Below, piece by piece: positions 1-64,000 of a stretch of DNA of 64,000 nucleotides (position 1 is its first letter; each line of letters begins with the position of its first letter). Position numbers and translations under genes: made by a program. The notes beneath the pieces were generated by a model that saw only the letters and a list, made by a program, of their open reading frames with translations, searched no databases and was not told the origin of the DNA. Source of the stretch: Lewinella sp. 4G2 (GTDB lineage: Bacteria; Bacteroidota; Bacteroidia; Chitinophagales; Saprospiraceae); assembly GCF_001625015.1 (NCBI RefSeq), contig NZ_LVWJ02000014.1, forward strand, positions 3,534,001-3,598,000, given 5' to 3'.

Positions 1-1528
1 GATCCGTTGGGAAGCTTTCTTCATCAGTGCGGTACCTCGCCGTGACCTGACCGGTGGCGTTCAATTGAAACAGCCCCAGGTATGGGGTCGCTACCCACAA
101 ATTCTGTTCATCATCCTCGGCCAGTGCGATGACGCTGTTTTTCCAGGGCGCATCTTCCGGTAGCAGTAGCGAAAATTCAGTGGCTCCGGTTGTACTTATC
201 TTCTGCAGCCCACTAATATTCGTACCAGCCCAGAGCGCTCCGTTTGAGCTTCTCAGAAGGCTGGTGATCTCAATCTTGGTGTCGCCGTCTCCGTCCTCAT
301 TTTTCAGGAAATGACTGGTCGATCCGGTCTGGGTGTTGATCCTTGCGAGTCCGTCACGGGTACCTAAATAAAGATGGTTGCGGTGCGGCTCGGAAAGGAT
401 AGAACTTACGTAGTTGTCCGTAAGCCCCCAGCCTGGTTGCAGTGAGCTGTTCTCGGTTACAAAAGGTTTCGACAGCAAGTTCAATTTATTGATCCCTCCT
501 GCACTGGTCGCCACCCAGAGCACCTTGGATTCATCCTCAAAAAGATCGTGGATGCGCCCTGAATTGAGGGAGCCTTTTACCTCGGGTCGTACGCGGAATG
601 CATCAAATCGCCCCCCCGCAATTGGGCGCTTTGTTTTCAGAAAATCATCGACGTCCGGTTTTTCAAACCGCTTTAATCCGTACGCCCCGCCGATCCAGAG
701 ATTACCAATCGAGTCGTACCAAATTGAAAACGATTCTGGGAAATCGATCGCAGAGCTAACTACTGAAAATTGAAGGGCATCGCCGGTACTCGCGGTAAAC
801 CACACGCTGCCATCCGCAATAAGCCAACAACCAAGACCGGGTGTGCGATGAAAAGCCCTGATGTTCCGGAACGGAGCTTTGACGAAAGCCACCTGCTCGT
901 CCTGAACGCGGTATAAGCCTCCTTGGGTGCCCACGAGGACGGAACCATCTTCAAGGGTGACGGCATCCTGTATTTGTACCAGCCTACGGTCCTCATCGGG
1001 GAAGAACCGTTGTAACATGCTAAAGGCACCGGATGGCTTGCGGGAGATCAGAAACAAACCCTTGTTGAAAGTGCCCACCCACAAACCGCCATTACCGTCT
1101 TCGGTAATGGCGGTGATGTGCGCTCTACTGAGCTGAGCCGCAGTGGCAGCTAATTCTGCGGGGAACTGATCCTCATTGACCCGAATGAAGCGATCCAGGG
1201 ACCGGTCGTAAAGATTAAGGCCACCATTCTGCGTCCCCGCCCATAAATCTCCCTTCGGGCTGTGGTAAAGCTTACTGATCCGGTTGCCGGACAGGGAATG
1301 TGGATGGCCAATTTCGAAGTAGTAGCTCTTTATTCTATTGCCATCAAATCGGTCTAATCCCTTATTGGTGCCAATCCAAACGAAACCTTCCTCGTCTTGT
1401 ACAACTGCATTAGCGTCACTGTGAGACAGGCCATCGTTGACCGTTAACTGGTCGAATGATACCGTAGCCGTTATTGCCTGACCTTGTACCCCGAGCGGCA
1501 CGAATAGGAGCAGGACCAGAAGCAGCAC
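1..1528 (-). CDS. Two-component regulator propeller (reg_prop) sensor, N-terminal part, cut by left window edge
   Basis: The reverse strand stays open from about 1528 to the left edge. After a hydrophobic Leu/Val-rich start (signal peptide or membrane anchor) it begins with the motif LTVNDGLSHSDANAVVQD. It then shows repeated blades of the form LW-(V/A)-G-T-x-x-G-L, for example FVWIGTNKGLDRFDGN, DLWAGTQNGGLNLYD and LWVGTFNKGLFLIS. This is the periplasmic beta-propeller sensor of hybrid two-component systems and related regulators that control polysaccharide utilisation loci. The kinase or DNA-binding part would lie outside the window, so the exact class (hybrid HTCS or propeller-helix-turn-helix) cannot be told. 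No ATG is available: an in-frame TGA lies upstream and the best start is a GTG at 1528. It follows SusD on the same strand, so it probably senses a product of the arabinan-type locus. Confidence 0.85.
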   Translation of the reverse strand, partial: MLLLVLLLFVPLGVQGQAITATVSFDQLTVNDGLSHSDANAVVQDEEGFVWIGTNKGLDRFDGNRIKSYYFEIGHPHSLSGNRISKLYHSPKGDLWAGTQNGGLNLYDRSLDRFIRVNEDQFPAELAATAAQLSRAHITAITEDGNGGLWVGTFNKGLFLISRKPSGAFSMLQRFFPDEDRRLVQIQDAVTLEDGSVLVGTQGGLYRVQDEQVAFVKAPFRNIRAFHRTPGLGCWLIADGSVWFTASTGDALQFSVVSSAIDFPESFSIWYDSIGNLWIGGAYGLKRFEKPDVDDFLKTKRPIAGGRFDAFRVRPEVKGSLNSGRIHDLFEDESKVLWVATSAGGINKLNLLSKPFVTENSSLQPGWGLTDNYVSSILSEPHRNHLYLGTRDGLARINTQTGSTSHFLKNEDGDGDTKIEITSLLRSSNGALWAGTNISGLQKISTTGATEFSLLLPEDAPWKNSVIALAEDDEQNLWVATPYLGLFQLNATGQVTARYRTDEESFPTD

Positions 1529-1595
1529 GAATGGGATAATAGAAGGATTAACGGTTAGGAAATGAACGCCTCAGCGTGGCTTGGCAAGGTAAGGT

Positions 1596-3065
1596 TTAAT
1601 ATCCCGGGTTCTGTTCGATAACCGTACCGGCTTCGATGATCACGTCCGAAGGAATCGGCCACAGTACTTGGTGTGCGGCAGCGCTTACTCCCCGTAATTG
1701 AGCGTTCTCAATTAGCTTACCGTGGCGGATCAAATCCTGACGGCGTAGACCAAACTCCCAGTACAATTCACGCCCGCGTTCAGCCAGCAGGAAAGTTCGG
1801 AAGGCATCCCGATCCGCGGTAGCAGAACTGGGAATGGTCGTCCCCGCCCGGTCAGTCACCTGCTTGGCGTAGGCGACCGCGGTAGCACTTGGTCCTTCCA
1901 ACTCATTGGTCACTTCAGCCATGGAAAGCAGGACGTCCGCATATCGCAAAAGGACAAAATCAAAACCAAAACCATTCTCTACGTAGTTCGTGTACTTCAT
2001 TGGGATCGCTCCACTGAGGCCATTGCCTCGGCCAATCACCTGGTCACCGTTGTTGACGTACTCAGCGGCGATGGTTTCCAGGCGCTCATCCTCCGGCGCG
2101 TAGGTATCGTAAAACGACCAGGGCATCTCGTTGAGCTTGTACTTTTCCCCCATCGTTACGTCGTTACCGAGCACTTCTTTAGCGTCAAACGGTAGGATGC
2201 AGGGGTACCAGATGTTGAAAGTCGCCGGGCCACCAGGCACCGCAAAAATGACTTCCGAATTTTGCTCCTGGGTGAACACAGTTTTATAGTCGTCCTGCAA
2301 TGCGTATCCCATTTCCGTCAGGTCCTCACCGATCGCGGCAGCTTCCTCCCATTCTTTCAAGTGCAGGTATAGCTTGAATAACAGCATCCGGGCCGGGCCC
2401 TGTGAGAGGCGGCCCCAGTCGTTGGTTCCGTTGTAGCGGCTGGGCAGACCGTCGATGGCGGCCATCATATCACTTTCCATGCCAGCTACGTAATCAGCTT
2501 CGGAAGGGCGGGCGAGAAAATCATTGTCGTCCAGCGTTGCGGGGTCCAGCTTCACGCTGACCGGGCCGTAGAGGTCGAAGAGCACGTACTGAAACCACCC
2601 GCGTAGGCCCCTGGCTTCGGCTACCAGCGCTTCTTTATTCGCGAGATCGGAGGACTCGATCTTATCGATTAGGCTCGTCAGTTTAGCCACGTAACTAACC
2701 CGGTTGTAAAAGGCTTCCCCACTGGAGTTCAGCACCGTGGCTGGGCCCAAGGTGTACGTACTGTAGGGGAAAAAGAAAAGGTCGAAAGCCTCATCCGTCT
2801 GGGTTGAAGTAGCCCAGGTGTAGCCGAGGAAACTGGCGGAAAGAGAGAAATCAAAGACGTTCCCGCGGGTAATGTCCGTACTCCCGTAATCCGTATTGAA
2901 TTGGGCGTAGAATGGAATGAACGCTGAAACCACATCCGCCTCACTCTGAGGGAACTGTTCAGCATCGATCTGATTGTAGATCTCCGGTTCCAAAATATCG
3001 TTGCAGGCCGAAAAGGAACAACAAAAGAGAAAACCGAGGAAAAGAGTGCGTATGGTTGAGTACAT
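1596..3065 (-). CDS. SusD/RagB family outer-membrane glycan-binding lipoprotein
   Basis: A 489-residue protein with a lipoprotein signal (lipobox around CSFSAC, lipidated Cys at about residue 21), followed by the SusD hallmark start NDILEPEIYNQ. The C-terminus ends EQNPGY, the usual end of SusD/RagB proteins. Inside are typical SusD stretches such as EARGLRGWFQYVLFDLYG and the late segment AERGRELYWEFGLRRQDLIR. SusD proteins sit on the cell surface and lid the SusC transporter, capturing oligosaccharide. The gene starts 12 bp after the SusC stop, so the two are co-transcribed. Neighbouring arabinofuranosidases and araBAD suggest arabino-oligosaccharides as ligand (inference). Confidence 0.97.
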   Translation of the reverse strand: MYSTIRTLFLGFLFCCSFSACNDILEPEIYNQIDAEQFPQSEADVVSAFIPFYAQFNTDYGSTDITRGNVFDFSLSASFLGYTWATSTQTDEAFDLFFFPYSTYTLGPATVLNSSGEAFYNRVSYVAKLTSLIDKIESSDLANKEALVAEARGLRGWFQYVLFDLYGPVSVKLDPATLDDNDFLARPSEADYVAGMESDMMAAIDGLPSRYNGTNDWGRLSQGPARMLLFKLYLHLKEWEEAAAIGEDLTEMGYALQDDYKTVFTQEQNSEVIFAVPGGPATFNIWYPCILPFDAKEVLGNDVTMGEKYKLNEMPWSFYDTYAPEDERLETIAAEYVNNGDQVIGRGNGLSGAIPMKYTNYVENGFGFDFVLLRYADVLLSMAEVTNELEGPSATAVAYAKQVTDRAGTTIPSSATADRDAFRTFLLAERGRELYWEFGLRRQDLIRHGKLIENAQLRGVSAAAHQVLWPIPSDVIIEAGTVIEQNPGY

Positions 3066-3077
3066 GATCTGTTGGAT

Positions 3078-6000
3078 TTAGAAGCTGAGATTGACACCAA
3101 ACGCAGTTGTCAGCGCCGTCGGGTAAGGATTATTATTACGTTCCATCTCGGGGTCGTACCCTTCGATGTTAGTCAGGAAACCGAGGTTGTTGAAGTTGAG
3201 GAATACCCGTGCAGATTGAATTGCCTTGATACCCTGCGTGGGGATCTGGTATCCAATATTGATATCCTTTAAGCGGGCGAAATAGCTGTTCTCCACGAAC
3301 CGGTAATCATTCGCTCCGGAAGGGTTATTAGCTGCAGCGACGTCAACCGCAAAGCCCGGATAGATACCCTCCGGATTGAAGGAAGTGAAGATGTTCAGCG
3401 TATTCACTTCCACATTAGTTGGAGCGCCCGCACGGGTAAGCGTAAAGGGTTCGACGAAACTCTGGAAAGCATCACCCGTCAATTGGCCGTAGGCGCCGTA
3501 GATATTTATTGAAACATCGAAATTGCCATAACTCAGGTTATTCGACAGGCCAAAGGTGCCCTTGGGGTCGTAGTTGCCGATGTAGTCCACGTCGTTGATG
3601 TCAAGGACGCCATCATCATTTAAGTCGACGTAGCGAATGTTGCCGGGGACTGCATTGGGCTGGTGGTCGGGAATTTCGTCACCGACACGGATTAAGCCAT
3701 TAGTCCGCCAGCCGTACTGAGCGCGGATGGGGTCATCCACTTTTACGTAGGGTTCCAATTCAACCGCTGGGTTCCGGGTTACCCACGTACTCCGGGCCGT
3801 GCCTAGCGTAAGCAAGGTGGACCAATTGAATTTTTCACTCACCACGTTCTGGGTACGGAGCGTCATTTCAACGCCAGTACTTCGGGTGGAACCAACGTTA
3901 AACGCCTGAAGGGTAATGGCATTGGACGAAGGCAATACCCGAAAGTCAAGCAAGTCGTTAGCCGTCCGGCGGAAATAATCCAGGGAGCCGGTAATCCGCT
4001 GGCCTTTGAAGAGGCTGAAATCCAGGCCGAGGTTGATCGTCACGTTGGTTTCCCACTTCAATTCCGGGTTCCCAATTTGCGATTGGACGAAACCCGTATT
4101 GAAGAGCTGCCCACCAATGAGGTAGCGGTATGCTCCGGTAAGGGAGTAAAGCGAAGAAGCGTAGTTATTATTCGCCGTAATACTCTCGTTACCCGAAGTG
4201 CCATAACCCGCCCGTAGTTTGAGTCGGTTGAGCCACTTGAGATTGTCCATGAAGGATTCCTCGTTGATCAACCAGCCGGCGGAAACACCGGGAAAGAACC
4301 CGTAGGCATTTTCTTCCGGAAAGTTGCTGGTCGCATCCACCCGTCCCGTAAACTGGAAAATGTATTTCTCCTTGAGCGTGTAGTTAATGCGGTTAAACTG
4401 GGAAAGCTTATTCCGAGCCGTCCGATTTGAGCCAACGCTACTCTGCTCCCGGTTGAAGGCGATGCCGACATTATCCAAGCCAAAAGCATCCGTGCTGAAG
4501 CCGACGGCATTCAGGAAGAAGTCCGTGAAAGTATTCCGGTAAAAGCCCGCCCCGACAATAGCTGATATCCGGCTGTCGGTAAACTGTTTCCGGAAACTGA
4601 GATAACCCTCCGTGCTGTAGTTATTCAACTTGGTATTACCGAGTTGTCCATTACCCTGGGGAACTGTCGGGAAGCCTGCGCTTACGGGAACAAAGAAACG
4701 CCGTTCCGTAGCCGTATTATCAATACCACCGGTCAGGTTGAAGTCGAGCCAATCGGTAACCTCTACCTTCAACTTCGGCGTAAGTAGCAGTCGGGTACTA
4801 TTATTTTGGTTGGTGATCTCCAGGAAGCTCAAAGGGTTGGGCGTCCGTGTGTAATAGCCGCTCGAAAAGCCACCCGTCTCGGTACGCGCTGGTACATCAG
4901 GAGCAAATTGTAGGGCTGATTGCAGCAACGATGGGCTATCAATATCACCTACCTGCCCGGTAGCGACGTTATCCGCCTTCACCACGTTGTAGGTAGCGCC
5001 CAGGCTAAAGGTCACCCGCTCACCGAAGGACTGGTCAAGGTTGATTCGCCCACTAAGCCGGGAAAAATTAGAGCCTTTCAGCAGGGCGGCCTGATCATAA
5101 AAGTTGAACGAAGTAAAGAGCTTCGTCTTGCTCGTGCCGGCCGTTACGGAAATATTGTGGTCGGAAATAGTACCGTTGCGGAGCAGGAGCCCCAGGTAGT
5201 CCGTACTCTCGGGTACGTTCGCCAGTTGCTCTTCAGTAAAGAAGGGCGTGAATCCACTAATGTCCGTTCCCGTGCCGTAGGGCGCGATTCCGTTATTGAA
5301 GCGGTACTGCTCCTCGGCGAATAAGTTGGCGTTCTCCCGGAACTGCTGCGCGTTAAGCGGCTGAATGAAGTCCTTCGGAGTCTGCAAGGAGTAGGTACCA
5401 CTGTAGTTGATCGAAGTACGCCCCTCGCTACCCTTCTTGGTCGTGATAAGGATGACGCCGTTGGCTGCTGCCGAGCCATAAATGGCGGTAGCACTGGCGT
5501 CCTTCAGTACGTCGATGGACTCAATATCGTTCGGGTTGATGTTCGCCAATGGGCTCCGGGCGAAGCCACCTCTGAAATTACCCGTGGTAGAGTTGAATTC
5601 CGTGGACGAGTTATTGGAAATTGGCAGTCCATCAATTACGTACAGTGGGCTATTGTCTCCATTTGGAGAGATCGCCCCGCGGATATTGATGCTCAGCGCA
5701 CCACCCGGTTGGGCGGTCGGTGCGGTGATGTTCAGCCCAGCCGCCTTACCCTGCAACATATTGTCGATGGTTACCGCATTCGTTTTATCCAGGTCATCCG
5801 ATTTGATGGCGGATACCGCACCGGTTACGTCCCGCTTCTGCTGTACGCCGTAGCCAATCACTACAATCTCCTCGAGCATTTCGCTGTCTGTTTCCAGCAC
5901 GATTGGAAGATTGGTAGAACTGCCCACTGTTATGCGCTGAGTGGCGTATCCCGTATAGGATATTAAGAGCACATCGTCCGGACTGGCGGTAATACTGAAG

Positions 6001-6182
6001 TTGCCGTCCAGGTCCGTAATAGCCCCGGTGCTCGTTCCCTCCAGAAGAATACTCGCCCCAATGAGTGGTGTACCTTCCTGGTCCTGGATGGACCCCGTCC
6101 GTAAAGTGGACTGCGCTGAAAGTTGCCCCACCGTCAGGAGGAGAACAACCAACAAGCTGATCTTCGATAAAATTGATTGCAT
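3078..6182 (-). CDS. SusC/RagA family TonB-dependent outer-membrane transporter
   Basis: A 1034-residue protein with a signal peptide ending near QLSAQS. Next come a carboxypeptidase-D-like regulatory domain (about residues 25-105, with GTPLIGASILLEGTSTGAI), a TonB-box-like segment EEIVVIGYGVQQ, and a plug domain with DVLKDASATAIYGSAAANG. The rest is a long beta-barrel ending in an aromatic residue (FGVNLSF). These are the family hallmarks of SusC. It imports oligosaccharides across the outer membrane using TonB/ExbBD energy, with the SusD encoded immediately downstream. The GH2 gene lies 78 bp upstream on the same strand. Confidence 0.98.
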   Translation of the reverse strand: MQSILSKISLLVVLLLTVGQLSAQSTLRTGSIQDQEGTPLIGASILLEGTSTGAITDLDGNFSITASPDDVLLISYTGYATQRITVGSSTNLPIVLETDSEMLEEIVVIGYGVQQKRDVTGAVSAIKSDDLDKTNAVTIDNMLQGKAAGLNITAPTAQPGGALSINIRGAISPNGDNSPLYVIDGLPISNNSSTEFNSTTGNFRGGFARSPLANINPNDIESIDVLKDASATAIYGSAAANGVILITTKKGSEGRTSINYSGTYSLQTPKDFIQPLNAQQFRENANLFAEEQYRFNNGIAPYGTGTDISGFTPFFTEEQLANVPESTDYLGLLLRNGTISDHNISVTAGTSKTKLFTSFNFYDQAALLKGSNFSRLSGRINLDQSFGERVTFSLGATYNVVKADNVATGQVGDIDSPSLLQSALQFAPDVPARTETGGFSSGYYTRTPNPLSFLEITNQNNSTRLLLTPKLKVEVTDWLDFNLTGGIDNTATERRFFVPVSAGFPTVPQGNGQLGNTKLNNYSTEGYLSFRKQFTDSRISAIVGAGFYRNTFTDFFLNAVGFSTDAFGLDNVGIAFNREQSSVGSNRTARNKLSQFNRINYTLKEKYIFQFTGRVDATSNFPEENAYGFFPGVSAGWLINEESFMDNLKWLNRLKLRAGYGTSGNESITANNNYASSLYSLTGAYRYLIGGQLFNTGFVQSQIGNPELKWETNVTINLGLDFSLFKGQRITGSLDYFRRTANDLLDFRVLPSSNAITLQAFNVGSTRSTGVEMTLRTQNVVSEKFNWSTLLTLGTARSTWVTRNPAVELEPYVKVDDPIRAQYGWRTNGLIRVGDEIPDHQPNAVPGNIRYVDLNDDGVLDINDVDYIGNYDPKGTFGLSNNLSYGNFDVSINIYGAYGQLTGDAFQSFVEPFTLTRAGAPTNVEVNTLNIFTSFNPEGIYPGFAVDVAAANNPSGANDYRFVENSYFARLKDINIGYQIPTQGIKAIQSARVFLNFNNLGFLTNIEGYDPEMERNNNPYPTALTTAFGVNLSF

Positions 6183-6260
6183 GATTAAGCTTTAATAGAT
6201 AAGAAGTGTGGTCGCCGCGCTACGAGGGTCTTCCCTCAGGATCAGCCAGCGGAAAACCGA

Positions 6261-8663
6261 TTAAGGTGTTGTCGATGTTAATTGGGTGGTGACGGCCTTC
6301 AGCCCCGGCGCGCTGGCCGTGACGGAAATTGTTCCCGCCGCTCCGGTACTTTGTACTACGACCATGCAGCGGCCGCGCCAGGCTTTCCGATTGCAGACCA
6401 AAGAGCTCTCGGTACTCCGCGGATTCGAGTTGCCCACCGCAATGATCTCACCCGGCCCGGAAATGGAAAAGGTAACGTCGGCCTCGGAATCAAAGCAGCG
6501 TGTCCCCTGCTCGTCGTTCACCACCACCGTTATGTAGCTGAGGTCCCCGCCATCCGCGCGCAGTTGCGTCCGATCCGGTGTGGCGGTTAAGTGCTTTGCC
6601 GCCGATGCGGTGACCAGGCGTTTCTCTTCGACTACTTTCCCGTCACGGTAGCCTACCGCCCGCAGTTGGCCAGGAGCGTAGGGCACCCGAAAGCGAGTAC
6701 GGAATTCATTTTGTGCTGAAGTTGGTCGTCTTTCCAGCAGTTTGTCGTTCAGGTAAAGGGCCACCTCTTCGCAGGAAGAATAGACTTCCACGTCCAGCAA
6801 CTCACCTTCATAACCGGACCAGTTCCAGTGCGGAACTACGTCGTCCCAGTCCCATTTTGACCAACTCTGTAAATCCGCATTCTTTTCTGGGAAGGAAGGC
6901 GTGGGGGCGTGGACGAACAGCGAAAGTTGGTCTTCCATCCAGACGGCATCGCGGTAGTAAGATTGCGGCCGCTTCCAGCCACAGATATCGAAATCACCGT
7001 TGTAAGCCAGATTCCAGGGAAAGAAAGATCCCTTTTGGGTGTAGCCCAACCAACCGATGCTCGCTTCTCCCAGGTAGTCCCAGGCCGTCCAGACGAAATC
7101 GCCAATCACGTACGGGTGGTCCAGCACCGATTGCCAGGCCCCGAAGGCTTCCCGTGGGTAGCTCTCCGACTGGTACATGATTCGCTCGGGGAGGCGGGCG
7201 TGGTCATCAGCAAATACGGTCTTGCGTCCGTGGTCGCCACCCGTTTCGTAATTGTATCCGGCGATGTCCAGCGTCGCAAAGTAGGGGTCCTTATCGTTCC
7301 CCAGACCATTGACGGCGGAGGTAACCGGGCGGGAGTCATCAATGGCTCGAATGAAATCCCCCAGCATGGCGGCCGTCTTTACGCCCTTAGGCGAACCGCG
7401 CTCCGGGATTTCGTTGCCAATACTCCACATGATGATGCTGGGGTGGTTCCGGTCCCGGAGCAACATCGACCGCAGATCGTGTGCCCACCATTCATCAAAG
7501 TACAGGCTGTAGTCCTGCGGGTTTTTCGGCTCTTGCCAAATGTCAAAAGCCTCATCGATCACGAGGATGCCAAGTCGGTCACAAACGTCCAGCAGGTGCG
7601 GGCTCGGCGGGTTATGGGAAATGCGTAGCGCGTTGAATCCGGAAGCCTTCATCAACTCTACCTTCCGCTCTTCGGCCCGGTCCAGTGCGCGGGCACCCAG
7701 TGGGCCGTTGTCGTGGTGGATGCACCCTCCTTTTAGTAAGGTCGGTTCGCCATTCAACAAAAATCCTTCGTCCGCTGAGAATTCAATGCTGCGAATGCCA
7801 AATGAAATATTCGTTCTATCCCAGGTCTTACCAGTAGACGTAAGCGTCGTTTCCAGCGTATAAAGCGCCGGGCTTGTCGTCGACCATAGTTCGGGGTCGG
7901 AAACCTTCAGGGTGAAGGCAGCCACCGGGTTAGATATGGCAACGATGTCTTCTCCACGTGCCACTTCCTGTCCATTCGGATCCAGTAGTCGGCTTACTAT
8001 TTTAACTTCTTCCGACGTAGTGACCACGGCCTCCGTTTTCACGGAGACGGTAGCTACTCCCGATGTCTCATCGCTGGTCGTCACCACCGTTCCCCAGGGC
8101 TTCAGGTAGTTCGCTTCATTCACTTCCAGCCACACGTGGCGGTAAATGCCGGAGCCGGAATACCAGCGGCTATTCTCCCCCAGATTCGAGCATTTTACGG
8201 CGAATACATTTTCGCCATCTTGCTTAAGGTACGGGGTGAGGTCAACCCTAAAAGAAGTATATCCGTACGCATTCTTGCCCAGCTTCACGCCGTTCAAATA
8301 CACTTGCGCATTACGGTAAACACCGTCAAAACGAACGGCTACGTTTCTCCCTTGTTCCGCTTCGGACAGGGTAAAATGCTTGCGGTACCAACCCGTACCC
8401 CCGGCAGTAAAGCCACCGTTCACTTGGCTTTCCGCGTCCGGAGAATAGGGAGAGTCAGTATTCGGGATATTGTCCTGGCTCCAGTCGTGGGGCAGGTTCA
8501 CGACTTCCCACATCGAATCGTTTAGGGCAACCGCCTCGGCTCCGTAAGCGCCTCCGCGATGGAAGCGCCAGTCGTGATCAAACAACTGGTCCTCCTGCCC
8601 CGTGAGGGGTGAAGAGAAGAATAAACAAAGAAGCAAAAAGCAAGAAAGTGCTTGGTTAAGCAT
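6261..8663 (-). CDS. Glycoside hydrolase family 2 protein (beta-galactosidase-like), secreted
   Basis: An 800-residue protein with an N-terminal signal peptide (ending near SSPLTGQ). Domains in order: GH2 sugar-binding (DHDWRFHRGGAYG, NLPHDWSQDN), Ig-like GH2 domain, TIM barrel (LLKGGCIHHDNGPLG), then DUF4982-type and a C-terminal Ig-like domain. The acid/base Glu is in MWSIGNEIPERG (about residue 417) and the probable nucleophile Glu is in MYQSESYP (about residue 499). Family GH2 covers beta-galactosidases, beta-glucuronidases and others, and the closest pattern here is the Bacteroidota beta-galactosidase group. Its place beside arabinofuranosidases fits arabinogalactan-type side chains, but the exact linkage is not readable. 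No T9SS tail is seen, so it is probably periplasmic. Confidence 0.93.
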   Translation of the reverse strand: MLNQALSCFLLLCLFFSSPLTGQEDQLFDHDWRFHRGGAYGAEAVALNDSMWEVVNLPHDWSQDNIPNTDSPYSPDAESQVNGGFTAGGTGWYRKHFTLSEAEQGRNVAVRFDGVYRNAQVYLNGVKLGKNAYGYTSFRVDLTPYLKQDGENVFAVKCSNLGENSRWYSGSGIYRHVWLEVNEANYLKPWGTVVTTSDETSGVATVSVKTEAVVTTSEEVKIVSRLLDPNGQEVARGEDIVAISNPVAAFTLKVSDPELWSTTSPALYTLETTLTSTGKTWDRTNISFGIRSIEFSADEGFLLNGEPTLLKGGCIHHDNGPLGARALDRAEERKVELMKASGFNALRISHNPPSPHLLDVCDRLGILVIDEAFDIWQEPKNPQDYSLYFDEWWAHDLRSMLLRDRNHPSIIMWSIGNEIPERGSPKGVKTAAMLGDFIRAIDDSRPVTSAVNGLGNDKDPYFATLDIAGYNYETGGDHGRKTVFADDHARLPERIMYQSESYPREAFGAWQSVLDHPYVIGDFVWTAWDYLGEASIGWLGYTQKGSFFPWNLAYNGDFDICGWKRPQSYYRDAVWMEDQLSLFVHAPTPSFPEKNADLQSWSKWDWDDVVPHWNWSGYEGELLDVEVYSSCEEVALYLNDKLLERRPTSAQNEFRTRFRVPYAPGQLRAVGYRDGKVVEEKRLVTASAAKHLTATPDRTQLRADGGDLSYITVVVNDEQGTRCFDSEADVTFSISGPGEIIAVGNSNPRSTESSLVCNRKAWRGRCMVVVQSTGAAGTISVTASAPGLKAVTTQLTSTTP

Positions 8664-8795
8664 AGCAGATGTTGGATGATTCCGGGCACTAGCCAGGCTG
8701 GTCGACGGCTGTAAAGCAGGTCGCCAATGGAAAATGAAAATTGATTCAGTGGGCAGCCCTATCGTCAGTAATCAGTTAGTCAAGCATGACCATCT

Positions 8796-8814
8796 GGGCG
8801 CTGACGCGGGTACC
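8796..8814 (+). repeat. Dispersed repeat copy A (intergenic)
   Basis: Contains GGGCGCTGACGCGGGTACC, one base different from the family core GCGCTGmCGCrGGTGC, followed by a purine-rich AAAGGGGC tail similar to the copy at 46743. It lies between the GH2 gene and the carbohydrate-binding protein gene. Confidence 0.6.
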
Positions 8815-8821
8815 AGGGAAA

Positions 8822-8840
8822 GGGGCTAGCAAATAGCCCT
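8822..8840 (-). terminator. Short hairpin after the carbohydrate-binding protein gene
   Basis: GGGCTA and TAGCCC arms (8823-8828 and 8834-8839) surround a 5-nt loop immediately after the stop codon of the minus-strand gene ending at 8844. The T-tract is weak, so it may be a terminator or an RNA 3'-end stabiliser. Confidence 0.4.
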
Positions 8841-8843
8841 ACC

Positions 8844-9650
8844 CTACTTTTTGATGAACCGACGCGCAGTGCGGTTCTCCGCCGCCAAGTAATAAACACC
8901 GGCAGTAAGGCGCTCCACGATAATTTGATCATCCGTCACGGGGCCCTGCTGCACGACGCGGCCGGACTGATCGAAAATGCGGTATTCAGTACCCCGTGGC
9001 GCGTTCGGCAGCGTGATGTACTCGGTGGCTGGGTTCGGAAAGAGAAGCGCCTGACCATCATCCTCCGTCAACCAATTGGTACTCGTAGCACCTACGGCCA
9101 TCAGGCTGACGTCATCGATCCAACCGAAAGTGGCATCATTCGAATTATACAGGTAGATCTCCGCCGTGGTAGCCTCCGCTCCAGTCGTGAAGGTGACCTG
9201 TCCGGGAACAAAGATGAAACCGGTGTCGTCCACTTCCAGCGATACCTCCTCGCCGCCAAAGTTCTTGGCACCGACGAAAATATTGCCTCCCCCATTCTTG
9301 AAGTTGTACACGCTGAAGTCAAGCACGTACTCCGTATCCGGAGTCAGACCATTCACGATCTGAAATAGGTAGGCATCATTCCCGTTGGTGTAGGCTGACT
9401 GGAGCCCCGTGGCTTTTTGCTCGTCCGTCAGGCCTCCGTTACCGCTTCCGGTAACCGCAAGTTCCCACGGTAGGATGGACTCAACGTCGTCCTCAAAACC
9501 AGGATTCAGTACCAGGTTAGCAGCACTATTTAGTGTGATAGCTGTGACCGGTGCACTAGCTGGTGCGGAATTGTCCGTCAGTTGTGGCGTCAGAGAAAGG
9601 AGGAGCGACGCGGGGATCGTGTAGAAAAGGCTGGAGATAGTCGGTAACAT
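8844..9650 (-). CDS. Stand-alone secreted carbohydrate-binding module protein with T9SS sorting tail
   Basis: A 268-residue protein with a hydrophobic N-terminus and one beta-sandwich module (about residues 45-190, from NLVLNPGFEDD to FGWIDDVSLMAVG) of the carbohydrate-binding CBM4/9-like type. It ends in a T9SS type-A sorting domain (about 200-268: LLFPNPATEYITLPNAP ... AARRFIKK-like end). There is no catalytic domain. The module is closely similar to the one in the arabinofuranosidase encoded immediately upstream: by hand count about 100 of 142 aligned residues are identical. It is therefore probably a duplicated module now made as a free or surface-attached glycan-binding protein. The CBM assignment is from pattern, not from a search. 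Confidence 0.8.
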   Translation of the reverse strand: MLPTISSLFYTIPASLLLSLTPQLTDNSAPASAPVTAITLNSAANLVLNPGFEDDVESILPWELAVTGSGNGGLTDEQKATGLQSAYTNGNDAYLFQIVNGLTPDTEYVLDFSVYNFKNGGGNIFVGAKNFGGEEVSLEVDDTGFIFVPGQVTFTTGAEATTAEIYLYNSNDATFGWIDDVSLMAVGATSTNWLTEDDGQALLFPNPATEYITLPNAPRGTEYRIFDQSGRVVQQGPVTDDQIIVERLTAGVYYLAAENRTARRFIKK

Positions 9651-9706
9651 AGTTGATCGATTTATGGTAAGTGATGGCCCTCAAGTCGGGCCTGGAAATT
9701 TGTGGC

Positions 9707-12151
9707 TCAGCGAATCAGAAATTTCTGAGTACTGCCACCGGTAACTTTTAAGAAATGGATGCCGGGTACCAGCCTCCGTAAAGAGATCGGTGCATCGGTC
9801 ACGGTACCGGATAGGACGAGCTGACCACGAGCATCGACGATGCGGTAGGCCGTCCCCAGCTGTAAACCAGGTAGGGTAATGAAGTCAGCGGCAGGATTAG
9901 GATAGACACCACTACCCTCCTCCGCTACGCCCGCGAGGTGGACTGGAGATGAGTAAGTGGTCGCGCCATCGTACTCCGTCATCCGGAGCCGGTAGTATCT
10001 ACTCTCGCTGGTCGCATCTGCGTACTTGTAAGCACGTAATTCCCCAGTGATCCCGGCAGCAGCGATTTGCGCCAGGTCCGACCATTCCTGCGCGTCGGCA
10101 CTCGTTTCAATTACGTAAGCCGGAAGATTGGCGTCTTCGATGGCCTTCCAGGCGAGCAAATTGGTTTTGCCGTCTCGACGCCCACCAAACTCAAGTAGTT
10201 CCGTAGGAAGACTAGCCTGAACACAGTTCAAACTGACGTCGTCCAGCCAGGCAAAAGTGAGATCATCAAAGTTGTACAGGTAGATTTCTACCGTGGTGGC
10301 GTCCGGACCTGTAGTGAAGGATAGCGAACCCGGCACGAAAACGAAACCAGTGTCGTCGATCTCCCGCGAAACCTCCGCCCCACCAAAATTCTTGGCTCCC
10401 ACGAAAACGTTGGATCCACCGTTTTTAAAATTATACACGCTGTAGGACAGCACGTAATCCGTCGACGGCGTGAGCCCCGTCACCGTTTGGTACAAATAGG
10501 CATCGTTGCCATTCACGTAGCAAGAGTAGAGGCCGCTGCTCTTTTGGTCACCCGTCACTCCCCCATTTCCAGCGCCGGTGAGGGCCAGCTCCCAGGGCGC
10601 GATGGTTGATGGGCTATCCTCAAATCCGGGGTTGACGACAAGGTTGGTACCACACACGTCGATGCTCCCGGCAAACGTCAGCACCGTAATGGAATTGGGC
10701 GCTAGGGTCACGGTATTCTCGGGGCCATTCAGGATGAGGTCATCTACCAGGTCATAAGTGGGGCAGACATCCGTAACGTCAATTCCAGTGAACTCCTGCC
10801 GTTGCGCACTGCCGGTCGGTTGGTACCCCTCCAGTTGAAGATCAACATCAGAACTCTCCGTAGACTTATTCAGTAGGAATACCCGCAATTGGTCGGATCC
10901 AGCTTCCACGCTGGCAAAGGCACGGACGGTTGTTGTACTCTGGGCCCGGACCATAAAGTCCAGCGTTTCGGTATTCAGGATGGACAGCGCAAGGCCTCCC
11001 GCCGTCAACTCATTCTTCTTGGAGAGCAGATCGGTAGGTTGGGAGGTCGGCAGGTCATTATTGATCCACCTGGACGACCAGAATTGAGAAAATTCGAGGC
11101 GGTCATCGTTGGCCAGTTGGGCCATTAGGTCGAAGTTGGCTAATGCTTGCCCGAGGTTGTTTCCCTGGTCCCAGGGTTCAGTGACTCCGGTCAATTCCTT
11201 GCTGTAGCCGTATGCTGAAATCTCCGTCATCGCAATGAACAGTCGTTCGCGGTCATCGGCATCGGCCACGTTTTCGATGGCTGCCTGCGCGAGGTCCACC
11301 ACCGCAGTAGCGTCCAGCTCAGTATTCCGGTAATCGTCGTAGGTCGTAAAACCAAAGGATGGATAGGTATGGACGTCCAGCCAGTCTACGTAAGGCGCGC
11401 ATTCTTTCAGCGCCAGGTCGAAGTCACTAAAATTTTCTCCGTTGATCCCGATCTTGATGGACGGGTCTACCGCCTTCATTTCCTGAGCAAACGCAGCAGC
11501 ATCAATTCCGTACTGGGTATAACCGGGGTCGGACCCACCGTAGGAAGTTTCGTTAAAAGTTTCGTTGCCCAACGACCAGTACTTGATCCCATAGCCTTTA
11601 GTGATGTTAGCGTAGCGGACCCATTCTACCGCCATGGTCAAGGCCTGATCGTAAGTCAGGGAAGTGCCACTGGGGAAAGCAGGCTTGTACATACCGTCAA
11701 AGGCAACTACGATCACCGGTTCTGCGCCGAGCATCTGGCAATCCGCCATGAATTCATCAAAATCGTAGTTATCCTGCGCCCAGGTGCTATCGGCGTAGTT
11801 CCATAAACTCGGGCTTTGCGCGGGGAAATCCAGCGGACTGATCCGCGATAGACCGGCGGTCTTGGGGTCGTTGTACGGAGGTGCGGCCCAGGTATATACA
11901 TCCGACTTCTCACCACCGGGGAAGCGCAAGAATTTCATCCCCCCTTCAGATAAACCTTCGGCTAGCAATCGAGCGCCGTCGGCCCGATTCTCCTGTGCGT
12001 CATTCAAGGTATTAAGGTTAACGCCAAAGGGCTGGTCGCTGACGTCATTGATCCGGCTGCCGGGGAAGATGGTCACTCGTTCCTGAGCAGAAACAGTCAG
12101 TAACGGACCCAATACCAGGGCGAGGAAGAATAGTCGGTGTAACATTGACAT
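9707..12151 (-). CDS. GH51-like alpha-L-arabinofuranosidase with carbohydrate-binding module and T9SS tail
   Basis: About 814 residues from the ATG at 12151; an upstream ATG at 12196 would add 15 residues ahead of the signal peptide MSMLHRLFFLALVLGPLLTV and is less likely. The TIM barrel carries KFLRFPGGEKSDVYTW, the acid/base Glu in IKYWSLGNE (about E197) and the nucleophile Glu in AMTEISAYG (about E310), the clan GH-A layout of GH51. After a beta domain come a carbohydrate-binding module (about 500-645) and a T9SS sorting tail (VYPNPAADFITLPG, ending TQKFLIR). It should release arabinose from arabinan or arabinoxylan outside the cell. GH51 versus related arabinofuranosidase families cannot be settled by eye. 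Confidence 0.88.
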   Translation of the reverse strand: MSMLHRLFFLALVLGPLLTVSAQERVTIFPGSRINDVSDQPFGVNLNTLNDAQENRADGARLLAEGLSEGGMKFLRFPGGEKSDVYTWAAPPYNDPKTAGLSRISPLDFPAQSPSLWNYADSTWAQDNYDFDEFMADCQMLGAEPVIVVAFDGMYKPAFPSGTSLTYDQALTMAVEWVRYANITKGYGIKYWSLGNETFNETSYGGSDPGYTQYGIDAAAFAQEMKAVDPSIKIGINGENFSDFDLALKECAPYVDWLDVHTYPSFGFTTYDDYRNTELDATAVVDLAQAAIENVADADDRERLFIAMTEISAYGYSKELTGVTEPWDQGNNLGQALANFDLMAQLANDDRLEFSQFWSSRWINNDLPTSQPTDLLSKKNELTAGGLALSILNTETLDFMVRAQSTTTVRAFASVEAGSDQLRVFLLNKSTESSDVDLQLEGYQPTGSAQRQEFTGIDVTDVCPTYDLVDDLILNGPENTVTLAPNSITVLTFAGSIDVCGTNLVVNPGFEDSPSTIAPWELALTGAGNGGVTGDQKSSGLYSCYVNGNDAYLYQTVTGLTPSTDYVLSYSVYNFKNGGSNVFVGAKNFGGAEVSREIDDTGFVFVPGSLSFTTGPDATTVEIYLYNFDDLTFAWLDDVSLNCVQASLPTELLEFGGRRDGKTNLLAWKAIEDANLPAYVIETSADAQEWSDLAQIAAAGITGELRAYKYADATSESRYYRLRMTEYDGATTYSSPVHLAGVAEEGSGVYPNPAADFITLPGLQLGTAYRIVDARGQLVLSGTVTDAPISLRRLVPGIHFLKVTGGSTQKFLIR

Positions 12152-12194
12152 GATCAAAAATTTAAAACTTGGATCGTTCCGTCCTGCGACGAAC

Positions 12195-12273
12195 ACTTAC
12201 CCAATTACAGGGGTAAATTTCCGTCGATTAATCAGTCGGGGTTGGGTAAATTCTCGTCGTAAAGCGGGTAAAT
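12195..12273 (-). promoter_or_regulatory. Repeated TTTACCC motif region upstream of the arabinofuranosidase gene
   Basis: The 120 bp upstream of the start hold three copies of GGGTAAAT on the plus strand (12211, 12244, 12266), i.e. ATTTACCC read in the gene direction. They also hold one AATTGGGTAAGT (12195-12206, read on the minus strand). The stretch with CTCGTCGTAAAGC next to GGGTAAAT is repeated almost identically upstream of the second arabinofuranosidase gene (14294-14320). This looks like an operator set for a shared regulator; which regulator is unknown. Confidence 0.45.
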
Positions 12274-12317
12274 AGTGAGCAAACCCCTTGGTTTTACTGC
12301 ATTTGTCGCCAAAGCAG

Positions 12318-12350
12318 AAGAGGTGCCGGGAGTATTCCCGGACACCTCTT
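12318..12350. terminator. Strong hairpin between the two arabinofuranosidase genes
   Basis: Arms 12318-12331 and 12336-12350 pair over 14 bp with one bulged A and a 4-nt loop (AAGAGGTGCCGGGA against TCCCGG-A-CACCTCTT). It lies about 65 bp after the stop of the minus-strand gene ending at 12415. There is no clear T-run on the minus side, so it could be a terminator or a transcript-processing or stability hairpin. Confidence 0.6.
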
Positions 12351-12414
12351 GCAAAAAGACATTCACTAAGTTGTGAAAGTCGTTAGCCTTCGTTCTGAGA
12401 AACGGAGCCAAAGC

Positions 12415-14226
12415 TCATCGCTTAACCAATCGGTGGGTCACTGCCCCTTCAGAAGTATCCACCGTCAGAAAGTACACGCCCGCTTTCCAAGTGCTTGCGT
12501 CGATGATAGTATTCGTAAGCTTCCCCCGCTGAATGAGCTTACCCGAACCATCCTGAACTCGGAAGGGAAGCCCCCGTAGGGAGGAGGATACATTAAACTG
12601 CCCACTGGATGGGTTCGGGAAGACTGCCGAATTTGGCGCGACGCTGGAACCCCCGTCCAGATTTTTGGAGGAATTCCTCGCGGTTTTAGTGATGGTCACT
12701 ACCGTGATGGAAACGGGGTCCAGCCGGAGGCCTTTGATGACGCGCTTTGTGGTTCGTTTACTACTGTTGGGGCTTTTTCTAAAGGACACCGCATCTTCCT
12801 TCAAATTCCCACCATTGTAACTATTGTAGCTGGCTTCGAAGCCCTGCCCGGCGTTGAGGATATCCAGGTCGACGATCTCATCCCCTGCCCCTCGGTTGAC
12901 CAGGAAAAGCGTGATTTTATTCGGCGTATTTAGGGAGGCATAGGCGTTGACCAATTTGCTATTTTCCGTGCATTTGATCATTTGGCCCTTTGCATTTTTA
13001 GCAATCAGGCTAACCGCTCGACCCTGTGCCGTGAGTACATTATTGTTGTTGACGGCGTTCCAGGCACTATCCCCGGATTTCGGTAGGCTGGCCACATCGT
13101 AGCGGGAACCCCAGAATTGGCTAAACGCCACCCTGGAATCGCCCATCAACTGTGCCGTCATCTCAAAATTGGCGAGTGCTTGCCCAATCGTATTGCGCTC
13201 GTACTTATTGGAACCCGCAAAACCACTGGCGGAAAACTCCGTAACGATGATCTTCGGCCGCGCTCGATTGCCACCAGCCGGGAAGGCTCTCGCGTTGGCC
13301 GATATCACTCCCGCTACCGAATTGGTAAGTGCATCTCTTACCCGATTCCGATAGGTGGCGTACCGGTCGACTCCCGCGTAGGGATACGTATGAATGGCTA
13401 CAAAGTCGAATTTCTCCCTCGGTTGCAAATCAAAGACTCGCTGAACCTCGTCGTACCATTCCTTTCCGTCCGCATTGATGCCAATTTTGATCTTTGAATC
13501 GACTTTTTTCATCTCGTCGGCCATCACCTTAGCAACCTGAGCGTACGCCCTCGCGGAGGCCTTGGTGTTCCCATCAAACAGCCTTTTGCCGGCCCACTGC
13601 TTGGAGTTGGCTAACCAGGATTCATTGCCTAACTCCCAGTAGGCAACATCAATATTATTGTCCTTAGCGTATTTGACCCAGGCGGTGGCTAAACCAATGG
13701 CTTCGTTCACCAAAGTCTGACGCCGTGCTTCGTCCTTTTCCTTGAAAACATAATCCAGGGCAACCACCACTACGGCCTCCGCCTTTGCCGCCTTACAGTC
13801 CGCGATGAACATGTCGAAGTTGTAGTTCGTCTCCGCCCAGTCGCCATTGCTCCAGACTTTGCTATCGGTTACGGGGAAATCATTCGGGCCTCTTCGCAGC
13901 ATGGTGGCCGTAGCGGGGTTAGGTCGGTTGATGTTGGCCGTCCACTTATAGGCATCTGCCTTTTCGCCTCCCGGGAAACGGATGAATTTCGTTCCCATGT
14001 TGTTGAACATCGTCTCGTTCTTGATCGAGGTGTTACGGTCGTTATCCGACCAGGTGTTCATGTTAAGACCAATCCTGTTTCTTGCACCCAGTTCGGAGAG
14101 GACGACATTGGGGTTAATGCTAACCGTGGTTCGCTGGGCCGCCAGCTCCTGCACCGGCCCAAGGCCGATGAGGAGCAGCAGCAGCAGTAGCGGCAGGTTT
14201 TTGATAGTTGGTAAGAAGGTTTGCAT
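12415..14226 (-). CDS. GH51-like alpha-L-arabinofuranosidase with T9SS tail
   Basis: A 603-residue paralogue of the protein encoded next to it, lacking the carbohydrate-binding module. A Leu-rich signal peptide ends near QELAAQ. The barrel has KFIRFPGGEKADAYKW, acid/base Glu in YWELGNES (about E202) and nucleophile Glu in IIVTEFSASG (about E330). The C-terminus is a T9SS sorting domain (VFPNPSSGQFNVSS ... AVTHRLVKR). It is likely a second secreted arabinofuranosidase of different linkage preference (inference). It has its own upstream region with an operator-like motif shared with the neighbouring enzyme gene, and a hairpin follows its stop. Confidence 0.87.
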   Translation of the reverse strand: MQTFLPTIKNLPLLLLLLLIGLGPVQELAAQRTTVSINPNVVLSELGARNRIGLNMNTWSDNDRNTSIKNETMFNNMGTKFIRFPGGEKADAYKWTANINRPNPATATMLRRGPNDFPVTDSKVWSNGDWAETNYNFDMFIADCKAAKAEAVVVVALDYVFKEKDEARRQTLVNEAIGLATAWVKYAKDNNIDVAYWELGNESWLANSKQWAGKRLFDGNTKASARAYAQVAKVMADEMKKVDSKIKIGINADGKEWYDEVQRVFDLQPREKFDFVAIHTYPYAGVDRYATYRNRVRDALTNSVAGVISANARAFPAGGNRARPKIIVTEFSASGFAGSNKYERNTIGQALANFEMTAQLMGDSRVAFSQFWGSRYDVASLPKSGDSAWNAVNNNNVLTAQGRAVSLIAKNAKGQMIKCTENSKLVNAYASLNTPNKITLFLVNRGAGDEIVDLDILNAGQGFEASYNSYNGGNLKEDAVSFRKSPNSSKRTTKRVIKGLRLDPVSITVVTITKTARNSSKNLDGGSSVAPNSAVFPNPSSGQFNVSSSLRGLPFRVQDGSGKLIQRGKLTNTIIDASTWKAGVYFLTVDTSEGAVTHRLVKR

Positions 14227-14293
14227 GTAACGACTATTTAAAGCGTGAAGAATTTCCTCAAATCTCTACACTCCGCTCATTACATTCGGTGGC

Positions 14294-14320
14294 ATTTTCG
14301 TCGTAAACCGGGGTAATATT
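14294..14320 (-). promoter_or_regulatory. Operator-like motif shared by both arabinofuranosidase genes
   Basis: TTTCGTCGTAAACC next to GGGGTAATAT here matches CTCGTCGTAAAGC next to GGGTAAATAG at about 12253-12275. It lies about 70-95 bp upstream of the arabinofuranosidase start at 14226. Another TTGGGTAATCCC stands at about 14347. It is a probable regulatory site of unknown partner. Confidence 0.45.
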
Positions 14321-14371
14321 CTGCGTTGACCGTATTCTACCCGTTATTTGGGTAATCCCGTGGCAGCGGGG

Positions 14372-15847
14372 CTAACCCATCCTTACCCGATTCTTAATAT
14401 CCAGGAGATTAGTCCTCTCATCAATCGTGATACACTCGATGCCAGTCATCGCGGCGTAGTCGTTCATCTGTTCGGCGGTCAAATTCTGGCTGTAGCCAGT
14501 ATGATGAGCACCGCCGGCGTAGATCCAGGCCGCGACGCCGGTTTCCATATCCGGATGTGTTTCCCACAGCACGCGGGCCACGGGCAGATTGGGAAGATCC
14601 GCGGCAGGTACCTTGGCGGTCACCGTATTTACGATCAACCGAAAGCGATCTCCCATATCCACTACCGATGCATTCAGCGCGGGGCCACTCCCTCCCGTGA
14701 AGATCAGGCGGCAAGGGTCATCCTTACCGCCGATCCCGAGGGGATGGCAGGCGATCCGGGGTTTGTCCGCGGCGATACTGGGGCAGATCTCCAGCATGTG
14801 CGAGCCCAAGACACCTTCCTGTCCCGGTGTAAAGTCATAGGTGTAATCTTCCATAAAGCTATTCCCGCCCGGCAGGCCGTGGCCCATTACTTTCATCGTC
14901 CGGACGAGGGCAGCCGTCTTCCAGTCGCCTTCACCGCCAAAGCCGTAACCTTTTTCCATTAGCCGCTGGACCGCCAGACCCGGCAGTTGTTTCATCCCGT
15001 GCAGGTCTTCGAAGGTATCCGTGAAGGCGGTGTAGTTACCTTCCTTCAGGAAGTCTTCCATTCCCAGTTCGTTGCGGGCGCTCACTTCCAGGTTAGAGCG
15101 TCGGTCACCGCCTGGCTGAACGTTGTCGTCCAGTACGTAGGTGGTTGCATACTCCTCAAGAAGGGCATTTACTCGTTGCTGGGATATGGCGTTAATTCGC
15201 TCCACCAGGTCTCCAATCCCGAAACCGTCCACCTCGTAGCCAAAGGTCATCTGGGCGGCTACCTTGTCGCCGTCCGTGACGGCCACTTTGCGCATATTGT
15301 CCCCAAACCGGGCGACTTTCATCCTGCGTTCAGCGTCACGTCCCAGCGCTACGCGCGTCCAACTTCCTACTTTATTTTGCACCCGCGGCAGCGCCCAGTG
15401 CCCTACGATGACCTTGCGATCCAGGCCCATTTTAGTGCACAGGTGCCCGAATTCCCGCCCTCCGTGCGCGCTCTGGTGGAGGTTCATGTAATCCATGTCG
15501 ATGCTCGCGTAGGGGATGTGCTGGAAAAATTGCGTGTGCAAGTGGCACATCGGTTTGGTGAGGATACTCAGGCCACGGATCCACATTTTGGCCGGCGAAA
15601 ATGTGTGCATCCAGCAAATGATGCCGACGCATTCGTCGTCCATTTCGGCCGCGCGAATGGTTTGGTAAACTTCATCGGAGCCAGTAAGCACTGGCTTCCA
15701 GAGCACCCTGGTAGGGATGACTTCGTTGTTGTGCAAAGCCTCCGCTACGGTCTGGCTATTTTCCGCAACTTGTTGTAGCGTTGCCGGGCCGTAGAGGTGC
15801 TGGCTTCCGGTCAGGAACCAGAGGCTTTTGGTGGTCGTTTCGATCAT
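14372..15847 (-). CDS. araA: L-arabinose isomerase
   Basis: Converts L-arabinose to L-ribulose (EC 5.3.1.4) in the cytoplasm. About 491 residues, the usual family length. The N-terminal SLWFLTGSQHLYG matches the AraA start. Metal and catalytic regions are seen: YGFGGEGDWKTAAL, NSFMEDYTYDF, GSHMLEICPS and AWIYAGGAHHTGYS, which carry the conserved Glu and His ligands. The ATG at 15847 is preferred: it leaves 4 nt after the araD stop and gives the family-like start MIETTTKSLWF. An ATG at 15871 would overlap araD. Oddly, the segment GHWALPRVQN (15379-15396) is encoded by a copy of the dispersed repeat core; as I recall the family, this position more often reads GHW-x-D-P-x-V. Confidence 0.97.
   Translation of the reverse strand: MIETTTKSLWFLTGSQHLYGPATLQQVAENSQTVAEALHNNEVIPTRVLWKPVLTGSDEVYQTIRAAEMDDECVGIICWMHTFSPAKMWIRGLSILTKPMCHLHTQFFQHIPYASIDMDYMNLHQSAHGGREFGHLCTKMGLDRKVIVGHWALPRVQNKVGSWTRVALGRDAERRMKVARFGDNMRKVAVTDGDKVAAQMTFGYEVDGFGIGDLVERINAISQQRVNALLEEYATTYVLDDNVQPGGDRRSNLEVSARNELGMEDFLKEGNYTAFTDTFEDLHGMKQLPGLAVQRLMEKGYGFGGEGDWKTAALVRTMKVMGHGLPGGNSFMEDYTYDFTPGQEGVLGSHMLEICPSIAADKPRIACHPLGIGGKDDPCRLIFTGGSGPALNASVVDMGDRFRLIVNTVTAKVPAADLPNLPVARVLWETHPDMETGVAAWIYAGGAHHTGYSQNLTAEQMNDYAAMTGIECITIDERTNLLDIKNRVRMG
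15379..15396 (-). repeat. Dispersed repeat core inside araA (copy I)
   Basis: The minus strand reads GGGCGCTGCCGCGGGTGC, an exact match to the repeat core, in the coding frame giving ALPRV. It may be chance or a recruited repeat. Confidence 0.45.
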
Positions 15848-15851
15848 AATT

Positions 15852-16550
15852 TTACTGCCCGTAGTAGGCATTTTTTCCGTGCTTGCGTTCCCAGTGCTTG
15901 GTCACGAGGCTGTCCTTCAAGCGGGGCGCAGCGGGGTTAATTTGTAGGGTGAGGTGGGCCATGCGTGCGACTTCTTCCAGCACTGCACTATTGTATACGG
16001 CCTTTTCGGCGGTCTTACCCCAAGTGAAAGGTGCGTGGTTACCCACCAGGATCATCCCGATTTCCATCGGGTCCAGGTTGAGTTGGGCGAGGTGATTGAT
16101 GATCTGCCAACCAGTTTCGTGCTCGTAGTCTCCGGCAATCATTTCATCCGCCATCGGCGGTGCGCAGGGTATGTCGACCGTGAGGTGGTCAGCGTGGGTT
16201 GTCCCCATGATCGGTATGGGAAGTTGAGTCTGAGCCCAGGCGGTACCGTAGGTAGAATGAGTGTGCACGATACCACCGACCTCGGGCCAATTCTTGTATA
16301 ATAATGCATGGGTTTTGGTATCGCTGCTCGGCCGTAAGTCACCCTCTATCAGTTCGTTATCAAAACTGAGTACAACCATATCCTCAACCTTTAACTCGGT
16401 GTAGGGAACGCCACTTGGTTTGATGGCAAATACACCACGCTCGTGATCCGCCGCACTCGCATTGCCAAAGGTGAATAGCACCAGACCCAGGTCCGGTAGT
16501 TGCATATTCGCCGCGTGGGCAGTCTCCTTAAGTTGCTGGTAATCAGACAT
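15852..16550 (-). CDS. araD: L-ribulose-5-phosphate 4-epimerase
   Basis: Interconverts L-ribulose-5-P and D-xylulose-5-P (EC 5.1.3.4), the exit of the arabinose pathway into pentose phosphates. It belongs to the class II aldolase fold. Seen: LGLVLFTFGNASAADH, the zinc-binding IVHTHSTYGTAWAQ, TTHADHLTVDIPC, and the Gly-rich LVGNHAPFTWGKTAEKAV. About 232 residues from the ATG at 16550 (MSDYQQLKETAH), the family-like start. An ATG at 16592 would add 14 residues translated partly from a dispersed repeat copy and is unlikely. The gene lies between araB and araA in one operon. Confidence 0.97.
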   Translation of the reverse strand: MSDYQQLKETAHAANMQLPDLGLVLFTFGNASAADHERGVFAIKPSGVPYTELKVEDMVVLSFDNELIEGDLRPSSDTKTHALLYKNWPEVGGIVHTHSTYGTAWAQTQLPIPIMGTTHADHLTVDIPCAPPMADEMIAGDYEHETGWQIINHLAQLNLDPMEIGMILVGNHAPFTWGKTAEKAVYNSAVLEEVARMAHLTLQINPAAPRLKDSLVTKHWERKHGKNAYYGQ

Positions 16551-16572
16551 ATTATACGATATTTGCGGCGCT

Positions 16573-16590
16573 GGGCGCTGACGCAGGTGC
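16573..16590 (+). repeat. Dispersed repeat copy B (between araB and araD)
   Basis: GGGCGCTGACGCAGGTGC, an exact core match, sitting in the 53-bp gap between the araB stop and the araD start. It shares a longer match with the copy inside the gene at 57443-58921. Confidence 0.65.
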
Positions 16591-16603
16591 AAAGCAATAG
16601 GGA

Positions 16604-18271
16604 TTAACGGGCCAATGCCTCGGCGGCCTCCCCGAGCATGAGGTAACGGCGGAAACGTTCGTCGTACACCGCAACCAACTCAGGATTGGGCGAATACTCC
16701 GCGGAAAAACCGCCGGACATTGCCGTAACCGCAGCAGGAACATCGGGGTGAAGGCCAGCACCAACGGCGGCAAACATGGCCGCCCCCAAGGCACAGGTTT
16801 GCTCGGATGCCACGATGCGAATGGGGCGGTTCAGAATATCCGCCATCGTTTGCATCACGTAGGGTGACTTCTGGGCTACCCCACCCAGCCCAATGATTCC
16901 TTCTACCGGGATGCCCTCCTCCACGAAGCGAGTAACGATGCGCCGGGCTCCAAAACAGATGCTTTCGACGAGTGCCTGGAAGATCCGCGGCGCGTCCGAA
17001 CCCAGGTTGAGCCCCGCGATTGCACCCTGCAAACGCTGGTCCGCGTCGGGCGTACGGCGACCATTAAACCAGTCTACGGCAACGATATCACCATCCGGAA
17101 CTAATCGTTCTGCAGCCTCCGTGAGCTGGGGGAGCAAGCGAGATTTAGCATCGTCGATCATACGTTTGCGTAGGTCCGGGCTGAGGTTTTCGTCTTGGCT
17201 CAGGATGTTCTCCAGCGGCCAACTGAGTAGCCGTGCGAACCAGGCAAATACGTCACCAAAAGCAGACTGCCCTGCCTCGAGACCAAGCATGCCGGGTAAA
17301 ACCGATCCGTCGACCTGACCGCAAATACCCTTTACCGTCTTGGAGGCGGCTGGGTGGTCGGCCGGAATGACCAACATATCGCAGGTTGACGTACCCATCA
17401 CCTTCGACAATTGGAAGGGTTCGATTTGGCCTCCGACGGCACCCATGTGAGCGTCAAACGCCCCCACCATGATAGGAATCCCGGTGGGCAGGTGAAGCGC
17501 ATCGGCCCACTCCCTACTCAGGTGACCGGCAACGGTATCAGAGGTATACGTCTCTTCAAAAAGCCGTTCGCGAATACCCGCTAGTTGAGGGTCAAGCGTG
17601 GTCAGGAACTTTTCTGGCGGCAACCCACCCCACTCGGGGTGCCAGAGTGCCTTGTGACCGGCGGCGCAACGGCTGCGTTTCATCTCGGTAACGTCGGTTC
17701 CACCACTCAGGAGGAAGGGAATCCAATCGCAGTGTTCCACCCAGGAAAAGGCGGCCTTCGCGACCTCGGCGTCGGCACGAATGACGTGCAGGACTTTCGC
17801 CCAAAACCACTCGGAACTGTAGGTCCCACCTTCGTATTTGGTGTAGTCCGTATCCCAGCTATGGCAGAGCGTATTAATCTCCTCCGCTTCAACTATGGCC
17901 GTATGGTCCTTCCAGAGTACGAACATCGCGTTGGGATTATCGGCGAACTCGGGAACCAGGGCTAACGGCGTACCGGTCCGGTCTACCGCTACGGGTGTGG
18001 AGCCAGTAGTGTCCGCGGCAATTCCCGCAATCCCCCTACGTACCTCTTCGCTCACACCGTTGACGACTTTTAGGACGACCTCGGTGAGGCTTTCCCGGTA
18101 GTCTAGCGGGTGTTGACGCCACTGGCTATCAGCGGGTTGGCAGTATTCTCCCTTTTTCCATCTTGGGTAGTAATGGACGCTGGCGTTCATCTCCTCACCC
18201 GTTTCGGTGCTGACGATGAGAGCTCTGACGCTGTCGGATCCAAAGTCGATCCCTAAAGTGTAGTGGTTCAT
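16604..18271 (-). CDS. araB: Ribulokinase
   Basis: Phosphorylates L-ribulose to L-ribulose-5-P (EC 2.7.1.16). A 555-residue FGGY-family kinase. The N-terminal ATPase motif is TLGIDFGSDSVRALIV, followed by the ribulokinase-like YYPRWKKGEYC region and GIAADTTGSTPVAVD. The C-terminal half has VDWFNGRRTPDADQRL, the FGGY-type signature GIIGLGGVAQKSPYVMQTMAD and EQTCALGAAMFAAVGAG. The length matches bacterial AraB. It starts 10 bp after the regulator stop, giving the order araR-araB-araD-araA. Confidence 0.97.
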   Translation of the reverse strand: MNHYTLGIDFGSDSVRALIVSTETGEEMNASVHYYPRWKKGEYCQPADSQWRQHPLDYRESLTEVVLKVVNGVSEEVRRGIAGIAADTTGSTPVAVDRTGTPLALVPEFADNPNAMFVLWKDHTAIVEAEEINTLCHSWDTDYTKYEGGTYSSEWFWAKVLHVIRADAEVAKAAFSWVEHCDWIPFLLSGGTDVTEMKRSRCAAGHKALWHPEWGGLPPEKFLTTLDPQLAGIRERLFEETYTSDTVAGHLSREWADALHLPTGIPIMVGAFDAHMGAVGGQIEPFQLSKVMGTSTCDMLVIPADHPAASKTVKGICGQVDGSVLPGMLGLEAGQSAFGDVFAWFARLLSWPLENILSQDENLSPDLRKRMIDDAKSRLLPQLTEAAERLVPDGDIVAVDWFNGRRTPDADQRLQGAIAGLNLGSDAPRIFQALVESICFGARRIVTRFVEEGIPVEGIIGLGGVAQKSPYVMQTMADILNRPIRIVASEQTCALGAAMFAAVGAGLHPDVPAAVTAMSGGFSAEYSPNPELVAVYDERFRRYLMLGEAAEALAR

Positions 18272-18281
18272 GGTATTGGGG

Positions 18282-18974
18282 TTAGGGAGTTAGCAGAAAG
18301 GTGCCGCCATTTTTAAGGGCTTCAGCGTAGCGTTCGGGGTGGAAGCGGTAGTACCAGGCGCCCCGCTTGGAGTCGCTGAAGTCTTTCTCTTCGAGCCGTT
18401 CGATGAAATCCATCTTCTTGATGCGGCGGCGAAAATTTCCCGCGTCGATGGGGCGATCAAAAATGGCCTCGTACAGCTTTTGCAGTTGGGAAAGCGTAAA
18501 GCGTTCCGGCAACAACTCGAACCCAATGGGTTGATGCGTCGCCTGGTAGCGAAGGCGGGCAAGAGCGGTCGTGACCATCGCATTGTGGTCAAAGATCAAT
18601 TTTGGTACCTCGCGCAAGGGCACCCAGTGCGCAGCGTAGCGATCGGAAAGTTGCCGGCTGACTACCGTTTGGTTCACGAGGGAATAATAGCCGACCGAGA
18701 TCGTCCGCTCCACCGGGTCGCGATCCACTGACCCGAAAACGTGGAACTGCTCGAGGTACACCTGCTGCAAACCAGTCAGTTCTTCGAGCACCCGGCTGGC
18801 CGCTGCATCCAGTGATTCACCGGCACGCAGAAAGCCTCCCATCAGGGACCACCGCCCACTCGCTGGCTCGAAATTTCTTTTGATCAACAGCAGATTCAGG
18901 GCTCCGGCGTCGAAGCCGAAAATGATCGAATCGAGCGCCACCAGCAGCCGATCTTGTTGAGAATAAGGACTCAT
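18282..18974 (-). CDS. araR: Nudix-domain transcriptional regulator of arabinose genes (AraR/NrtR type)
   Basis: A 230-residue protein with an N-terminal Nudix fold (box at about residues 46-68: GGFLRAGESLDAAASRVLEE) and a C-terminal winged-helix domain (ERFTLSQLQKLYEAIFD, NFRRRIKKMDFIER, RGAWYYRF). This is the NrtR/AraR arrangement, in which the Nudix part senses a metabolite and the wHTH binds DNA. The Nudix box reads R-V-L-E-E where hydrolases have R-E-U-x-E-E, so one catalytic Glu is missing. That fits a ligand sensor rather than an enzyme. As first gene of the araBDA operon it should repress its own promoter through the palindrome 16 bp upstream. The assignment to arabinose rests on context. 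Confidence 0.88.
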   Translation of the reverse strand: MSPYSQQDRLLVALDSIIFGFDAGALNLLLIKRNFEPASGRWSLMGGFLRAGESLDAAASRVLEELTGLQQVYLEQFHVFGSVDRDPVERTISVGYYSLVNQTVVSRQLSDRYAAHWVPLREVPKLIFDHNAMVTTALARLRYQATHQPIGFELLPERFTLSQLQKLYEAIFDRPIDAGNFRRRIKKMDFIERLEEKDFSDSKRGAWYYRFHPERYAEALKNGGTFLLTP

Positions 18975-18979
18975 TGAGC

Positions 18980-19010
18980 CAAAGGTAGTTTTTAATTGTC
19001 ATACTGACAA
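18980..19010 (-). promoter_or_regulatory. Promoter of the araR-araBDA operon
   Basis: On the minus strand, TTG (19008-19010), a 20-nt spacer and TACCTTTG (18980-18987) match the Bacteroidota promoter pattern TTTG ... TAnnTTTG. The -7 element lies only 5 nt before the ATG, so the transcript would be leaderless or nearly so. Confidence 0.65.
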
Positions 19011-19016
19011 TTAAAA
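18990..19016. promoter_or_regulatory. Perfect palindromic operator overlapping the araR promoter
   Basis: Arms TTTTAATTGTCA (18990-19001) and TGACAATTAAAA (19005-19016) are exact inverted copies around TAC. The site fills the space between the -33 and -7 elements, the expected place for a repressor. The encoded Nudix/wHTH protein is the likely ligand. No second copy was found in the window. Confidence 0.8.
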
Positions 19017-19179
19017 TTATTACACCGGTCTTTGGCTGAGTTTAATGCGGAGAACTAGCGCTGGAATGAGTGGGACTACTCTCTCGGACTGAAATGAATC
19101 ACCCCTAGTCTTTAATCAGAATTCCTTCAAGGCAGTGTGACCGCATGAACTATTGAACCATTTACCTACACGAAAAAGG

Positions 19180-19438
19180 GGGATCCGAGTTTACCAATAC
19201 CGACCCGACCGTGGGTGGATCCCGTGGCGGTGGTGGAGGAGGGGCTACGGGAGTCCTTATTCAGCGACCAGGCGAAGTCGAACACAGCGCCTTGATGGTC
19301 AGTGGAGGTGGATCCCGCACCATGGCCCTGCAGTTATTTGGAGTGCGCTTTACCTCTGTGAAAGGCATAAATCCACAAACTGGTACAGCTGGCGCAGCGG
19401 GCGGGGGCAGGGTTTTTGGGCGAGTAATGAGTACGTAG
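19180..19438 (+). other. Gly-rich open frame of uncertain status in a 590-bp gap
   Basis: Between the regulator start (18974) and the pirin gene (19563) there is no recognisable gene. One plus frame is open here with GGSRGGGGGGATG, ALMVSGGGSRTMALQLFGVRF and GTAGAAGGGRVFGR, lacking a convincing start or ribosome site. It could be a small gene, a decayed fragment or G-rich noncoding DNA. The stretch 19440-19562 holds nothing I can name except a short TAGCCCCTACCCTAC like the one after 8834. Confidence 0.2.
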
Positions 19439-19562
19439 CCCCTACCCTACTACTAGTAAATAGCCTTTACCCAAATTTCTAATTAGATAGGCAACATCGC
19501 CCACAGCAACTCAACCTTTCAAATCCTTATTTCATTGTACCTACACACAAGTACACCTACCT

Positions 19563-20438
19563 ATGGACCGCAAGAAATTCCTCCGCAATTCCCTCCTCGG
19601 CGCCGCCGGCGTAATTGCTGCGGGTAAGGTCAAGGCAACCGACCAACCACAGTCTACCTACGATCGCTTGCTGGAGGACGTCGGCTTCAACCACCTACCC
19701 AACGAAGAGGTCAAGTCCGGCAAACACGTTCTGCACCGGGCGGCAACGCGGGGGCACGCCAACCACGGCTGGCTCGATAGCCACCACACCTTTAGTTTCG
19801 CGAACTACCGCAACCCGGAGCGGATGCACTTTGGAGTTTTGCGCGTTTTGAACGACGATGTAGTTGCCGGTGGCCGAGGCTTCGGCACCCACCCGCACGA
19901 CAATATGGAGATCATTTCCATTCCACTCGAGGGTGATCTGCAGCACAAAGACAGTATGGGTAACGTGGCTACCATCCGCCAAGGCGACGTCCAGGTGATG
20001 AGCGCAGGCACGGGGATTCGCCACAGCGAGTTCAATGCGGACCCGGCTGCGCCCGTGAAGTTCCTCCAAATTTGGCTCTTCCCTAATCGGCGGCAGGTTG
20101 AACCACGCTACGACCAGATTACGCTGGAGCCCGGTAGCACTACTGGCCAACTGCGTCAAATCTTGTCGCCCACTAAGGACGTTGAAGGGGTGTGGATTCA
20201 CCAGAATGCCTGGTTCCACCTGGGCGATTTAACCTCCGGTCAACGGTTCACCCACCAACTGAAATCACCAGCCACTAATGGCGTGTACGCCTTCATCCTA
20301 TCCGGCGAGTTCACCATTGATGGGCAGGACCTTGGGCCGCGCGATGGGTACGGCCTCTGGGATACCGCCTCTTTCGATCTACAGGTCAAATCTGCTGGTC
20401 GGATCCTGTTGATGGAAGTCCCCATGCAGCTGGGCTAG
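19563..20438 (+). CDS. Pirin family protein with N-terminal export signal
   Basis: A 291-residue bicupin. The pirin metal site is visible: the His-x-His of FGTHPHDNMEI and the His-x-Glu of TGIRHSEFN, with YRNPERMHFGVLRVLNDD before them. Pirins are Fe-binding cupins, some with quercetin dioxygenase activity; the substrate here is unknown. The first 25 residues (MDRKKFLRNSLLGAAGVIAAG) resemble a twin-arginine signal, though with R-K in place of R-R, suggesting export in contrast to the usual cytoplasmic location. The gene is alone on the plus strand and convergent with acs. Confidence 0.92.
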   Translation: MDRKKFLRNSLLGAAGVIAAGKVKATDQPQSTYDRLLEDVGFNHLPNEEVKSGKHVLHRAATRGHANHGWLDSHHTFSFANYRNPERMHFGVLRVLNDDVVAGGRGFGTHPHDNMEIISIPLEGDLQHKDSMGNVATIRQGDVQVMSAGTGIRHSEFNADPAAPVKFLQIWLFPNRRQVEPRYDQITLEPGSTTGQLRQILSPTKDVEGVWIHQNAWFHLGDLTSGQRFTHQLKSPATNGVYAFILSGEFTIDGQDLGPRDGYGLWDTASFDLQVKSAGRILLMEVPMQLG

Positions 20439-20471
20439 TTCATCCAGCTATTCGTACCACGTTGGTGCGTC

Positions 20472-20543
20472 ACCCACTTCCCTCGCACCTGGGGCAGCGC
20501 CCGCATCCAGATTTTGCGCTGCCGCAGGTGCCAAGAAATGGGT
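20472..20543. repeat. Inverted pair of dispersed repeats (C1 and C2) between convergent genes
   Basis: A left copy (20472-20500, reverse) and a right copy (20516-20543, forward) of the dispersed repeat face each other over a 15-bp spacer. The arms are near-perfect complements over about 28 bp. The core GCGCTGCCGCAGGTGC is exact in the right arm. A transcript from either side would form a long hairpin, so it may act as a bidirectional terminator between the pirin gene and acs. Confidence 0.75.
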
Positions 20544-20596
20544 TAAGGTGACCTTGAATTTAATTGGAGGGCTGATTTCCAAGAGCTCTCAGCTAA

Positions 20597-22510
20597 TCAA
20601 TCGGTAAGCGCCTCATCCATGATCTGTTGGACGACTTCGGGATTGAGCAGCGTACTGATGTCGCCGAGATTTGAGGTGTCCTTCCCCGCGATCTTCCGGA
20701 GGATGCGCCGCATGATCTTCCCACTCCGTGTCTTCGGAAGGCCGGGCGTGAACTGGATCTTTTGCAGTTTAGCGATGGGGCCGATACGGTCGGTGATGAG
20801 CTGATTGATCTCGTTGCGAAGATTACCGTGGTCACGGCCTTCCCCGGTTTCCTTCAGCGTGATGTAACCGTAAAGCGCGTTGCCCTTGATGTCGTGCGGA
20901 TACCCGACGATGGCGCTTTCCGCAACCGCCGGGTGCTCGTTGATGGCGTCTTCAATGGGTGCCGTACCGAGGTTGTGGCCGCTAACGATAATAACGTCAT
21001 CCACCCGGCCCGTGATGCGGTAGTAGCCGACGGCATCGCGGAGTGCTCCGTCACCGGTAAAGTAGGTTCCCGGGTACGCGGAGAAGTAGGTGTCGCGGTA
21101 GCGATCGTGGTTACCGTAGATCGTCCGCGCGATGGACGGCCACGGAAACTTGATGGCCAAACGTCCCTCCACGCTATTGCCTTGGATCTCCTTCCCCTGC
21201 TCATCCATCAGTACCGGTTGGATGCCAGGTAAAGGCAGGGTTGCAAAAGTGGGGATCGTAGGCGTAGAGTAAGGGATTGGACTGATCATAATGCCCCCCG
21301 TTTCGGTTTGCCACCAGGTATCGACGATGGGGCTTTTCTTTTTGCCGACGTTATCGTTGTACCAGTGCCAAGCTTCCTCGTTGATGGGTTCCCCGACAGT
21401 ACCCAGGACCTTCAAACTACTGAGGTCGTGGCCGTTAACGTACTCGAGATTCTCTTTCGCTAAAGCACGAATGGCGGTAGGCGCCGTGTAAAACTGATTA
21501 ACCTTATGTTTTTCGACGATCTCCCAAAACCGGCCATAGTCCGGGTAGGAAGGTACTCCCTCAAACATGACCGTCGTCGCCCCGTTGGCCAGGGGACCGT
21601 AGACGATGTAACTGTGCCCGGTGATCCAGCCAATATCAGCGGTACACCAGTACACATCGTCCTCGCGGTACTGGAAGACATTTTTAAAGGTATAGGCCGA
21701 ATAGACCATATAACCACCGGTGGTGTGGACCATCCCCTTCGGCTTACCCGTAGATCCGGAGGTGTAGAGGATGAACAGCGGGTCTTCGGCGTCAACAATG
21801 GTTGCATCGCGACGAGAGTCAGCGGCTTCAAGCAATGGGGCAACCCACTTATCGCGACCTTCCTTCATCGTGACCTGGCCACCAGTTCGTTTGACTACCA
21901 GCGATGTCTCGACACCGGGGCATTCTTCTAGCGCCTCGTCGACGATCTTCTTCAGGTCAATGGTCTTCTTCCCCCGGTAAGACCCATCGGAGCAAATGAC
22001 GAGTTTACAGTCGCAATCGTTGATGCGGGTTGCCAATGCCGTGGCACTGAAGCCGGCGAAGACAACGGAATGCACCGCTCCCAGTCTTGCACAGGCAAGT
22101 ACGGATACGGCGAGCTCCGGAATCATGGGAAGGTAAATACATACCCGATCGCCCTTTCCAACTCCCTGATCGGACAGGACGTTGGCAAAACGGCATACCC
22201 GCTCGTAGAGATCGCGGTAAGTGATGTGTTCCGCCGCCTCAGTTGGATCGTTGGGTTCGAACAGAATGGCGGTCTTGTCTCCCCGGGTGGCTACGTGGCG
22301 GTCGATGCAATTCTCCGTGATGTTCAGTCGCGCCCCTTCAAACCACTTGATCTCCGGCTTGCTGAAATCCCACGACAACACTTTGTCCCACCGCTTCCGC
22401 CACAGGAAATGCTCTTCGGCAATCTCTTCCCAAAAGCTTTCCGGATTCCGAACGGACTTGCGGTAAACTTGCCAGTATTCTTCGAGGTGCTTGATGTGGT
22501 AGTTACTCAT
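20597..22510 (-). CDS. acs: Acetyl-CoA synthetase
   Basis: Makes acetyl-CoA from acetate, ATP and CoA through acetyl-AMP (EC 6.2.1.1). A 637-residue protein of usual length. Seen: the AMP-binding loop ILYTSGSTGKPKGMVHTTGG, the Acs-type YWCTADIGWITGHSY, DTWWQTETGG, and the C-terminal PKTRSGKIMRRILRK carrying the catalytic lysine normally controlled by acetylation. The symporter genes at 23836-25955 suggest a shared acetate-uptake role. An unusual 14-bp tandem array begins about 10 bp upstream of its start. Confidence 0.98.
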   Translation of the reverse strand: MSNYHIKHLEEYWQVYRKSVRNPESFWEEIAEEHFLWRKRWDKVLSWDFSKPEIKWFEGARLNITENCIDRHVATRGDKTAILFEPNDPTEAAEHITYRDLYERVCRFANVLSDQGVGKGDRVCIYLPMIPELAVSVLACARLGAVHSVVFAGFSATALATRINDCDCKLVICSDGSYRGKKTIDLKKIVDEALEECPGVETSLVVKRTGGQVTMKEGRDKWVAPLLEAADSRRDATIVDAEDPLFILYTSGSTGKPKGMVHTTGGYMVYSAYTFKNVFQYREDDVYWCTADIGWITGHSYIVYGPLANGATTVMFEGVPSYPDYGRFWEIVEKHKVNQFYTAPTAIRALAKENLEYVNGHDLSSLKVLGTVGEPINEEAWHWYNDNVGKKKSPIVDTWWQTETGGIMISPIPYSTPTIPTFATLPLPGIQPVLMDEQGKEIQGNSVEGRLAIKFPWPSIARTIYGNHDRYRDTYFSAYPGTYFTGDGALRDAVGYYRITGRVDDVIIVSGHNLGTAPIEDAINEHPAVAESAIVGYPHDIKGNALYGYITLKETGEGRDHGNLRNEINQLITDRIGPIAKLQKIQFTPGLPKTRSGKIMRRILRKIAGKDTSNLGDISTLLNPEVVQQIMDEALTD

Positions 22511-22520
22511 GTTTAGTTTT

Positions 22521-22612
22521 TAGTTTCTAGTAGGTAGTTTCTAGTGTTGAGTTTCTAGTAGGTAGTTTCTAGTGTTGAGTTTCTAATAGGTAGTTTCTAG
22601 TGGGTAGTTGCT
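22521..22612 (+). repeat. Tandem array of a 14-bp unit
   Basis: Six consecutive copies of GTTTCTAGTrkkkA, alternating GTTTCTAGTAGGTA and GTTTCTAGTGTTGA, so the higher-order period is 28 bp. It lies immediately upstream of acs, where a promoter would be expected. The same motif recurs at 23230 and, inverted, at 23795. There are no spacers, so it is not a CRISPR array. Confidence 0.85.
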
Positions 22613-22649
22613 CGATGTGCAAAATACGGAGGGGAGCTCGGTGCAATGA

Positions 22650-23159
22650 TCAGTCTCTAGAAAAGTAACCGCCTCCAGCGATGACAATGCCAAGAAGGAT
22701 AATGAACCAGCGGGCACCTTGGGCGGATTCGTTATAATTTTCTACGTAATCCTCGTGCCTGAGTAGTACTCCTCGTTCACTGCGGATATCATAGAATGTG
22801 ATTGATGCATCCTTGCTATTAACTCTGGAGGTATCCGATTTTTCAATGGCTAGTGATACTTGATCACCCTGTCGTAATCGCTTAAACCGCTGCTCGAAAC
22901 CATCTCTCAGGATACCTTTGGGAAGCTTGAATTCAGCAACGTATTTATCCAATCGCAGCCTTAGGTCTTCATCGCGCCTGGGATAGGTTAAGAATTCGGG
23001 ATCTTCCGAAAGTTTCCCTGCCACTCGTACCGTATCGACCTCCTTCATATCTATCCCCCGTGGCCACACGGACAGGATGATAGCCGCTAGCACTATGACG
23101 GTGCCCAGCCCGATCCTGACGTAGTTACCCAGGCGAAGTGGACGGTTTTGGTATCCCAA
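22650..23159 (-). CDS. Membrane protein of unknown function
   Basis: A 169-residue protein I do not recognise. It has one hydrophobic helix near the N-terminus (IGLGTVIVLAAIILSVWP, about residues 16-33) and one at the C-terminus (FIILLGIVIAGGGYF). Between them is a charged domain of about 110 residues (ADSITFYDI-like beta strands, many Arg/Lys/Asp). The layout suggests a protein anchored at both ends with its loop on one side of the inner membrane. It stands alone between repeat arrays. Confidence 0.6.
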   Translation of the reverse strand: MGYQNRPLRLGNYVRIGLGTVIVLAAIILSVWPRGIDMKEVDTVRVAGKLSEDPEFLTYPRRDEDLRLRLDKYVAEFKLPKGILRDGFEQRFKRLRQGDQVSLAIEKSDTSRVNSKDASITFYDIRSERGVLLRHEDYVENYNESAQGARWFIILLGIVIAGGGYFSRD

Positions 23160-23229
23160 GGGATGAAACTCTAATTTTACTTTTTCTGGCCTGCTTGGAC
23201 TGCTTGTGGTCTCAGAATTTTCTATCTGT

Positions 23230-23255
23230 TAGTTTCTAGTGGGTAGTTTCTAGTG
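23230..23255 (+). repeat. Left inverted repeat flanking the four-helix-bundle gene
   Basis: A 26-bp sequence (two 14-bp-type units, TAGTTTCTAGTGGG plus TAGTTTCTAGTG). It matches the reverse complement of 23795-23820 at 23 of 26 positions by hand count. Confidence 0.75.
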
Positions 23256-23286
23256 TTCATGCTGAACATTGTTCGTGCGCCACTCA

Positions 23287-23685
23287 CTATTCTCTGTACT
23301 TACAGAATTTTTCAGGCGCTTTGATCATTGCTTGCAAAAGGCGAAGAATTTCTTCAATCAGTACTTCTGCAGCAAGGTACTGTTGATTGTCAATGTAGTT
23401 AAACCGTCGGGCGAAACGCAGCCAGGTTACGGTTTCGTTTGCTTCTCCGAGCGAATCCGTGACCTTGGAAATGAAGTGCTTTGGGTAGCGTCGCTTTCCG
23501 TAAGCCTCCGCCAAATTAGCGCAGACTGACCGGGAGGATCGCCGAACTTGATCAGTCAGACTATACTGTTCCTCTTTTGGAAATGCTTGTGATAGGTCTT
23601 GAATCATCACTGCCAAATCCTCCCCTTTACTGTAAGCGAGTAGCTTGGTAAATCCTCTAATTGCCATAGTCTTGTTTTGCTGCAA
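23287..23685 (-). CDS. Four-helix-bundle protein (23S rRNA intervening-sequence protein family)
   Basis: A 132-residue helical protein with the family pattern: LTDQVRRSSRSVCANLAEAYGKRR, then SLGEANETVTWL and YLAAEVLIEEILRLLQAMI. Members form pentameric four-helix bundles and are related to the accessory protein of diversity-generating retroelements. Their cellular function is poorly known, and no reverse transcriptase is present here. The gene is enclosed by 26-bp inverted repeats at 23230 and 23795, giving a 591-bp unit. The ATG at 23685 is used; another ATG lies 6 codons in. Confidence 0.9.
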   Translation of the reverse strand: MQQNKTMAIRGFTKLLAYSKGEDLAVMIQDLSQAFPKEEQYSLTDQVRRSSRSVCANLAEAYGKRRYPKHFISKVTDSLGEANETVTWLRFARRFNYIDNQQYLAAEVLIEEILRLLQAMIKAPEKFCKYRE

Positions 23686-23794
23686 AGCTCATCTAAGGAA
23701 TAGTGATTAATCGTCCTTTATGCATCTACTTGCGTTTAAATACGGGTATAGTTATTTAGTCGATACGTTTGAGAAGCTAGTAAAAGGACCAGTT

Positions 23795-23820
23795 CACCAG
23801 TAACTACCCACTAGCAACTA
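23795..23820 (-). repeat. Right inverted repeat flanking the four-helix-bundle gene
   Basis: The reverse complement matches 23230-23255 at 23 of 26 positions. It lies between the four-helix-bundle gene start and the symporter stop at 23836. Confidence 0.75.
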
Positions 23821-23835
23821 GAAACTAGAAACCGA

Positions 23836-25614
23836 CTAATGCGTCGCCTCCCCCGCCCCACTAGGAATACGAATATTCTCCACAATCTCCTGTACCTCCA
23901 ATGGCGGCGGAGCCGTGAAGTAACAGACCATCAAACTAACGACGAAGTTGATCAGCATGGCAATGGTGCCGAAACCCTCCGGGCTGATACCGAACCACCA
24001 TTCACTGCTTGGAGGCAGCACCTCGTCGAACCAACCCAGTTTGTACTTGATCATGTACAGAAGCATAGCGATGATGCCTACGACCATTCCACTAATGGCA
24101 CCCTCTTTATTCATCCGCTTATAGAAGATGCCCAGGATGATAGCCGGGAAGAAGGAAGCTGCGGCTAGTCCGAAAGCCAAAGCGACTACGGCGGCAACGA
24201 AGCCGGGCGGATTGATGCCGAAGTAGCCCGCCACGCAAACGGCAGCGACGGCGCTCAGGCGAGCGGCAATCAATTCCCCCCGCTCAGTGATGTTTGGGTT
24301 GACGACCTTTTTGATGAGATCGTGAGATACGGAGGCGGAAATCACCAGGAGCAAACCGGCGGCCGTTGAGAGCGCAGCGGCAAGAGCTCCCGCGGCAACA
24401 AGGGCAATAACCCAATCCGGCAAGTTGGCGATCTCGGGGTTGGCCAGGACCATGATGTCGCGGTCGACGTACAGTTCGTTAGCGGTAGCCGGATTAGCGT
24501 TCGTGGTGACTCGTGCCCCGTTGGCAGCCCGGACTTCTCCGTCATAGGCCGGCTTCCCAACGAAAGCGGAACCGGGGCCATACTGGACGATTCCGTCGTT
24601 ATTTTTATCCGTCCAGGCGATGAGGCCGATGCCTTCGTAATTCTTCAGCCAGGCGGGTTGCTCCGTGTAGGCCTTGCCCGCCACGCTGTCGATCATATTC
24701 GTTTTGGCGAATACGGCGATGGCCGGCGCTGCCGTGTAGAGGATGGCGATCAGCAGCAGTGCGTATCCGGCACTCTTACGGGCATCCTTCACCCTTTTAA
24801 CCGTAAAGAAGCGGACGATCACGTGCGGCAAACCCGCCGTACCAACCATAAGGGCCAAGGTGATGGCGAAAACATCCATCGTTGATTTAGATCCATCGGT
24901 GTAGGCACTGAAACCAAGTTGAGTACTCAGGCCGTCCAGTTTATCCAGCAGGAAAGTGCCGGAGCCATCCGCGAGGGTACTACCCATCCCCAACTGTGGA
25001 ATTGGGTTGCCCGTCATCTGTAAGGAGATAAAGATGGCCGGCACCATGAAGGCAAAAATGAGGACGCAGTACTGAGCTACCTGCGTGTAGGTGATTCCCT
25101 TCATGCCCCCAAGGACAGCGTAAAAAAGTACGATGATCATGCCGATGATGACTCCGGTATTGATGTCGACCTCCAGGAAGCGGGAAAACACCAGGCCTAC
25201 CCCCCGCATCTGCCCGGCTACGTAGGTGAAGGAAACCAGCAGGGCACAAAAGACGGCGACCAGTCGGGCGGTATTCGAGTAGTACCTGTCCCCAATGAAA
25301 TCGGGTACGGTGAATTTGCCGAACTTCCTCAGGTATGGGGCGAGTAGGAGAGCCAGCAGAACGTAGCCCCCCGTCCAACCCATCAGGTAGACGGAACCAT
25401 CGTAGCCGGAGAAAGCGATGATGCCCGCCATGGAGAGGAAGGAGGCGGCGCTCATCCAGTCCGCGGCGGTTGCCATTCCGTTGGCCAGGGGAGATACGCC
25501 ACCGCCAGCTACGTAGAACTCCTTGGTGGAACCGGCCCTTGACCAGATAGCAATCCCGATGTACAGGGTGAAGGTGAGCCCGACCAGTAGGTAGGTCCAG
25601 GTTTGAACGTTCAT
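23836..25614 (-). CDS. Sodium:solute symporter, large subunit (acetate/carboxylate type)
   Basis: A 592-residue inner-membrane protein with about 13 hydrophobic helices and the SSS family pattern: WSRAGSTKEFYVAGGGVSPL, GMATAADWMSAASFLSMAG, FTVPDFIGDRYY and a late GALAAALSTAAGLLLVISAS. It belongs to the subgroup that pairs with a small DUF4212 subunit, encoded directly upstream. That subgroup is predicted to move acetate, lactate or similar carboxylates with Na+. A hydrophilic insertion (AWTDKNNDGIVQYGPGSAF region, about residues 310-380) is typical of this subgroup. Closeness to acs supports acetate (inference). Confidence 0.93.
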   Translation of the reverse strand: MNVQTWTYLLVGLTFTLYIGIAIWSRAGSTKEFYVAGGGVSPLANGMATAADWMSAASFLSMAGIIAFSGYDGSVYLMGWTGGYVLLALLLAPYLRKFGKFTVPDFIGDRYYSNTARLVAVFCALLVSFTYVAGQMRGVGLVFSRFLEVDINTGVIIGMIIVLFYAVLGGMKGITYTQVAQYCVLIFAFMVPAIFISLQMTGNPIPQLGMGSTLADGSGTFLLDKLDGLSTQLGFSAYTDGSKSTMDVFAITLALMVGTAGLPHVIVRFFTVKRVKDARKSAGYALLLIAILYTAAPAIAVFAKTNMIDSVAGKAYTEQPAWLKNYEGIGLIAWTDKNNDGIVQYGPGSAFVGKPAYDGEVRAANGARVTTNANPATANELYVDRDIMVLANPEIANLPDWVIALVAAGALAAALSTAAGLLLVISASVSHDLIKKVVNPNITERGELIAARLSAVAAVCVAGYFGINPPGFVAAVVALAFGLAAASFFPAIILGIFYKRMNKEGAISGMVVGIIAMLLYMIKYKLGWFDEVLPPSSEWWFGISPEGFGTIAMLINFVVSLMVCYFTAPPPLEVQEIVENIRIPSGAGEATH

Positions 25615-25688
25615 GAGCTTAAATTGAGGTGGGTCCGGACGGTAATGGGGAGATCAAATTCAGGAATAACACTTTACGTAAAGCTGTA

Positions 25689-25955
25689 TCACCCTTCGTC
25701 GTAGCCGTACTTCTTATCCAACTTATTCATGAGCCGGACGTACACGAAAATGAGTACTACGAATACGTAGATCGATCCCTGCTGCGCGAACCAAAATCCA
25801 AGTTTAAAGCCTCCGAGTCTGAAGCCGTCCAGCTGTTCTTTAAAGAGTATTCCCGCACCGTAGGAGACGAGGAACCAGATCACCAGCAGGATTGTCAGGT
25901 AGCGGAGGTTTTCCTTCCAGTACGCCGTAGCGTTTTGGTCTTTGGGGGTAGGCAT
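25689..25955 (-). CDS. Sodium:solute symporter small subunit (DUF4212)
   Basis: An 88-residue protein with two membrane helices (LTILLVIWFLVSYGAGILF and IYVFVVLIFVYVRLM) and the family motif AYWKENLRYL at the N-terminus. It is the partner of the large symporter subunit 74 bp downstream. The ATG at 25955 (MPTPKDQNATAYW) is preferred over one at 26015, which would add 20 residues without family likeness. The upstream region holds AATTGGGTAAGT (26043-26054 on the minus strand), a motif also found before two other genes. Confidence 0.92.
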   Translation of the reverse strand: MPTPKDQNATAYWKENLRYLTILLVIWFLVSYGAGILFKEQLDGFRLGGFKLGFWFAQQGSIYVFVVLIFVYVRLMNKLDKKYGYDEG

Positions 25956-26042
25956 GTGGGTGGTCGACTTAAAGCGAAAGTGAAAACATCGTGGCTGGTG
26001 CGACGGTATTTTCACCGTAACGCAGCCTCATTACGAAGGTGA

Positions 26043-26054
26043 ACTTACCCAATT
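26043..26054 (-). promoter_or_regulatory. AATTGGGTAAGT motif, second of three copies
   Basis: The exact 12-mer AATTGGGTAAGT (minus strand) lies about 90 bp upstream of the symporter small subunit. Identical copies lie at 12195-12206 and 40139-40150, each on the same strand as the gene it precedes. Confidence 0.35.
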
Positions 26055-26178
26055 TTACTGGCCGGTGGGGAATGTCAGGCGGTAAATGTGTCCCCGAAGA
26101 AAGTGCAAAGGATTGCTTTTGGTGGATTGCCGTTCTCTGCTAAGGGCTGCACCATCAATGGTAGTCTATTTCACCAAT

Positions 26179-26949
26179 CTAGCGCCAGATCCACCACCAC
26201 GTTCTTACTGGCGTTACGGGAATCCAGTGTCCGTAGAGCGCGTTCACCAGACCGAGTATGAAGCCTATTATGAGGAGCCACCCGATCCATTTGCCCCGCA
26301 CCCGCGTCAGCGCCCCGTACTTGAAATACTTTTCGCCGTTGACCGATTTGATGGTCGCGCGGGAGTAATTGAGCGACATGCCCGCGGCGAATAACAGCAA
26401 AATTGGTTGGAAGACCAGGCTGGAAGCCAGTCCCAACAGGGCCACAAATACGACCTGCCACAGTGGAGCCTCCCGGCCTTCACTCAGCGCGGACTGCCGT
26501 TCCCGAAGGCGATCTCGGATAGGACGTAACTCCAAATCTACGCCCCGGCGCAGCAGCAAGTTGCGCGCTACCACGGCGGATTCAATCCCGTACCGCTCTT
26601 CCCGGTCGAGGATGGCGAGCAAGCTCTCGTCGGTATAATCCGCGTAGGGGTGGCTGAGGATGGCATCTCCCGTCCAGGCATCTTCGGCGGCCTCCCGGAT
26701 CAGGTAGCGCGCCGCAGCAAAGCTGTTTGTGGGGATTTCCAGGTAGTAGGCAGGTTGAAGCGCCGTACCCATGATGACGTTCTCCCGCCACTGCCCACCA
26801 TTCTGGTTGGACTGTCTTACGCTGATATTATTGCCTTCGAGCAGTTGTGCGGTCGCCTCCATATCTTCCAGCCGGATGAAGTGATCGAAGACCGCAAAGT
26901 CACCGGGCAACGCCGAACCATCCAGAACCATTTGCCGCTTGTCGCTCAT
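26179..26949 (-). CDS. DUF2007-like membrane protein of unknown function
   Basis: A 256-residue protein. The N-terminal half resembles small DUF2007 'signal transducing' domains (AVFDHFIRLEDMEATAQLLEGNNI, then YYLEIPTNSFAAARYLIRE). The C-terminal third has two hydrophobic stretches (VVFVALLGLASSLVFQPILLL and WLLIIGFILGLVNALYG). The function is unknown. It ends the SDR transcription unit: the SDR stop is 3 bp from this start. Codons for YGALTRVRGK carry an exact dispersed repeat core (copy J). Confidence 0.6.
   Translation of the reverse strand: MSDKRQMVLDGSALPGDFAVFDHFIRLEDMEATAQLLEGNNISVRQSNQNGGQWRENVIMGTALQPAYYLEIPTNSFAAARYLIREAAEDAWTGDAILSHPYADYTDESLLAILDREERYGIESAVVARNLLLRRGVDLELRPIRDRLRERQSALSEGREAPLWQVVFVALLGLASSLVFQPILLLFAAGMSLNYSRATIKSVNGEKYFKYGALTRVRGKWIGWLLIIGFILGLVNALYGHWIPVTPVRTWWWIWR
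26298..26316 (-). repeat. Dispersed repeat core inside a coding sequence (copy J)
   Basis: The minus strand reads GGGGCGCTGACGCGGGTGC, an exact core match, in frame as GALTRV, the same reading frame as the araA copy. Confidence 0.4.
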
Positions 26950-26952
26950 GAC

Positions 26953-27720
26953 CTAGTGAAGATAACTCGCTCCGTTGAGGTCCATTACCGAACCGGTGGT
27001 GAATTGCGCTTGCGGCGATGCGAGAAAGAGGATGGCCGTCGCGACTTCATCAACGGTGGCCACCCGGTTGAGCGGGCTTTGCGCCTTCACGGCTGCGCCC
27101 GCCGCACCCTGCAGGTGAGGGCGGGCCATGGCTGTCTCAATAAATCCCGGAGCGATGGCGTGAACGGTAATGTTATCCTTCCCCACCTCCTGGGCGAGCG
27201 ACTGGGAAAGTGCGTGAAGACCAGCTTTTGCCGCTCCGTAGCCGACCTGCCCCGCCTCGCCACGGTAGGCACCCCGACTGCCGACGTTGATGATCTTACC
27301 GCCACCCTGCTTCCGCATCAGTTGGATGGCGGCGAAAGAGGCCGCCGCTGGGCCCATCAGATTTGTATTCATGGTCAGCTTGAATATCTTGAACCACTCA
27401 TCAAAGCTCAAACCTCCATCAACTGAATGCTTGAGAAAAATGCCAGCATTATTGACGAGAATATCCAATCCTCCGAGTTGTTCGTGGGCCCGTTCAACGA
27501 GTTGATGGGCGGATTCGGGCTTGCTGACGTCAGCTTGCAAGAATACGTGACCTTCGCCGGGTAGACTGGACATTACCTCACGCGCTCCTTCTTCATCCCG
27601 GTAGTAATGGATAGCAACCTGTGCACCTGCCTCCGCGAATAGACGGGCCGTTGCGGCACCGACACCCTTACTGGAACCGGTGACGAGGACTTTCTTTCCT
27701 GCATGACTAAGGGTGATCAT
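26953..27720 (-). CDS. Short-chain dehydrogenase/reductase (3-oxoacyl-ACP reductase-like)
   Basis: A 255-residue classical SDR. NAD(P) site TGSSKGVG (about residues 15-22), structural NNAG, catalytic Ser in INVGSRGAYRG, and catalytic Tyr/Lys in YGAAKAG. The C-terminal IAPGFIETAM and FTTGSVMDLNGASYLH match FabG-like enzymes. The substrate is not readable; it is not beside other fatty-acid genes, so a general carbonyl reductase is equally likely. It overlaps nothing and is followed 3 bp later by the DUF2007-like gene. Confidence 0.9.
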   Translation of the reverse strand: MITLSHAGKKVLVTGSSKGVGAATARLFAEAGAQVAIHYYRDEEGAREVMSSLPGEGHVFLQADVSKPESAHQLVERAHEQLGGLDILVNNAGIFLKHSVDGGLSFDEWFKIFKLTMNTNLMGPAAASFAAIQLMRKQGGGKIINVGSRGAYRGEAGQVGYGAAKAGLHALSQSLAQEVGKDNITVHAIAPGFIETAMARPHLQGAAGAAVKAQSPLNRVATVDEVATAILFLASPQAQFTTGSVMDLNGASYLH

Positions 27721-27732
27721 TGAGAGCGTTTA

Positions 27733-27862
27733 AGGATTGGTGCTTTACAGCTTTAGCTTCGCTGCTACTTCGTGGTGGTTTGTTGGTGCTTTAGCTATCG
27801 CTGCTACTTCGTGCTTTGGTGCTATGGTGCTATGGTGCTTGGTGCTTGGTGCTTTGGTGCGA
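27733..27862 (+). repeat. Low-complexity repeat cluster with CTTTAGCTTCGCTGCTACTT units
   Basis: Contains GCTTTAGCTTCGCTGCTACT at about 27749 and a near copy at about 27788, then short GGTGCTATGGTGCT and GGTGCTTGGTGCTT tandem units. The same 30-bp-type unit occurs at 29603-29684 in the same orientation. It lies between the divergent SDR and the next gene. Confidence 0.75.
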
Positions 27863-27947
27863 TAAAGTTACCGTAGCCTAAAAGTTGCCGCCGAAGATAT
27901 ACTTTTCCGGGCACCGCGGCGTATTGTAACCGGCCATTCTACTTACT

Positions 27948-28886
27948 ATGCGAGTTATCCTGATTCTACTGTTTTGCTGCCTCACGCCAATGGTGCTTTC
28001 CGCTCAAGCTAAGAGTCTGAGTAAGAAAGCGATGCGGGAGGTACAGGCCCAGGAAGAGAAACTGGTGGGCCTATCCTACGTAATGCATACGGATAGCTCC
28101 GCCGACCAGCGCTTTGCGGCGTGTCGGGAACTGATCAAGGAACTCGTGGAGACACTGAAGACGCCCAATAGCTACTCCTACCCTTTTGATTCCTTGCGGG
28201 GAGTCGTCGTAAAGGAGTCACCAGATCAAAAATTTCGCATCTTCAGCTGGGAGCTACACGTGGATGCCGACCTCTATCGACACTACGGGGCCATCCAGTT
28301 TAATGAGTCCAAATTGAAGCTGATTCCCCTAATGGACCGTGGCGATGAACTACGGGAAAACCCGGAAAACGTGGTGCTGACGCCCGACAATTGGCTGGGC
28401 TACGTGACTTACGATATCGTCCCCGCCGGCAAGTACAACGGCGAGACCATGTACTTCCTCTTCGGTTTCGATCGCTATGGTAAGTTCCGCCGCCAGAAGA
28501 TTCTGGATGTGCTGACCTTCGATCAGTTTGGCAAACCCAGTTTCGGCGCCCCGGTTTTTCGTACGTATACCCCCGAGGGATTGTTAATGGAAGATCGGAA
28601 ACGGATCATTCTGATGTACGGTGCGGAGTCCGCCGTCGTGATGCGCCACGACATCTACAACAATCGGATCATTTACGAGAACCTGGTGATGATGCCAGGA
28701 AATAGTGGTGAAGGCCCCGTCAACGTGCCGGATGGTAGCTACCACTCCTTGGAGCTGGATGACCAGGGCATTTGGTTCGAAGTAGAAAAAGTGTTCGACC
28801 ACAAATACGAAGAAGCCCCGCGCGAAGCTGGGAAGGCTCCGGCGGGGCAAGATTTGTTCGGCCGCCCCAAGGGGACGGATAACTAG
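27948..28886 (+). CDS. Secreted protein of unknown function
   Basis: A 312-residue protein with a clear signal peptide (MRVILILLFCCLTPMVLSAQ). The mature part is mostly beta-like with FRIFSWELHVDADLYRHYGA, YDIVPAGKYNGETMYFLFGF and GSYHSLELDDQGIWFEVEKV. I recognise it only as the kind of conserved hypothetical found across Bacteroidota; no catalytic motif is evident. It is the only plus-strand gene here and is bracketed, with the next gene, by two copies of the same low-complexity repeat. Confidence 0.75.
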   Translation: MRVILILLFCCLTPMVLSAQAKSLSKKAMREVQAQEEKLVGLSYVMHTDSSADQRFAACRELIKELVETLKTPNSYSYPFDSLRGVVVKESPDQKFRIFSWELHVDADLYRHYGAIQFNESKLKLIPLMDRGDELRENPENVVLTPDNWLGYVTYDIVPAGKYNGETMYFLFGFDRYGKFRRQKILDVLTFDQFGKPSFGAPVFRTYTPEGLLMEDRKRIILMYGAESAVVMRHDIYNNRIIYENLVMMPGNSGEGPVNVPDGSYHSLELDDQGIWFEVEKVFDHKYEEAPREAGKAPAGQDLFGRPKGTDN

Positions 28887-28898
28887 TATAAGGTCAGC

Positions 28899-29534
28899 TT
28901 ACTTAGCTGCCTTCTGTACGGGGAACATTACGGCGAGGTCGGCCCACATCAGCTTGATGTTGTCACCGTCAAGCGCGAAGTCCATACGTTCCGCTGAGGA
29001 ACCAAGCTCCTGAGACATACCCTTGATGACTACTACGTCATCCTTCTCATCGTAGTCGTAAGCACCCCACTGGTCAGCTTTCTTGTTGAACATGACCGTC
29101 CAGTCCGTTTTGCTGTTGGGGCGAGTAAATAGCGCGTAGGTGCCGGCGGCAAGCTTCTTGCCTTCCTTACCCACAAGCACGGGTTCTTTAAAGGTGATGC
29201 GAGTCGCTTCGTTGGCACCGGTGCGCCATACCTTTTCGTAGGGGACGAGGTCGCCGTAGATCGTACGGTCATTCACCGCTGGGCTACCGTAGTTGATAGT
29301 AACGGGAACATTGGCAATCTGCCCTTCCAGCTCCTTACGGGGTGATTTGATCTCGCCGTCGATGGTCTTGATCACGAAGTTCTCACCGGTCACTTCCGTA
29401 TCCGAGGCTACCGGAGCAACGGGATTAGGCGTGGTATCCACCGTAGTTTCTTCGTCGGTACTCGTAGAGGCAGTGTCTTGGCAAGCGGTAAAGGCAAACA
29501 GGCAAAGGGCCAGAATGGTAGTAAGTCTGAACAT
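28899..29534 (-). CDS. DUF2911 lipoprotein
   Basis: A 211-residue lipoprotein (lipobox around AFTACQ, Cys 18) with a Thr/Ser/Glu-rich linker followed by a DUF2911 domain. The domain is shown by VTINYGSPAVNDRTIYGDLVPYE, VWRTGANEATRITF and LAAGTYALFTRP. DUF2911 proteins are widespread in Bacteroidota with unknown function, located on the outer membrane or periplasmic face. It is convergent with the upstream plus-strand gene, 12 bp apart. Confidence 0.9.
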   Translation of the reverse strand: MFRLTTILALCLFAFTACQDTASTSTDEETTVDTTPNPVAPVASDTEVTGENFVIKTIDGEIKSPRKELEGQIANVPVTINYGSPAVNDRTIYGDLVPYEKVWRTGANEATRITFKEPVLVGKEGKKLAAGTYALFTRPNSKTDWTVMFNKKADQWGAYDYDEKDDVVVIKGMSQELGSSAERMDFALDGDNIKLMWADLAVMFPVQKAAK

Positions 29535-29602
29535 TGTTGAATGGTTGTTTTTACACCGAACGCCTTTGGGGGGAAAAGGTCGATTGAGGAGGGGGATTTT
29601 TT

Positions 29603-29684
29603 TGGTGCTTTAGCTTCGCTGCTACTTCGTGGTGGTGCTTTAGCTTCGCTACTACTTCGCGGTGGTGCTTTGGACCGAAAACTT
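29603..29684 (+). repeat. Second cluster of CTTTAGCTTCGCTGCTACTT units
   Basis: Two tandem ~31-bp units (about 29607 and 29638), each with GCTTTAGCTTCGCT, a TACTTCG segment and GGTGGTGCTTT. Same orientation as the cluster at 27733-27862. It lies between the DUF2911 gene and the helicase gene stop. Confidence 0.75.
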
Positions 29685-29703
29685 ACAGCGGTGGCTAAGT
29701 TCA

Positions 29704-32025
29704 TTACGGCATGACTTGCAGTTTGGCAAACTTCAGCATAATGCGCTTCTCCGGTTGGGGTAAGTCGCTGAAGTGAATGGTAGCGATTCGGTTACCGGCA
29801 CCGCCGTCTACTTTGGTCACCCTACCCTCCCCAAACTTGAGGTGCAGTACCCTGGCGCCAGCCTCAATATCGGCAATAGGACTTGGCTTGAAGTCAGCGG
29901 GATCGATCTTGGGTTTTGCGAATTTGGCCGTTCCGCGTGCTCTGACCGGTGGCGTAATGCCCGTCACCCGCGCACGTTGTCGCTGTACCGGGTCGTACTC
30001 GTGGCCCTGGCTCCGCGTACGGCTGTGCGTGGTACTCTCGATGGCATCCGCAGGGATTTCGGCTAAGAATCGGCTCGGCTCATTCATCACCATTTTCCCG
30101 TAGCGGTAGCGGGTGTTAGCATAGGATAGCGTCAGGAATTGCTCGGCACGCGTGATGGCCACGTAGAAAAGTCGGCGCTCTTCGTCCATCCCGTCCAGCG
30201 AGTCCATACTCATCCAGGAAGGGAAGAGCTTTTCTTCGAGTCCAACTACAAATACCGACTTGTATTCGAGGCCCTTGGCGGCGTGGACGGACATTAGCGT
30301 CACTACGTCCGTGCTGTTCTGGCTGGTATCCGAATCAAAATCCGTCAGCAGCGCAATGTTTTGCAGGTAGGTAGCCAGCGATTTATCGGGCAAAGTTTCC
30401 GTGTCAATAACGGTGTCCTCTTCAACAAAGCTCTTGATGCCATCCAGCAAACTTTGGAAGTTCTCCAGCCGGGCCATCCCTTCAATTGAAGTGTCATTAC
30501 GGTACAGATCCAGCAAGCCCGATCGTTTGGCGACGAGGTCAGCAATTTCGTACGCATCAGCCGTATCTACCTTGGTGCGGGCTTTCTCGATCATGTCGAT
30601 GAAGCCATCCGCCTTATGCCGCGTCCTGGTGGGCAGGTTTACGTGCTTCAGCGCGTCGAAGGCCGTCATGTTTTGCTGACCGGCCAAGGTAATGACTTTG
30701 GCTACGCTGGTTCCGCCAATACCCCGCTTCGGGTAGTTGATGGTACGGCGGAAAGCCTCCTCGTCATTAGGATTCACGACCAGGCGCAGGTACGCGACCA
30801 TATCTTTTACCTCCTTCCGTTGGTAGAAGCTCATTCCTCCGTACACCCGGTACGCAATGTTGAACCGGCGGAGGTACTCTTCAAAGATCCGCGACTGTGC
30901 ATTGGTACGGTAAAGAATGGCGATGTCCTCATTCGCCAAGTGGTGGCGGTTCTTTTGTTCCAGGATAGTATCGGCCACACGGCGGCCTTCCCCGCTATCA
31001 TCCATTTCCCGGATGACCTTGATCTTCTCCCCCAGCCCTTTGTCCGACCAGATCTTTTTCTGGATCTGCCGTCGATTATTGCTGATGACGGCGTTGGCGG
31101 TTGCAACGATGTTCTCGGTGCTCCGGTAATTCTGCTCGAGTTTAAAGGTTTGGATGCCAAATTGGGAGAAGTCCTGCTCAAAATCCAGGATATTCTGGAT
31201 CGTCGCTCCCCGGAAGGCGTAGATCGACTGCGCATCATCACCCACCACGCAGATGTTACGGGGGCTGTCGGGGTACTGGACCAGCTTTTTTACGATCGCA
31301 TATTGTAGCGTATTTGTGTCCTGAAACTCATCCACCAACACGTACTTGAATTTCTTACGGTACTTCCCGACAACGTCAGGATGGTTCTGGAACAGCTCGA
31401 AAAGGCGGAAAAGCAGATCGTCAAAGTCCATCGCGCCCGCCTTCTTACAGCGGTTGACGTAGGCCGTGTAAATCTTGTAGACCAGCGGCATGTTTGCGGC
31501 CTTGTCCTCGGCGAGCAGTTGTTCGTTGGCGGAGTATAGCTTTGGGGTAATCAGGCTGGATTTCGCACTGCTGATCCGATTCTTGATCGCATTAGCTTGG
31601 TACACCTTCTTATCCAGATTCATCTCTTTGAGGATCTGGTTGATCAGGCTCTTCGTATCGTCCGTGTCGTAAATCGTAAAGTTGCTTGGGTAGCCGATGT
31701 GCTTCGCCTCTACCCGCAAGATCCGGGCGAAGAGACTGTGGAAGGTGCCCGCCCAGATATTGCCCGCACGGTTTCCTACGACTTTACTGATCCGCTCCTT
31801 CATCTCTCGGGCTGCCTTATTGGTAAACGTCAGCGCCAGGATTTCCCAGGGCGCCGCCCCTTTCTCGATGAGGTGGGCAATCCGAAACGTCAGCACCCGC
31901 GTCTTACCCGAACCGGGCCCCGCAACCACCAAAACTGGTCCTTCCGTGGTCGTCACGGCAGCACGCTGCACGTCATTTAGGCCATCAAGATAATTCGGAG
32001 GCGTTTGGGTAGCGGGTGTGGACAT
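29704..32025 (-). CDS. pcrA: UvrD/PcrA-type ATP-dependent DNA helicase
   Basis: A 773-residue superfamily 1A helicase, acting 3'-5' in DNA repair and replication restart. Motifs: Q-motif LNDVQRAAV, Walker A GPGSGKT (36-42), LTFTNKAAREMKERI, motif II VDEFQDTN, motif III VGDDAQSIYAFRGA, motif IV LEQNYRSTENI, motif V VTLMSVHAAKGLEY and motif VI LFYVAITRAEQFL. The C-terminal VLHLKFGEGRVTKVDGGAGN is the Tudor-like tail seen in PcrA. I cannot separate PcrA from UvrD by eye; the tail favours PcrA. Confidence 0.95.
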   Translation of the reverse strand: MSTPATQTPPNYLDGLNDVQRAAVTTTEGPVLVVAGPGSGKTRVLTFRIAHLIEKGAAPWEILALTFTNKAAREMKERISKVVGNRAGNIWAGTFHSLFARILRVEAKHIGYPSNFTIYDTDDTKSLINQILKEMNLDKKVYQANAIKNRISSAKSSLITPKLYSANEQLLAEDKAANMPLVYKIYTAYVNRCKKAGAMDFDDLLFRLFELFQNHPDVVGKYRKKFKYVLVDEFQDTNTLQYAIVKKLVQYPDSPRNICVVGDDAQSIYAFRGATIQNILDFEQDFSQFGIQTFKLEQNYRSTENIVATANAVISNNRRQIQKKIWSDKGLGEKIKVIREMDDSGEGRRVADTILEQKNRHHLANEDIAILYRTNAQSRIFEEYLRRFNIAYRVYGGMSFYQRKEVKDMVAYLRLVVNPNDEEAFRRTINYPKRGIGGTSVAKVITLAGQQNMTAFDALKHVNLPTRTRHKADGFIDMIEKARTKVDTADAYEIADLVAKRSGLLDLYRNDTSIEGMARLENFQSLLDGIKSFVEEDTVIDTETLPDKSLATYLQNIALLTDFDSDTSQNSTDVVTLMSVHAAKGLEYKSVFVVGLEEKLFPSWMSMDSLDGMDEERRLFYVAITRAEQFLTLSYANTRYRYGKMVMNEPSRFLAEIPADAIESTTHSRTRSQGHEYDPVQRQRARVTGITPPVRARGTAKFAKPKIDPADFKPSPIADIEAGARVLHLKFGEGRVTKVDGGAGNRIATIHFSDLPQPEKRIMLKFAKLQVMP

Positions 32026-32184
32026 GCTGCTGTTTTATTCAGTGGGCGAATATACAATGAGCACCGACAAGTATAAAAACAGAATGTATCAAATACCGCC
32101 TACTTCCTCATTTTAGTTAGAGCGGATGGGTCGGTTATTCATTCCGCCGACTCCCATCGGGTGCAAGCTTGTCTTCCGCTTCAT

Positions 32185-33429
32185 CTACTGTACTAATTCC
32201 ACAGCCCGATTTTTAACGAAGGTGGCCGCAAATTCCTCATAAGTGTACATCACTGCCTCGTTACCAGACACACTACCAACTTGCTTCTCCATATTCATCG
32301 GCAAGTGTACGCGCAATGGGAACTTCAGTGTCAACGAATCACCCGAGACTACGTAAGTGACGTAATGGTTTGGATCGCACGTATCCCCACTCCGTAACAC
32401 TGGCGCGCTCGGATGAGCGGAAAGGCTTCCGGTCGCAATCGTCCGGTCCGGCGTCAGAATGGAGTAGCCATTTTGCCCTTCCAGTCTCAAGGTAAGTTCC
32501 TGCGTTTCGAAGTCAGGCAGGTAAATACCCCTACGGGCTTCGTCTCCCGAAAAGCTTACTGATGCCCATTCACTCCGCTTCTCCTTAACGGTACTTATTA
32601 GGGGTGACGTTTGTCCTTGGAAATCAGAAAGGTCACTAATAATCTGGGAGGTATTCGTGACGAGAGCCGAAAGTGCGACCTCCTGCGGTCGACCAAAAGA
32701 GGAAGTATTTACCCTACGGCCAATTATCGTCAACGGGTCAGTGCTGATGGAATCAATCAATAGCACCCGGTGGTTCGCCTCCCCGTATTCCGTAGCCAGG
32801 ATGGGTTGGATGAATTCATTTCTCACCCGGTAGATTTGTCCTTTCCCTTCATTGAGTTGATAAAAATCTTCACCCATGTTCAGAACACCATCCTTTACTT
32901 GGCGCTGCAGGAAACCAATGCGGTAGGATTTATTGACCACACAGCCCTTCCCATTTTCCATCGGCACGTAATAGTCCACCGATTCTTTCTGCAGGGCAAA
33001 TCGTTCCGGCGCAGCAAGTGGGCGCAGGGCCGCGTGCCGAAGTGCGCTGTCCAGATTCACCGCTGGTTTATAGTTACGTAATTGTAGGAGAGTATGGCGA
33101 TTCTGGGCAGCAGGGTCATATACGGTAATGGTCTCCGCTGATTTACGCTGCCAACTCCAGTAGTCTGAAGGTGCATCTCCTTCAACGATTAACGAATCTT
33201 GCAGCGCATACTTGCGCACGTAATTCGGGTCCATCGCCGATGTCACGGTAATCCCGGCATCCTCCCAGGTGATGATGTTTCCCTGGTCAATAAATCCGCC
33301 GCGTAGGCCTAGATCATTGGAAATGACGATATACTGCTCTCGCTCTGCCGTCTCCGGCGCGACGGGGTTAGTACAAGAAGGCATTAAAAACAGGAAAAAG
33401 AATAGGGTCGAAATCTTCAAATGGTGCAT
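32185..33429 (-). CDS. Lipoprotein of unknown function
   Basis: A 414-residue protein with a lipoprotein signal (FFLFLMPSCTN, Cys about 19). The rest shows no known motif: beta-rich stretches such as QYIVISNDLGLRGGFIDQG, TLRLEGQNGYSILTPDRTI and SLTLKFPLRVHLPMNME. It looks like a cell-envelope protein without catalytic signature. It is alone between the helicase and kdsC, with about 160 bp of unremarkable sequence downstream. Confidence 0.65.
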   Translation of the reverse strand: MHHLKISTLFFFLFLMPSCTNPVAPETAEREQYIVISNDLGLRGGFIDQGNIITWEDAGITVTSAMDPNYVRKYALQDSLIVEGDAPSDYWSWQRKSAETITVYDPAAQNRHTLLQLRNYKPAVNLDSALRHAALRPLAAPERFALQKESVDYYVPMENGKGCVVNKSYRIGFLQRQVKDGVLNMGEDFYQLNEGKGQIYRVRNEFIQPILATEYGEANHRVLLIDSISTDPLTIIGRRVNTSSFGRPQEVALSALVTNTSQIISDLSDFQGQTSPLISTVKEKRSEWASVSFSGDEARRGIYLPDFETQELTLRLEGQNGYSILTPDRTIATGSLSAHPSAPVLRSGDTCDPNHYVTYVVSGDSLTLKFPLRVHLPMNMEKQVGSVSGNEAVMYTYEEFAATFVKNRAVELVQ

Positions 33430-33485
33430 TGCACCAGTAGATGCAAAGCGATCTCATAGTGGCGGGTGGATACCGAAGTTTTTCT

Positions 33486-33503
33486 GGGCGCTGCCGCAGG
33501 TGC
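33486..33503 (+). repeat. Dispersed repeat copy D (intergenic)
   Basis: An exact core GGGCGCTGCCGCAGGTGC followed by AATAAAATGGGG, matching the longer consensus tail. It lies between the lipoprotein start and the kdsC stop. Confidence 0.75.
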
Positions 33504-33560
33504 AATAAAATGGGGAGGGGAATAATCCCTAAGCAAGATGGAAAACGGAACGGAATTGAG

Positions 33561-34106
33561 TCACACGCTAGTGGGGAGACCGTCCCCATCGTCCGTATCG
33601 GAAGGCATCCACTTCCCATGGAGCTTCAGGACGCGCTCGATCACGTCGCGGGCAGCCCCGTAGCCCCCCTTGGCGTGGCTGACGTATTGGGAAATACCAA
33701 GGATCTCCGGACAGGCGTCGTTCGGGCAGGCGGGTAATCCGACGAGTTTCATGACTTGCAGGTCCACCATATCGTCCCCCATAAAGAGGACGTTTTCAAA
33801 GGTGATCTCATCCTCGTAAAGGTACATGAACTCCCGGTAGGCGGCTACCTTATCCTTGATCCCGTAGTAAAGGTTAACGACACCCAGATTTTCCAGGCGG
33901 CTAACGACGCCCTCACTTTTCCCACCAGTAATGATGGCAACCTTGTACCCCTGCTCGATGGCCCGTTTAATGGCGTAGCCATCCCGCACGTTCATGCTCC
34001 GCAGTAAACTCCCATCTTCCTGCACGAGGAGTTGGGAATTGGTCAGTACCCCATCAACGTCGAAGATGAAGGTGGTGATGGGTTGGAATTTCTCGAGATC
34101 GTTCAC
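33561..34106 (-). CDS. kdsC: 3-deoxy-D-manno-octulosonate 8-phosphate phosphatase (KdsC)
   Basis: A HAD-family phosphatase of 181 residues, removing phosphate from Kdo-8-P in lipopolysaccharide core synthesis (EC 3.1.3.45). Motif I is FIFDVDGVLTN, motif II AIITGGKSEG and motif IV LFMGDDMVDLQVM. The C0-type small HAD length and RDGYAIKRA fit KdsC rather than a generic HAD. The partner gene kdsB lies at 49654. A run of six bases separates it from the iscX-like gene upstream, so it is transcribed with the ferredoxin genes. Confidence 0.92.
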   Translation of the reverse strand: MNDLEKFQPITTFIFDVDGVLTNSQLLVQEDGSLLRSMNVRDGYAIKRAIEQGYKVAIITGGKSEGVVSRLENLGVVNLYYGIKDKVAAYREFMYLYEDEITFENVLFMGDDMVDLQVMKLVGLPACPNDACPEILGISQYVSHAKGGYGAARDVIERVLKLHGKWMPSDTDDGDGLPTSV

Positions 34107-34112
34107 GGGCGT

Positions 34113-34406
34113 TTACTGGTTGTCCCGCCATTCGTAGACCCACTTAGCCTGGATCTGCTCCAGGTGTTCCTCCGTCGAGCCTTCCTTGGTACCGGTGAAA
34201 CTGGGGATTTCCAGGATCCACGTGAGCAGATCGGTGAAGCGAATGCGATAGATCCGGTCCTGACCAAACTCGTCACCAAAACGGTCGTAGAGGGCCATGG
34301 CAATATCTTCGTGGTCCGCCCAACCGAATGGGAAATCGTCAAAATCTTTAAAGCTCAAGGGGTAGTAATTTGGTAGTGAGTTGTGGATGAGGACTGGAGC
34401 CGGCAC
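34113..34406 (-). CDS. iscX: IscX-like iron-sulfur assembly protein
   Basis: A 97-residue protein with the IscX (YfhJ) pattern: W-x-D-x-x-DIAMALYDRFGDEF, RIRFTDLLTWI, EIPSF and EHLEQIQAKWVYEW. IscX binds IscS and iron and tunes cluster assembly. The start is a GTG whose first base pairs with the ferredoxin stop (TAGTG overlap), indicating translational coupling to fdx. It carries an extra ~20-residue N-terminal segment compared with the E. coli protein. Confidence 0.88.
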   Translation of the reverse strand: MPAPVLIHNSLPNYYPLSFKDFDDFPFGWADHEDIAMALYDRFGDEFGQDRIYRIRFTDLLTWILEIPSFTGTKEGSTEEHLEQIQAKWVYEWRDNQ

Positions 34407-34747
34407 TAGTGCTCGTGGCCGATGATTTGCTTCTGGTCGGGAATCTCCACTTCAATGGTAGCATCTTCGTCGAGGATGACAGCCTGGCATCCGAGCCGGC
34501 TTTCTAAACGGGGATTAATGGCCCGGTCAATGAAGTCCTCTTCCTTATCGCTGATTTCTTCCAGCGCGTCCTCACCGGAAAGCACGTAGATGTGGCAAGT
34601 GCTGCAAGCACAAACTTCTCCGCAGTTGTGGTTAAGGTGGATATCGTTATCCTCCGTCACTTCGAGGATGCTAATGTCCGCCTCGACGTTTTCGACGATC
34701 TTGGGGGCGATGGACTTATCCTCAAAGGTAAATTTTACTGTAGCCAT
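34406..34747 (-). CDS. fdx: [2Fe-2S] ferredoxin, adrenodoxin/Fdx type
   Basis: A 113-residue ferredoxin with the cluster motif C-x5-C-x2-C in NCGEVCACSTCHIYV and the fourth Cys in SRLGCQAV. The PRLESRLGCQ segment and acidic helix (LEEISDKEEDFIDRA) are typical of ISC-type ferredoxins. It supplies electrons for iron-sulfur cluster assembly. It overlaps iscX by the stop/start bases. A second, diverged ferredoxin gene lies upstream of the tRNA. Confidence 0.95.
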   Translation of the reverse strand: MATVKFTFEDKSIAPKIVENVEADISILEVTEDNDIHLNHNCGEVCACSTCHIYVLSGEDALEEISDKEEDFIDRAINPRLESRLGCQAVILDEDATIEVEIPDQKQIIGHEH

Positions 34748-34833
34748 AAGGGGCGTTGGGTATCTGTTGTATAGAAAGCAAATGCTTTAACGTTGGACTT
34801 GGTTGCTCCCGGAAGCACTTCCCGTTGAAACAT

Positions 34834-34872
34834 AAAAAAAACCGCTGCCGGCCTAAGCCGACAACGGTTTTA
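34834..34872 (-). terminator. Rho-independent terminator after the initiator tRNA
   Basis: On the minus strand, arms AAAACCGTTGTCGGC and GCCGGCAGCGGTTTT with a TTAG loop are followed by a run of eight T. It stands 6 nt past the tRNA 3' end. Confidence 0.92.
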
Positions 34873-34877
34873 CTGAG

Positions 34878-34950
<73 letters not shown>

Positions 34951-34985
34951 CTGTTATTTTATTATCACCCTTCGTTAAGGGGCTG

Positions 34986-35015
34986 CAAATATACAACTAG
35001 AATTTAAACGGCAAA
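34986..35015 (-). promoter_or_regulatory. Promoter of the initiator tRNA
   Basis: TTTG (35012-35015) and TATATTTG (34986-34993), spaced by 18 nt on the minus strand, match the Bacteroidota consensus almost perfectly. The predicted transcription start is about 30 nt upstream of the tRNA. Confidence 0.8.
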
Positions 35016-35038
35016 GTTTAATCTTGTTTTTGGAAAAA

Positions 35039-35374
35039 TTAATCGTCCGCCTCGGGTGCGAGCTGGACGCGTAATCCATTCAGCGCGGGCGTCATCTGCA
35101 ACTGACAACCAAGGCGAGAATTGTCCTCCACGAAAAAAGCTTGGTCGAGCATATCCTCCTCATCCTCCCCCATTTCCGGGAGTTCAGTATTGGATAGCAC
35201 GTAGCAATGGCAGGTGCTACAGAGTGCCATCCCCCCACACGTGCCTTTAACGGGTAGCTCGTAGGCTTTGCAAACCTCCATCAAATTCATGTTCATGTCC
35301 GTTGGGGCTTCCAACTCGTGAGCTTCTCCGTGGCGGTCGACCACAACCAATTCAATATTGCCTTCTTCAGCCAT
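35039..35374 (-). CDS. [2Fe-2S] ferredoxin, second copy
   Basis: A 111-residue ferredoxin of the same fold as the one at 34406 but clearly diverged. Cluster motif C-x5-C-x2-C in TCGGMALCSTCHCYV, with the last Cys in SRLGCQLQ. The extra Cys in STCHC is not one of the canonical ligands. It has its own promoter 16 bp upstream and is separated from the first ferredoxin by the tRNA unit. Its electron partner is unknown. Confidence 0.93.
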   Translation of the reverse strand: MAEEGNIELVVVDRHGEAHELEAPTDMNMNLMEVCKAYELPVKGTCGGMALCSTCHCYVLSNTELPEMGEDEEDMLDQAFFVEDNSRLGCQLQMTPALNGLRVQLAPEADD

Positions 35375-35389
35375 AGCTTATACTTTAAA

Positions 35390-35420
35390 CAAAGATAGTG
35401 GCACCAATTAGATAGGTAGC
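35390..35420 (-). promoter_or_regulatory. Promoter of the second ferredoxin gene
   Basis: TATCTTTG (35390-35397, minus strand) is a perfect -7 element, with a TTGC about 21 nt upstream as a weak -33 element. The gap to the ATG is 15 nt. Confidence 0.6.
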
Positions 35421-35511
35421 AAGATATTTACAGTATAATTTTGAGAAATTACTGGATGAGTAACAACCCTAACTCCACCTATTTCAGTGGCGGGCTTTCA
35501 CGAGAATATCT

Positions 35512-37107
35512 CTAGTGCACGATCACTCGAGTAGTTGTGCTTTCCTCTCTTTCAATTACCATTACTTGGTAGTAGCCGCTTGGTAACTCTCCAAGGTTCA
35601 CCCCTAATTGAACCGGCGTGCCCGGTATTCTTATTGGGCGCTGAGTGCTCACTAATCGCCCATTCAAGTCAAAAACGCGTACGCTCACTTCATTACTGAT
35701 TACCAATTTATTTAAGGTGATTACCGTAAAGTCACTGGTGGGGTTGGGGCTTACGTTAGCAACAGCTAGTTCGCTCTCCTCACCGTCTTCACACAGTTCA
35801 ATAAGTAATTCCTGGCTCTTGGCGACGTTGAGCATACCACCACTACTGGTCCTGAATTCTAAGGAAGGAAGGGTCTTTGTTCCAGCTAGTAGAACATCCC
35901 GAATCATCAAAGCTGCCTCTGCAGGATCAGTCTTCACCTTGTCGTGAAAGCTGGGGCAGGGGCTGGAATACAACAACGCAATGGCACCTGTCACGTATGG
36001 GGCGGCAGCGCTCGTATTGCCAAAGCCACCAAATTGATTCCCCGGTAACGTGCTGTAACTGCCTTCTCCCGGAGCACCAAGATCCACGTTCTCCCGGCCG
36101 TAAGCGGACATTCGGTACAAGCGATCCAGCGTATCCACGTTAGCTACGCTGAGCAGATAGTCCGTCTCGCAATCGGAAGGCATGTCGCCCCGCTCATCTA
36201 CGTCCCAACTAAAGTTAGCGGTAGCTGCAGCCGTGAGGATTCCTTCTGCTCCCAATTTGTCGTACATGGCTCCCCAGAGCGGATACTGGTCGCAGGTGCC
36301 ACCTTCGACGCCAAAACTGGCGTTGGTTGCGACAACGAAAGCCCCTTCCCTACCCTGGGTCTCATTCCATAGTTTCCGTTGTTGGCGGACGTATTCGTAA
36401 GCCTCAATGATCTGTGACTCACGTTGGATGCTGAAAAGCATCATCTTGGTATTCCAATTAGTCCCCGTAATACCAAGTTCATTGTCGCCTACGGCACCGA
36501 GCGTACCAATGACCTGCGTTCCGTGCGTCCCAACCTTAAGTCGCTGAGTGCCGTCCACCATATTCCAGCCATAACGGTCGTCGACGTATCCATTCCCATC
36601 ATTATCTCTACCATCGTCTGGTATTTCGGCTGGATTAGTCCAAAGATTAGCCTTTAGGTCCGGATGATTGGTTTGGAAGCCGCCGTCAAGCACGGCGATT
36701 ACGATGTCGTGGCCATCGGGCGTTTGCCCGCCGGTCGTCAGGTTCCAGGCATCGGTAAAGCCAGTTCGATCCAGGTTGTTTGCTTGCCGCCAATACTGGG
36801 CATCGTTCGGCTGATTACGAAAGTCTACGGTGCGATCACGTTGCACGTGCAGAACAATTGGATTTGATGCCAATTGATGTGCAGCCAGGTTAGCTTTTGC
36901 CTCATCAACGAAAATGAGTAGTTCGATGCCCGCGTCGGGTACAATCAGTTTGCGGGATGCCAATCCAAAGAGTGGTAGCTCACTATTCAGCATCTTACCC
37001 GTCGTGCCATCAATATTCCATTGAACCAGCAGTTGCCTGGTTTGCCCGGAAACCGACAGTCCCCAAATGAGAAAAAGCTGGATGAGTAAATAAGATCGCA
37101 AATTCAT
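35512..37107 (-). CDS. Secreted subtilisin-like serine protease (S8) with T9SS tail
   Basis: About 531 residues from the ATG at 37107 (MNLRSYLLIQLFLIWGLSVSG signal peptide). An upstream ATG at 37248 would add 47 residues encoded partly by a dispersed repeat and is rejected. Catalytic triad: Asp in VIAVLDGGF (about D141), His in KVGTHGTQV (about H195) and Ser in GNTSAAAPYV (about S366). A propeptide precedes the domain. The C-terminal VANVSPNPTSDFTVITL to the end is a type IX sorting domain, so the enzyme is exported to the cell surface or medium. It acts as an extracellular endopeptidase. Confidence 0.95.
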   Translation of the reverse strand: MNLRSYLLIQLFLIWGLSVSGQTRQLLVQWNIDGTTGKMLNSELPLFGLASRKLIVPDAGIELLIFVDEAKANLAAHQLASNPIVLHVQRDRTVDFRNQPNDAQYWRQANNLDRTGFTDAWNLTTGGQTPDGHDIVIAVLDGGFQTNHPDLKANLWTNPAEIPDDGRDNDGNGYVDDRYGWNMVDGTQRLKVGTHGTQVIGTLGAVGDNELGITGTNWNTKMMLFSIQRESQIIEAYEYVRQQRKLWNETQGREGAFVVATNASFGVEGGTCDQYPLWGAMYDKLGAEGILTAAATANFSWDVDERGDMPSDCETDYLLSVANVDTLDRLYRMSAYGRENVDLGAPGEGSYSTLPGNQFGGFGNTSAAAPYVTGAIALLYSSPCPSFHDKVKTDPAEAALMIRDVLLAGTKTLPSLEFRTSSGGMLNVAKSQELLIELCEDGEESELAVANVSPNPTSDFTVITLNKLVISNEVSVRVFDLNGRLVSTQRPIRIPGTPVQLGVNLGELPSGYYQVMVIEREESTTTRVIVH

Positions 37108-37223
37108 AGGTAATGCAGGCTCAGTACTATTACAATTTACTTCGTTAATCCTCCTACATCGCGGGAAAGTCAAATGCCGCAAGTTATCAGACAGTATCTT
37201 GTGAAAGTCAGTCCAATGACACT

Positions 37224-37240
37224 GCACCCGCGGCAGCGCC
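37224..37240 (-). repeat. Dispersed repeat copy E (intergenic)
   Basis: The minus strand reads GGCGCTGCCGCGGGTGC, an exact core. It is followed on the plus strand by TTCAGCATTTCAGCATTTCA direct repeats and a small CCCGA/TCGGG hairpin (37269-37285), all between the protease and the AAA-M41 gene. Confidence 0.65.
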
Positions 37241-37316
37241 TTCAGCATTTCAGCATTTCAGCTTATCGGTTCCCGAGCGCATCGGGAGCGTACCTATCTC
37301 ATCCACTGCTCAGGAT

Positions 37317-39173
37317 CTAAAGACGCTCACGGTAGTTATTGATGTATAAATGGCCTTCGGGGTAGATATCAACATTCAATCCGTGTTGCACCGCAATCGG
37401 TTTGATTTCCTCCGCCTCTAATGAGCCGTGTTCATTCAGTGATTGACTCAGTTCAAGCAACAGCGCTCGGTGCGTTTCCAGCAACTGATGGGTCTCCGCT
37501 ACTAAGGCTCGCATCAGTGTTTCTACGGGCTCATCAGTCACCTTCCAGTCCATCTTGTGTGGGTAGTGTTCCGTGCTGTACACCGCCTGGAAATTCTCGT
37601 CGAAACCAAACTGGCGGAAGTAATCATTCAGGATGCCCGAAGCCTCCATACGGTCGTGTACGCGCCCGACGCTAGCGTGATCAGCACCGAAAATCAATTC
37701 TTCGGCCAGTCCACCCGCGAGGTAGATTTTGGCCTTATCCAGCAAGCTCTTTTTGGTAGAATGCATCTGGTGAGGGAAGGTGAAACCACCCGCATAGCTG
37801 TTGGCTACCCGGCTTTTCAGCTGCAGGGGCACCATTCCCGTGAGGGCCATATACACCACGGCGTGGCCGCACTCGTGTACGGAAATATTAGCCGTAACAT
37901 CGGCCTCGTTGCTCTGGCGTACGGCGTCGATCCGTCCGACATATTTGATTGATTTCTCGTGGGGGCCAAATTTACCAATCAACGCTTTGCCTTGCCTATC
38001 GTAGCTAACCGTGATGTGATGCTGATTAACCATCAAAGCCTCGAACATGAAGGTGCTCAGATTAGCCTCCAAAATGTCAATGACTGAACTAAACACTGGC
38101 CGCACCCCCTGCACGGGGAAAACCCCGTTGCGGTAGATCAACTCATTTACGGACGGATCTACCTCGACGCGTAAACCTACACGCTCTTGAAGATTGCCGG
38201 TAACCCGGTCAATTTCCTTTTGGATCAGGATCTCAAAGTGTTCCCGTTTGAGACTACGGTAGATCAAATGAATATTACCAAAGCGGGCTACCTGTTCCGG
38301 CCGGAATTTCCGGGAAAGCGCATTCTTGATGTCCACAATGGAAACCTTCTCCGAGAAGGCGTGGAAGATGTCTGCGTCAATATCCGCCTCGCTGGTTTGG
38401 CCGGCCATATTGAAGGCCTCATCCAGGTTACCGCTGATAATGATCAACGTTTTGGCGTGGTTGATAGGCTCGTAGATCTTCTTCTCCTCCTTCGCGCGCA
38501 GAATCATGTCGATGACGTCGTCCTCGGTCATCTCCGTAAGTTCCATGACGCTTTGGGTCAGCATCAGATTCCGTTTCATTTGGATGGCCTCCCACGTGGT
38601 GATTTTGCCGGACTGTGCGGATTCCGTACCCTTTTTCCGAGCTTCCTCGCGGGTCTTCCGCATGCTCAGGTAGTTGTAGAGCGTCGTGTCGAGGTCCTCC
38701 CGCGTCTTACGGCTGAGGCGTCCGTCGCTCAACAATTCCCAGAAGTCATTGTACTTGGCCTGCACAATGGGCGCGCCGTTATCGTCAACGGTGCTAAAGC
38801 GCTGTATCTCATCGAAAAGCACGATCGCTGGCTTGCCGTTATTCAACTCATGCTCGCCGAGCATATTGAATACGGTATCGTTCCAACTCGTTCCGCCGTC
38901 TCCGGTGCTGAGTTCAATCTCCGCAAAGCGGTCCTGAAAATCTAAAAAGCGCACCATTTTTCTGACGAGGTCAGTCTTACCCACGCCAGTCATACCCCAC
39001 AGGTTCACGATCACCGGCCGCGTCAGGATCTCTGGCAGCAGATACCACACCTGAAGGTAATTGATCAATTCGTCGATGATCGAATCGATACCTACAAACT
39101 CCTCCTTGAGGTAGGCCTTGCAGGCTTCCAATTTTTCGCGTTTAGCAAGAATCAATGACTGGTCAATAACCAT
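37317..39173 (-). CDS. Soluble Clp-type AAA+ ATPase fused to an FtsH-like M41 metallopeptidase domain
   Basis: A 618-residue protein without membrane segments. Residues 1-400 form an AAA+ module: Walker A GMTGVGKT (60-67), Walker B AIVLFDEI (116-123), sensor-like ISGNLDEA and a Clp-type C-terminal part (ALSRKFRPEQVARFG; VNELIYRNGVFPVQGVRPVF, like ClpB/ClpX D2-small). Residues 410-618 are an M41 peptidase: HECGH zinc motif (433-437) and YLAGGLAEELIFG with the third ligand probably D507, a spacing like FtsH. FtsH itself has transmembrane helices and a different AAA type. It is probably a cytoplasmic ATP-dependent protease; substrate unknown. Confidence 0.85.
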   Translation of the reverse strand: MVIDQSLILAKREKLEACKAYLKEEFVGIDSIIDELINYLQVWYLLPEILTRPVIVNLWGMTGVGKTDLVRKMVRFLDFQDRFAEIELSTGDGGTSWNDTVFNMLGEHELNNGKPAIVLFDEIQRFSTVDDNGAPIVQAKYNDFWELLSDGRLSRKTREDLDTTLYNYLSMRKTREEARKKGTESAQSGKITTWEAIQMKRNLMLTQSVMELTEMTEDDVIDMILRAKEEKKIYEPINHAKTLIIISGNLDEAFNMAGQTSEADIDADIFHAFSEKVSIVDIKNALSRKFRPEQVARFGNIHLIYRSLKREHFEILIQKEIDRVTGNLQERVGLRVEVDPSVNELIYRNGVFPVQGVRPVFSSVIDILEANLSTFMFEALMVNQHHITVSYDRQGKALIGKFGPHEKSIKYVGRIDAVRQSNEADVTANISVHECGHAVVYMALTGMVPLQLKSRVANSYAGGFTFPHQMHSTKKSLLDKAKIYLAGGLAEELIFGADHASVGRVHDRMEASGILNDYFRQFGFDENFQAVYSTEHYPHKMDWKVTDEPVETLMRALVAETHQLLETHRALLLELSQSLNEHGSLEAEEIKPIAVQHGLNVDIYPEGHLYINNYRERL

Positions 39174-39234
39174 AGAAGGGACTGTGGGTGGAGTATCTAG
39201 TAGTTTCAGGTGCGTTAGAATTTTGAAGGTTTAA

Positions 39235-39252
39235 GGGCGCTGCCGCAGGTGC
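39235..39252 (+). repeat. Dispersed repeat copy F (intergenic)
   Basis: An exact core GGGCGCTGCCGCAGGTGC followed by GGCGGAAGATGGCAAG, similar to the tails of other copies. It lies upstream of the AAA-M41 gene start. Confidence 0.75.
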
Positions 39253-39372
39253 GGCGGAAGATGGCAAGTAACGGTAGAAGACTAATCCCATCGGCTGGAC
39301 GTAGTGACTGAAAACTTCTAGCCTTGCCGCCAATACTAATTACTAGCCTGGGTGAAAAGTTGCTTCCAATAA

Positions 39373-39408
39373 CAAAAATGCCCTCCACCAAACGAATGGT
39401 GGAGGGCA
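39373..39408 (-). terminator. Rho-independent terminator of the Thr/Arg-rich protein gene
   Basis: Perfect 12-bp arms TGCCCTCCACCA (39379-39390) and TGGTGGAGGGCA (39397-39408) with a 6-nt loop are followed on the minus strand by TTTTT. It lies 26 bp past the stop codon. Confidence 0.93.
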
Positions 39409-39434
39409 AGCGAACTTTCGTTCAGTCAGTAAGA

Positions 39435-40001
39435 CTACCGGCGGGCCTTGCGAGCGGCCTTGCGGGCTGCCTTTTCGGCCTTACGCTCCGCCTTGGCGGC
39501 TTTGCGTGCCTCGCGGTCGAGGGCGATGCCAGTGTAGATGTCGTCACCAGCTACGCGGTCACGGCTTGGGCGGGTGCTGGTACGCGTCGTAGCGGAACGT
39601 CCGTTGGTGCTGCGCGAAGAAGTCGTGCTGCGGTCACGGTCTGAGTAACGCGTGTTGGTATTACCAGTGGAACGGCGCGTAGTGGTCGTGGTACGGCGAG
39701 TCGTACCGGCCGTGCTACGGCGCGTAGTGGCGTTACCACCGGGAGGGCAGTAAGCGGGGTTGGTGTTCCGACGGGTAGTCGTAGTAGTACGGCGAGTCGT
39801 CGACGTACGTGGCGCAGTAGAAGTACGCGTCTGCGTACGGGTGCTGCGGTTAACCCGGGTAGTCGTACGAGCGGGAGCTGTACGGGTGCGGGAAGTGGCG
39901 GTTGTCGTACCAGTGCGGCCAGGGACCTGAGCTTCAGCTTCGAAGCTAACGAGGGTGAATGCCAGCAGCATCAGGATAGCGAGAGAGAATTTGTTACGCA
40001 T
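39435..40001 (-). CDS. Secreted, strongly basic Thr/Arg-rich repeat protein
   Basis: A 188-residue protein with a good signal peptide (MRNKFSLAILMLLAFTLVSFEAEA). The mature region (about 28-145) is built from degenerate TTRR/TRT repeats such as TTRRTTTTTRR and TTRRSTAGTTRR. The C-terminal 30 residues are Lys/Ala/Arg-rich (ARKAAKAERKAEKAARKA). Nearly all charge is positive except DRDR and DDIYTGIALDREA. No function is known to me; such composition suggests binding to nucleic acid, phosphate-rich polymer or acidic polysaccharide outside the cell. It is a single-gene unit with its own terminator. Confidence 0.8.
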   Translation of the reverse strand: MRNKFSLAILMLLAFTLVSFEAEAQVPGRTGTTTATSRTRTAPARTTTRVNRSTRTQTRTSTAPRTSTTRRTTTTTRRNTNPAYCPPGGNATTRRSTAGTTRRTTTTTRRSTGNTNTRYSDRDRSTTSSRSTNGRSATTRTSTRPSRDRVAGDDIYTGIALDREARKAAKAERKAEKAARKAARKARR

Positions 40002-40138
40002 GATTGAGGTGTTTGATTATGTACCAAAGAAACGCCGAAAAGAGATCAAAGACGAATCCTACGCCCTGCTTAACCTCGATTTCACTTATTCCTAAAGGTA
40101 CTCTTAACGATTTAGCCAAGTGTTAAGGTAACAACGTG

Positions 40139-40150
40139 ACTTACCCAATT
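40139..40150 (-). promoter_or_regulatory. AATTGGGTAAGT motif, third copy
   Basis: The exact 12-mer lies 137 bp upstream of the Thr/Arg-rich protein gene, on its strand. See the copies at 12195 and 26043. Confidence 0.35.
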
Positions 40151-40208
40151 TGTTGTCCTATATATAAGGATACATCTTGCTATCGTCGTCCATCGTACAC
40201 CAACGTGG

Positions 40209-41687
40209 CTAAATCTCCAGGGCTAGTTTCCCCACATCTTTGCTCTCCAGGGTACTTTCTCCGCCCATCAGGAAAGCATCAACGGAGCGCGCGCACTCCC
40301 GGCCTTCCGAGATGGCCCAGACGACGAGGCTTTGCCCTCGGCGCATATCACCCGCAGCAAAGACCTTAGGCACGCTGGTTTGGTAATTATGTTCCGGGCT
40401 GGCCGCAACGTTGCGGCGGCTGTCCAGGCCCACACCCAATTTCTCCAGCAGGCCTTCGTGCTGGGGATGGAGGAATCCAGCGGCAATTAATAGTAGCTCG
40501 CAGGGAAGTTCGCGCTCCGTTCCGGGAATTTTCACAAAGGTGTTCCGCCCGGTCTGGTCCTTACCCCAACGGATGTTCACAGTTTTGATAGCGCGCAAGT
40601 TGCCGTCTTCATCGCCCAAAAATTCTTCGGTCAGGACAGCAAATTCTCGTTCACAGCCTTCCTCGTGAGAAGTTGAAGTCCGTAAGATCATCGGCCAGTT
40701 TGGCCAGCTATTGATGTCCCGCTCGGCGGGTGGCATTGCCATGATCTCAATTTGGGTGACGGAAGCGGCTCCGTGGCGATTGGACGTTCCCACACAGTCA
40801 GCTCCGGTATCACCACCGCCAATCACGACGACGTTCTTGCCCTTTGCGTGGATCTCCGGGACGGCCGTCAAGTCATCGCCGGCGACGCGTTTGTTGTTTT
40901 GCTCCAAAAATTCCATCGCAAAATGGACGCCCTGAAACTGCCGCCCTGGTGCCGGGATGTCCCGTGGAATGGTAGAGCCCCCCGCCAGAACGATGGCCTC
41001 GTTCTCCCGCATTAATTGCTTCACCTCCACGTTCACACCAACGTTAGCATTGACTTCGAACTTGATGCCTTCCGCCACCATCAGATCAACGCGGCGGTCG
41101 ATCACGGATTTTTCCAGCTTAAAGTCTGGGATGCCGTAGCGCAGCAAACCACCGACTCGTGTATTTCTCTCGTAGACGGTGACGGTATGCCCCGCCTTAT
41201 TGAGCTGTGCCGCAGCCGCCAAACCTGCTGGACCCGAACCAACTACCGCTACCTTCTTTCCGGTACGGGTAGCCGGTGGCTTGGGACGGGCGTACCCCCG
41301 CTTGAAGGCCTCTTCAGCAATGCTCTTCTCGATGTGTTCGATGGCCACCGGCGGCTGATTGATCCCTAACACGCAAGCGCTTTCGCAGGGCGCCGGGCAA
41401 ATGCGTCCGGTGAACTCAGGGAAATTATTTGTCTCGCTGAGAATTTGAAAGGCCAGCATCCAGTCCTCCTCGTAAACGGCGTCGTTAAACTCGGGAATGA
41501 TGTTGCCGAGCGGACAACCATTGTGGCAGAATGGCACCCCACAATCCATGCACCGGCTCGCCTGGGAGATCGTCTTCTCCTCGGACATCGGTTCGTAGAG
41601 TTCCTTCCAATCCTGTTTGCGCTGCTCGACCGGCCGTTTGGCGGGTAACTCGCGGGTAACGTTCAAAAATCCTTGGGGATTAGCCAT
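40209..41687 (-). CDS. gltD: Glutamate synthase small (beta) subunit
   Basis: A 492-residue NAD(P)H-oxidising flavoprotein that passes electrons to GltB. N-terminal iron-sulfur region: [22 protein letters not shown] and [21 protein letters not shown]-binding motif [23 protein letters not shown](P)-binding motif [17 protein letters not shown], and the GltD end [17 protein letters not shown]. Length and motifs match the family. gltB is directly upstream, so the order is gltB-gltD with a hairpin between. Confidence 0.97.
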
Positions 41688-41760
41688 GATATTCTTAATT
41701 CAATAGTTAGAAATCGAAGGGCGGAAACAAAGCTGTTTCACAGCCCCTGCAGCTACAACT

Positions 41761-41794
41761 GAGCGTAAAACCGCAACGTAGCGGCTTAACGCTC
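41761..41794. other. Hairpin between gltB and gltD
   Basis: GAGCGT (41761-41766) pairs with ACGCTC (41789-41794), extended by CCGC/GCGG inside. It lies between the gltB stop and the gltD start. A run of T is lacking, so partial attenuation or mRNA processing is more likely than termination. Confidence 0.5.
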
Positions 41795-41804
41795 AAGCGA
41801 TCAG

Positions 41805-44800
41805 CTACGATGGAATACTGAGCTCCACTTGCGGCTCCATCTTCTTCTCAGCCAGCACGCGTTTGTAATCGCGCGGCATGACCTTGATGAATCGGCTCAG
41901 TGCCCCATTCCAGTCCTTTAGTAAATCAGCGGCGGCTTTAGAGCTGGTGTACACTTTGTGGTTGGTCACCATCTGCTTGAGGAGTTGCTCGTCAAATGCG
42001 TTCAGTCTTTCGATATCAGCCATGTCGTCATTGAGGCGGTCTTTAAAGGTGCCATCCTCATCCAGGATGTAGGCCATACCGCCGGACATGCCCGCGCCAA
42101 AGTTCTTACCCGTAGATCCAAGGACGACGACGACCCCACCAGTCATGTACTCACAACCGTGGTCGCCAATTCCTTCGACGACAGTTTTGACGCCAGAATT
42201 CCGTACCGCAAATCGTTCGCCAGCTTGACCCTTTATGTAGGCCTCTCCGGAGGTAGCCCCGTAGAAGGCGACATTGCCAATAATGATATTCTCGTGGGGA
42301 TCAAATTTGGACTTGCGGTCGGGCACTACGATCAGTCTGCCACCACTAAGTCCCTTCCCAAAGTAATCGTTGGATTCACCCTCCAGCAAGAATTCAAGGC
42401 CCTTAGCTCCAAAGGCACCAAAGGACTGACCGGCTGAACCCCGGAAGCGATACTTGATCGTTCCGTCCGGCAGACCCTCACCGTGAAAGCGGCGGCTTAT
42501 CTCGTTAGATAGCATCGTCCCAACGGCACGGTCAGTATTGACAATGGCGAATTCTTCGTTCACCGGTTGAATCTCTTCCAGTGCGGGCTTCGCCTTCGCG
42601 ATGAGTTGCCGATCAATTACGCTGCCCAGCTCGTGGTCCTGAACGACCTTATTGTAGAGGCCAACTGTCTCGTCGGCGATTTCCTTGTAGAGAATGGGGC
42701 TGAGATCCAGCGCTCGGTACTTCCAGTGTTCCGCTTCGGGGTTGACTTTGAGGTGTTCTACTTTACCAACCATCTCGTTGACGGTCCGGTAGCCCAACTC
42801 AGCCATAATGGATCGCATGTCCTCCGCAAGGAAGCGGAAGAAATTGATGACGTGGTCCGGGTCACCCGTGAAACGCTTCCGGAGTTCAGGGTTTTGAGTA
42901 GCAATGCCAACTGGGCAGGTGTTGACGTGGCACTTCCGCATCATGATACAGCCTTCCACAACCAGCGCTGCGGTCGCTACACCGTATTCTTCCGCACCCA
43001 GTAGCGTGGCAATTACGAGATCACGACCCGTACGGATCTGGCCATCGGTCTGTAGGACGATCCGGTCACGGAGTTTATTCCGGACCAGCGTTTGGTGCGT
43101 TTCCGACAGCCCAAGCTCCCAGGGGAGACCGGCGTGGCGAATAGAACTAAGCGGCGAGGCTCCCGTACCGCCATCGTGGCCGGCAATCAGGATGGCGTCT
43201 GCTTTTGCTTTAGCTACGCCGGAAGCAATAATACCAACGCCGGCTTTGGACACTAATTTGACGTTGATACGCGCCTTGCGGTTGGCATTCTTGAGGTCGT
43301 AGATCAACTGCGCCAGGTCCTCGATGGAATAGATATCGTGGTGAGGGGGCGGCGAGATCAAACCCACCCCGGGCGTTGAATTACGTACGCGCCCGATCCA
43401 ATCGTCGACTTTGTGTCCGGGAAGCTGGCCGCCCTCGCCGGGCTTGGCTCCCTGGGCCATCTTGATTTGGATCTCATCCGCATTCGTGAGGTAGTGGCTG
43501 GTGACGCCAAAGCGCCCCGAAGCCACCTGCTTGATAGCGGACCGCATATTGCGACCCTGTTCATCCACCTGAAAGCGAATGGGGTCTTCCCCACCCTCTC
43601 CGGAATTGGACTTCGCACCGATACGGTTCATGGCAATGGCCAACGTAGTATGTGCCTCCCAACTAATGGAACCAAAAGACATGGCCCCAGTAGCGAAGCG
43701 CTGCATGATTTCCTCGGCGGGTTCTACTTCCTCAATGGGAATTGGAGAACCCTTACGGAAAGCCAACAACCCGCGCAAGGTCAGCGCCTTCTGCGTCTGG
43801 TCGTTGATGGTGTCCTTATACTTCTCGTAGGCCTCCGCGTCATTCTTTCTGGCGGCAATTTGCAGGTAGTGAATGCTTTTCGGGTTGAACGTGTGTGCTT
43901 CACCGCGGCGTTTCCACTGGTAGACGCCACCAACCTCCAAACGAGGATTAGCAATCGGCTTCGGTGGATAAGCGAGTTCATGGCGGACGAGAACCTCTTT
44001 GGCCAGCCCGTCGTAGCCAACACCCTCGATCCGGCTAATGGAGCCCCGGAAGCATTCATTGACCACCTTGTGATTCAACCCAACGGCTTCAAAGATCTGT
44101 GCACCCTGGTAAGACTGTAGCGTCGAGATTCCGATCTTCGACATGATCTTCAGCAGACCCTTTCCAATGGCTTTGCGGTAGATGGTCAGTACTTCCTTGC
44201 GTTCCAGACCCTCTTCGTCAAAAACTCCGTTTGTGTGGAGGTCAGAAAGCGCTGCGTAGGTTACGTATGGGTTCACGGCGCTGGCCCCGTAACCGATTAG
44301 GGTTGCAAAGTGGTGCGTCTCGCGCACGTCACCAGCCTCAATCACCAGGCTGGTTTTCGCCCTCAGGCCCAACTCGACTAAGTGATGGTGGATAGCCCCC
44401 GTTGCCAATAGGGATGGTACCGGCGCATTATTACTATCGGCAGCCCGGTCTGAGATGATCAAAATATTATGCCCTGTCCGCACGAGGCTTTCCGCCTGGG
44501 CTTTGATGTGCTCAAGAGAAGCGTGAAGCCGGCCGGCCAATCCGTCCGTCTTAAACACGATATCGATCACACCAGACCGGAAGTCTGGGTGGTGCAATTC
44601 CTTGAGCGCCGCCATCTTGTCGTTCGTCAGGACGGGGCTATCCAGATGAATATTCTTAGCGTTCGCTGGCGTCACTTCGGTGATGTTTCCCGTTTCACCG
44701 AGCATGGCGTAGAGGGACATGACGCTCCGCTCACGGATCGGATCAATCGGCGGGTTCGTTACCTGAGCGAATAGTTGCTTGAAGTAATTCGCAATGTGCT

Positions 44801-46352
44801 GGCTCTGGAGGCTCAGAGCTGCCAGCGGAGTATCCGCTCCCATGGAACCAATTGGGTCCTTCTTACCCTTGATCATGGGTTCCAGCATGAAGTTCAGGTC
44901 CTCCTTAGTGTACCCAAAGAGTTGCAGGCGCTGGAACAAGGTCTTCTCCCCCATGCTGATGGCAGCTTTCCGGCGGAGGGGAAGGTCATCGATACTGATA
45001 CGATGCTCGTCCAACCACTCGCGGTAGGGCAAGCGCTTACAGATTGTTTCCTTTAATTCTTCATCTCCAATAATGCGGTGCTCCTGCAGGTCAGCAACGA
45101 GGATTCGGCCGGGTTGCAGGCGGCCTTTTTGCACTACCGTGCTTTGGTCCACCGGAAGGGCACCCGCTTCGGAGGCTACGATGAGGGTATTGTCGTCGGT
45201 CAGGCACCACCGGCTGGGGCGGAGGCCATTGCGGTCTAGCGTGGCTCCAACTAGGATGCCGTCAGTAAAGCAAATGGAAGCCGGGCCGTCCCAGGGTTCC
45301 ATCAGGCCCTTCGTGTATTCGTAGAAGGCGCGCTTGTAGTCGGGCATCAGCTCGTCGTGCTGCCAGGCTTCGGGCACCATCATCATGAGTGCGTGGGGAA
45401 TGCTGACGCCATTCAAGGTCAGGAACTCCAGTACGTTGTCGAAGTTGGCAGAGTCAGAGAGCCCCGTACCACAGACCGGGTAAATTTTATCGAGTTCGTC
45501 GGTAGTGAACTTCGAAGTTTCGCGGATCAGACTCTCCTTTGATTTCCACCAGTTCACGTTGCCCTGGATGGTATTGATCTCACCGTTGTGCGCGATCATC
45601 CGGAAGGGCTGAGCCAGCTTCCACTTCGGCACAGTGTTGGTTGAAAAGCGGCTGTGGACCAGTGCGATTGCCGACTTAAAGTCAATGTCTTGAAGATCAC
45701 TGAAGTACCCGGGCACTTGCCAGGTAGTCAGCTGCCCCTTGTAGACAATCGTTTTGTAGCTGAAACTAGCGATGTAGAAGAGGTCCCTGGTTTCTGGGTA
45801 AGTAAGGTGGATCTTGTGAGTGGCGTACTTCCGAAGTACAAACAGCCGGCGCTCTAAAGCGGCGGGCTCCATTTCCTCACGGGGTACTACGAAGACCTGT
45901 TCAAAACGGGGCTCTACCCCCCGGCTGGTCGGGCCTACCTCTTCGTGGTCGGTAGGCACCTTGCGGTAATGGAGGAGATCGAAACCCATTTCGTCCGCAT
46001 AGTCTTCGAACAAGTACTTACAGCGTTCCGCCAGTTGTTTTTCGTCCGGCATAAACATCATTCCTACACCGTACTTACTATGTTCGGGAAGTGCTTTGCC
46101 CTTTGCGCCAAGTTGCTTGGCAAAAAACTCGTGCGGTATTTGCGTAAGGATACCGGCACCGTCACCGGAATTGGGCTCACAGCCGCAGGCGCCACGGTGC
46201 TCCATGGCGATCAGCATCGTTAGTGCATCCGTCACGGTTTTGTGTTGCGCAACGCCATCAAGGTTGGCGATGAAGCCCGTACCACAGGCATCCGATTCAA
46301 GGTGGGGCGTATACAAGCCCTGAGGCTTTGGAGAGTTTTCTACGTAGCGCAT
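41805..46352 (-). CDS. gltB: Glutamate synthase large (alpha) subunit
   Basis: About 1515 residues, the usual GltB length. Makes two glutamates from 2-oxoglutarate and glutamine. Domains in order: class II glutamine amidotransferase with the catalytic Cys in ESDACGTGFIANLDG (a short propeptide must be removed to expose it), central domain, FMN-binding synthase domain with the [3Fe-4S] cysteines in CIMMRKCHVNTCPVGIATQ, and the C-terminal GXGXG beta-helix (GAMSGG-type repeats near GGVVVVLGSTGKNFGAGMSGG). The ATG at 46352 is preferred because an A-rich stretch precedes it. An ATG at 46409 would add 19 residues containing a hairpin (TTTGCC/GGCAAA). Confidence 0.96.
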   Translation of the reverse strand: MRYVENSPKPQGLYTPHLESDACGTGFIANLDGVAQHKTVTDALTMLIAMEHRGACGCEPNSGDGAGILTQIPHEFFAKQLGAKGKALPEHSKYGVGMMFMPDEKQLAERCKYLFEDYADEMGFDLLHYRKVPTDHEEVGPTSRGVEPRFEQVFVVPREEMEPAALERRLFVLRKYATHKIHLTYPETRDLFYIASFSYKTIVYKGQLTTWQVPGYFSDLQDIDFKSAIALVHSRFSTNTVPKWKLAQPFRMIAHNGEINTIQGNVNWWKSKESLIRETSKFTTDELDKIYPVCGTGLSDSANFDNVLEFLTLNGVSIPHALMMMVPEAWQHDELMPDYKRAFYEYTKGLMEPWDGPASICFTDGILVGATLDRNGLRPSRWCLTDDNTLIVASEAGALPVDQSTVVQKGRLQPGRILVADLQEHRIIGDEELKETICKRLPYREWLDEHRISIDDLPLRRKAAISMGEKTLFQRLQLFGYTKEDLNFMLEPMIKGKKDPIGSMGADTPLAALSLQSQHIANYFKQLFAQVTNPPIDPIRERSVMSLYAMLGETGNITEVTPANAKNIHLDSPVLTNDKMAALKELHHPDFRSGVIDIVFKTDGLAGRLHASLEHIKAQAESLVRTGHNILIISDRAADSNNAPVPSLLATGAIHHHLVELGLRAKTSLVIEAGDVRETHHFATLIGYGASAVNPYVTYAALSDLHTNGVFDEEGLERKEVLTIYRKAIGKGLLKIMSKIGISTLQSYQGAQIFEAVGLNHKVVNECFRGSISRIEGVGYDGLAKEVLVRHELAYPPKPIANPRLEVGGVYQWKRRGEAHTFNPKSIHYLQIAARKNDAEAYEKYKDTINDQTQKALTLRGLLAFRKGSPIPIEEVEPAEEIMQRFATGAMSFGSISWEAHTTLAIAMNRIGAKSNSGEGGEDPIRFQVDEQGRNMRSAIKQVASGRFGVTSHYLTNADEIQIKMAQGAKPGEGGQLPGHKVDDWIGRVRNSTPGVGLISPPPHHDIYSIEDLAQLIYDLKNANRKARINVKLVSKAGVGIIASGVAKAKADAILIAGHDGGTGASPLSSIRHAGLPWELGLSETHQTLVRNKLRDRIVLQTDGQIRTGRDLVIATLLGAEEYGVATAALVVEGCIMMRKCHVNTCPVGIATQNPELRKRFTGDPDHVINFFRFLAEDMRSIMAELGYRTVNEMVGKVEHLKVNPEAEHWKYRALDLSPILYKEIADETVGLYNKVVQDHELGSVIDRQLIAKAKPALEEIQPVNEEFAIVNTDRAVGTMLSNEISRRFHGEGLPDGTIKYRFRGSAGQSFGAFGAKGLEFLLEGESNDYFGKGLSGGRLIVVPDRKSKFDPHENIIIGNVAFYGATSGEAYIKGQAGERFAVRNSGVKTVVEGIGDHGCEYMTGGVVVVLGSTGKNFGAGMSGGMAYILDEDGTFKDRLNDDMADIERLNAFDEQLLKQMVTNHKVYTSSKAAADLLKDWNGALSRFIKVMPRDYKRVLAEKKMEPQVELSIPS

Positions 46353-46697
46353 TATGTCGGTTTGTTGGTGCTCATTTGCCAAAGGGCAAAGAGGCATCAG
46401 TGAAGACAATTTTTATTGCTGGCGTACTTGGTAAGAGGGGCTAAATCGTGGTGGGCCCGGTAGTTTACTAGGGCTGCACAAGATAAGAAGTAAAGGGGTC
46501 TGAACACAAGAATGCTTTCGCAAGTACCCGTCATTTTCCGATTGCTAAAATCTTTCCACCCCAATGACGAGCTAGCGCCGGGTACTTTATTTGGCTCAAA
46601 GTCAAGTCGCCTTACAATTTCTCACGGAAAATGCAACTCTGCCAAATGAATGGCTTTTACGCCATAACATATTGTAGAAATCCTGGCTATGTGTTGT

Positions 46698-46763
46698 GCT
46701 GGCTATTACCGGCGCTGCCTCTCACCTATGTCTTAGAGCATAGGCGCTGACGTAGAAGCCAGC
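46698..46763. repeat. Two degenerate dispersed repeat copies inside a large hairpin
   Basis: GCTGGCT/AGCCAGC (46698-46704 and 46757-46763) and inner CCTATG/CATAGG pair across the segment. Two partial cores (GGCGCTGCCT at 46711 and GGCGCTGACG at 46743) lie within it. The right half resembles copy A through the AAAGGGGC and AGCAAA tail. The 550-bp gap 46410-46961 around it holds no gene I can support. Confidence 0.55.
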
Positions 46764-46800
46764 AAAGGGGCGAGCAAACCTTCCTCTTAGCACACCATGT

Positions 46801-46831
46801 TCCGAACCCTTGAGAGAATAATTACCTTTGC
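46801..46831 (+). promoter_or_regulatory. Candidate promoter for the phosphatase gene
   Basis: TACCTTTG (46824-46831) is a good -7 element, with TTCC (46801-46804) 19 nt upstream in place of TTTG. It gives a leader of about 120 nt to the proposed start. Confidence 0.45.
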
Positions 46832-46961
46832 GCTAACAAACCCTTAACGACTGCTTCAGGTTTGTGACTATGCGCGTTGCGTCCGTCAGAACACTGGTCA
46901 ATTGTCCGCGCGCTCTGATTATTGGCTGCGATACTGCAGCAACCTGCTTAACTCGATCATC

Positions 46962-48053
46962 TTGCTCCGTTTCTTCCCACTCGTTCTGGCCTTTTGCTTA
47001 GTGCCTTTCCTGGCGTCCGCACAACTCGACGAAATCGACGGGCCTTACGTGATGTTCAAGAGAAACGAAACCATTGCACAGTGGGCTTACCCCGAAGATG
47101 ACCGGGCCGACGAGCTTTCTCTGACGGGTGCCGATACTGCTAGCCTGCCTTCATTTCCCGGATTTCACCCCGAAACCTTTGACCCTCAGCGCGAATTTAA
47201 CCGCCAGCTTCAGTTTACTTTCAGCGGCGTTACCCGAGTTGCAGCCCTGAGCGATATTCACGGCCAGTACGCCGTGGCCCGCAAACTACTGATCGCAAAC
47301 GGTATTATCGATGAGGAAGAAAACTGGACTTTTGGCGATGGGCACCTCGTGATCGTGGGCGATGTCTTTGATCGTGGAGACCAGGTGAATGCTACGCTGT
47401 GGCTGATCTACCACTTGCAGCAACAGGCGCCGGAGTTTGGTGGCCGGGTGCACTTCTTGCTGGGCAACCACGAAACCATGGTCATTGAGGGCGACGTGCG
47501 GTACGTACATAAGCGGTACCTCAATACCATCGATTTGCTCAAAAATCCCTACGAGAAGTTATACGGCAACGACTCCTTTCTTGGCCGCTGGCTTCGCACC
47601 CTGCCCCTTACCGTAAAGATCAACGATGTTGTTTATGTCCACGGTGGTTTTAGCAAAGAAGTAGTCTACCAGATTGGCGGATTAGAGAAGATCAACAACA
47701 CCTACCATAAGCATCTGCTTACTCCCCGCGCAGAAATTGTGTCCATGAATAGTGGTCGCCTGGACTTGCTACACGGACGGCAGGGGCCATTGTGGTACCG
47801 CGGCTACTTTCTGGACCGCGACTTTGATCAGAACGACATTGCCCGCATCCTCAGAAAATTGGATGCAGAACATTTAGTGGTAGGGCACACCTCTTTTAGC
47901 GCCATCAAACGCTATTTTGGTGACCGCGTATTCGCCGTTGATAGCAGCATCAAATTTGGCTCCGTTGGGGAATTACTCCTCATCGAAGATGGCGTCTTCA
48001 AGCGCGGTACGCTGACCGGAGAACGGTTAGAGATTGAGATAATGAAGAAGTAA
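46962..48053 (+). CDS. Exported PPP-type (Shewanella-like) metallophosphatase
   Basis: About 363 residues. Metal-site motifs of the calcineurin-like PPP family: ALSDIHGQYAVAR, IVGDVFDRGDQ, FLLGNHETM, VYVHGGF and VVGHTSF, plus an Arg-rich loop (FLGRWLRTLP). This is the bacterial group related to Shewanella-like protein phosphatases, dephosphorylating Ser/Thr/Tyr or small molecules; substrate unknown. No ATG is available. The TTG at 46962 gives an ideal signal peptide (MLRFFPLVLAFCLVPFLASA), while a TTG at 46902 would add 20 residues. The signal peptide places it in the periplasm. Confidence 0.88.
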   Translation: MLRFFPLVLAFCLVPFLASAQLDEIDGPYVMFKRNETIAQWAYPEDDRADELSLTGADTASLPSFPGFHPETFDPQREFNRQLQFTFSGVTRVAALSDIHGQYAVARKLLIANGIIDEEENWTFGDGHLVIVGDVFDRGDQVNATLWLIYHLQQQAPEFGGRVHFLLGNHETMVIEGDVRYVHKRYLNTIDLLKNPYEKLYGNDSFLGRWLRTLPLTVKINDVVYVHGGFSKEVVYQIGGLEKINNTYHKHLLTPRAEIVSMNSGRLDLLHGRQGPLWYRGYFLDRDFDQNDIARILRKLDAEHLVVGHTSFSAIKRYFGDRVFAVDSSIKFGSVGELLLIEDGVFKRGTLTGERLEIEIMKK

Positions 48054-48147
48054 CGAAGCCAAGTACTGATCTCGTTAGAGGTGCTTACCTTTCTATTCAG
48101 TTGCTATCGCTCCCTACGAGGTCATTCCTAATTCTTGCCTATTTCTC

Positions 48148-48165
48148 GGCACCAGCGGCAGCGCC
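48148..48165 (-). repeat. Dispersed repeat copy H (intergenic)
   Basis: The minus strand reads GGCGCTGCCGCTGGTGCC followed by GAGAAATAGG. It differs from the C2 copy in 3 of 27 positions by hand count. It lies between the phosphatase and arginine decarboxylase genes. Confidence 0.65.
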
Positions 48166-48224
48166 AGTATACAAGCATTGGATACGCTAGCTTAACTTCG
48201 CCGCAGCTCAAAAATTAACCGCCG

Positions 48225-49625
48225 GTGGCCAACAAATACTTTGATCTGATTGACCAAACCTTCTACTTCCCACAGGAAGGGTTTGACCTCGATAAAGGCT
48301 ATTTGACGTTCAATAATATCCCGTTGATTCACTTGATCAACAAATACGGGACGCCCCTGAAATTGACCTATCTGCCAAGTATCGGGCGCAAGATCAAGCA
48401 AGCGAGAAATTTGTTCCGTCGCGCGATGCGCAGCCAGGGATATACCGGCAACTACCACTACTGTTATTGCACCAAAAGCTCTCACTTTGCCCACGTAGTG
48501 GAAGAGGCCCTAAAGTTTGGCGCTCAACTCGAATTGAGCTCCGCCTACGACGTGGAGCTCGTGCGTAAGTTGTACGAAAACGGGAAGATTGACAAAACGC
48601 TAAAGATCGTTTGTAACGGCTTCAAACCCGTCAACTACCTCAGCGCCATCGTAGGGTTGATGAACGATGGCTTTAGTAATGTCATTGCCGTCGTGGACAA
48701 TGCACATGAACTTGACTATTACGAGCAGCACGTGCAGGGTGTTGCAAAAATTGGGATTAGGGTCGCCACGGAAGAGGAACCCAACTTTGAATTCTACACT
48801 AGCCGCCTAGGGTTGCGTGGTGCCGACGTGATCCCACTATTCGAAAATCGGATCAAGGGCAACCCCAAGTTGGAACTAACGATGCTCCATTTCTTCGTGG
48901 ATACCGGTATTAAGGACAGCCTGTACTACTGGGGAGAGCTCAAAAAGGCAGTACGGCTGTACGGTGAACTCAAACAACATAGCCCCAGCCTTACGGGACT
49001 GAATATTGGTGGAGGTATGCCCATTCGCAATAGCCTCGGTTTTGAGTTCGACTACAAGTATATGGTCCGGGAGATCGTAGCGAATATCCTGGAAGCCTGC
49101 GAGGAAATGGACGTGACTGAACCCGATATCTACACAGAATTCGGGAAGTACACCGTAGGCGAAAGCGGTGCAACCATTTTCTCAGTGCTGGAGCAGAAAC
49201 AGCAGAACGACAGTGAGATGTGGTACATGATCGACAATTCGCTGATGACGACTTTGCCCGATGCGTGGGGTATAAATGAACGGTTCATCCTGCTTCCCGT
49301 GAACAAGTGGGACCATGATTACCGCCGGGTAAATATTGGTGGCCTGAGCTGCGACAACTCGGATTACTACAATAGCGAGATCCACGAAAGTCAGGTCTAC
49401 CTACCGGTGAATAAAGCCGATGACGTGGAACCGCTCTACCTCGGTTTTTTCCACACCGGTGCTTATCAGGATAGCATCTCTGGCTACGGCGGCATCAAAC
49501 ATTGTATGATACCAAGCCCGCAGCACATCCTCATTGACTTAGACGAGCAGGGTAACTTGACCGATCGTCTACTCTACCCCACTCAGACGGCGGAGAGCAT
49601 GCTCGCCATCCTAGGGTACCAGTAG
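48225..49625 (+). CDS. speA: Arginine decarboxylase, PLP-dependent (fold III, alanine-racemase-like)
   Basis: A 466-residue enzyme making agmatine for polyamine synthesis (EC 4.1.1.19). The PLP lysine is in HYCYCTKSSHF (about K84), the phosphate-binding loop in GLNIGGGMPI, and the catalytic Cys/Asp in GLSCDNSDYYN. It is shorter than E. coli SpeA and matches the compact Bacteroidota form. Decarboxylation of ornithine or diaminopimelate cannot be excluded by eye. The start is a GTG at 48225. Confidence 0.85.
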   Translation: MANKYFDLIDQTFYFPQEGFDLDKGYLTFNNIPLIHLINKYGTPLKLTYLPSIGRKIKQARNLFRRAMRSQGYTGNYHYCYCTKSSHFAHVVEEALKFGAQLELSSAYDVELVRKLYENGKIDKTLKIVCNGFKPVNYLSAIVGLMNDGFSNVIAVVDNAHELDYYEQHVQGVAKIGIRVATEEEPNFEFYTSRLGLRGADVIPLFENRIKGNPKLELTMLHFFVDTGIKDSLYYWGELKKAVRLYGELKQHSPSLTGLNIGGGMPIRNSLGFEFDYKYMVREIVANILEACEEMDVTEPDIYTEFGKYTVGESGATIFSVLEQKQQNDSEMWYMIDNSLMTTLPDAWGINERFILLPVNKWDHDYRRVNIGGLSCDNSDYYNSEIHESQVYLPVNKADDVEPLYLGFFHTGAYQDSISGYGGIKHCMIPSPQHILIDLDEQGNLTDRLLYPTQTAESMLAILGYQ

Positions 49626-49653
49626 CTAACTTGGCGGGGTAAAATCATCACTT

Positions 49654-50406
49654 ATGGTCTTAGCCGTCATTCCCGCCCGCTGGGCCAGTACTCGTTTCCC
49701 CGGAAAACCCCTTGCGCAAATTGGCGACAAAGCCATGGTTGATCACGTATATGACCGGGTAAGTGCCAATAGAAAGGTAGACGTCACGGTTGTTGCTACC
49801 GACGACCAGCGCATTTACGACCACGTAGCGAGCCGCGGCGGTACGGTCATGATGACTAAAGCCAACCACAAAACCGGAACGGACAGAGTTGCCGAAGTTG
49901 CCCTCGCCTATCCCGCAGCGACAGTTGTAATCAACGTGCAGGGAGACGAACCCTTCGTGGCACAAGAGCAGATCGACAAGATCGTGGAAGCCTTCGAAGA
50001 GCAGTCAGTGGACATCGCTACGCTGGCTCACCCCATAGACGACGAGGCCTCTCTGTTGTCGCCCAATGTAGTTAAGGTCGTCCGCACGCGGAGTGGAAAA
50101 GCACTCTACTTCAGCCGCCACGCTATACCCTTCTTGCGGGACCAACCGGTCGGCCGCTGGTTAAGGCAGTGCAGACACCTTCAGCATATTGGTATCTATG
50201 CGTTCCGGGCTGAAGCATTGCGTACTGCCACAATGCTATCGATTGGATTTTTGGAGCAAGACGAGTCACTTGAGCAGTTGCGTTGGCTGGAAAATGACCT
50301 TGTAATCCACGTCGGCGTGACGGACCAGAAGAGTTTCGGTGTGGATGTACCTAATGATTTGGAACGTGCAAACGCTACCTGGCGGGCTCTTAGTCATAAA
50401 CAATGA
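49654..50406 (+). CDS. kdsB: 3-deoxy-manno-octulosonate cytidylyltransferase
   Basis: Couples Kdo to CMP for lipopolysaccharide synthesis (EC 2.7.7.38). A 250-residue protein with the N-terminal PARWASTRFPGKPL, ATDDQRIYDHV, TGTDRVAEV, NVQGDEPFV and C-terminal HIGIYAFRAEAL and LEQLRWLEN motifs of KdsB. It follows the decarboxylase gene by 28 bp, so they may be co-transcribed. KdsC, acting two steps earlier, is encoded at 33561. Confidence 0.96.
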   Translation: MVLAVIPARWASTRFPGKPLAQIGDKAMVDHVYDRVSANRKVDVTVVATDDQRIYDHVASRGGTVMMTKANHKTGTDRVAEVALAYPAATVVINVQGDEPFVAQEQIDKIVEAFEEQSVDIATLAHPIDDEASLLSPNVVKVVRTRSGKALYFSRHAIPFLRDQPVGRWLRQCRHLQHIGIYAFRAEALRTATMLSIGFLEQDESLEQLRWLENDLVIHVGVTDQKSFGVDVPNDLERANATWRALSHKQ

Positions 50407-50769
50407 CATTCCTGAATTCGCTAATCTTATTTTCAGAATTTTTAACACGATCAGTCCGGAAGTACGCTTGATTGATTCCTTCAATCAGTCCCGCCGCCTA
50501 CAAAATTTTGCCCTCGCTTGGATAATTGCCGCAAATAGGTCACATTTGGTGTGTATAACCTGCGCAAAAATCACCTACGGATTTTCATTGTTTTGCGCGC
50601 TGTTTGAGGTCTGATCATGCAACTAACACTTACCACTATCCACGGGGCCGTGTCTCCGGCGTCACCGACCAATCAGGCTAACTGGAATTGGGCCGTCAGT
50701 GTACTGCCTATTTTGGTTGTACCCCAATTGTCATCCTACATCCCGAGCTAAAGCACAATTAAAGAACCT

Positions 50770-50793
50770 GGAGACTGACGTGGTCTCCTTTTT
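50770..50793 (+). terminator. Terminator-like hairpin in the leader before the second SusC gene
   Basis: GGAGAC (50770-50775) and GTCTCC (50783-50788) with a 7-nt loop are followed by TTTTT, only 34 bp before the SusC ATG. It may end transcription from kdsB or act as an attenuator. The 420-bp gap 50407-50826 holds no gene I can support. Confidence 0.7.
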
Positions 50794-50826
50794 ACATTCA
50801 CTATTTTTTCATACAAAACTTGATTT

Positions 50827-53800
50827 ATGAAAGAGATTTTACAAGCTCACGACGGGCGACGCTGGCGGGCCTTACCGCGGCTGCTTGGCGTAGCGGTCAT
50901 GCTTTTGCTTTCGACCGGTTGGGCCATTGGCCAGACCGTGTCTGGTACCATTTTAGATGATACAGGTTTTGGTCTCGTAGGCGCCACGGTTCTCGTGGAC
51001 GGTACGACGACCGGTACGGTTGCCGACCTTGATGGCAACTTCACGATCAAAGCATCCCCGGAAGATGTACTGATCATCAGTTTCACTGGTTATGCGACCC
51101 AACGGATCACCGTTGGCAACCGTAGCCAGATTGACGTTACCCTTGCTCCCGACGTTGCCGTTCTGGACCAGGTCGTTGTAACGGGTTACACCCAGCAGCG
51201 GAAAGGTGACATCACCGGTGCCGTTGCGGTTATTGATTCCGAAGAGCTGACCGCAGTTGCGGCGACTTCGGTTAACCAGCAACTCGAAGGACGGGCGACT
51301 GGTGTAAACACTTCCACTTCCGGTGCTGCCGGATCGGGTACGAACATTCGTATTCGTGGTGTTTCCTCCTTTACGTCAAATGACCCGCTAATTATCGTTG
51401 ATGGAGTTCCCCAGTTAAACAACTTCCTCAATAATATCAACCCGAATGACATTGAGTCCGTGCAGATCCTGAAAGATGCCTCCGCGGCTTCGATCTACGG
51501 TACGCGTGCCCTTAATGGTGTAGTGATCATCACGACCAAACTAGGTAAGTCCGGCCGCCCCAAGGTGACCTACGATGCCTACTACGGTGTGCAGGACCAC
51601 GAACGCGGTTGGGATGACATCCTCATTCAGAACCCTGAGGATTACGCTGAGATCTTCGTACGTAGTTACACTGACCAGGGCCTCCTCCCCGGTGTTGGTA
51701 CCATCTACGGCGACAACGGTAATACTGACCTGACCAGCGATTACATTTTTGCTTGTGACCAGTGTTTCACGAACGGTGAGGTGGACGAGTCGCTCTACAG
51801 CTACCCCAACAACCTGATCATGCGGGCCAACCGCGAAGGCACCAACTGGTGGGAAGAAACGATGGAGACTGCTCCAATTACTGACCACACCCTCGCCATC
51901 AGTGGTGGTAACGATGCGGGTTCCTACCGTATCTCCGCGAACTACATGGACCAGCAGGGTACGATGCGGAACACTTACTTCCAACGGATGAGCTTACGCG
52001 CTAACTCTCGGTGGAAAGTTGGCCGCCTGACGATTGGCGAAAACCTTAACATCAGCCGCGTTACTTCGGTAGGCGTCCCCGGTGGTAACCAGGGTGAGCA
52101 GGGTACGCTGATGCAGATTGTTAAGGCACAGCCCATTATTCCAGTATATGACATCTCTGGTGTCAACTTCGCCTCCGGTAAGACTACTGGCCTCTCCAAC
52201 GGTACCAACCCCGTTGCCCGTACGGAGTACAATAAGGACGATGTTGGTGAATTCGACAACGTTACCGGTAGCCTCTTCGCACAGTTTGAGGTGATCGACG
52301 GTCTGAGTTTGAAGTCTCAAGTAGGCCTCAACTACGGTGTAGGTGGTGCCCTTAACTGGGGCAACCCGACCTTTGAAAACTCCGAGCCAACTACGCAGAA
52401 CAGCTTCTCTGAGTACCTCAACCGGAGCTACAGCTGGGTTTGGACGAACACCGTGAATTACCAGAAGAATTTCGGTGAGCGCCACAACGTAGGTGTAATC
52501 GCCGGTTACGAAGCACTGCGTGATCGCTTCCGTGGTATCAACGGTAGCTTCGCTCAATTCTTCCTCAGCGACCTTTCTACTCGTTACCTCAGCGCATCTC
52601 TTGCTAACCCGGAAACGCGTAACGTGAGTAGTAGCGGTAGCGAATCTACCTTGCTCTCTCAGTTTGCTCGGGTGGACTACACTTTCGATAACAAGTGGTT
52701 GCTAAGTGCTACGGTACGCCGTGACGGTTCCAGCCGCTTTGGTGATGAAAAGTTTGCCATCTTCCCCGCAGCCAGTATCGGCTACCGGATCTCCGAAGAA
52801 GCTTTCATGCAGGATGTAAGCTGGTTGACCGACCTGAAACTTCGCGCTGGCTACGGTGTCGTTGGTAACCAGGATTTCGGCAACTACAACTTTGTAAACC
52901 GCTTCGGTGGTGGAACGGGTAGCACGTTCTACGCAATTGGCGGCGGCAACTCACTCGCTACGGGTTACACGGCCACGAGCCTTGGTAACGCGCAAACCGG
53001 ATGGGAAGAAAAGGCCACCCTCAACGGTGGTTTCGACGCTACTATTCTGGACGGAAAAGTTACCGTTGTGCTTGACCTTTACCAGTCAAAGGTCAACGAT
53101 CTACTCTTCAACCCGACCAACCCAACCACTCAGGGTAACATCGCACCTGCGTTCGTGAACATTGGTGAAATGGAAAACCGTGGATTTGATCTGGCCTTGG
53201 GCTGGAGACCTCAGATTCAGGATGTTAAATTCAACATCAGCGCCAACATCAGCCAGTACAATAATGAGATCATCGCTATTGACGGCGTTCGTGAAGAATT
53301 CTTCGGCCGTGGTGGTCAGGAGATTCGTATCGGTAACATCCAGATTAACCGCGTAGGTGAGTCAATTGCTTCCTTCTACGGTCTTCAGACGGACGGTATC
53401 TTCCAGAACCAGGCTGAAGTGGACGCTGCTGCCGCTCTGGATGGTGACCCAACCACTGCTTTCCAGGAGCAAGCCCGTGTAGGTGCCTTCCGCTTCAAGG
53501 ATGTTGACGGTTTTGACCCTGAGACTGGTATGCGTACCGGACAGCCTGACGGTGTCATCAACGATGCTGACCTTTCCATCATCGGTAACCCTCACCCCGA
53601 TCTGACTGCCGGTTTGAATATTGGTGTTGACTACAAGAACTTCGATTTCACGATGTTCTTCTTCGGTAGCTTCGGTAACGACATCTTCAACGCGACCAAG
53701 CAATTCACCATCTTCCGTCAGTTCGATACGAACGCCAGTACGGAACTGTTGACCAACTCCTGGAGCCCCGAGACGCCTAACAACACTTTGCCCGCGCTGA

Positions 53801-54123
53801 ACATTAATGATACGTACAGCCGGACGCCTTCCGATTTTTACGTCGAAGACGGGTCGTACGTACGACTTAAGCAGCTTCAGTTGGGCTACACCCTTCCGAA
53901 CTCTATCGGTGGCGACGTATTTAGCAGACTCCGCTTCTACGTTCAAGCCCAGAACCTGTTTACCATCACCGGTTACTCCGGCCTGGACCCTGCACTTTCC
54001 ACTTTCGGATTGGGTAACGGTAACAACGGTGGCGGTGACGCTGATGACTTGTTCATGGGTGTTGACAATGGTAACTATCCGACGACTCGCATCTTCATGC
54101 TTGGTGTGAACGCCGCGTTTTAA
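50827..54123 (+). CDS. SusC/RagA family TonB-dependent outer-membrane transporter
   Basis: A 1098-residue protein with a signal peptide (ending GWAIGQ). Then a carboxypeptidase-D-like domain (GFGLVGATVLVDGTTTGTV), a TonB-box-like VVVTGYTQQRKGDITGAV, a plug domain with VQILKDASAASIYGTRALNG, and a beta-barrel ending RIFMLGVNAAF. It should import a ligand captured by the SusD partner 22 bp downstream. Codons are strongly of the GGT, CGT and GTT type compared with flanking genes, which suggests high expression. The neighbours contain no glycan-degrading enzyme, so the substrate is open. Confidence 0.98.
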   Translation: MKEILQAHDGRRWRALPRLLGVAVMLLLSTGWAIGQTVSGTILDDTGFGLVGATVLVDGTTTGTVADLDGNFTIKASPEDVLIISFTGYATQRITVGNRSQIDVTLAPDVAVLDQVVVTGYTQQRKGDITGAVAVIDSEELTAVAATSVNQQLEGRATGVNTSTSGAAGSGTNIRIRGVSSFTSNDPLIIVDGVPQLNNFLNNINPNDIESVQILKDASAASIYGTRALNGVVIITTKLGKSGRPKVTYDAYYGVQDHERGWDDILIQNPEDYAEIFVRSYTDQGLLPGVGTIYGDNGNTDLTSDYIFACDQCFTNGEVDESLYSYPNNLIMRANREGTNWWEETMETAPITDHTLAISGGNDAGSYRISANYMDQQGTMRNTYFQRMSLRANSRWKVGRLTIGENLNISRVTSVGVPGGNQGEQGTLMQIVKAQPIIPVYDISGVNFASGKTTGLSNGTNPVARTEYNKDDVGEFDNVTGSLFAQFEVIDGLSLKSQVGLNYGVGGALNWGNPTFENSEPTTQNSFSEYLNRSYSWVWTNTVNYQKNFGERHNVGVIAGYEALRDRFRGINGSFAQFFLSDLSTRYLSASLANPETRNVSSSGSESTLLSQFARVDYTFDNKWLLSATVRRDGSSRFGDEKFAIFPAASIGYRISEEAFMQDVSWLTDLKLRAGYGVVGNQDFGNYNFVNRFGGGTGSTFYAIGGGNSLATGYTATSLGNAQTGWEEKATLNGGFDATILDGKVTVVLDLYQSKVNDLLFNPTNPTTQGNIAPAFVNIGEMENRGFDLALGWRPQIQDVKFNISANISQYNNEIIAIDGVREEFFGRGGQEIRIGNIQINRVGESIASFYGLQTDGIFQNQAEVDAAAALDGDPTTAFQEQARVGAFRFKDVDGFDPETGMRTGQPDGVINDADLSIIGNPHPDLTAGLNIGVDYKNFDFTMFFFGSFGNDIFNATKQFTIFRQFDTNASTELLTNSWSPETPNNTLPALNINDTYSRTPSDFYVEDGSYVRLKQLQLGYTLPNSIGGDVFSRLRFYVQAQNLFTITGYSGLDPALSTFGLGNGNNGGGDADDLFMGVDNGNYPTTRIFMLGVNAAF

Positions 54124-54145
54124 TTGAGATCTTAAATAATATACA

Positions 54146-55825
54146 ATGAAGAAATTACTAAAACTTGGCGCCCTGGCCGGCCTGTGTGCACTGGCCTGGA
54201 CGTGTAACGAGGAAGAATTCCTCGATACTCCACCGCAGGGCGTACTTGCGGAAACTAACCTGAGCGCTCGCGCGGGAATTGATGCAGCCCTGATCGCTGC
54301 TTACTCTCGTACGGACGGTTGGGCACAAGACTGGGGAACTGGAGGTTGGTCCGGCATGGCTGCCAACAATTGGGTCTTTGGATCCATCCCCTCGGATGAT
54401 ACCCACAAGGGTAGCGAACCTTCGGATAACGTTGCATTGCAGCAGGTAGAACTCTACCAATGGGCCCCCTCCATCGATGACTTTCAGGCGAAGTTCCTCG
54501 TATCCTACGACGGAATCGTGCGAGCCAACCAAACTATTCGTCTGCTGGCTGCCAACACCGATATTGGTGATGATGACCGGAACCGCCTCCTCGGTGAAGC
54601 TACCTTCCTACGTGGCCATTACCATTCTGAACTCTACAAGGTTTTCAAGAACATCCCCTACTTTGACGAACTGGAAATTGACTTCCGTAAGCCGAACGAT
54701 CAGGATATTCTGCCGAACATCATTAAGGATCTGGAAGATGCTGCCGCACTACTTCCAGCAACTCAGAATGACATCGGTCGCGCTACCAGCGGTGCTGCGA
54801 ACGCCATCCTTGGGCGTCTGCACATGATCGATCGCAACTTTGCTGCCGCTAAAACGGCACTGGACAAAGTACAGGGCTACGAGCTACAGGATTGTTACCA
54901 CGACCTCTTCTCCGTTGGTGGTGAAGATGGTTCCGGAATGATCTTCTCTAGCCAGGCTTCCGTAAACGACGGTGACCCCGCGGGTGACAATGCCAACTTC
55001 TCTATGCGTTTGGCTAACCCACACGGTGGATCTCCGATCGGCTGTTGTGGTTTCCACCAGCCTACCCAGAACCTTGTGAACGCTTACCGCGTCGATGAAG
55101 ATGGTCTCCCACTTCGTGACAACAGCTTTGACACCAATCCTACCCCCGATGAGTTGGTAGATCCCCGTCTTGACTGGATCGCTGGTCGTGACGGAATCCC
55201 CTTCCTAAACTGGGGTACGCACGCTCCGGGTTGGGTACGTGACCGTGGTTACTCTTCCGAGTACAACACGAAGAAGTTCAACCAGGCTGACGGATTCTCT
55301 TCCAATGTAGGCTGGGTAGCGAATCAGTTGAGCCCAATTAACGTACCAATTATCCGCTACGCTGATGTCATCCTTATGCTCGCTGAGATCGACGTTGAGA
55401 ACGGCGACCTGGAAGCTGCCCGTGCAAAAGTGAATCAAATTCGTGAGCGCGCCGGCAATTGTGCTCAAGGCGCCGATGAAGTCCCCGTACCGATTGATGA
55501 TCCTAGCACCGTGCAATCCTACGCCGTGGGTACGTACGATGATGCATGGACCGATCAGGATGATGCCCGCGAAGCGGTACGTCTCGAGCGCCGTCTCGAA
55601 CTTGCTTTCGAAGGCCACCGTCTGTTTGACCTCCGCCGCTACGGACAGGACTACTTCATCAATACGATGGAGGACTACTTTGACGTAGAGGAGGACCGCC
55701 GCCCCTTCCTGCAGGCTCGCAACGAAGTGCAGGCCCGCCACATGCTTTTCCCGATCCCTACTCAGGCTATTCAGCTGAGTTTGGTCGACGGAGAGCCTAC
55801 GCTCCGCCAGAACCCAGGTTACTAG
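54146..55825 (+). CDS. SusD/RagB family outer-membrane lipoprotein
   Basis: A 559-residue lipoprotein (lipobox LAWTCNEEEFLDTPP, Cys about 20). SusD hallmarks: ATFLRGHYHSELYKVFKNIPYF, PIIRYADVILMLAEIDVENG, RLERRLELAFEGHRLFDLRR and the ending RQNPGY. It is the partner of the SusC gene just upstream. It shares the GGT/CGT-type codon preference of that gene. A hairpin follows the stop at 55853, separating the pair from the FG-GAP genes at least partly. Confidence 0.97.
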   Translation: MKKLLKLGALAGLCALAWTCNEEEFLDTPPQGVLAETNLSARAGIDAALIAAYSRTDGWAQDWGTGGWSGMAANNWVFGSIPSDDTHKGSEPSDNVALQQVELYQWAPSIDDFQAKFLVSYDGIVRANQTIRLLAANTDIGDDDRNRLLGEATFLRGHYHSELYKVFKNIPYFDELEIDFRKPNDQDILPNIIKDLEDAAALLPATQNDIGRATSGAANAILGRLHMIDRNFAAAKTALDKVQGYELQDCYHDLFSVGGEDGSGMIFSSQASVNDGDPAGDNANFSMRLANPHGGSPIGCCGFHQPTQNLVNAYRVDEDGLPLRDNSFDTNPTPDELVDPRLDWIAGRDGIPFLNWGTHAPGWVRDRGYSSEYNTKKFNQADGFSSNVGWVANQLSPINVPIIRYADVILMLAEIDVENGDLEAARAKVNQIRERAGNCAQGADEVPVPIDDPSTVQSYAVGTYDDAWTDQDDAREAVRLERRLELAFEGHRLFDLRRYGQDYFINTMEDYFDVEEDRRPFLQARNEVQARHMLFPIPTQAIQLSLVDGEPTLRQNPGY

Positions 55826-55852
55826 GTTCCAGCTTATCCTAATCGGATAATG

Positions 55853-55886
55853 AAGCCCTCCATTCGCTCCGGCGGATGGGGGGCTT
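55853..55886 (+). terminator. Hairpin after the second SusD gene
   Basis: AAGCCCTCCATTCG and CGGATGGGGGGCTT pair around CTCCGG, 28 bp past the SusD stop, with a short T-rich tail (CTTCTTAC). It is a probable terminator. Confidence 0.75.
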
Positions 55887-55949
55887 CTTACTTTATGGGT
55901 TGCACTACACCCCGAGTTGCCTTCCTCACTACCCGGTTATCTTTACGCC

Positions 55950-57437
55950 ATGAGCTACCCTAGTTCTTTAGGTATTCACATTTGTGGTTGGCTACTCATC
56001 GTATGTTGCAGTGCCTGCGCCTTCGAAGCTGACGATTGGTCAGTAGAGATTCCCGCCATCGGCTCGTCTTCGTCTCCGGTAGCAGTCGACTTAAATGATG
56101 ACGGGCATCTCGACATCGTGATGGGTGGGGCGGCGAAAGAATTTACCAGCTTGGAAAATGCCGTGCTCGCTATTGACGGACGGGACGGCCACTTACTCTG
56201 GCAAGTACCGGGTCACAATCAGATCGTAGGTTCCGCCATATTGCAGGACATTACGAACGACGGTATACAGGACGTATTCATCGGAGGGCGCTCGGCAATG
56301 TTCAAGGCAATTGATGGCCAATCAGGTGCGGTACTATGGGAATTCCTGCCCTACGACGCTACGTTGGATTACGTCAACGACACTACCCTACTCAATTTTT
56401 TCACCCCGCAGTGGGTAGATGATCAGGATGAGGACGGGTACGACGATCTACTTTCCGCATACGGAGGGTTTGTCAAAGCCAGGCCGGGTGACACCTTAAG
56501 GCCAGCAGGATACCTGATGGTTTTAAGTGGGAAAACTGGCCAGGTAATTGCCAAGGCCATGGTCACGGATGGCAAGGAAACCTACGTTTCTCCGTTGATA
56601 CATGACTTCGGTAATGGCCCCGAAGTCATCTACGGTACGGGTGGAGAGGACATCAGTGGCAACCTTTACCGAGTTAGCCTTAACGACGTATTATCTGAAG
56701 ACCTTAGCTCATCAAACATAGTGGCAAGGGGCGGCACTAAAGGAATGATTGCCCCACCGCTGCTGACCGATGTCAACATGGACGGAACGACGGATATCGT
56801 TGTTGCCTCGGTGGATGGCCGCGTCATTGCCGTCGACGGGCGTACCAACCAGAGAATTTGGGAAACGGGCCCAGAAGGGGATTTCGACACCTACGTCATG
56901 CCCGCACCGGGGTACTTCTACGGTGACGACGATACGCCCGATTTTTTCGCCAGCTTCGGCCGCGGTGCGTGGCCGGATACGGAGTTCACCGTTCATACGC
57001 TGATTGACGGAAAGACTGGTACCATTGTGTTTCAGGACACCCTCGGCAGTTTCCAGTATGCCTCACCGGTGGTGGCAGACTTTACGAATGATGGCCGGCC
57101 GGACGTCTTGCTCAGCATTAATGACATCCTGGTGGACTCCACCGCGTACGGGAGTAATAACTTAAGAAGGAACCAACTCTACGTCTTTCCTAATGGGCAG
57201 GGGCCTCCCCGACTAGCCAACGCCTCTGAATTGGGCACCAACTTAGGCTCCACTCCATTGCTGACCGATCTCGACCACGACGGGAAGCTCGACCTAATCA
57301 CCGTGAATATGGCTGACCCGCTCGAATTTTACTCCTTCAAAAACATCCGGATCACCCGCCGAGAGTTGAACCTGCCGGCTGATCGCATCAGCTTCGGGGA
57401 GTACATGGGCACTAATCGCAAAGGTTACTTCCAATAA
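55950..57437 (+). CDS. FG-GAP/VCBS repeat lipoprotein with PQQ-like propeller features
   Basis: About 495 residues from the ATG at 55950; a TTG at 55917 is possible but gives no family-like start. Lipobox near VCCSAC. The body is a beta-propeller with repeated Asp-rich calcium loops: DLNDDGHLDIVMGG, DITNDGIQDVFIGG, DVNMDGTTDIVVAS, DFTNDGRPDVLL and DLDHDGKLDLIT. They alternate with AIDGRDGHLLWQVPG-type segments like PQQ-dehydrogenase propellers. It is likely an outer-membrane surface or periplasmic calcium-binding protein, with no enzyme motif. It ends 5 bp before the next gene, so the two are tightly coupled. Confidence 0.88.
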   Translation: MSYPSSLGIHICGWLLIVCCSACAFEADDWSVEIPAIGSSSSPVAVDLNDDGHLDIVMGGAAKEFTSLENAVLAIDGRDGHLLWQVPGHNQIVGSAILQDITNDGIQDVFIGGRSAMFKAIDGQSGAVLWEFLPYDATLDYVNDTTLLNFFTPQWVDDQDEDGYDDLLSAYGGFVKARPGDTLRPAGYLMVLSGKTGQVIAKAMVTDGKETYVSPLIHDFGNGPEVIYGTGGEDISGNLYRVSLNDVLSEDLSSSNIVARGGTKGMIAPPLLTDVNMDGTTDIVVASVDGRVIAVDGRTNQRIWETGPEGDFDTYVMPAPGYFYGDDDTPDFFASFGRGAWPDTEFTVHTLIDGKTGTIVFQDTLGSFQYASPVVADFTNDGRPDVLLSINDILVDSTAYGSNNLRRNQLYVFPNGQGPPRLANASELGTNLGSTPLLTDLDHDGKLDLITVNMADPLEFYSFKNIRITRRELNLPADRISFGEYMGTNRKGYFQ

Positions 57438-57442
57438 TAACT

Positions 57443-58921
57443 ATGAAGAGCCTATTCTTACTTGCCGGACTGACGGCTTTGCTACTGTCACTAGCATACT
57501 GTACGTCAACCGAACCGACTTCAACGGAGGCGCAATTGGCCGAAATCCACTGCGGTAATTGCCACGCCACCCCTACTCCCGATTTGCTCACAAAGGAGAT
57601 TTGGATCTCCAAAGTCATGCCACTGATGGGAGCCTACCTGGGTGTTTACGAAGTACACGATCGGGACTTTTACTTAAAGGATGAGTTGGAGCGTCCTTAC
57701 CTGGAAACGGTCTTCCCGGCTGATCCCGCTATCCCGGATAGCACTTGGAGGGCCTTGAAAAATTACTTCATCGAGGGGGCGCCGAACGCCCTTCCGCTTC
57801 CCGAGGAGGTACCAACCGTTTACGCCCAGAATCGCTTCACCATTAGGGAGATCACGGACCCGGCGGTTACCCCGGCCCCATCGCTTAGCACCTGCGTCAG
57901 CGCCCAAACTGAGGAAGGGTTTGCCTTAGCAACGCTATTTCGAGAGGGTAAGAGCCTAGTGAGAAATTTCGACGGGCGGGGTCGCGTAACGAATACAGAT
58001 ACCCTCAGCAGCGCCGTATCTCAGTTGCCCAGTGCGTTTGGTGATGCTCACCTGATGATGGGAAGCCTCGTTCCGTCCGATGTGCCATCCGGCACCTTAT
58101 CGGGGCAGTCGAGCAGAGAAGACAGTCTCCGAAGACCACTCGCATACGCTACCCTGGATCTCAATTTGGATGGGGTTATCGATACCGCCATTGCGGAATA
58201 CGGCAACCGTCTGGGTGCGCTTAGTTTGCTTACGGCGGGCGAAAAGCTTACGCTTTCACCGACGCCCGGTGCAATTCGGTTGCGCGTAGCTGATCTAAAT
58301 CAAGACGGACACGATGATCTTGTAGCGCTGTTTGCACAGGGGGATGAACGGATAGAAGTCTACTACGCAGGTGATGGCTTTCGACGAGCTAAACGCCTGG
58401 TCCGCTTCCCTCCAAGCTACGGCTCTTCCGATCTGGAAATAATCGACGTAGATGGTGATGGTGATCTGGATTTCATACACACCGCCGGTGATAATTATGA
58501 TTACCGCCCGATCCCAAAACCCTATCATGGCGTGCGGATTTTTTCCAACGAAGCGGGTGCTTTCACCGAAACCTACTTCTACCACCTGCACGGTGCCTAC
58601 GGCGTGGAAGCGGCTGATTTTGATCAGGACGGAGACGTCGATCTGGCGGCCATTGCTTACTTCGTGCCACCTCTGAACCGCGCCATCAAGGGCTTCGTGT
58701 ACCTCGAGCAGACTAAAGATTTGATCTTTCGAGCAAGCGGTTTTGAGAAGCCGGTAGATCAACACTTCATCGTGATGGACAAAGGTGACGTAGATGGAGA
58801 CGGCGACCTGGATCTTGTCATTGGGAACTTCGCTGCCTACCTTCCGGACGGCTTCCCCGATCTCCGCCGGCCCGCCGATCGTAAGCCAGCCGCCATCGTG
58901 CTGACGAACACCCTAAAATGA
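57443..58921 (+). CDS. Lipoprotein with a c-type haem motif and FG-GAP/VCBS repeats
   Basis: A 492-residue lipoprotein (lipobox SLAYC, Cys 20). Residues 37-41 form a CxxCH haem-binding motif (IHCGNCHATPTPD), and Met residues in SKVMPLMGAYLG could give the distal ligand. After a linker comes a propeller with DLNLDGVIDTAI, DLNQDGHDDLVAL, DVDGDGDLDFIH, DFDQDGDVDLAAI and DVDGDGDLDLVIG calcium loops. So it joins a small monohaem cytochrome to FG-GAP repeats, pointing to electron transfer at the cell envelope. The codons for STCVSAQ overlap an antisense copy of the dispersed repeat core. Confidence 0.85.
   Translation: MKSLFLLAGLTALLLSLAYCTSTEPTSTEAQLAEIHCGNCHATPTPDLLTKEIWISKVMPLMGAYLGVYEVHDRDFYLKDELERPYLETVFPADPAIPDSTWRALKNYFIEGAPNALPLPEEVPTVYAQNRFTIREITDPAVTPAPSLSTCVSAQTEEGFALATLFREGKSLVRNFDGRGRVTNTDTLSSAVSQLPSAFGDAHLMMGSLVPSDVPSGTLSGQSSREDSLRRPLAYATLDLNLDGVIDTAIAEYGNRLGALSLLTAGEKLTLSPTPGAIRLRVADLNQDGHDDLVALFAQGDERIEVYYAGDGFRRAKRLVRFPPSYGSSDLEIIDVDGDGDLDFIHTAGDNYDYRPIPKPYHGVRIFSNEAGAFTETYFYHLHGAYGVEAADFDQDGDVDLAAIAYFVPPLNRAIKGFVYLEQTKDLIFRASGFEKPVDQHFIVMDKGDVDGDGDLDLVIGNFAAYLPDGFPDLRRPADRKPAAIVLTNTLK
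57888..57906 (-). repeat. Dispersed repeat core inside a coding sequence (copy K)
   Basis: The minus strand reads TGGGCGCTGACGCAGGTGC, identical over 19 nt to the intergenic copy at 16572-16590. It lies antisense to the gene. Confidence 0.5.
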
Positions 58922-58955
58922 CGAAGGCCTAACAGCGTCCGGACGCAGAAATCCT

Positions 58956-58963
58956 TACTTTCG
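58956..58963 (+). promoter_or_regulatory. Weak promoter-like element before the ASPIC/UnbV gene
   Basis: TACTTTCG resembles the Bacteroidota -7 element TAnnTTTG and stands 23 bp before the ATG. No good -33 element is seen, so the gene may simply be read through from upstream. Confidence 0.25.
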
Positions 58964-58986
58964 CCCCGCATCATTTTAAACTGTTT

Positions 58987-61900
58987 ATGAATCGATCACT
59001 GCTGGCGTTATTCAGTTTTTCCCTGTTGTGTTTTTCCTGTGTTGACAATGGAACCGTTGATAATCCGACCTCAGAAAACAGCTACGTTCCGTTCGTAGAA
59101 TCGGCAACGGGGGTAGATTTCATTAATACCGTTACGGAGGGTGAGGAATTCAACGTCCTTTCCTACCGGCTATTTTATAACGGCGCCGGGGTTGCCATTG
59201 GCGATTTGAATGGCGATGGCCAAAATGATCTATACTTTGCGGCCAACCAGGGGGAGAACCAACTCTACCTTAACCAGGGGGAGCTCAATTTTCAACTAGC
59301 CGAGGGCGCTGCCGCAGGTGCAGGGAAATGGGCTACGGGCGTCACTACCGTTGATGTGAATGCTGATGGCCGAATGGATCTCTACGTCTGTGTATCGGGC
59401 AAAGACGATGGTGAAGCGCGGCAAAACCTGCTCTACATCAACGAGGGTAACAATGAGCAAGGGGTACCACAATTCACCGAAGCCGCAGCGGCCTATGGCT
59501 TGGCGGACCAGGGTTACTCCACCCAGGCGGCCTGGTTCGATTACGATCGGGATGGCGACCTGGATATGTATCTACTCAACAACAGCTACCTCAACCCCGA
59601 AAAGATCAACGCCCGCGGTGAGAACCGGAACGAGCGCGACGACGAAGGGGGCGATAAACTTTTCCGAAACGACGCCGGGCCGAATGGCCACCCGGTGTTT
59701 ACGGACGTGAGCGAGGAAGCAAACATCCTCGGAAGCCGGATCGGATTTGGCCTTGGCTCCTCCCTTACCGACGTAAACAGTGACGGTTGGACGGACATCT
59801 ACATCAGCAATGACTTCTGGGAGAGAGATTACCTCTACATCAATCAGCAGGACGGCACTTTCTCCGAAGAATTGGTGGACCGGACCGGCCACGTCAGCAT
59901 CAGTTCGATGGGGTCCGATGCCGCAGACCTGGATAATGATGGGGATACCGAGATCTTCTCTACAGATATGCTACCGGGGGATAACCAACGTATCAAAGCT
60001 TCAACGGTATTTGATAGCTACGACGCGGAGACCATCAAATTTGGTTTCGACTATCACCACCAGATCTTACAAAATTGCCTTCAGGTAAACGATGGCAACG
60101 GCAACTTCAGGGAAACGGGCCATTACAGCGGAGTGGCCTCTACCGATTGGAGCTGGGGCGCACTTTTATTTGACATGAACAACGATGGCCTGAAAGACAT
60201 CTTCGTTGCCAATGGAATCTACCGGGACATCATGGACCTGGACTTTGCCGATTTTCTGCAAGATAAGGAGCAACTGGGCGATCTCGTCCGAGAAAAGGGC
60301 CGCTACGACTGGCGGGACGTCGTTGAGTTGATGCCGCACAACGACCAACCCAACTACGCCTTCATTAATCAAGGGGAACTTCGCTTCGACAACGCCGCGG
60401 CCGCGCTTGGATTGGCCAATCCCTCGTTCTCCAACGGGTCCGCCTACGGTGACCTGGATGGGGACGGCGATTTGGATCTCGTCATCAATAATGCCAACCA
60501 AAAGGCGGGGGTGTTCATCAACCAGAGTAGCCAATCCGGACAGAGTTGGCTGGGTCTAATTCTGGACGGCCCCGAGGGCAACGCGGAAGGCATTGGCGCT
60601 AAGGTGACGCTGTACCAAGATGGTCGCGAGCAGACCCTGGAACAATTTACTAGCCGTGGATACCTCGGCTCCTGTGGCCCTGAATTGATCTTCGGTCTGG
60701 GAGATATCGCGGAAGTAGAGCGCGTCGAGATTCGCTGGCCCGACGGCAAAATGCAGACCATTAACCAACCCACCAGCAATACTTACCTGACCGTGAATCA
60801 CAGTGATGCGGAGGAGGTTCCCGCGCCTGACGAAGCGTTCGCAGCAGAACCTATGCTGGATGCGGCATATGATCTGCTGGATATCCCTGCCGTCCACGTA
60901 GAAAATGACTTCAATGACTTTGCGGTGGAGCCATTGCTACTACGGAAGCTTTCCGAAGTAGGTCCCGAAATCGTAAAAGGAGACGTCAATGGAGACGGAC
61001 TGGAGGACTTCGTTGCGTTGGGTTCCTGGGATGATCCGGACAAACTCTATCTACAGCAGCCTGACGGCACTTTCGCCTTTAAGCCAAACGGTTCCTTCGA
61101 TGCAACCAAGCAAAGGGAAAGCACGGCCGGAGCGTTTTTCGATAGCGATGGTGACGGTGACCAGGATCTGCTGATCGCTTCCGGCGGAAATGAGTTTGAG
61201 CGTGGCTACCTGAAGTACGCCGTCCGCTTTTACGAAAATGTCAATGGTGTACTCGTAGTCAATAATGTACTTGCGCCTCCGTACGCCGGAGGGGAAATCA
61301 GCTGTATCAAGGCAGAGGATATCGATTTTGATGGTGACATTGATCTGTACATGGGCGGCCGCGGTGTTCCTGGAAACTATGGTCTGACCGCTCAATCTTT
61401 CCTCTTCATCAACGAAAAGGGAAGCTGGCTAAAGATGACGCCGCGAGACATCGCCACGGCAGGATTGGTAACGGACGCCGTCTGGACCGATCTCAACACC
61501 GACGGGCGCCCCGACCTCGTCATGGTGGGTGACTGGATGCCCATCACCGTAGCGTTCATGCTCCACGACGGAGAGATCAGTGGCATCTTTGAAATCCCCA
61601 ACTCCGCTGGCTGGTGGAACACCGTAGAAGCTGCTGACCTGGATGGTGACGGTAAAGAAGACCTGGTCCTTGGCAATTGGGGGCTCAACTCTAAGTTAAA
61701 GGCCAGCACGGAGCGCCCGCTCTCCCTCCACGTGAAGGATTTCGATGGCAATCAGAAATCGGATATCCTCGTAGAGTGGTTCCCGCCCCACGACGATAAG
61801 GCTTACCCATTTGCGACCAAGAAAGACATTCAGGCCCAACTGCCCCACCTCAAACGGAAAACGCTGAAGTACAATGACTACGCGCAGGCTACCTACGAAA

Positions 61901-62337
61901 GCCTCTTCACGGACGAGGAACGCAGTGACGCCGAATCCCGCACCGCTACCGAATTGCGGTCCTGCGTAGTATGGAACAAAGGGAAAGGTAACGTCCGGAT
62001 TGAACCTCTGCCCTGGCAAGCTCAATTGACCTGCCAGTACGCCGTTGCCATTGGCGACGTCAACGGTGATGACCGGCCCGACCTCTGGCTAGGCGGCAAC
62101 CAATTTGGCGTCACCCCCCAGGTAGGAAGGCCGGACGCTGGTCGCGGCACCCTACTGCTGAATAAAGGCAACCGCGAATGGGAATACGTCGATAATCAAA
62201 AGGCAGGTGTCAATATTCCTGGCCAGGTGCGGGACGCCACCTTCATCGATCTGGCCAATGGCGGCAAGGGATTGCTAGTGGGGTGCAACGACGACACCTT
62301 ACGTACCTACCGCCTAAGCGAATACGCTACGAAGTAA
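58987..62337 (+). CDS. ASPIC/UnbV and FG-GAP repeat lipoprotein (CRTAC1-like)
   Basis: An 1116-residue lipoprotein (lipobox LLCFSC). The first half has VAIGDLNGDGQNDLYF, DVNADGRMDLYVCV, DYDRDGDLDMYLL, DVNSDGWTDIYISND, DMNNDGLKDIFVANG and DLDGDGDLDLVINN. Then comes an ASPIC/UnbV domain (about residues 540-610: EQFTSRGYLGSCGPELIFGLG, IRWPDGKMQTI), followed by a second propeller with further DG-rich loops. Family members are secreted calcium-binding proteins; the role is unknown. It is paralogous to the next gene, 61 bp downstream. Codons for EGAAAGAGKW coincide with a full 27-nt copy of the dispersed repeat. Confidence 0.93.
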   Translation: MNRSLLALFSFSLLCFSCVDNGTVDNPTSENSYVPFVESATGVDFINTVTEGEEFNVLSYRLFYNGAGVAIGDLNGDGQNDLYFAANQGENQLYLNQGELNFQLAEGAAAGAGKWATGVTTVDVNADGRMDLYVCVSGKDDGEARQNLLYINEGNNEQGVPQFTEAAAAYGLADQGYSTQAAWFDYDRDGDLDMYLLNNSYLNPEKINARGENRNERDDEGGDKLFRNDAGPNGHPVFTDVSEEANILGSRIGFGLGSSLTDVNSDGWTDIYISNDFWERDYLYINQQDGTFSEELVDRTGHVSISSMGSDAADLDNDGDTEIFSTDMLPGDNQRIKASTVFDSYDAETIKFGFDYHHQILQNCLQVNDGNGNFRETGHYSGVASTDWSWGALLFDMNNDGLKDIFVANGIYRDIMDLDFADFLQDKEQLGDLVREKGRYDWRDVVELMPHNDQPNYAFINQGELRFDNAAAALGLANPSFSNGSAYGDLDGDGDLDLVINNANQKAGVFINQSSQSGQSWLGLILDGPEGNAEGIGAKVTLYQDGREQTLEQFTSRGYLGSCGPELIFGLGDIAEVERVEIRWPDGKMQTINQPTSNTYLTVNHSDAEEVPAPDEAFAAEPMLDAAYDLLDIPAVHVENDFNDFAVEPLLLRKLSEVGPEIVKGDVNGDGLEDFVALGSWDDPDKLYLQQPDGTFAFKPNGSFDATKQRESTAGAFFDSDGDGDQDLLIASGGNEFERGYLKYAVRFYENVNGVLVVNNVLAPPYAGGEISCIKAEDIDFDGDIDLYMGGRGVPGNYGLTAQSFLFINEKGSWLKMTPRDIATAGLVTDAVWTDLNTDGRPDLVMVGDWMPITVAFMLHDGEISGIFEIPNSAGWWNTVEAADLDGDGKEDLVLGNWGLNSKLKASTERPLSLHVKDFDGNQKSDILVEWFPPHDDKAYPFATKKDIQAQLPHLKRKTLKYNDYAQATYESLFTDEERSDAESRTATELRSCVVWNKGKGNVRIEPLPWQAQLTCQYAVAIGDVNGDDRPDLWLGGNQFGVTPQVGRPDAGRGTLLLNKGNREWEYVDNQKAGVNIPGQVRDATFIDLANGGKGLLVGCNDDTLRTYRLSEYATK
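59304..59321 (+). repeat. Dispersed repeat core inside the ASPIC/UnbV gene (copy L)
   Basis: An exact GGGCGCTGCCGCAGGTGC followed by AGGGAAATGGG, so the similarity to intergenic copies extends past the core. It is read in frame as EGAAAGAGKW. Confidence 0.55.
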
Positions 62338-62398
62338 AGTTGCGGAGTAACTGCTCTCTGCGATTTACCCTTTTGCCTCCCACCCTAACTAAACGAAC

Positions 62399-64000
62399 AT
62401 GTTCCACATCGCCCGGCGCATACTGCTGTTCATTGGATTGGCCACCGCAACTACTGCGTGCGAACCGACTACGCCAACTCAGTTTGACCGGCTGAGCCCC
62501 GAGCAAACGGGGATCACCTTCACGAATGAACCGGGCGAAACGGATAGCTTCAATATTTTGACCAATGAATACATCTACAACGGCGGCGGCGTGGGTGTCG
62601 GGGACTTTAATCAGGACGGCCGGCCCGACCTATTCTTTACCGGGGCGGCCACCGAGAATGAGCTCTACCTCAACGATGGGGACTTTTCTTTTCGTAACGT
62701 ATCCACGATAGCCGGCATCGGTGGGGGGTCCCGCTGGAATAATGGGGTGACGGTAGTGGACGTCAATAATGATGGGCTACTCGACATTTACGTTTGTGCA
62801 ACCACTCGCCAGGCAGCTAAGGATAGGTCCAATCAGCTGTTCCTTAATCAAGGAAACGACGCTAAGGGTATTCCCACCTTCAAAGATGTTGCCCCTGCTT
62901 ACGGTATTGCAGACACTAGCCACAACACCCAGGGCGCATGGCTGGATTACGACGGCGATGGCGATTTGGACCTCTTCCTGCTCATCAACAAAATGGTTGA
63001 TAACAAGCGGCCGAATGACTTCAGTAATAAGGTGGATGACGGCTCCGGTTCCAGAACGGACCGGCTGTACCGACAGGACCAAGTCGACGGTAACATCGTT
63101 TTTACCGAAGTAGGTAAGGAGACTGGTATTCTAAAGCAAGGGTTCAGCCTCGCCGCAACGGTCTGCGACCTCAATCGGGACGGGTGGCCGGACCTCTACG
63201 TTTCGAACGATTATTTGAGCAATGACCTGGCTTACCTTAACGTCGAGAAAGAAGGGCAACGCGTATTTGAGGAGATCAGCTACGGCATCACCAAACACAC
63301 CAGTTACAGCGCGATGGGCAATGACGTGGCCGATCTTAACAATGATGGCCTACCCGATATCATCGCCGTGGACATGCTCCCAGCTGATAATCTGCGGCGG
63401 AAGATGATGTTAGCCTCCAACAACTACACCTACCTTATTAACCTGGAGCGGTTTGGCGTCCACCCACAATTCACCCGCAATACGCTGCAACTAAGCCGGG
63501 GCCTGCGGACGGATACCTTCAGCGATTTACCCCAGTACGGGGAAGTCGCCATGCAGGCTGGCTTGCCCGCAACGGACTGGAGTTGGACGCCCCTCGTCGC
63601 TGATTTCGACCTCGACGGGATCAAGGACATCATCATCACAAATGGCTTCCCAAGAGACATTACGGATAAGGACTTTGGGGATTACAACGTCACCAATAGT
63701 CGGTACCTCAGCCCGGGAGCCCTGCTACCTAAGATACCCTCCGTCAAAATTCCCAACGTGGCTTACCGGGGTGTATCCATCGCTGATGGAATGCCTACCT
63801 ACGAGGACGCCAGCCTGAATTGGGGGATTGACGTGCCGAGCTTCAGCAACGGTGCTGCCTACGCCGACCTGGATGGAGATGGCGACCTCGATTACGTCAC
63901 CAATAATATTTACGACGCCGCCCACGTGTACCGGAATAATACGATTAGTGGAGAGGATGCGAAGTTGACAAGTATTCGTATCGCGCCCGCGAAGGATCTG
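62399..64000 (+). CDS. ASPIC/UnbV-type FG-GAP repeat lipoprotein, N-terminal part, cut by right window edge
   Basis: An open frame from the ATG at 62399 to the window end (534 codons). Lipobox around ATTACEP. The sequence parallels the previous gene: NEYIYNGGGVGVGDFNQDG, WNNGVTVVDVNNDGLLDIYV, QGAWLDYDGDGDLDLFLL, CDLNRDGWPDLYVSNDY, ADLNNDGLPDIIAVDMLP, TDWSWTPLVADFDLDG and AYADLDGDGDLDYVTNN. The ASPIC/UnbV domain would be expected beyond the edge. It is a tandem paralogue in the same operon, 61 bp after the previous stop. Confidence 0.93.
   Translation, partial: MFHIARRILLFIGLATATTACEPTTPTQFDRLSPEQTGITFTNEPGETDSFNILTNEYIYNGGGVGVGDFNQDGRPDLFFTGAATENELYLNDGDFSFRNVSTIAGIGGGSRWNNGVTVVDVNNDGLLDIYVCATTRQAAKDRSNQLFLNQGNDAKGIPTFKDVAPAYGIADTSHNTQGAWLDYDGDGDLDLFLLINKMVDNKRPNDFSNKVDDGSGSRTDRLYRQDQVDGNIVFTEVGKETGILKQGFSLAATVCDLNRDGWPDLYVSNDYLSNDLAYLNVEKEGQRVFEEISYGITKHTSYSAMGNDVADLNNDGLPDIIAVDMLPADNLRRKMMLASNNYTYLINLERFGVHPQFTRNTLQLSRGLRTDTFSDLPQYGEVAMQAGLPATDWSWTPLVADFDLDGIKDIIITNGFPRDITDKDFGDYNVTNSRYLSPGALLPKIPSVKIPNVAYRGVSIADGMPTYEDASLNWGIDVPSFSNGAAYADLDGDGDLDYVTNNIYDAAHVYRNNTISGEDAKLTSIRIAPAKDL

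Follow-up and report, generated by a model that had tools for sequence, protein, structure and literature searches.

The window analysed here is a stretch of 64,000 nucleotides from Lewinella sp. 4G2, a marine Neolewinella-type bacterium, and its right-hand part carries an operon of six genes on the forward strand. The first two encode a TonB-dependent transporter of the SusC/RagA type, SusC (50827-54123, 1098 aa; TIGR04056 at 818 bits and PF07715), and a SusD/RagB lipoprotein, SusD (54146-55825, 559 aa; PF07980 at 136 bits). They are followed by an FG-GAP/PQQ-like propeller lipoprotein, PQQfg (55917-57437, 506 aa as listed from a TTG start), by a CxxCH/FG-GAP lipoprotein, HaemFG (57443-58921, 492 aa), and by two longer proteins, UnbV1 (58987-62337, 1116 aa) and UnbV2. 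UnbV2 starts at 62399 and runs off the window edge at 64000; in the flanking genome sequence its full ORF of 1146 aa occupies positions 12399-15839 of L004 and ends at the window-equivalent position 65839. The successive gaps from SusC to UnbV2 measure 22, 91, 5, 65 and 61 bp, and the gap between SusD and the accessory genes contains a terminator-like hairpin of 16 pairs on the same strand (55852-55887). The genes for SusC/SusD and the four lipoproteins lie at the places given in the preliminary description, and Pfam and NCBIfam confirm the SusC and SusD families; its account of gaps of 5-65 bp, save for the one after SusD, is likewise correct, and the hairpin that it placed there is real. A lipobox Cys is visible in the sequence of SusD and of all four accessory proteins, which makes five lipoproteins in all. 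FG-GAP repeats are found in each of the four accessory lipoproteins by Pfam and NCBIfam, and loops of the DxDxDG type number 4, 5, 12 and 12 across them.

Downstream of UnbV2 lies a gene for a 245-aa peptidase S24-type regulator and, beyond it on the opposite strand, genes for an enoyl-CoA hydratase, a nitronate-monooxygenase-like protein and an aldehyde dehydrogenase. Family profile searches detected no hydrolase, lyase or CAZyme from 50827 to the end of UnbV2, nor in the next genes. The statement that no degradative enzyme is visible thus holds for the whole operon, and the check set beforehand past the right edge found none there either. The operon encodes no oxidoreductase, and no sugar-catabolic gene adjoins it in the window itself. 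A second SusC/SusD pair, separate from the operon, starts nearly 5 kb past UnbV2 and is accompanied by an IPT/TIG protein and a T9SS-tailed protein. The same genome has the order SusC-SusD-UnbV-UnbV at another locus, where a Crp-type regulator and an MFS sugar transporter come next.

UnbV1 carries a UnbV_ASPIC domain (PF07593, 73 bits), and its AlphaFold2 model has a mean pLDDT of 82. In the model, residues 30-607 superpose on CRTAC1 (PDB 9etn) with a Z score of 36.5 over 462 residues, an rmsd of 2.6 Å and 24% identity, and residues ~619-1116 form a second propeller in the predicted structure that is closest to LGI1 (Z 32.7). UnbV1 is therefore modelled as a CRTAC1-type propeller-TTR core joined to a second propeller. 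UnbV2 aligns with UnbV1 at 35% identity over 1106 aa, and by this homology it is likely to possess the same core and an extra propeller. The two proteins had been presented as ASPIC/UnbV paralogues; the paralogy extends over the full length, whereas PF07593 finds no match in the full 1146-aa ORF of UnbV2. In the family alignment, D, N, W and H are invariant at many positions. For CRTAC1 itself, a title cited in PMC13392082 reports that potassium ions stabilise the propeller-TTR core. UnbV1 shares with CRTAC1 the core fold and the UnbV_ASPIC domain; it differs in that it is a lipoprotein, has an additional propeller at the C-terminus and is encoded in a SusCD operon. CRTAC1-family FG-GAP proteins are also found beside homologues of hydrazine synthase (PMC12758564), and these have the FG-GAP/CRTAC1 family annotation in common with the present proteins but stand among other partner genes and in another setting.

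The other two accessory proteins are smaller. PQQfg had been called PQQ-propeller-like, and the name survives by a narrow margin, as the protein barely clears PQQ_2 (28.8 bits against a cut-off of 27.6) and falls far below every quinoprotein-enzyme model (TIGR03075, 19 bits against 480). On these scores, its identity as a PQQ-dependent dehydrogenase was rejected. The TTG listed as its start probably lies too far upstream; the ATG at 55950 appears likelier from the sequence, because it gives a normal signal peptide and lipobox. The full-length family of this protein occurs with SusCD/UnbV loci. HaemFG is predicted (pLDDT 86) to consist of an N-terminal helical domain with the motif C37xxC40H41 and an FG-GAP propeller from ~130 to 492. 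The c-type haem motif ascribed to it earlier is conserved: an alignment of 17 members shows no variation at the Cys pair, His41, Pro44, Trp54 or Met62, and in a wider alignment CxxCH is kept in all but one truncated copy. Given this motif and the helical domain, HaemFG is a putative c-type haem protein, with Met62 as a candidate for the second (distal) haem ligand. A separate branch of the HaemFG family is found away from SusCD, and the haem protein may accordingly have a different function.

The gene order proposed for the locus is conserved in other genomes, both within the genus and among loci selected by SusD, which rules out a chance arrangement. All six genes are present in Lewinella sp. 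W8. In N. agarilytica, UnbV1 and UnbV2 follow SusC-SusD-PQQ-Haem at a distance of some 7 kb; N. lacunae has the set without the PQQ-like gene, and N. aquimaris lacks this gene too and has UnbV1 with no UnbV2 after it. A scan with the SusD subfamily gave 79 named loci in Saprospiria, Cytophagales, Balneolaceae, Gemmatimonadota and others. The loci were picked by SusD alone, and the counts use the 67 with at least 2.5 kb downstream. A UnbV gene occurs in 59 of these 67, on the same strand and within 6 kb in 46, while HaemFG is found in 16/67 and PQQfg in 13/67. The PQQ-like and haem proteins are thus optional, and the core is SusC-SusD-UnbV. In a tree of 87 long UnbV proteins, the copies in first and second position fall largely into two separate clades, and the order SusC-SusD-UnbV1-UnbV2 is conserved across genera. 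In a class-wide sample of 20 long (~1100 aa) and 20 short (~600 aa) UnbV loci, SusC lies near 11/20 of the long and 0/20 of the short (Fisher P 1.5e-4, uncorrected for shared ancestry); the remaining 9/20 long genes are away from SusC.

The hairpin after SusD is a recurrent feature as well. Judged by one fixed rule, 45/73 loci have a hairpin in the first 150 nt downstream of SusD, compared with 2/65 after SusC, 1/42 after UnbV1, 6/73 in mid-SusD stretches and 2/365 in shuffled sequences. Several loci that are negative by the rule (e.g., L158, L161, and L173) still fold to a strong stem. Elsewhere in the class, 6/9 other SusCD-UnbV loci have the feature after SusD, and so does the second SusCD-UnbV locus of the same genome. 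Its position is kept in most relatives and its sequence varies. The hairpin would likely cause partial termination and so let the cell make more SusCD than accessory protein.

The two transport proteins give the first indication of the substrate. SusC has an N-terminal carboxypeptidase-regulatory-like extension and a plug, and its nearest solved relative is Bt1763 (E 9e-148); SusD is of the Bt1762-type subfamily, with Bt1762 as nearest solved relative by profile (8e-86). Bt1763 and Bt1762 form the levan fructo-oligosaccharide importer of Bacteroides thetaiotaomicron, for which a pedal-bin mechanism of import is known, and T380, D383, D406 and N901 are the contact residues on the SusC side. Fructan is contacted in Bt1762 by D41, N43, D67, W85, the vicinal disulfide C298-C299, R368 and Y395 (PMC7782687). 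After a shift of the mature Bt1762 numbering by 18 residues, the profile alignment places D67, C298/C299 and R368 on D94, the vicinal cysteines C300-C301 and R365 of SusD, and these positions are invariant in 16/16 family members. The same alignment shows no W or Y of the SusD family at W85 and Y395. The ligand need not be a fructan, since these two residues are not conserved in place, and SusD is not filed here as a fructan importer. The fructan PUL contains GH32 enzymes (PMC5967196), whereas GH32 was not found at the present locus and is absent among the 25 commonest flanking families of the relatives. Import specific for fructan was rejected on these grounds. A further difference from Bt1763/Bt1762 is that the accessory proteins are UnbV propellers.

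Additional clues come from the neighbours of related loci, in most of which SusD is only about 45-60% identical. Among 86 co-directional neighbour proteins, 12 match FGGY_C, 5 are xylose isomerase-like and 4 are GH3. The two xylose isomerases tested both exceed the TIGR02630 cut-off; for the three FGGY kinases tested the best model is xylulokinase, and for the GH3 protein tested beta-xylosidase, but all of these remain below the cut-off. FGGY kinases occur in 9/79 loci, against 0.58 expected in the 1.30 Mb that these loci span, from a background rate of 0.449 per Mb in 150 family genomes (Poisson P 1e-8, uncorrected for phylogeny, with other phyla included in the 79 loci). The operon of N. lacunae lies between an upstream L-arabinose isomerase gene and a downstream hybrid two-component regulator. 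The system looks carbohydrate-directed, because its nearest solved relatives are Bt1763/Bt1762, the vicinal Cys are shared and the relatives lie beside pentose and oligosaccharide catabolism. The suggestion in the preliminary description of a substrate other than a glycan finds no support in this kinship to a levan importer or in these flanking genes. As pentose catabolic genes adjoin the relatives, a pentose-containing oligosaccharide is the leading guess, and an oligosaccharide containing xylose or arabinose can be named only tentatively.

Read from the observed gene content, conservation, homology, predicted folds and neighbour enrichment, the operon probably encodes an outer-membrane SusCD oligosaccharide importer with calcium-rich propeller lipoproteins in place of surface CAZymes, a reading held with moderate confidence. 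The oligosaccharide would enter by the pedal-bin mechanism, with SusC as channel and SusD as lid. The accessory lipoproteins presumably lie at the cell surface, where the propellers would most likely capture substrate or present it beside SusCD, in the role of surface glycan-binding proteins. The DxDxDG loops and the CRTAC1 fold point to calcium binding by the propellers, and the ion would stabilise their loops. The PQQ-like propeller and the single-haem propeller are additions in the window operon and in some relatives, and the haem domain might exchange electrons with an oxidoreductase encoded elsewhere. Degradation would then fall to periplasmic or cytosolic enzymes whose genes lie elsewhere, often, in relatives, a GH3 beta-xylosidase-like enzyme, xylose isomerase, FGGY kinase or arabinose isomerase.

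A surface redox machine, in which the haem lipoprotein and the propellers oxidise the substrate (e.g., by turning a sugar into an aldonate or keto sugar) ahead of import by SusCD, is unlikely. The invariance of CxxCH and Met62 in the HaemFG family is consistent with it, as are the GMC oxidoreductases (3 loci), Gfo/Idh oxidoreductases and multi-haem or DUF7133 proteins near relatives. Among the fold matches of the HaemFG propeller (residues 129-492) is aldos-2-ulose dehydratase, together with CRTAC1 and integrin alpha; integrins match equally, so that the resemblance to the enzyme is unspecific, and a particular kinship with the dehydratase was rejected. Against oxidation at the surface also speak the lack of an oxidoreductase in the operon, the failure of the PQQ-like protein to score as a quinoprotein enzyme and the absence of HaemFG from about three quarters of the SusD-selected loci. 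A search for links to a 3-keto-sugar pathway yielded nothing usable. The verb "oxidises" in the preliminary description comes down to the conserved haem motif.

Decidedly improbable is the possibility that the UnbV proteins are themselves undescribed CAZymes (propeller lyases or hydrolases) and the locus an ordinary PUL. They do occupy the place of the surface enzymes in PULs, several families of lyases and hydrolases are known among beta-propellers, and the invariant D, N, W and H positions could be expected of enzymes. However, CRTAC1, which to our knowledge is not known as an enzyme, is by far the best match, the second propeller is nearer to LGI1 than to any enzyme, and the DxDxDG calcium loops can account for many of the acidic positions among the invariant ones. 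That the lipoproteins are calcium-dependent adhesins for attachment to particles or cells, merely sharing a promoter with SusCD, is very improbable: FG-GAP proteins of marine flavobacteria have been interpreted as adhesive (PMC2668756) and the propellers are integrin-like, but the gene order kept across genera, the link to sugar catabolism in relatives and the proximity of SusC to long and not to short UnbV genes argue against it.

The favoured reading, a SusCD importer with propeller lipoproteins, places the locus close to classical PULs. The SusC/SusD pair with co-directional lipoproteins is common to both, as is the adjoining hybrid two-component regulator in N. lacunae; the operon studied here differs in that it has no CAZyme. 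The preliminary description regarded the cluster as a candidate for an undescribed system. The association is indeed recurrent, and no description of SusCD paired with CRTAC/UnbV propellers was found in the searchable open-licence literature; the parts, however, belong to known families. The locus is real and conserved, and it is best called a variant of the SusCD uptake loci, built from known families. It is doubtful that it represents a distinct SusCD class whose CRTAC1-type double propellers, arranged in pairs and in some cases joined by a c-haem propeller, make up a calcium- and redox-dependent complex at the surface, where a sugar would be captured and chemically altered ahead of import. 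If this were true, CRTAC1 would belong to a family with bacterial ligand-capture members.

In SusCD systems, the neighbouring CAZymes usually serve both for recognition and for the assignment of a substrate. A variant without such a neighbour would be skipped or misjudged, and the CAZyme-less variant recurs in dozens of genomes of Saprospiria, Cytophagales, Balneolaceae and Gemmatimonadota. With it the orphan CRTAC/UnbV family, to which human proteins also belong, gains a testable bacterial context, namely, a partner, a location and a likely class of ligand.

A terminator-like hairpin lies downstream of SusD at 55852-55887 of the window. In relatives (loci L158-L236), such a hairpin was found at the matching place after SusD in 45 of 73 loci; its position is kept among most relatives while its sequence varies. 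In the same loci, terminator-like hairpins are seldom present after SusC or UnbV1, the first of the two long CRTAC1-like paralogues. A short hairpin followed by TTTTT also occurs at 50770-50788, 38 bp upstream of the SusC start; it may terminate the transcript arriving from upstream or act as a leader element.

Among relatives, a pair consisting of a TonB-dependent receptor and a DUF4249 lipoprotein recurs beside SusCD-UnbV operons (L119, L128, L129, L177, L192, and others), and the receptor cluster of this pair is present in 17 of the 79 loci picked by SusD subfamily alone. In Lewinella sp. W8, a glutamine-synthetase-family gene (L041 17976-19322) immediately follows UnbV2. The own genome carries a second SusC-SusD-UnbV-UnbV locus (L006 6013-17700, C14:2462013-2473700), after which come genes for a Crp-type regulator and an MFS sugar transporter. 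Nearly 5 kb past UnbV2, another SusC/SusD pair begins (L005 706-9115); it is accompanied by an IPT/TIG protein and by a T9SS-tailed protein of 814 aa that has no Pfam enzyme domain.

One branch of HaemFG, the lipoprotein with a c-type haem motif and an FG-GAP propeller, sits outside SusCD loci. In six loci (L047, L048, L050, L053, L056, and L057), it adjoins a recurring housekeeping-like gene set, and in two (L051 and L055) a two-CxxCH protein and a protein of 618-635 aa. The L051 representatives are, respectively, a di-haem cytochrome c peroxidase (CCP_MauG) and a PhoX match with a T9SS tail.
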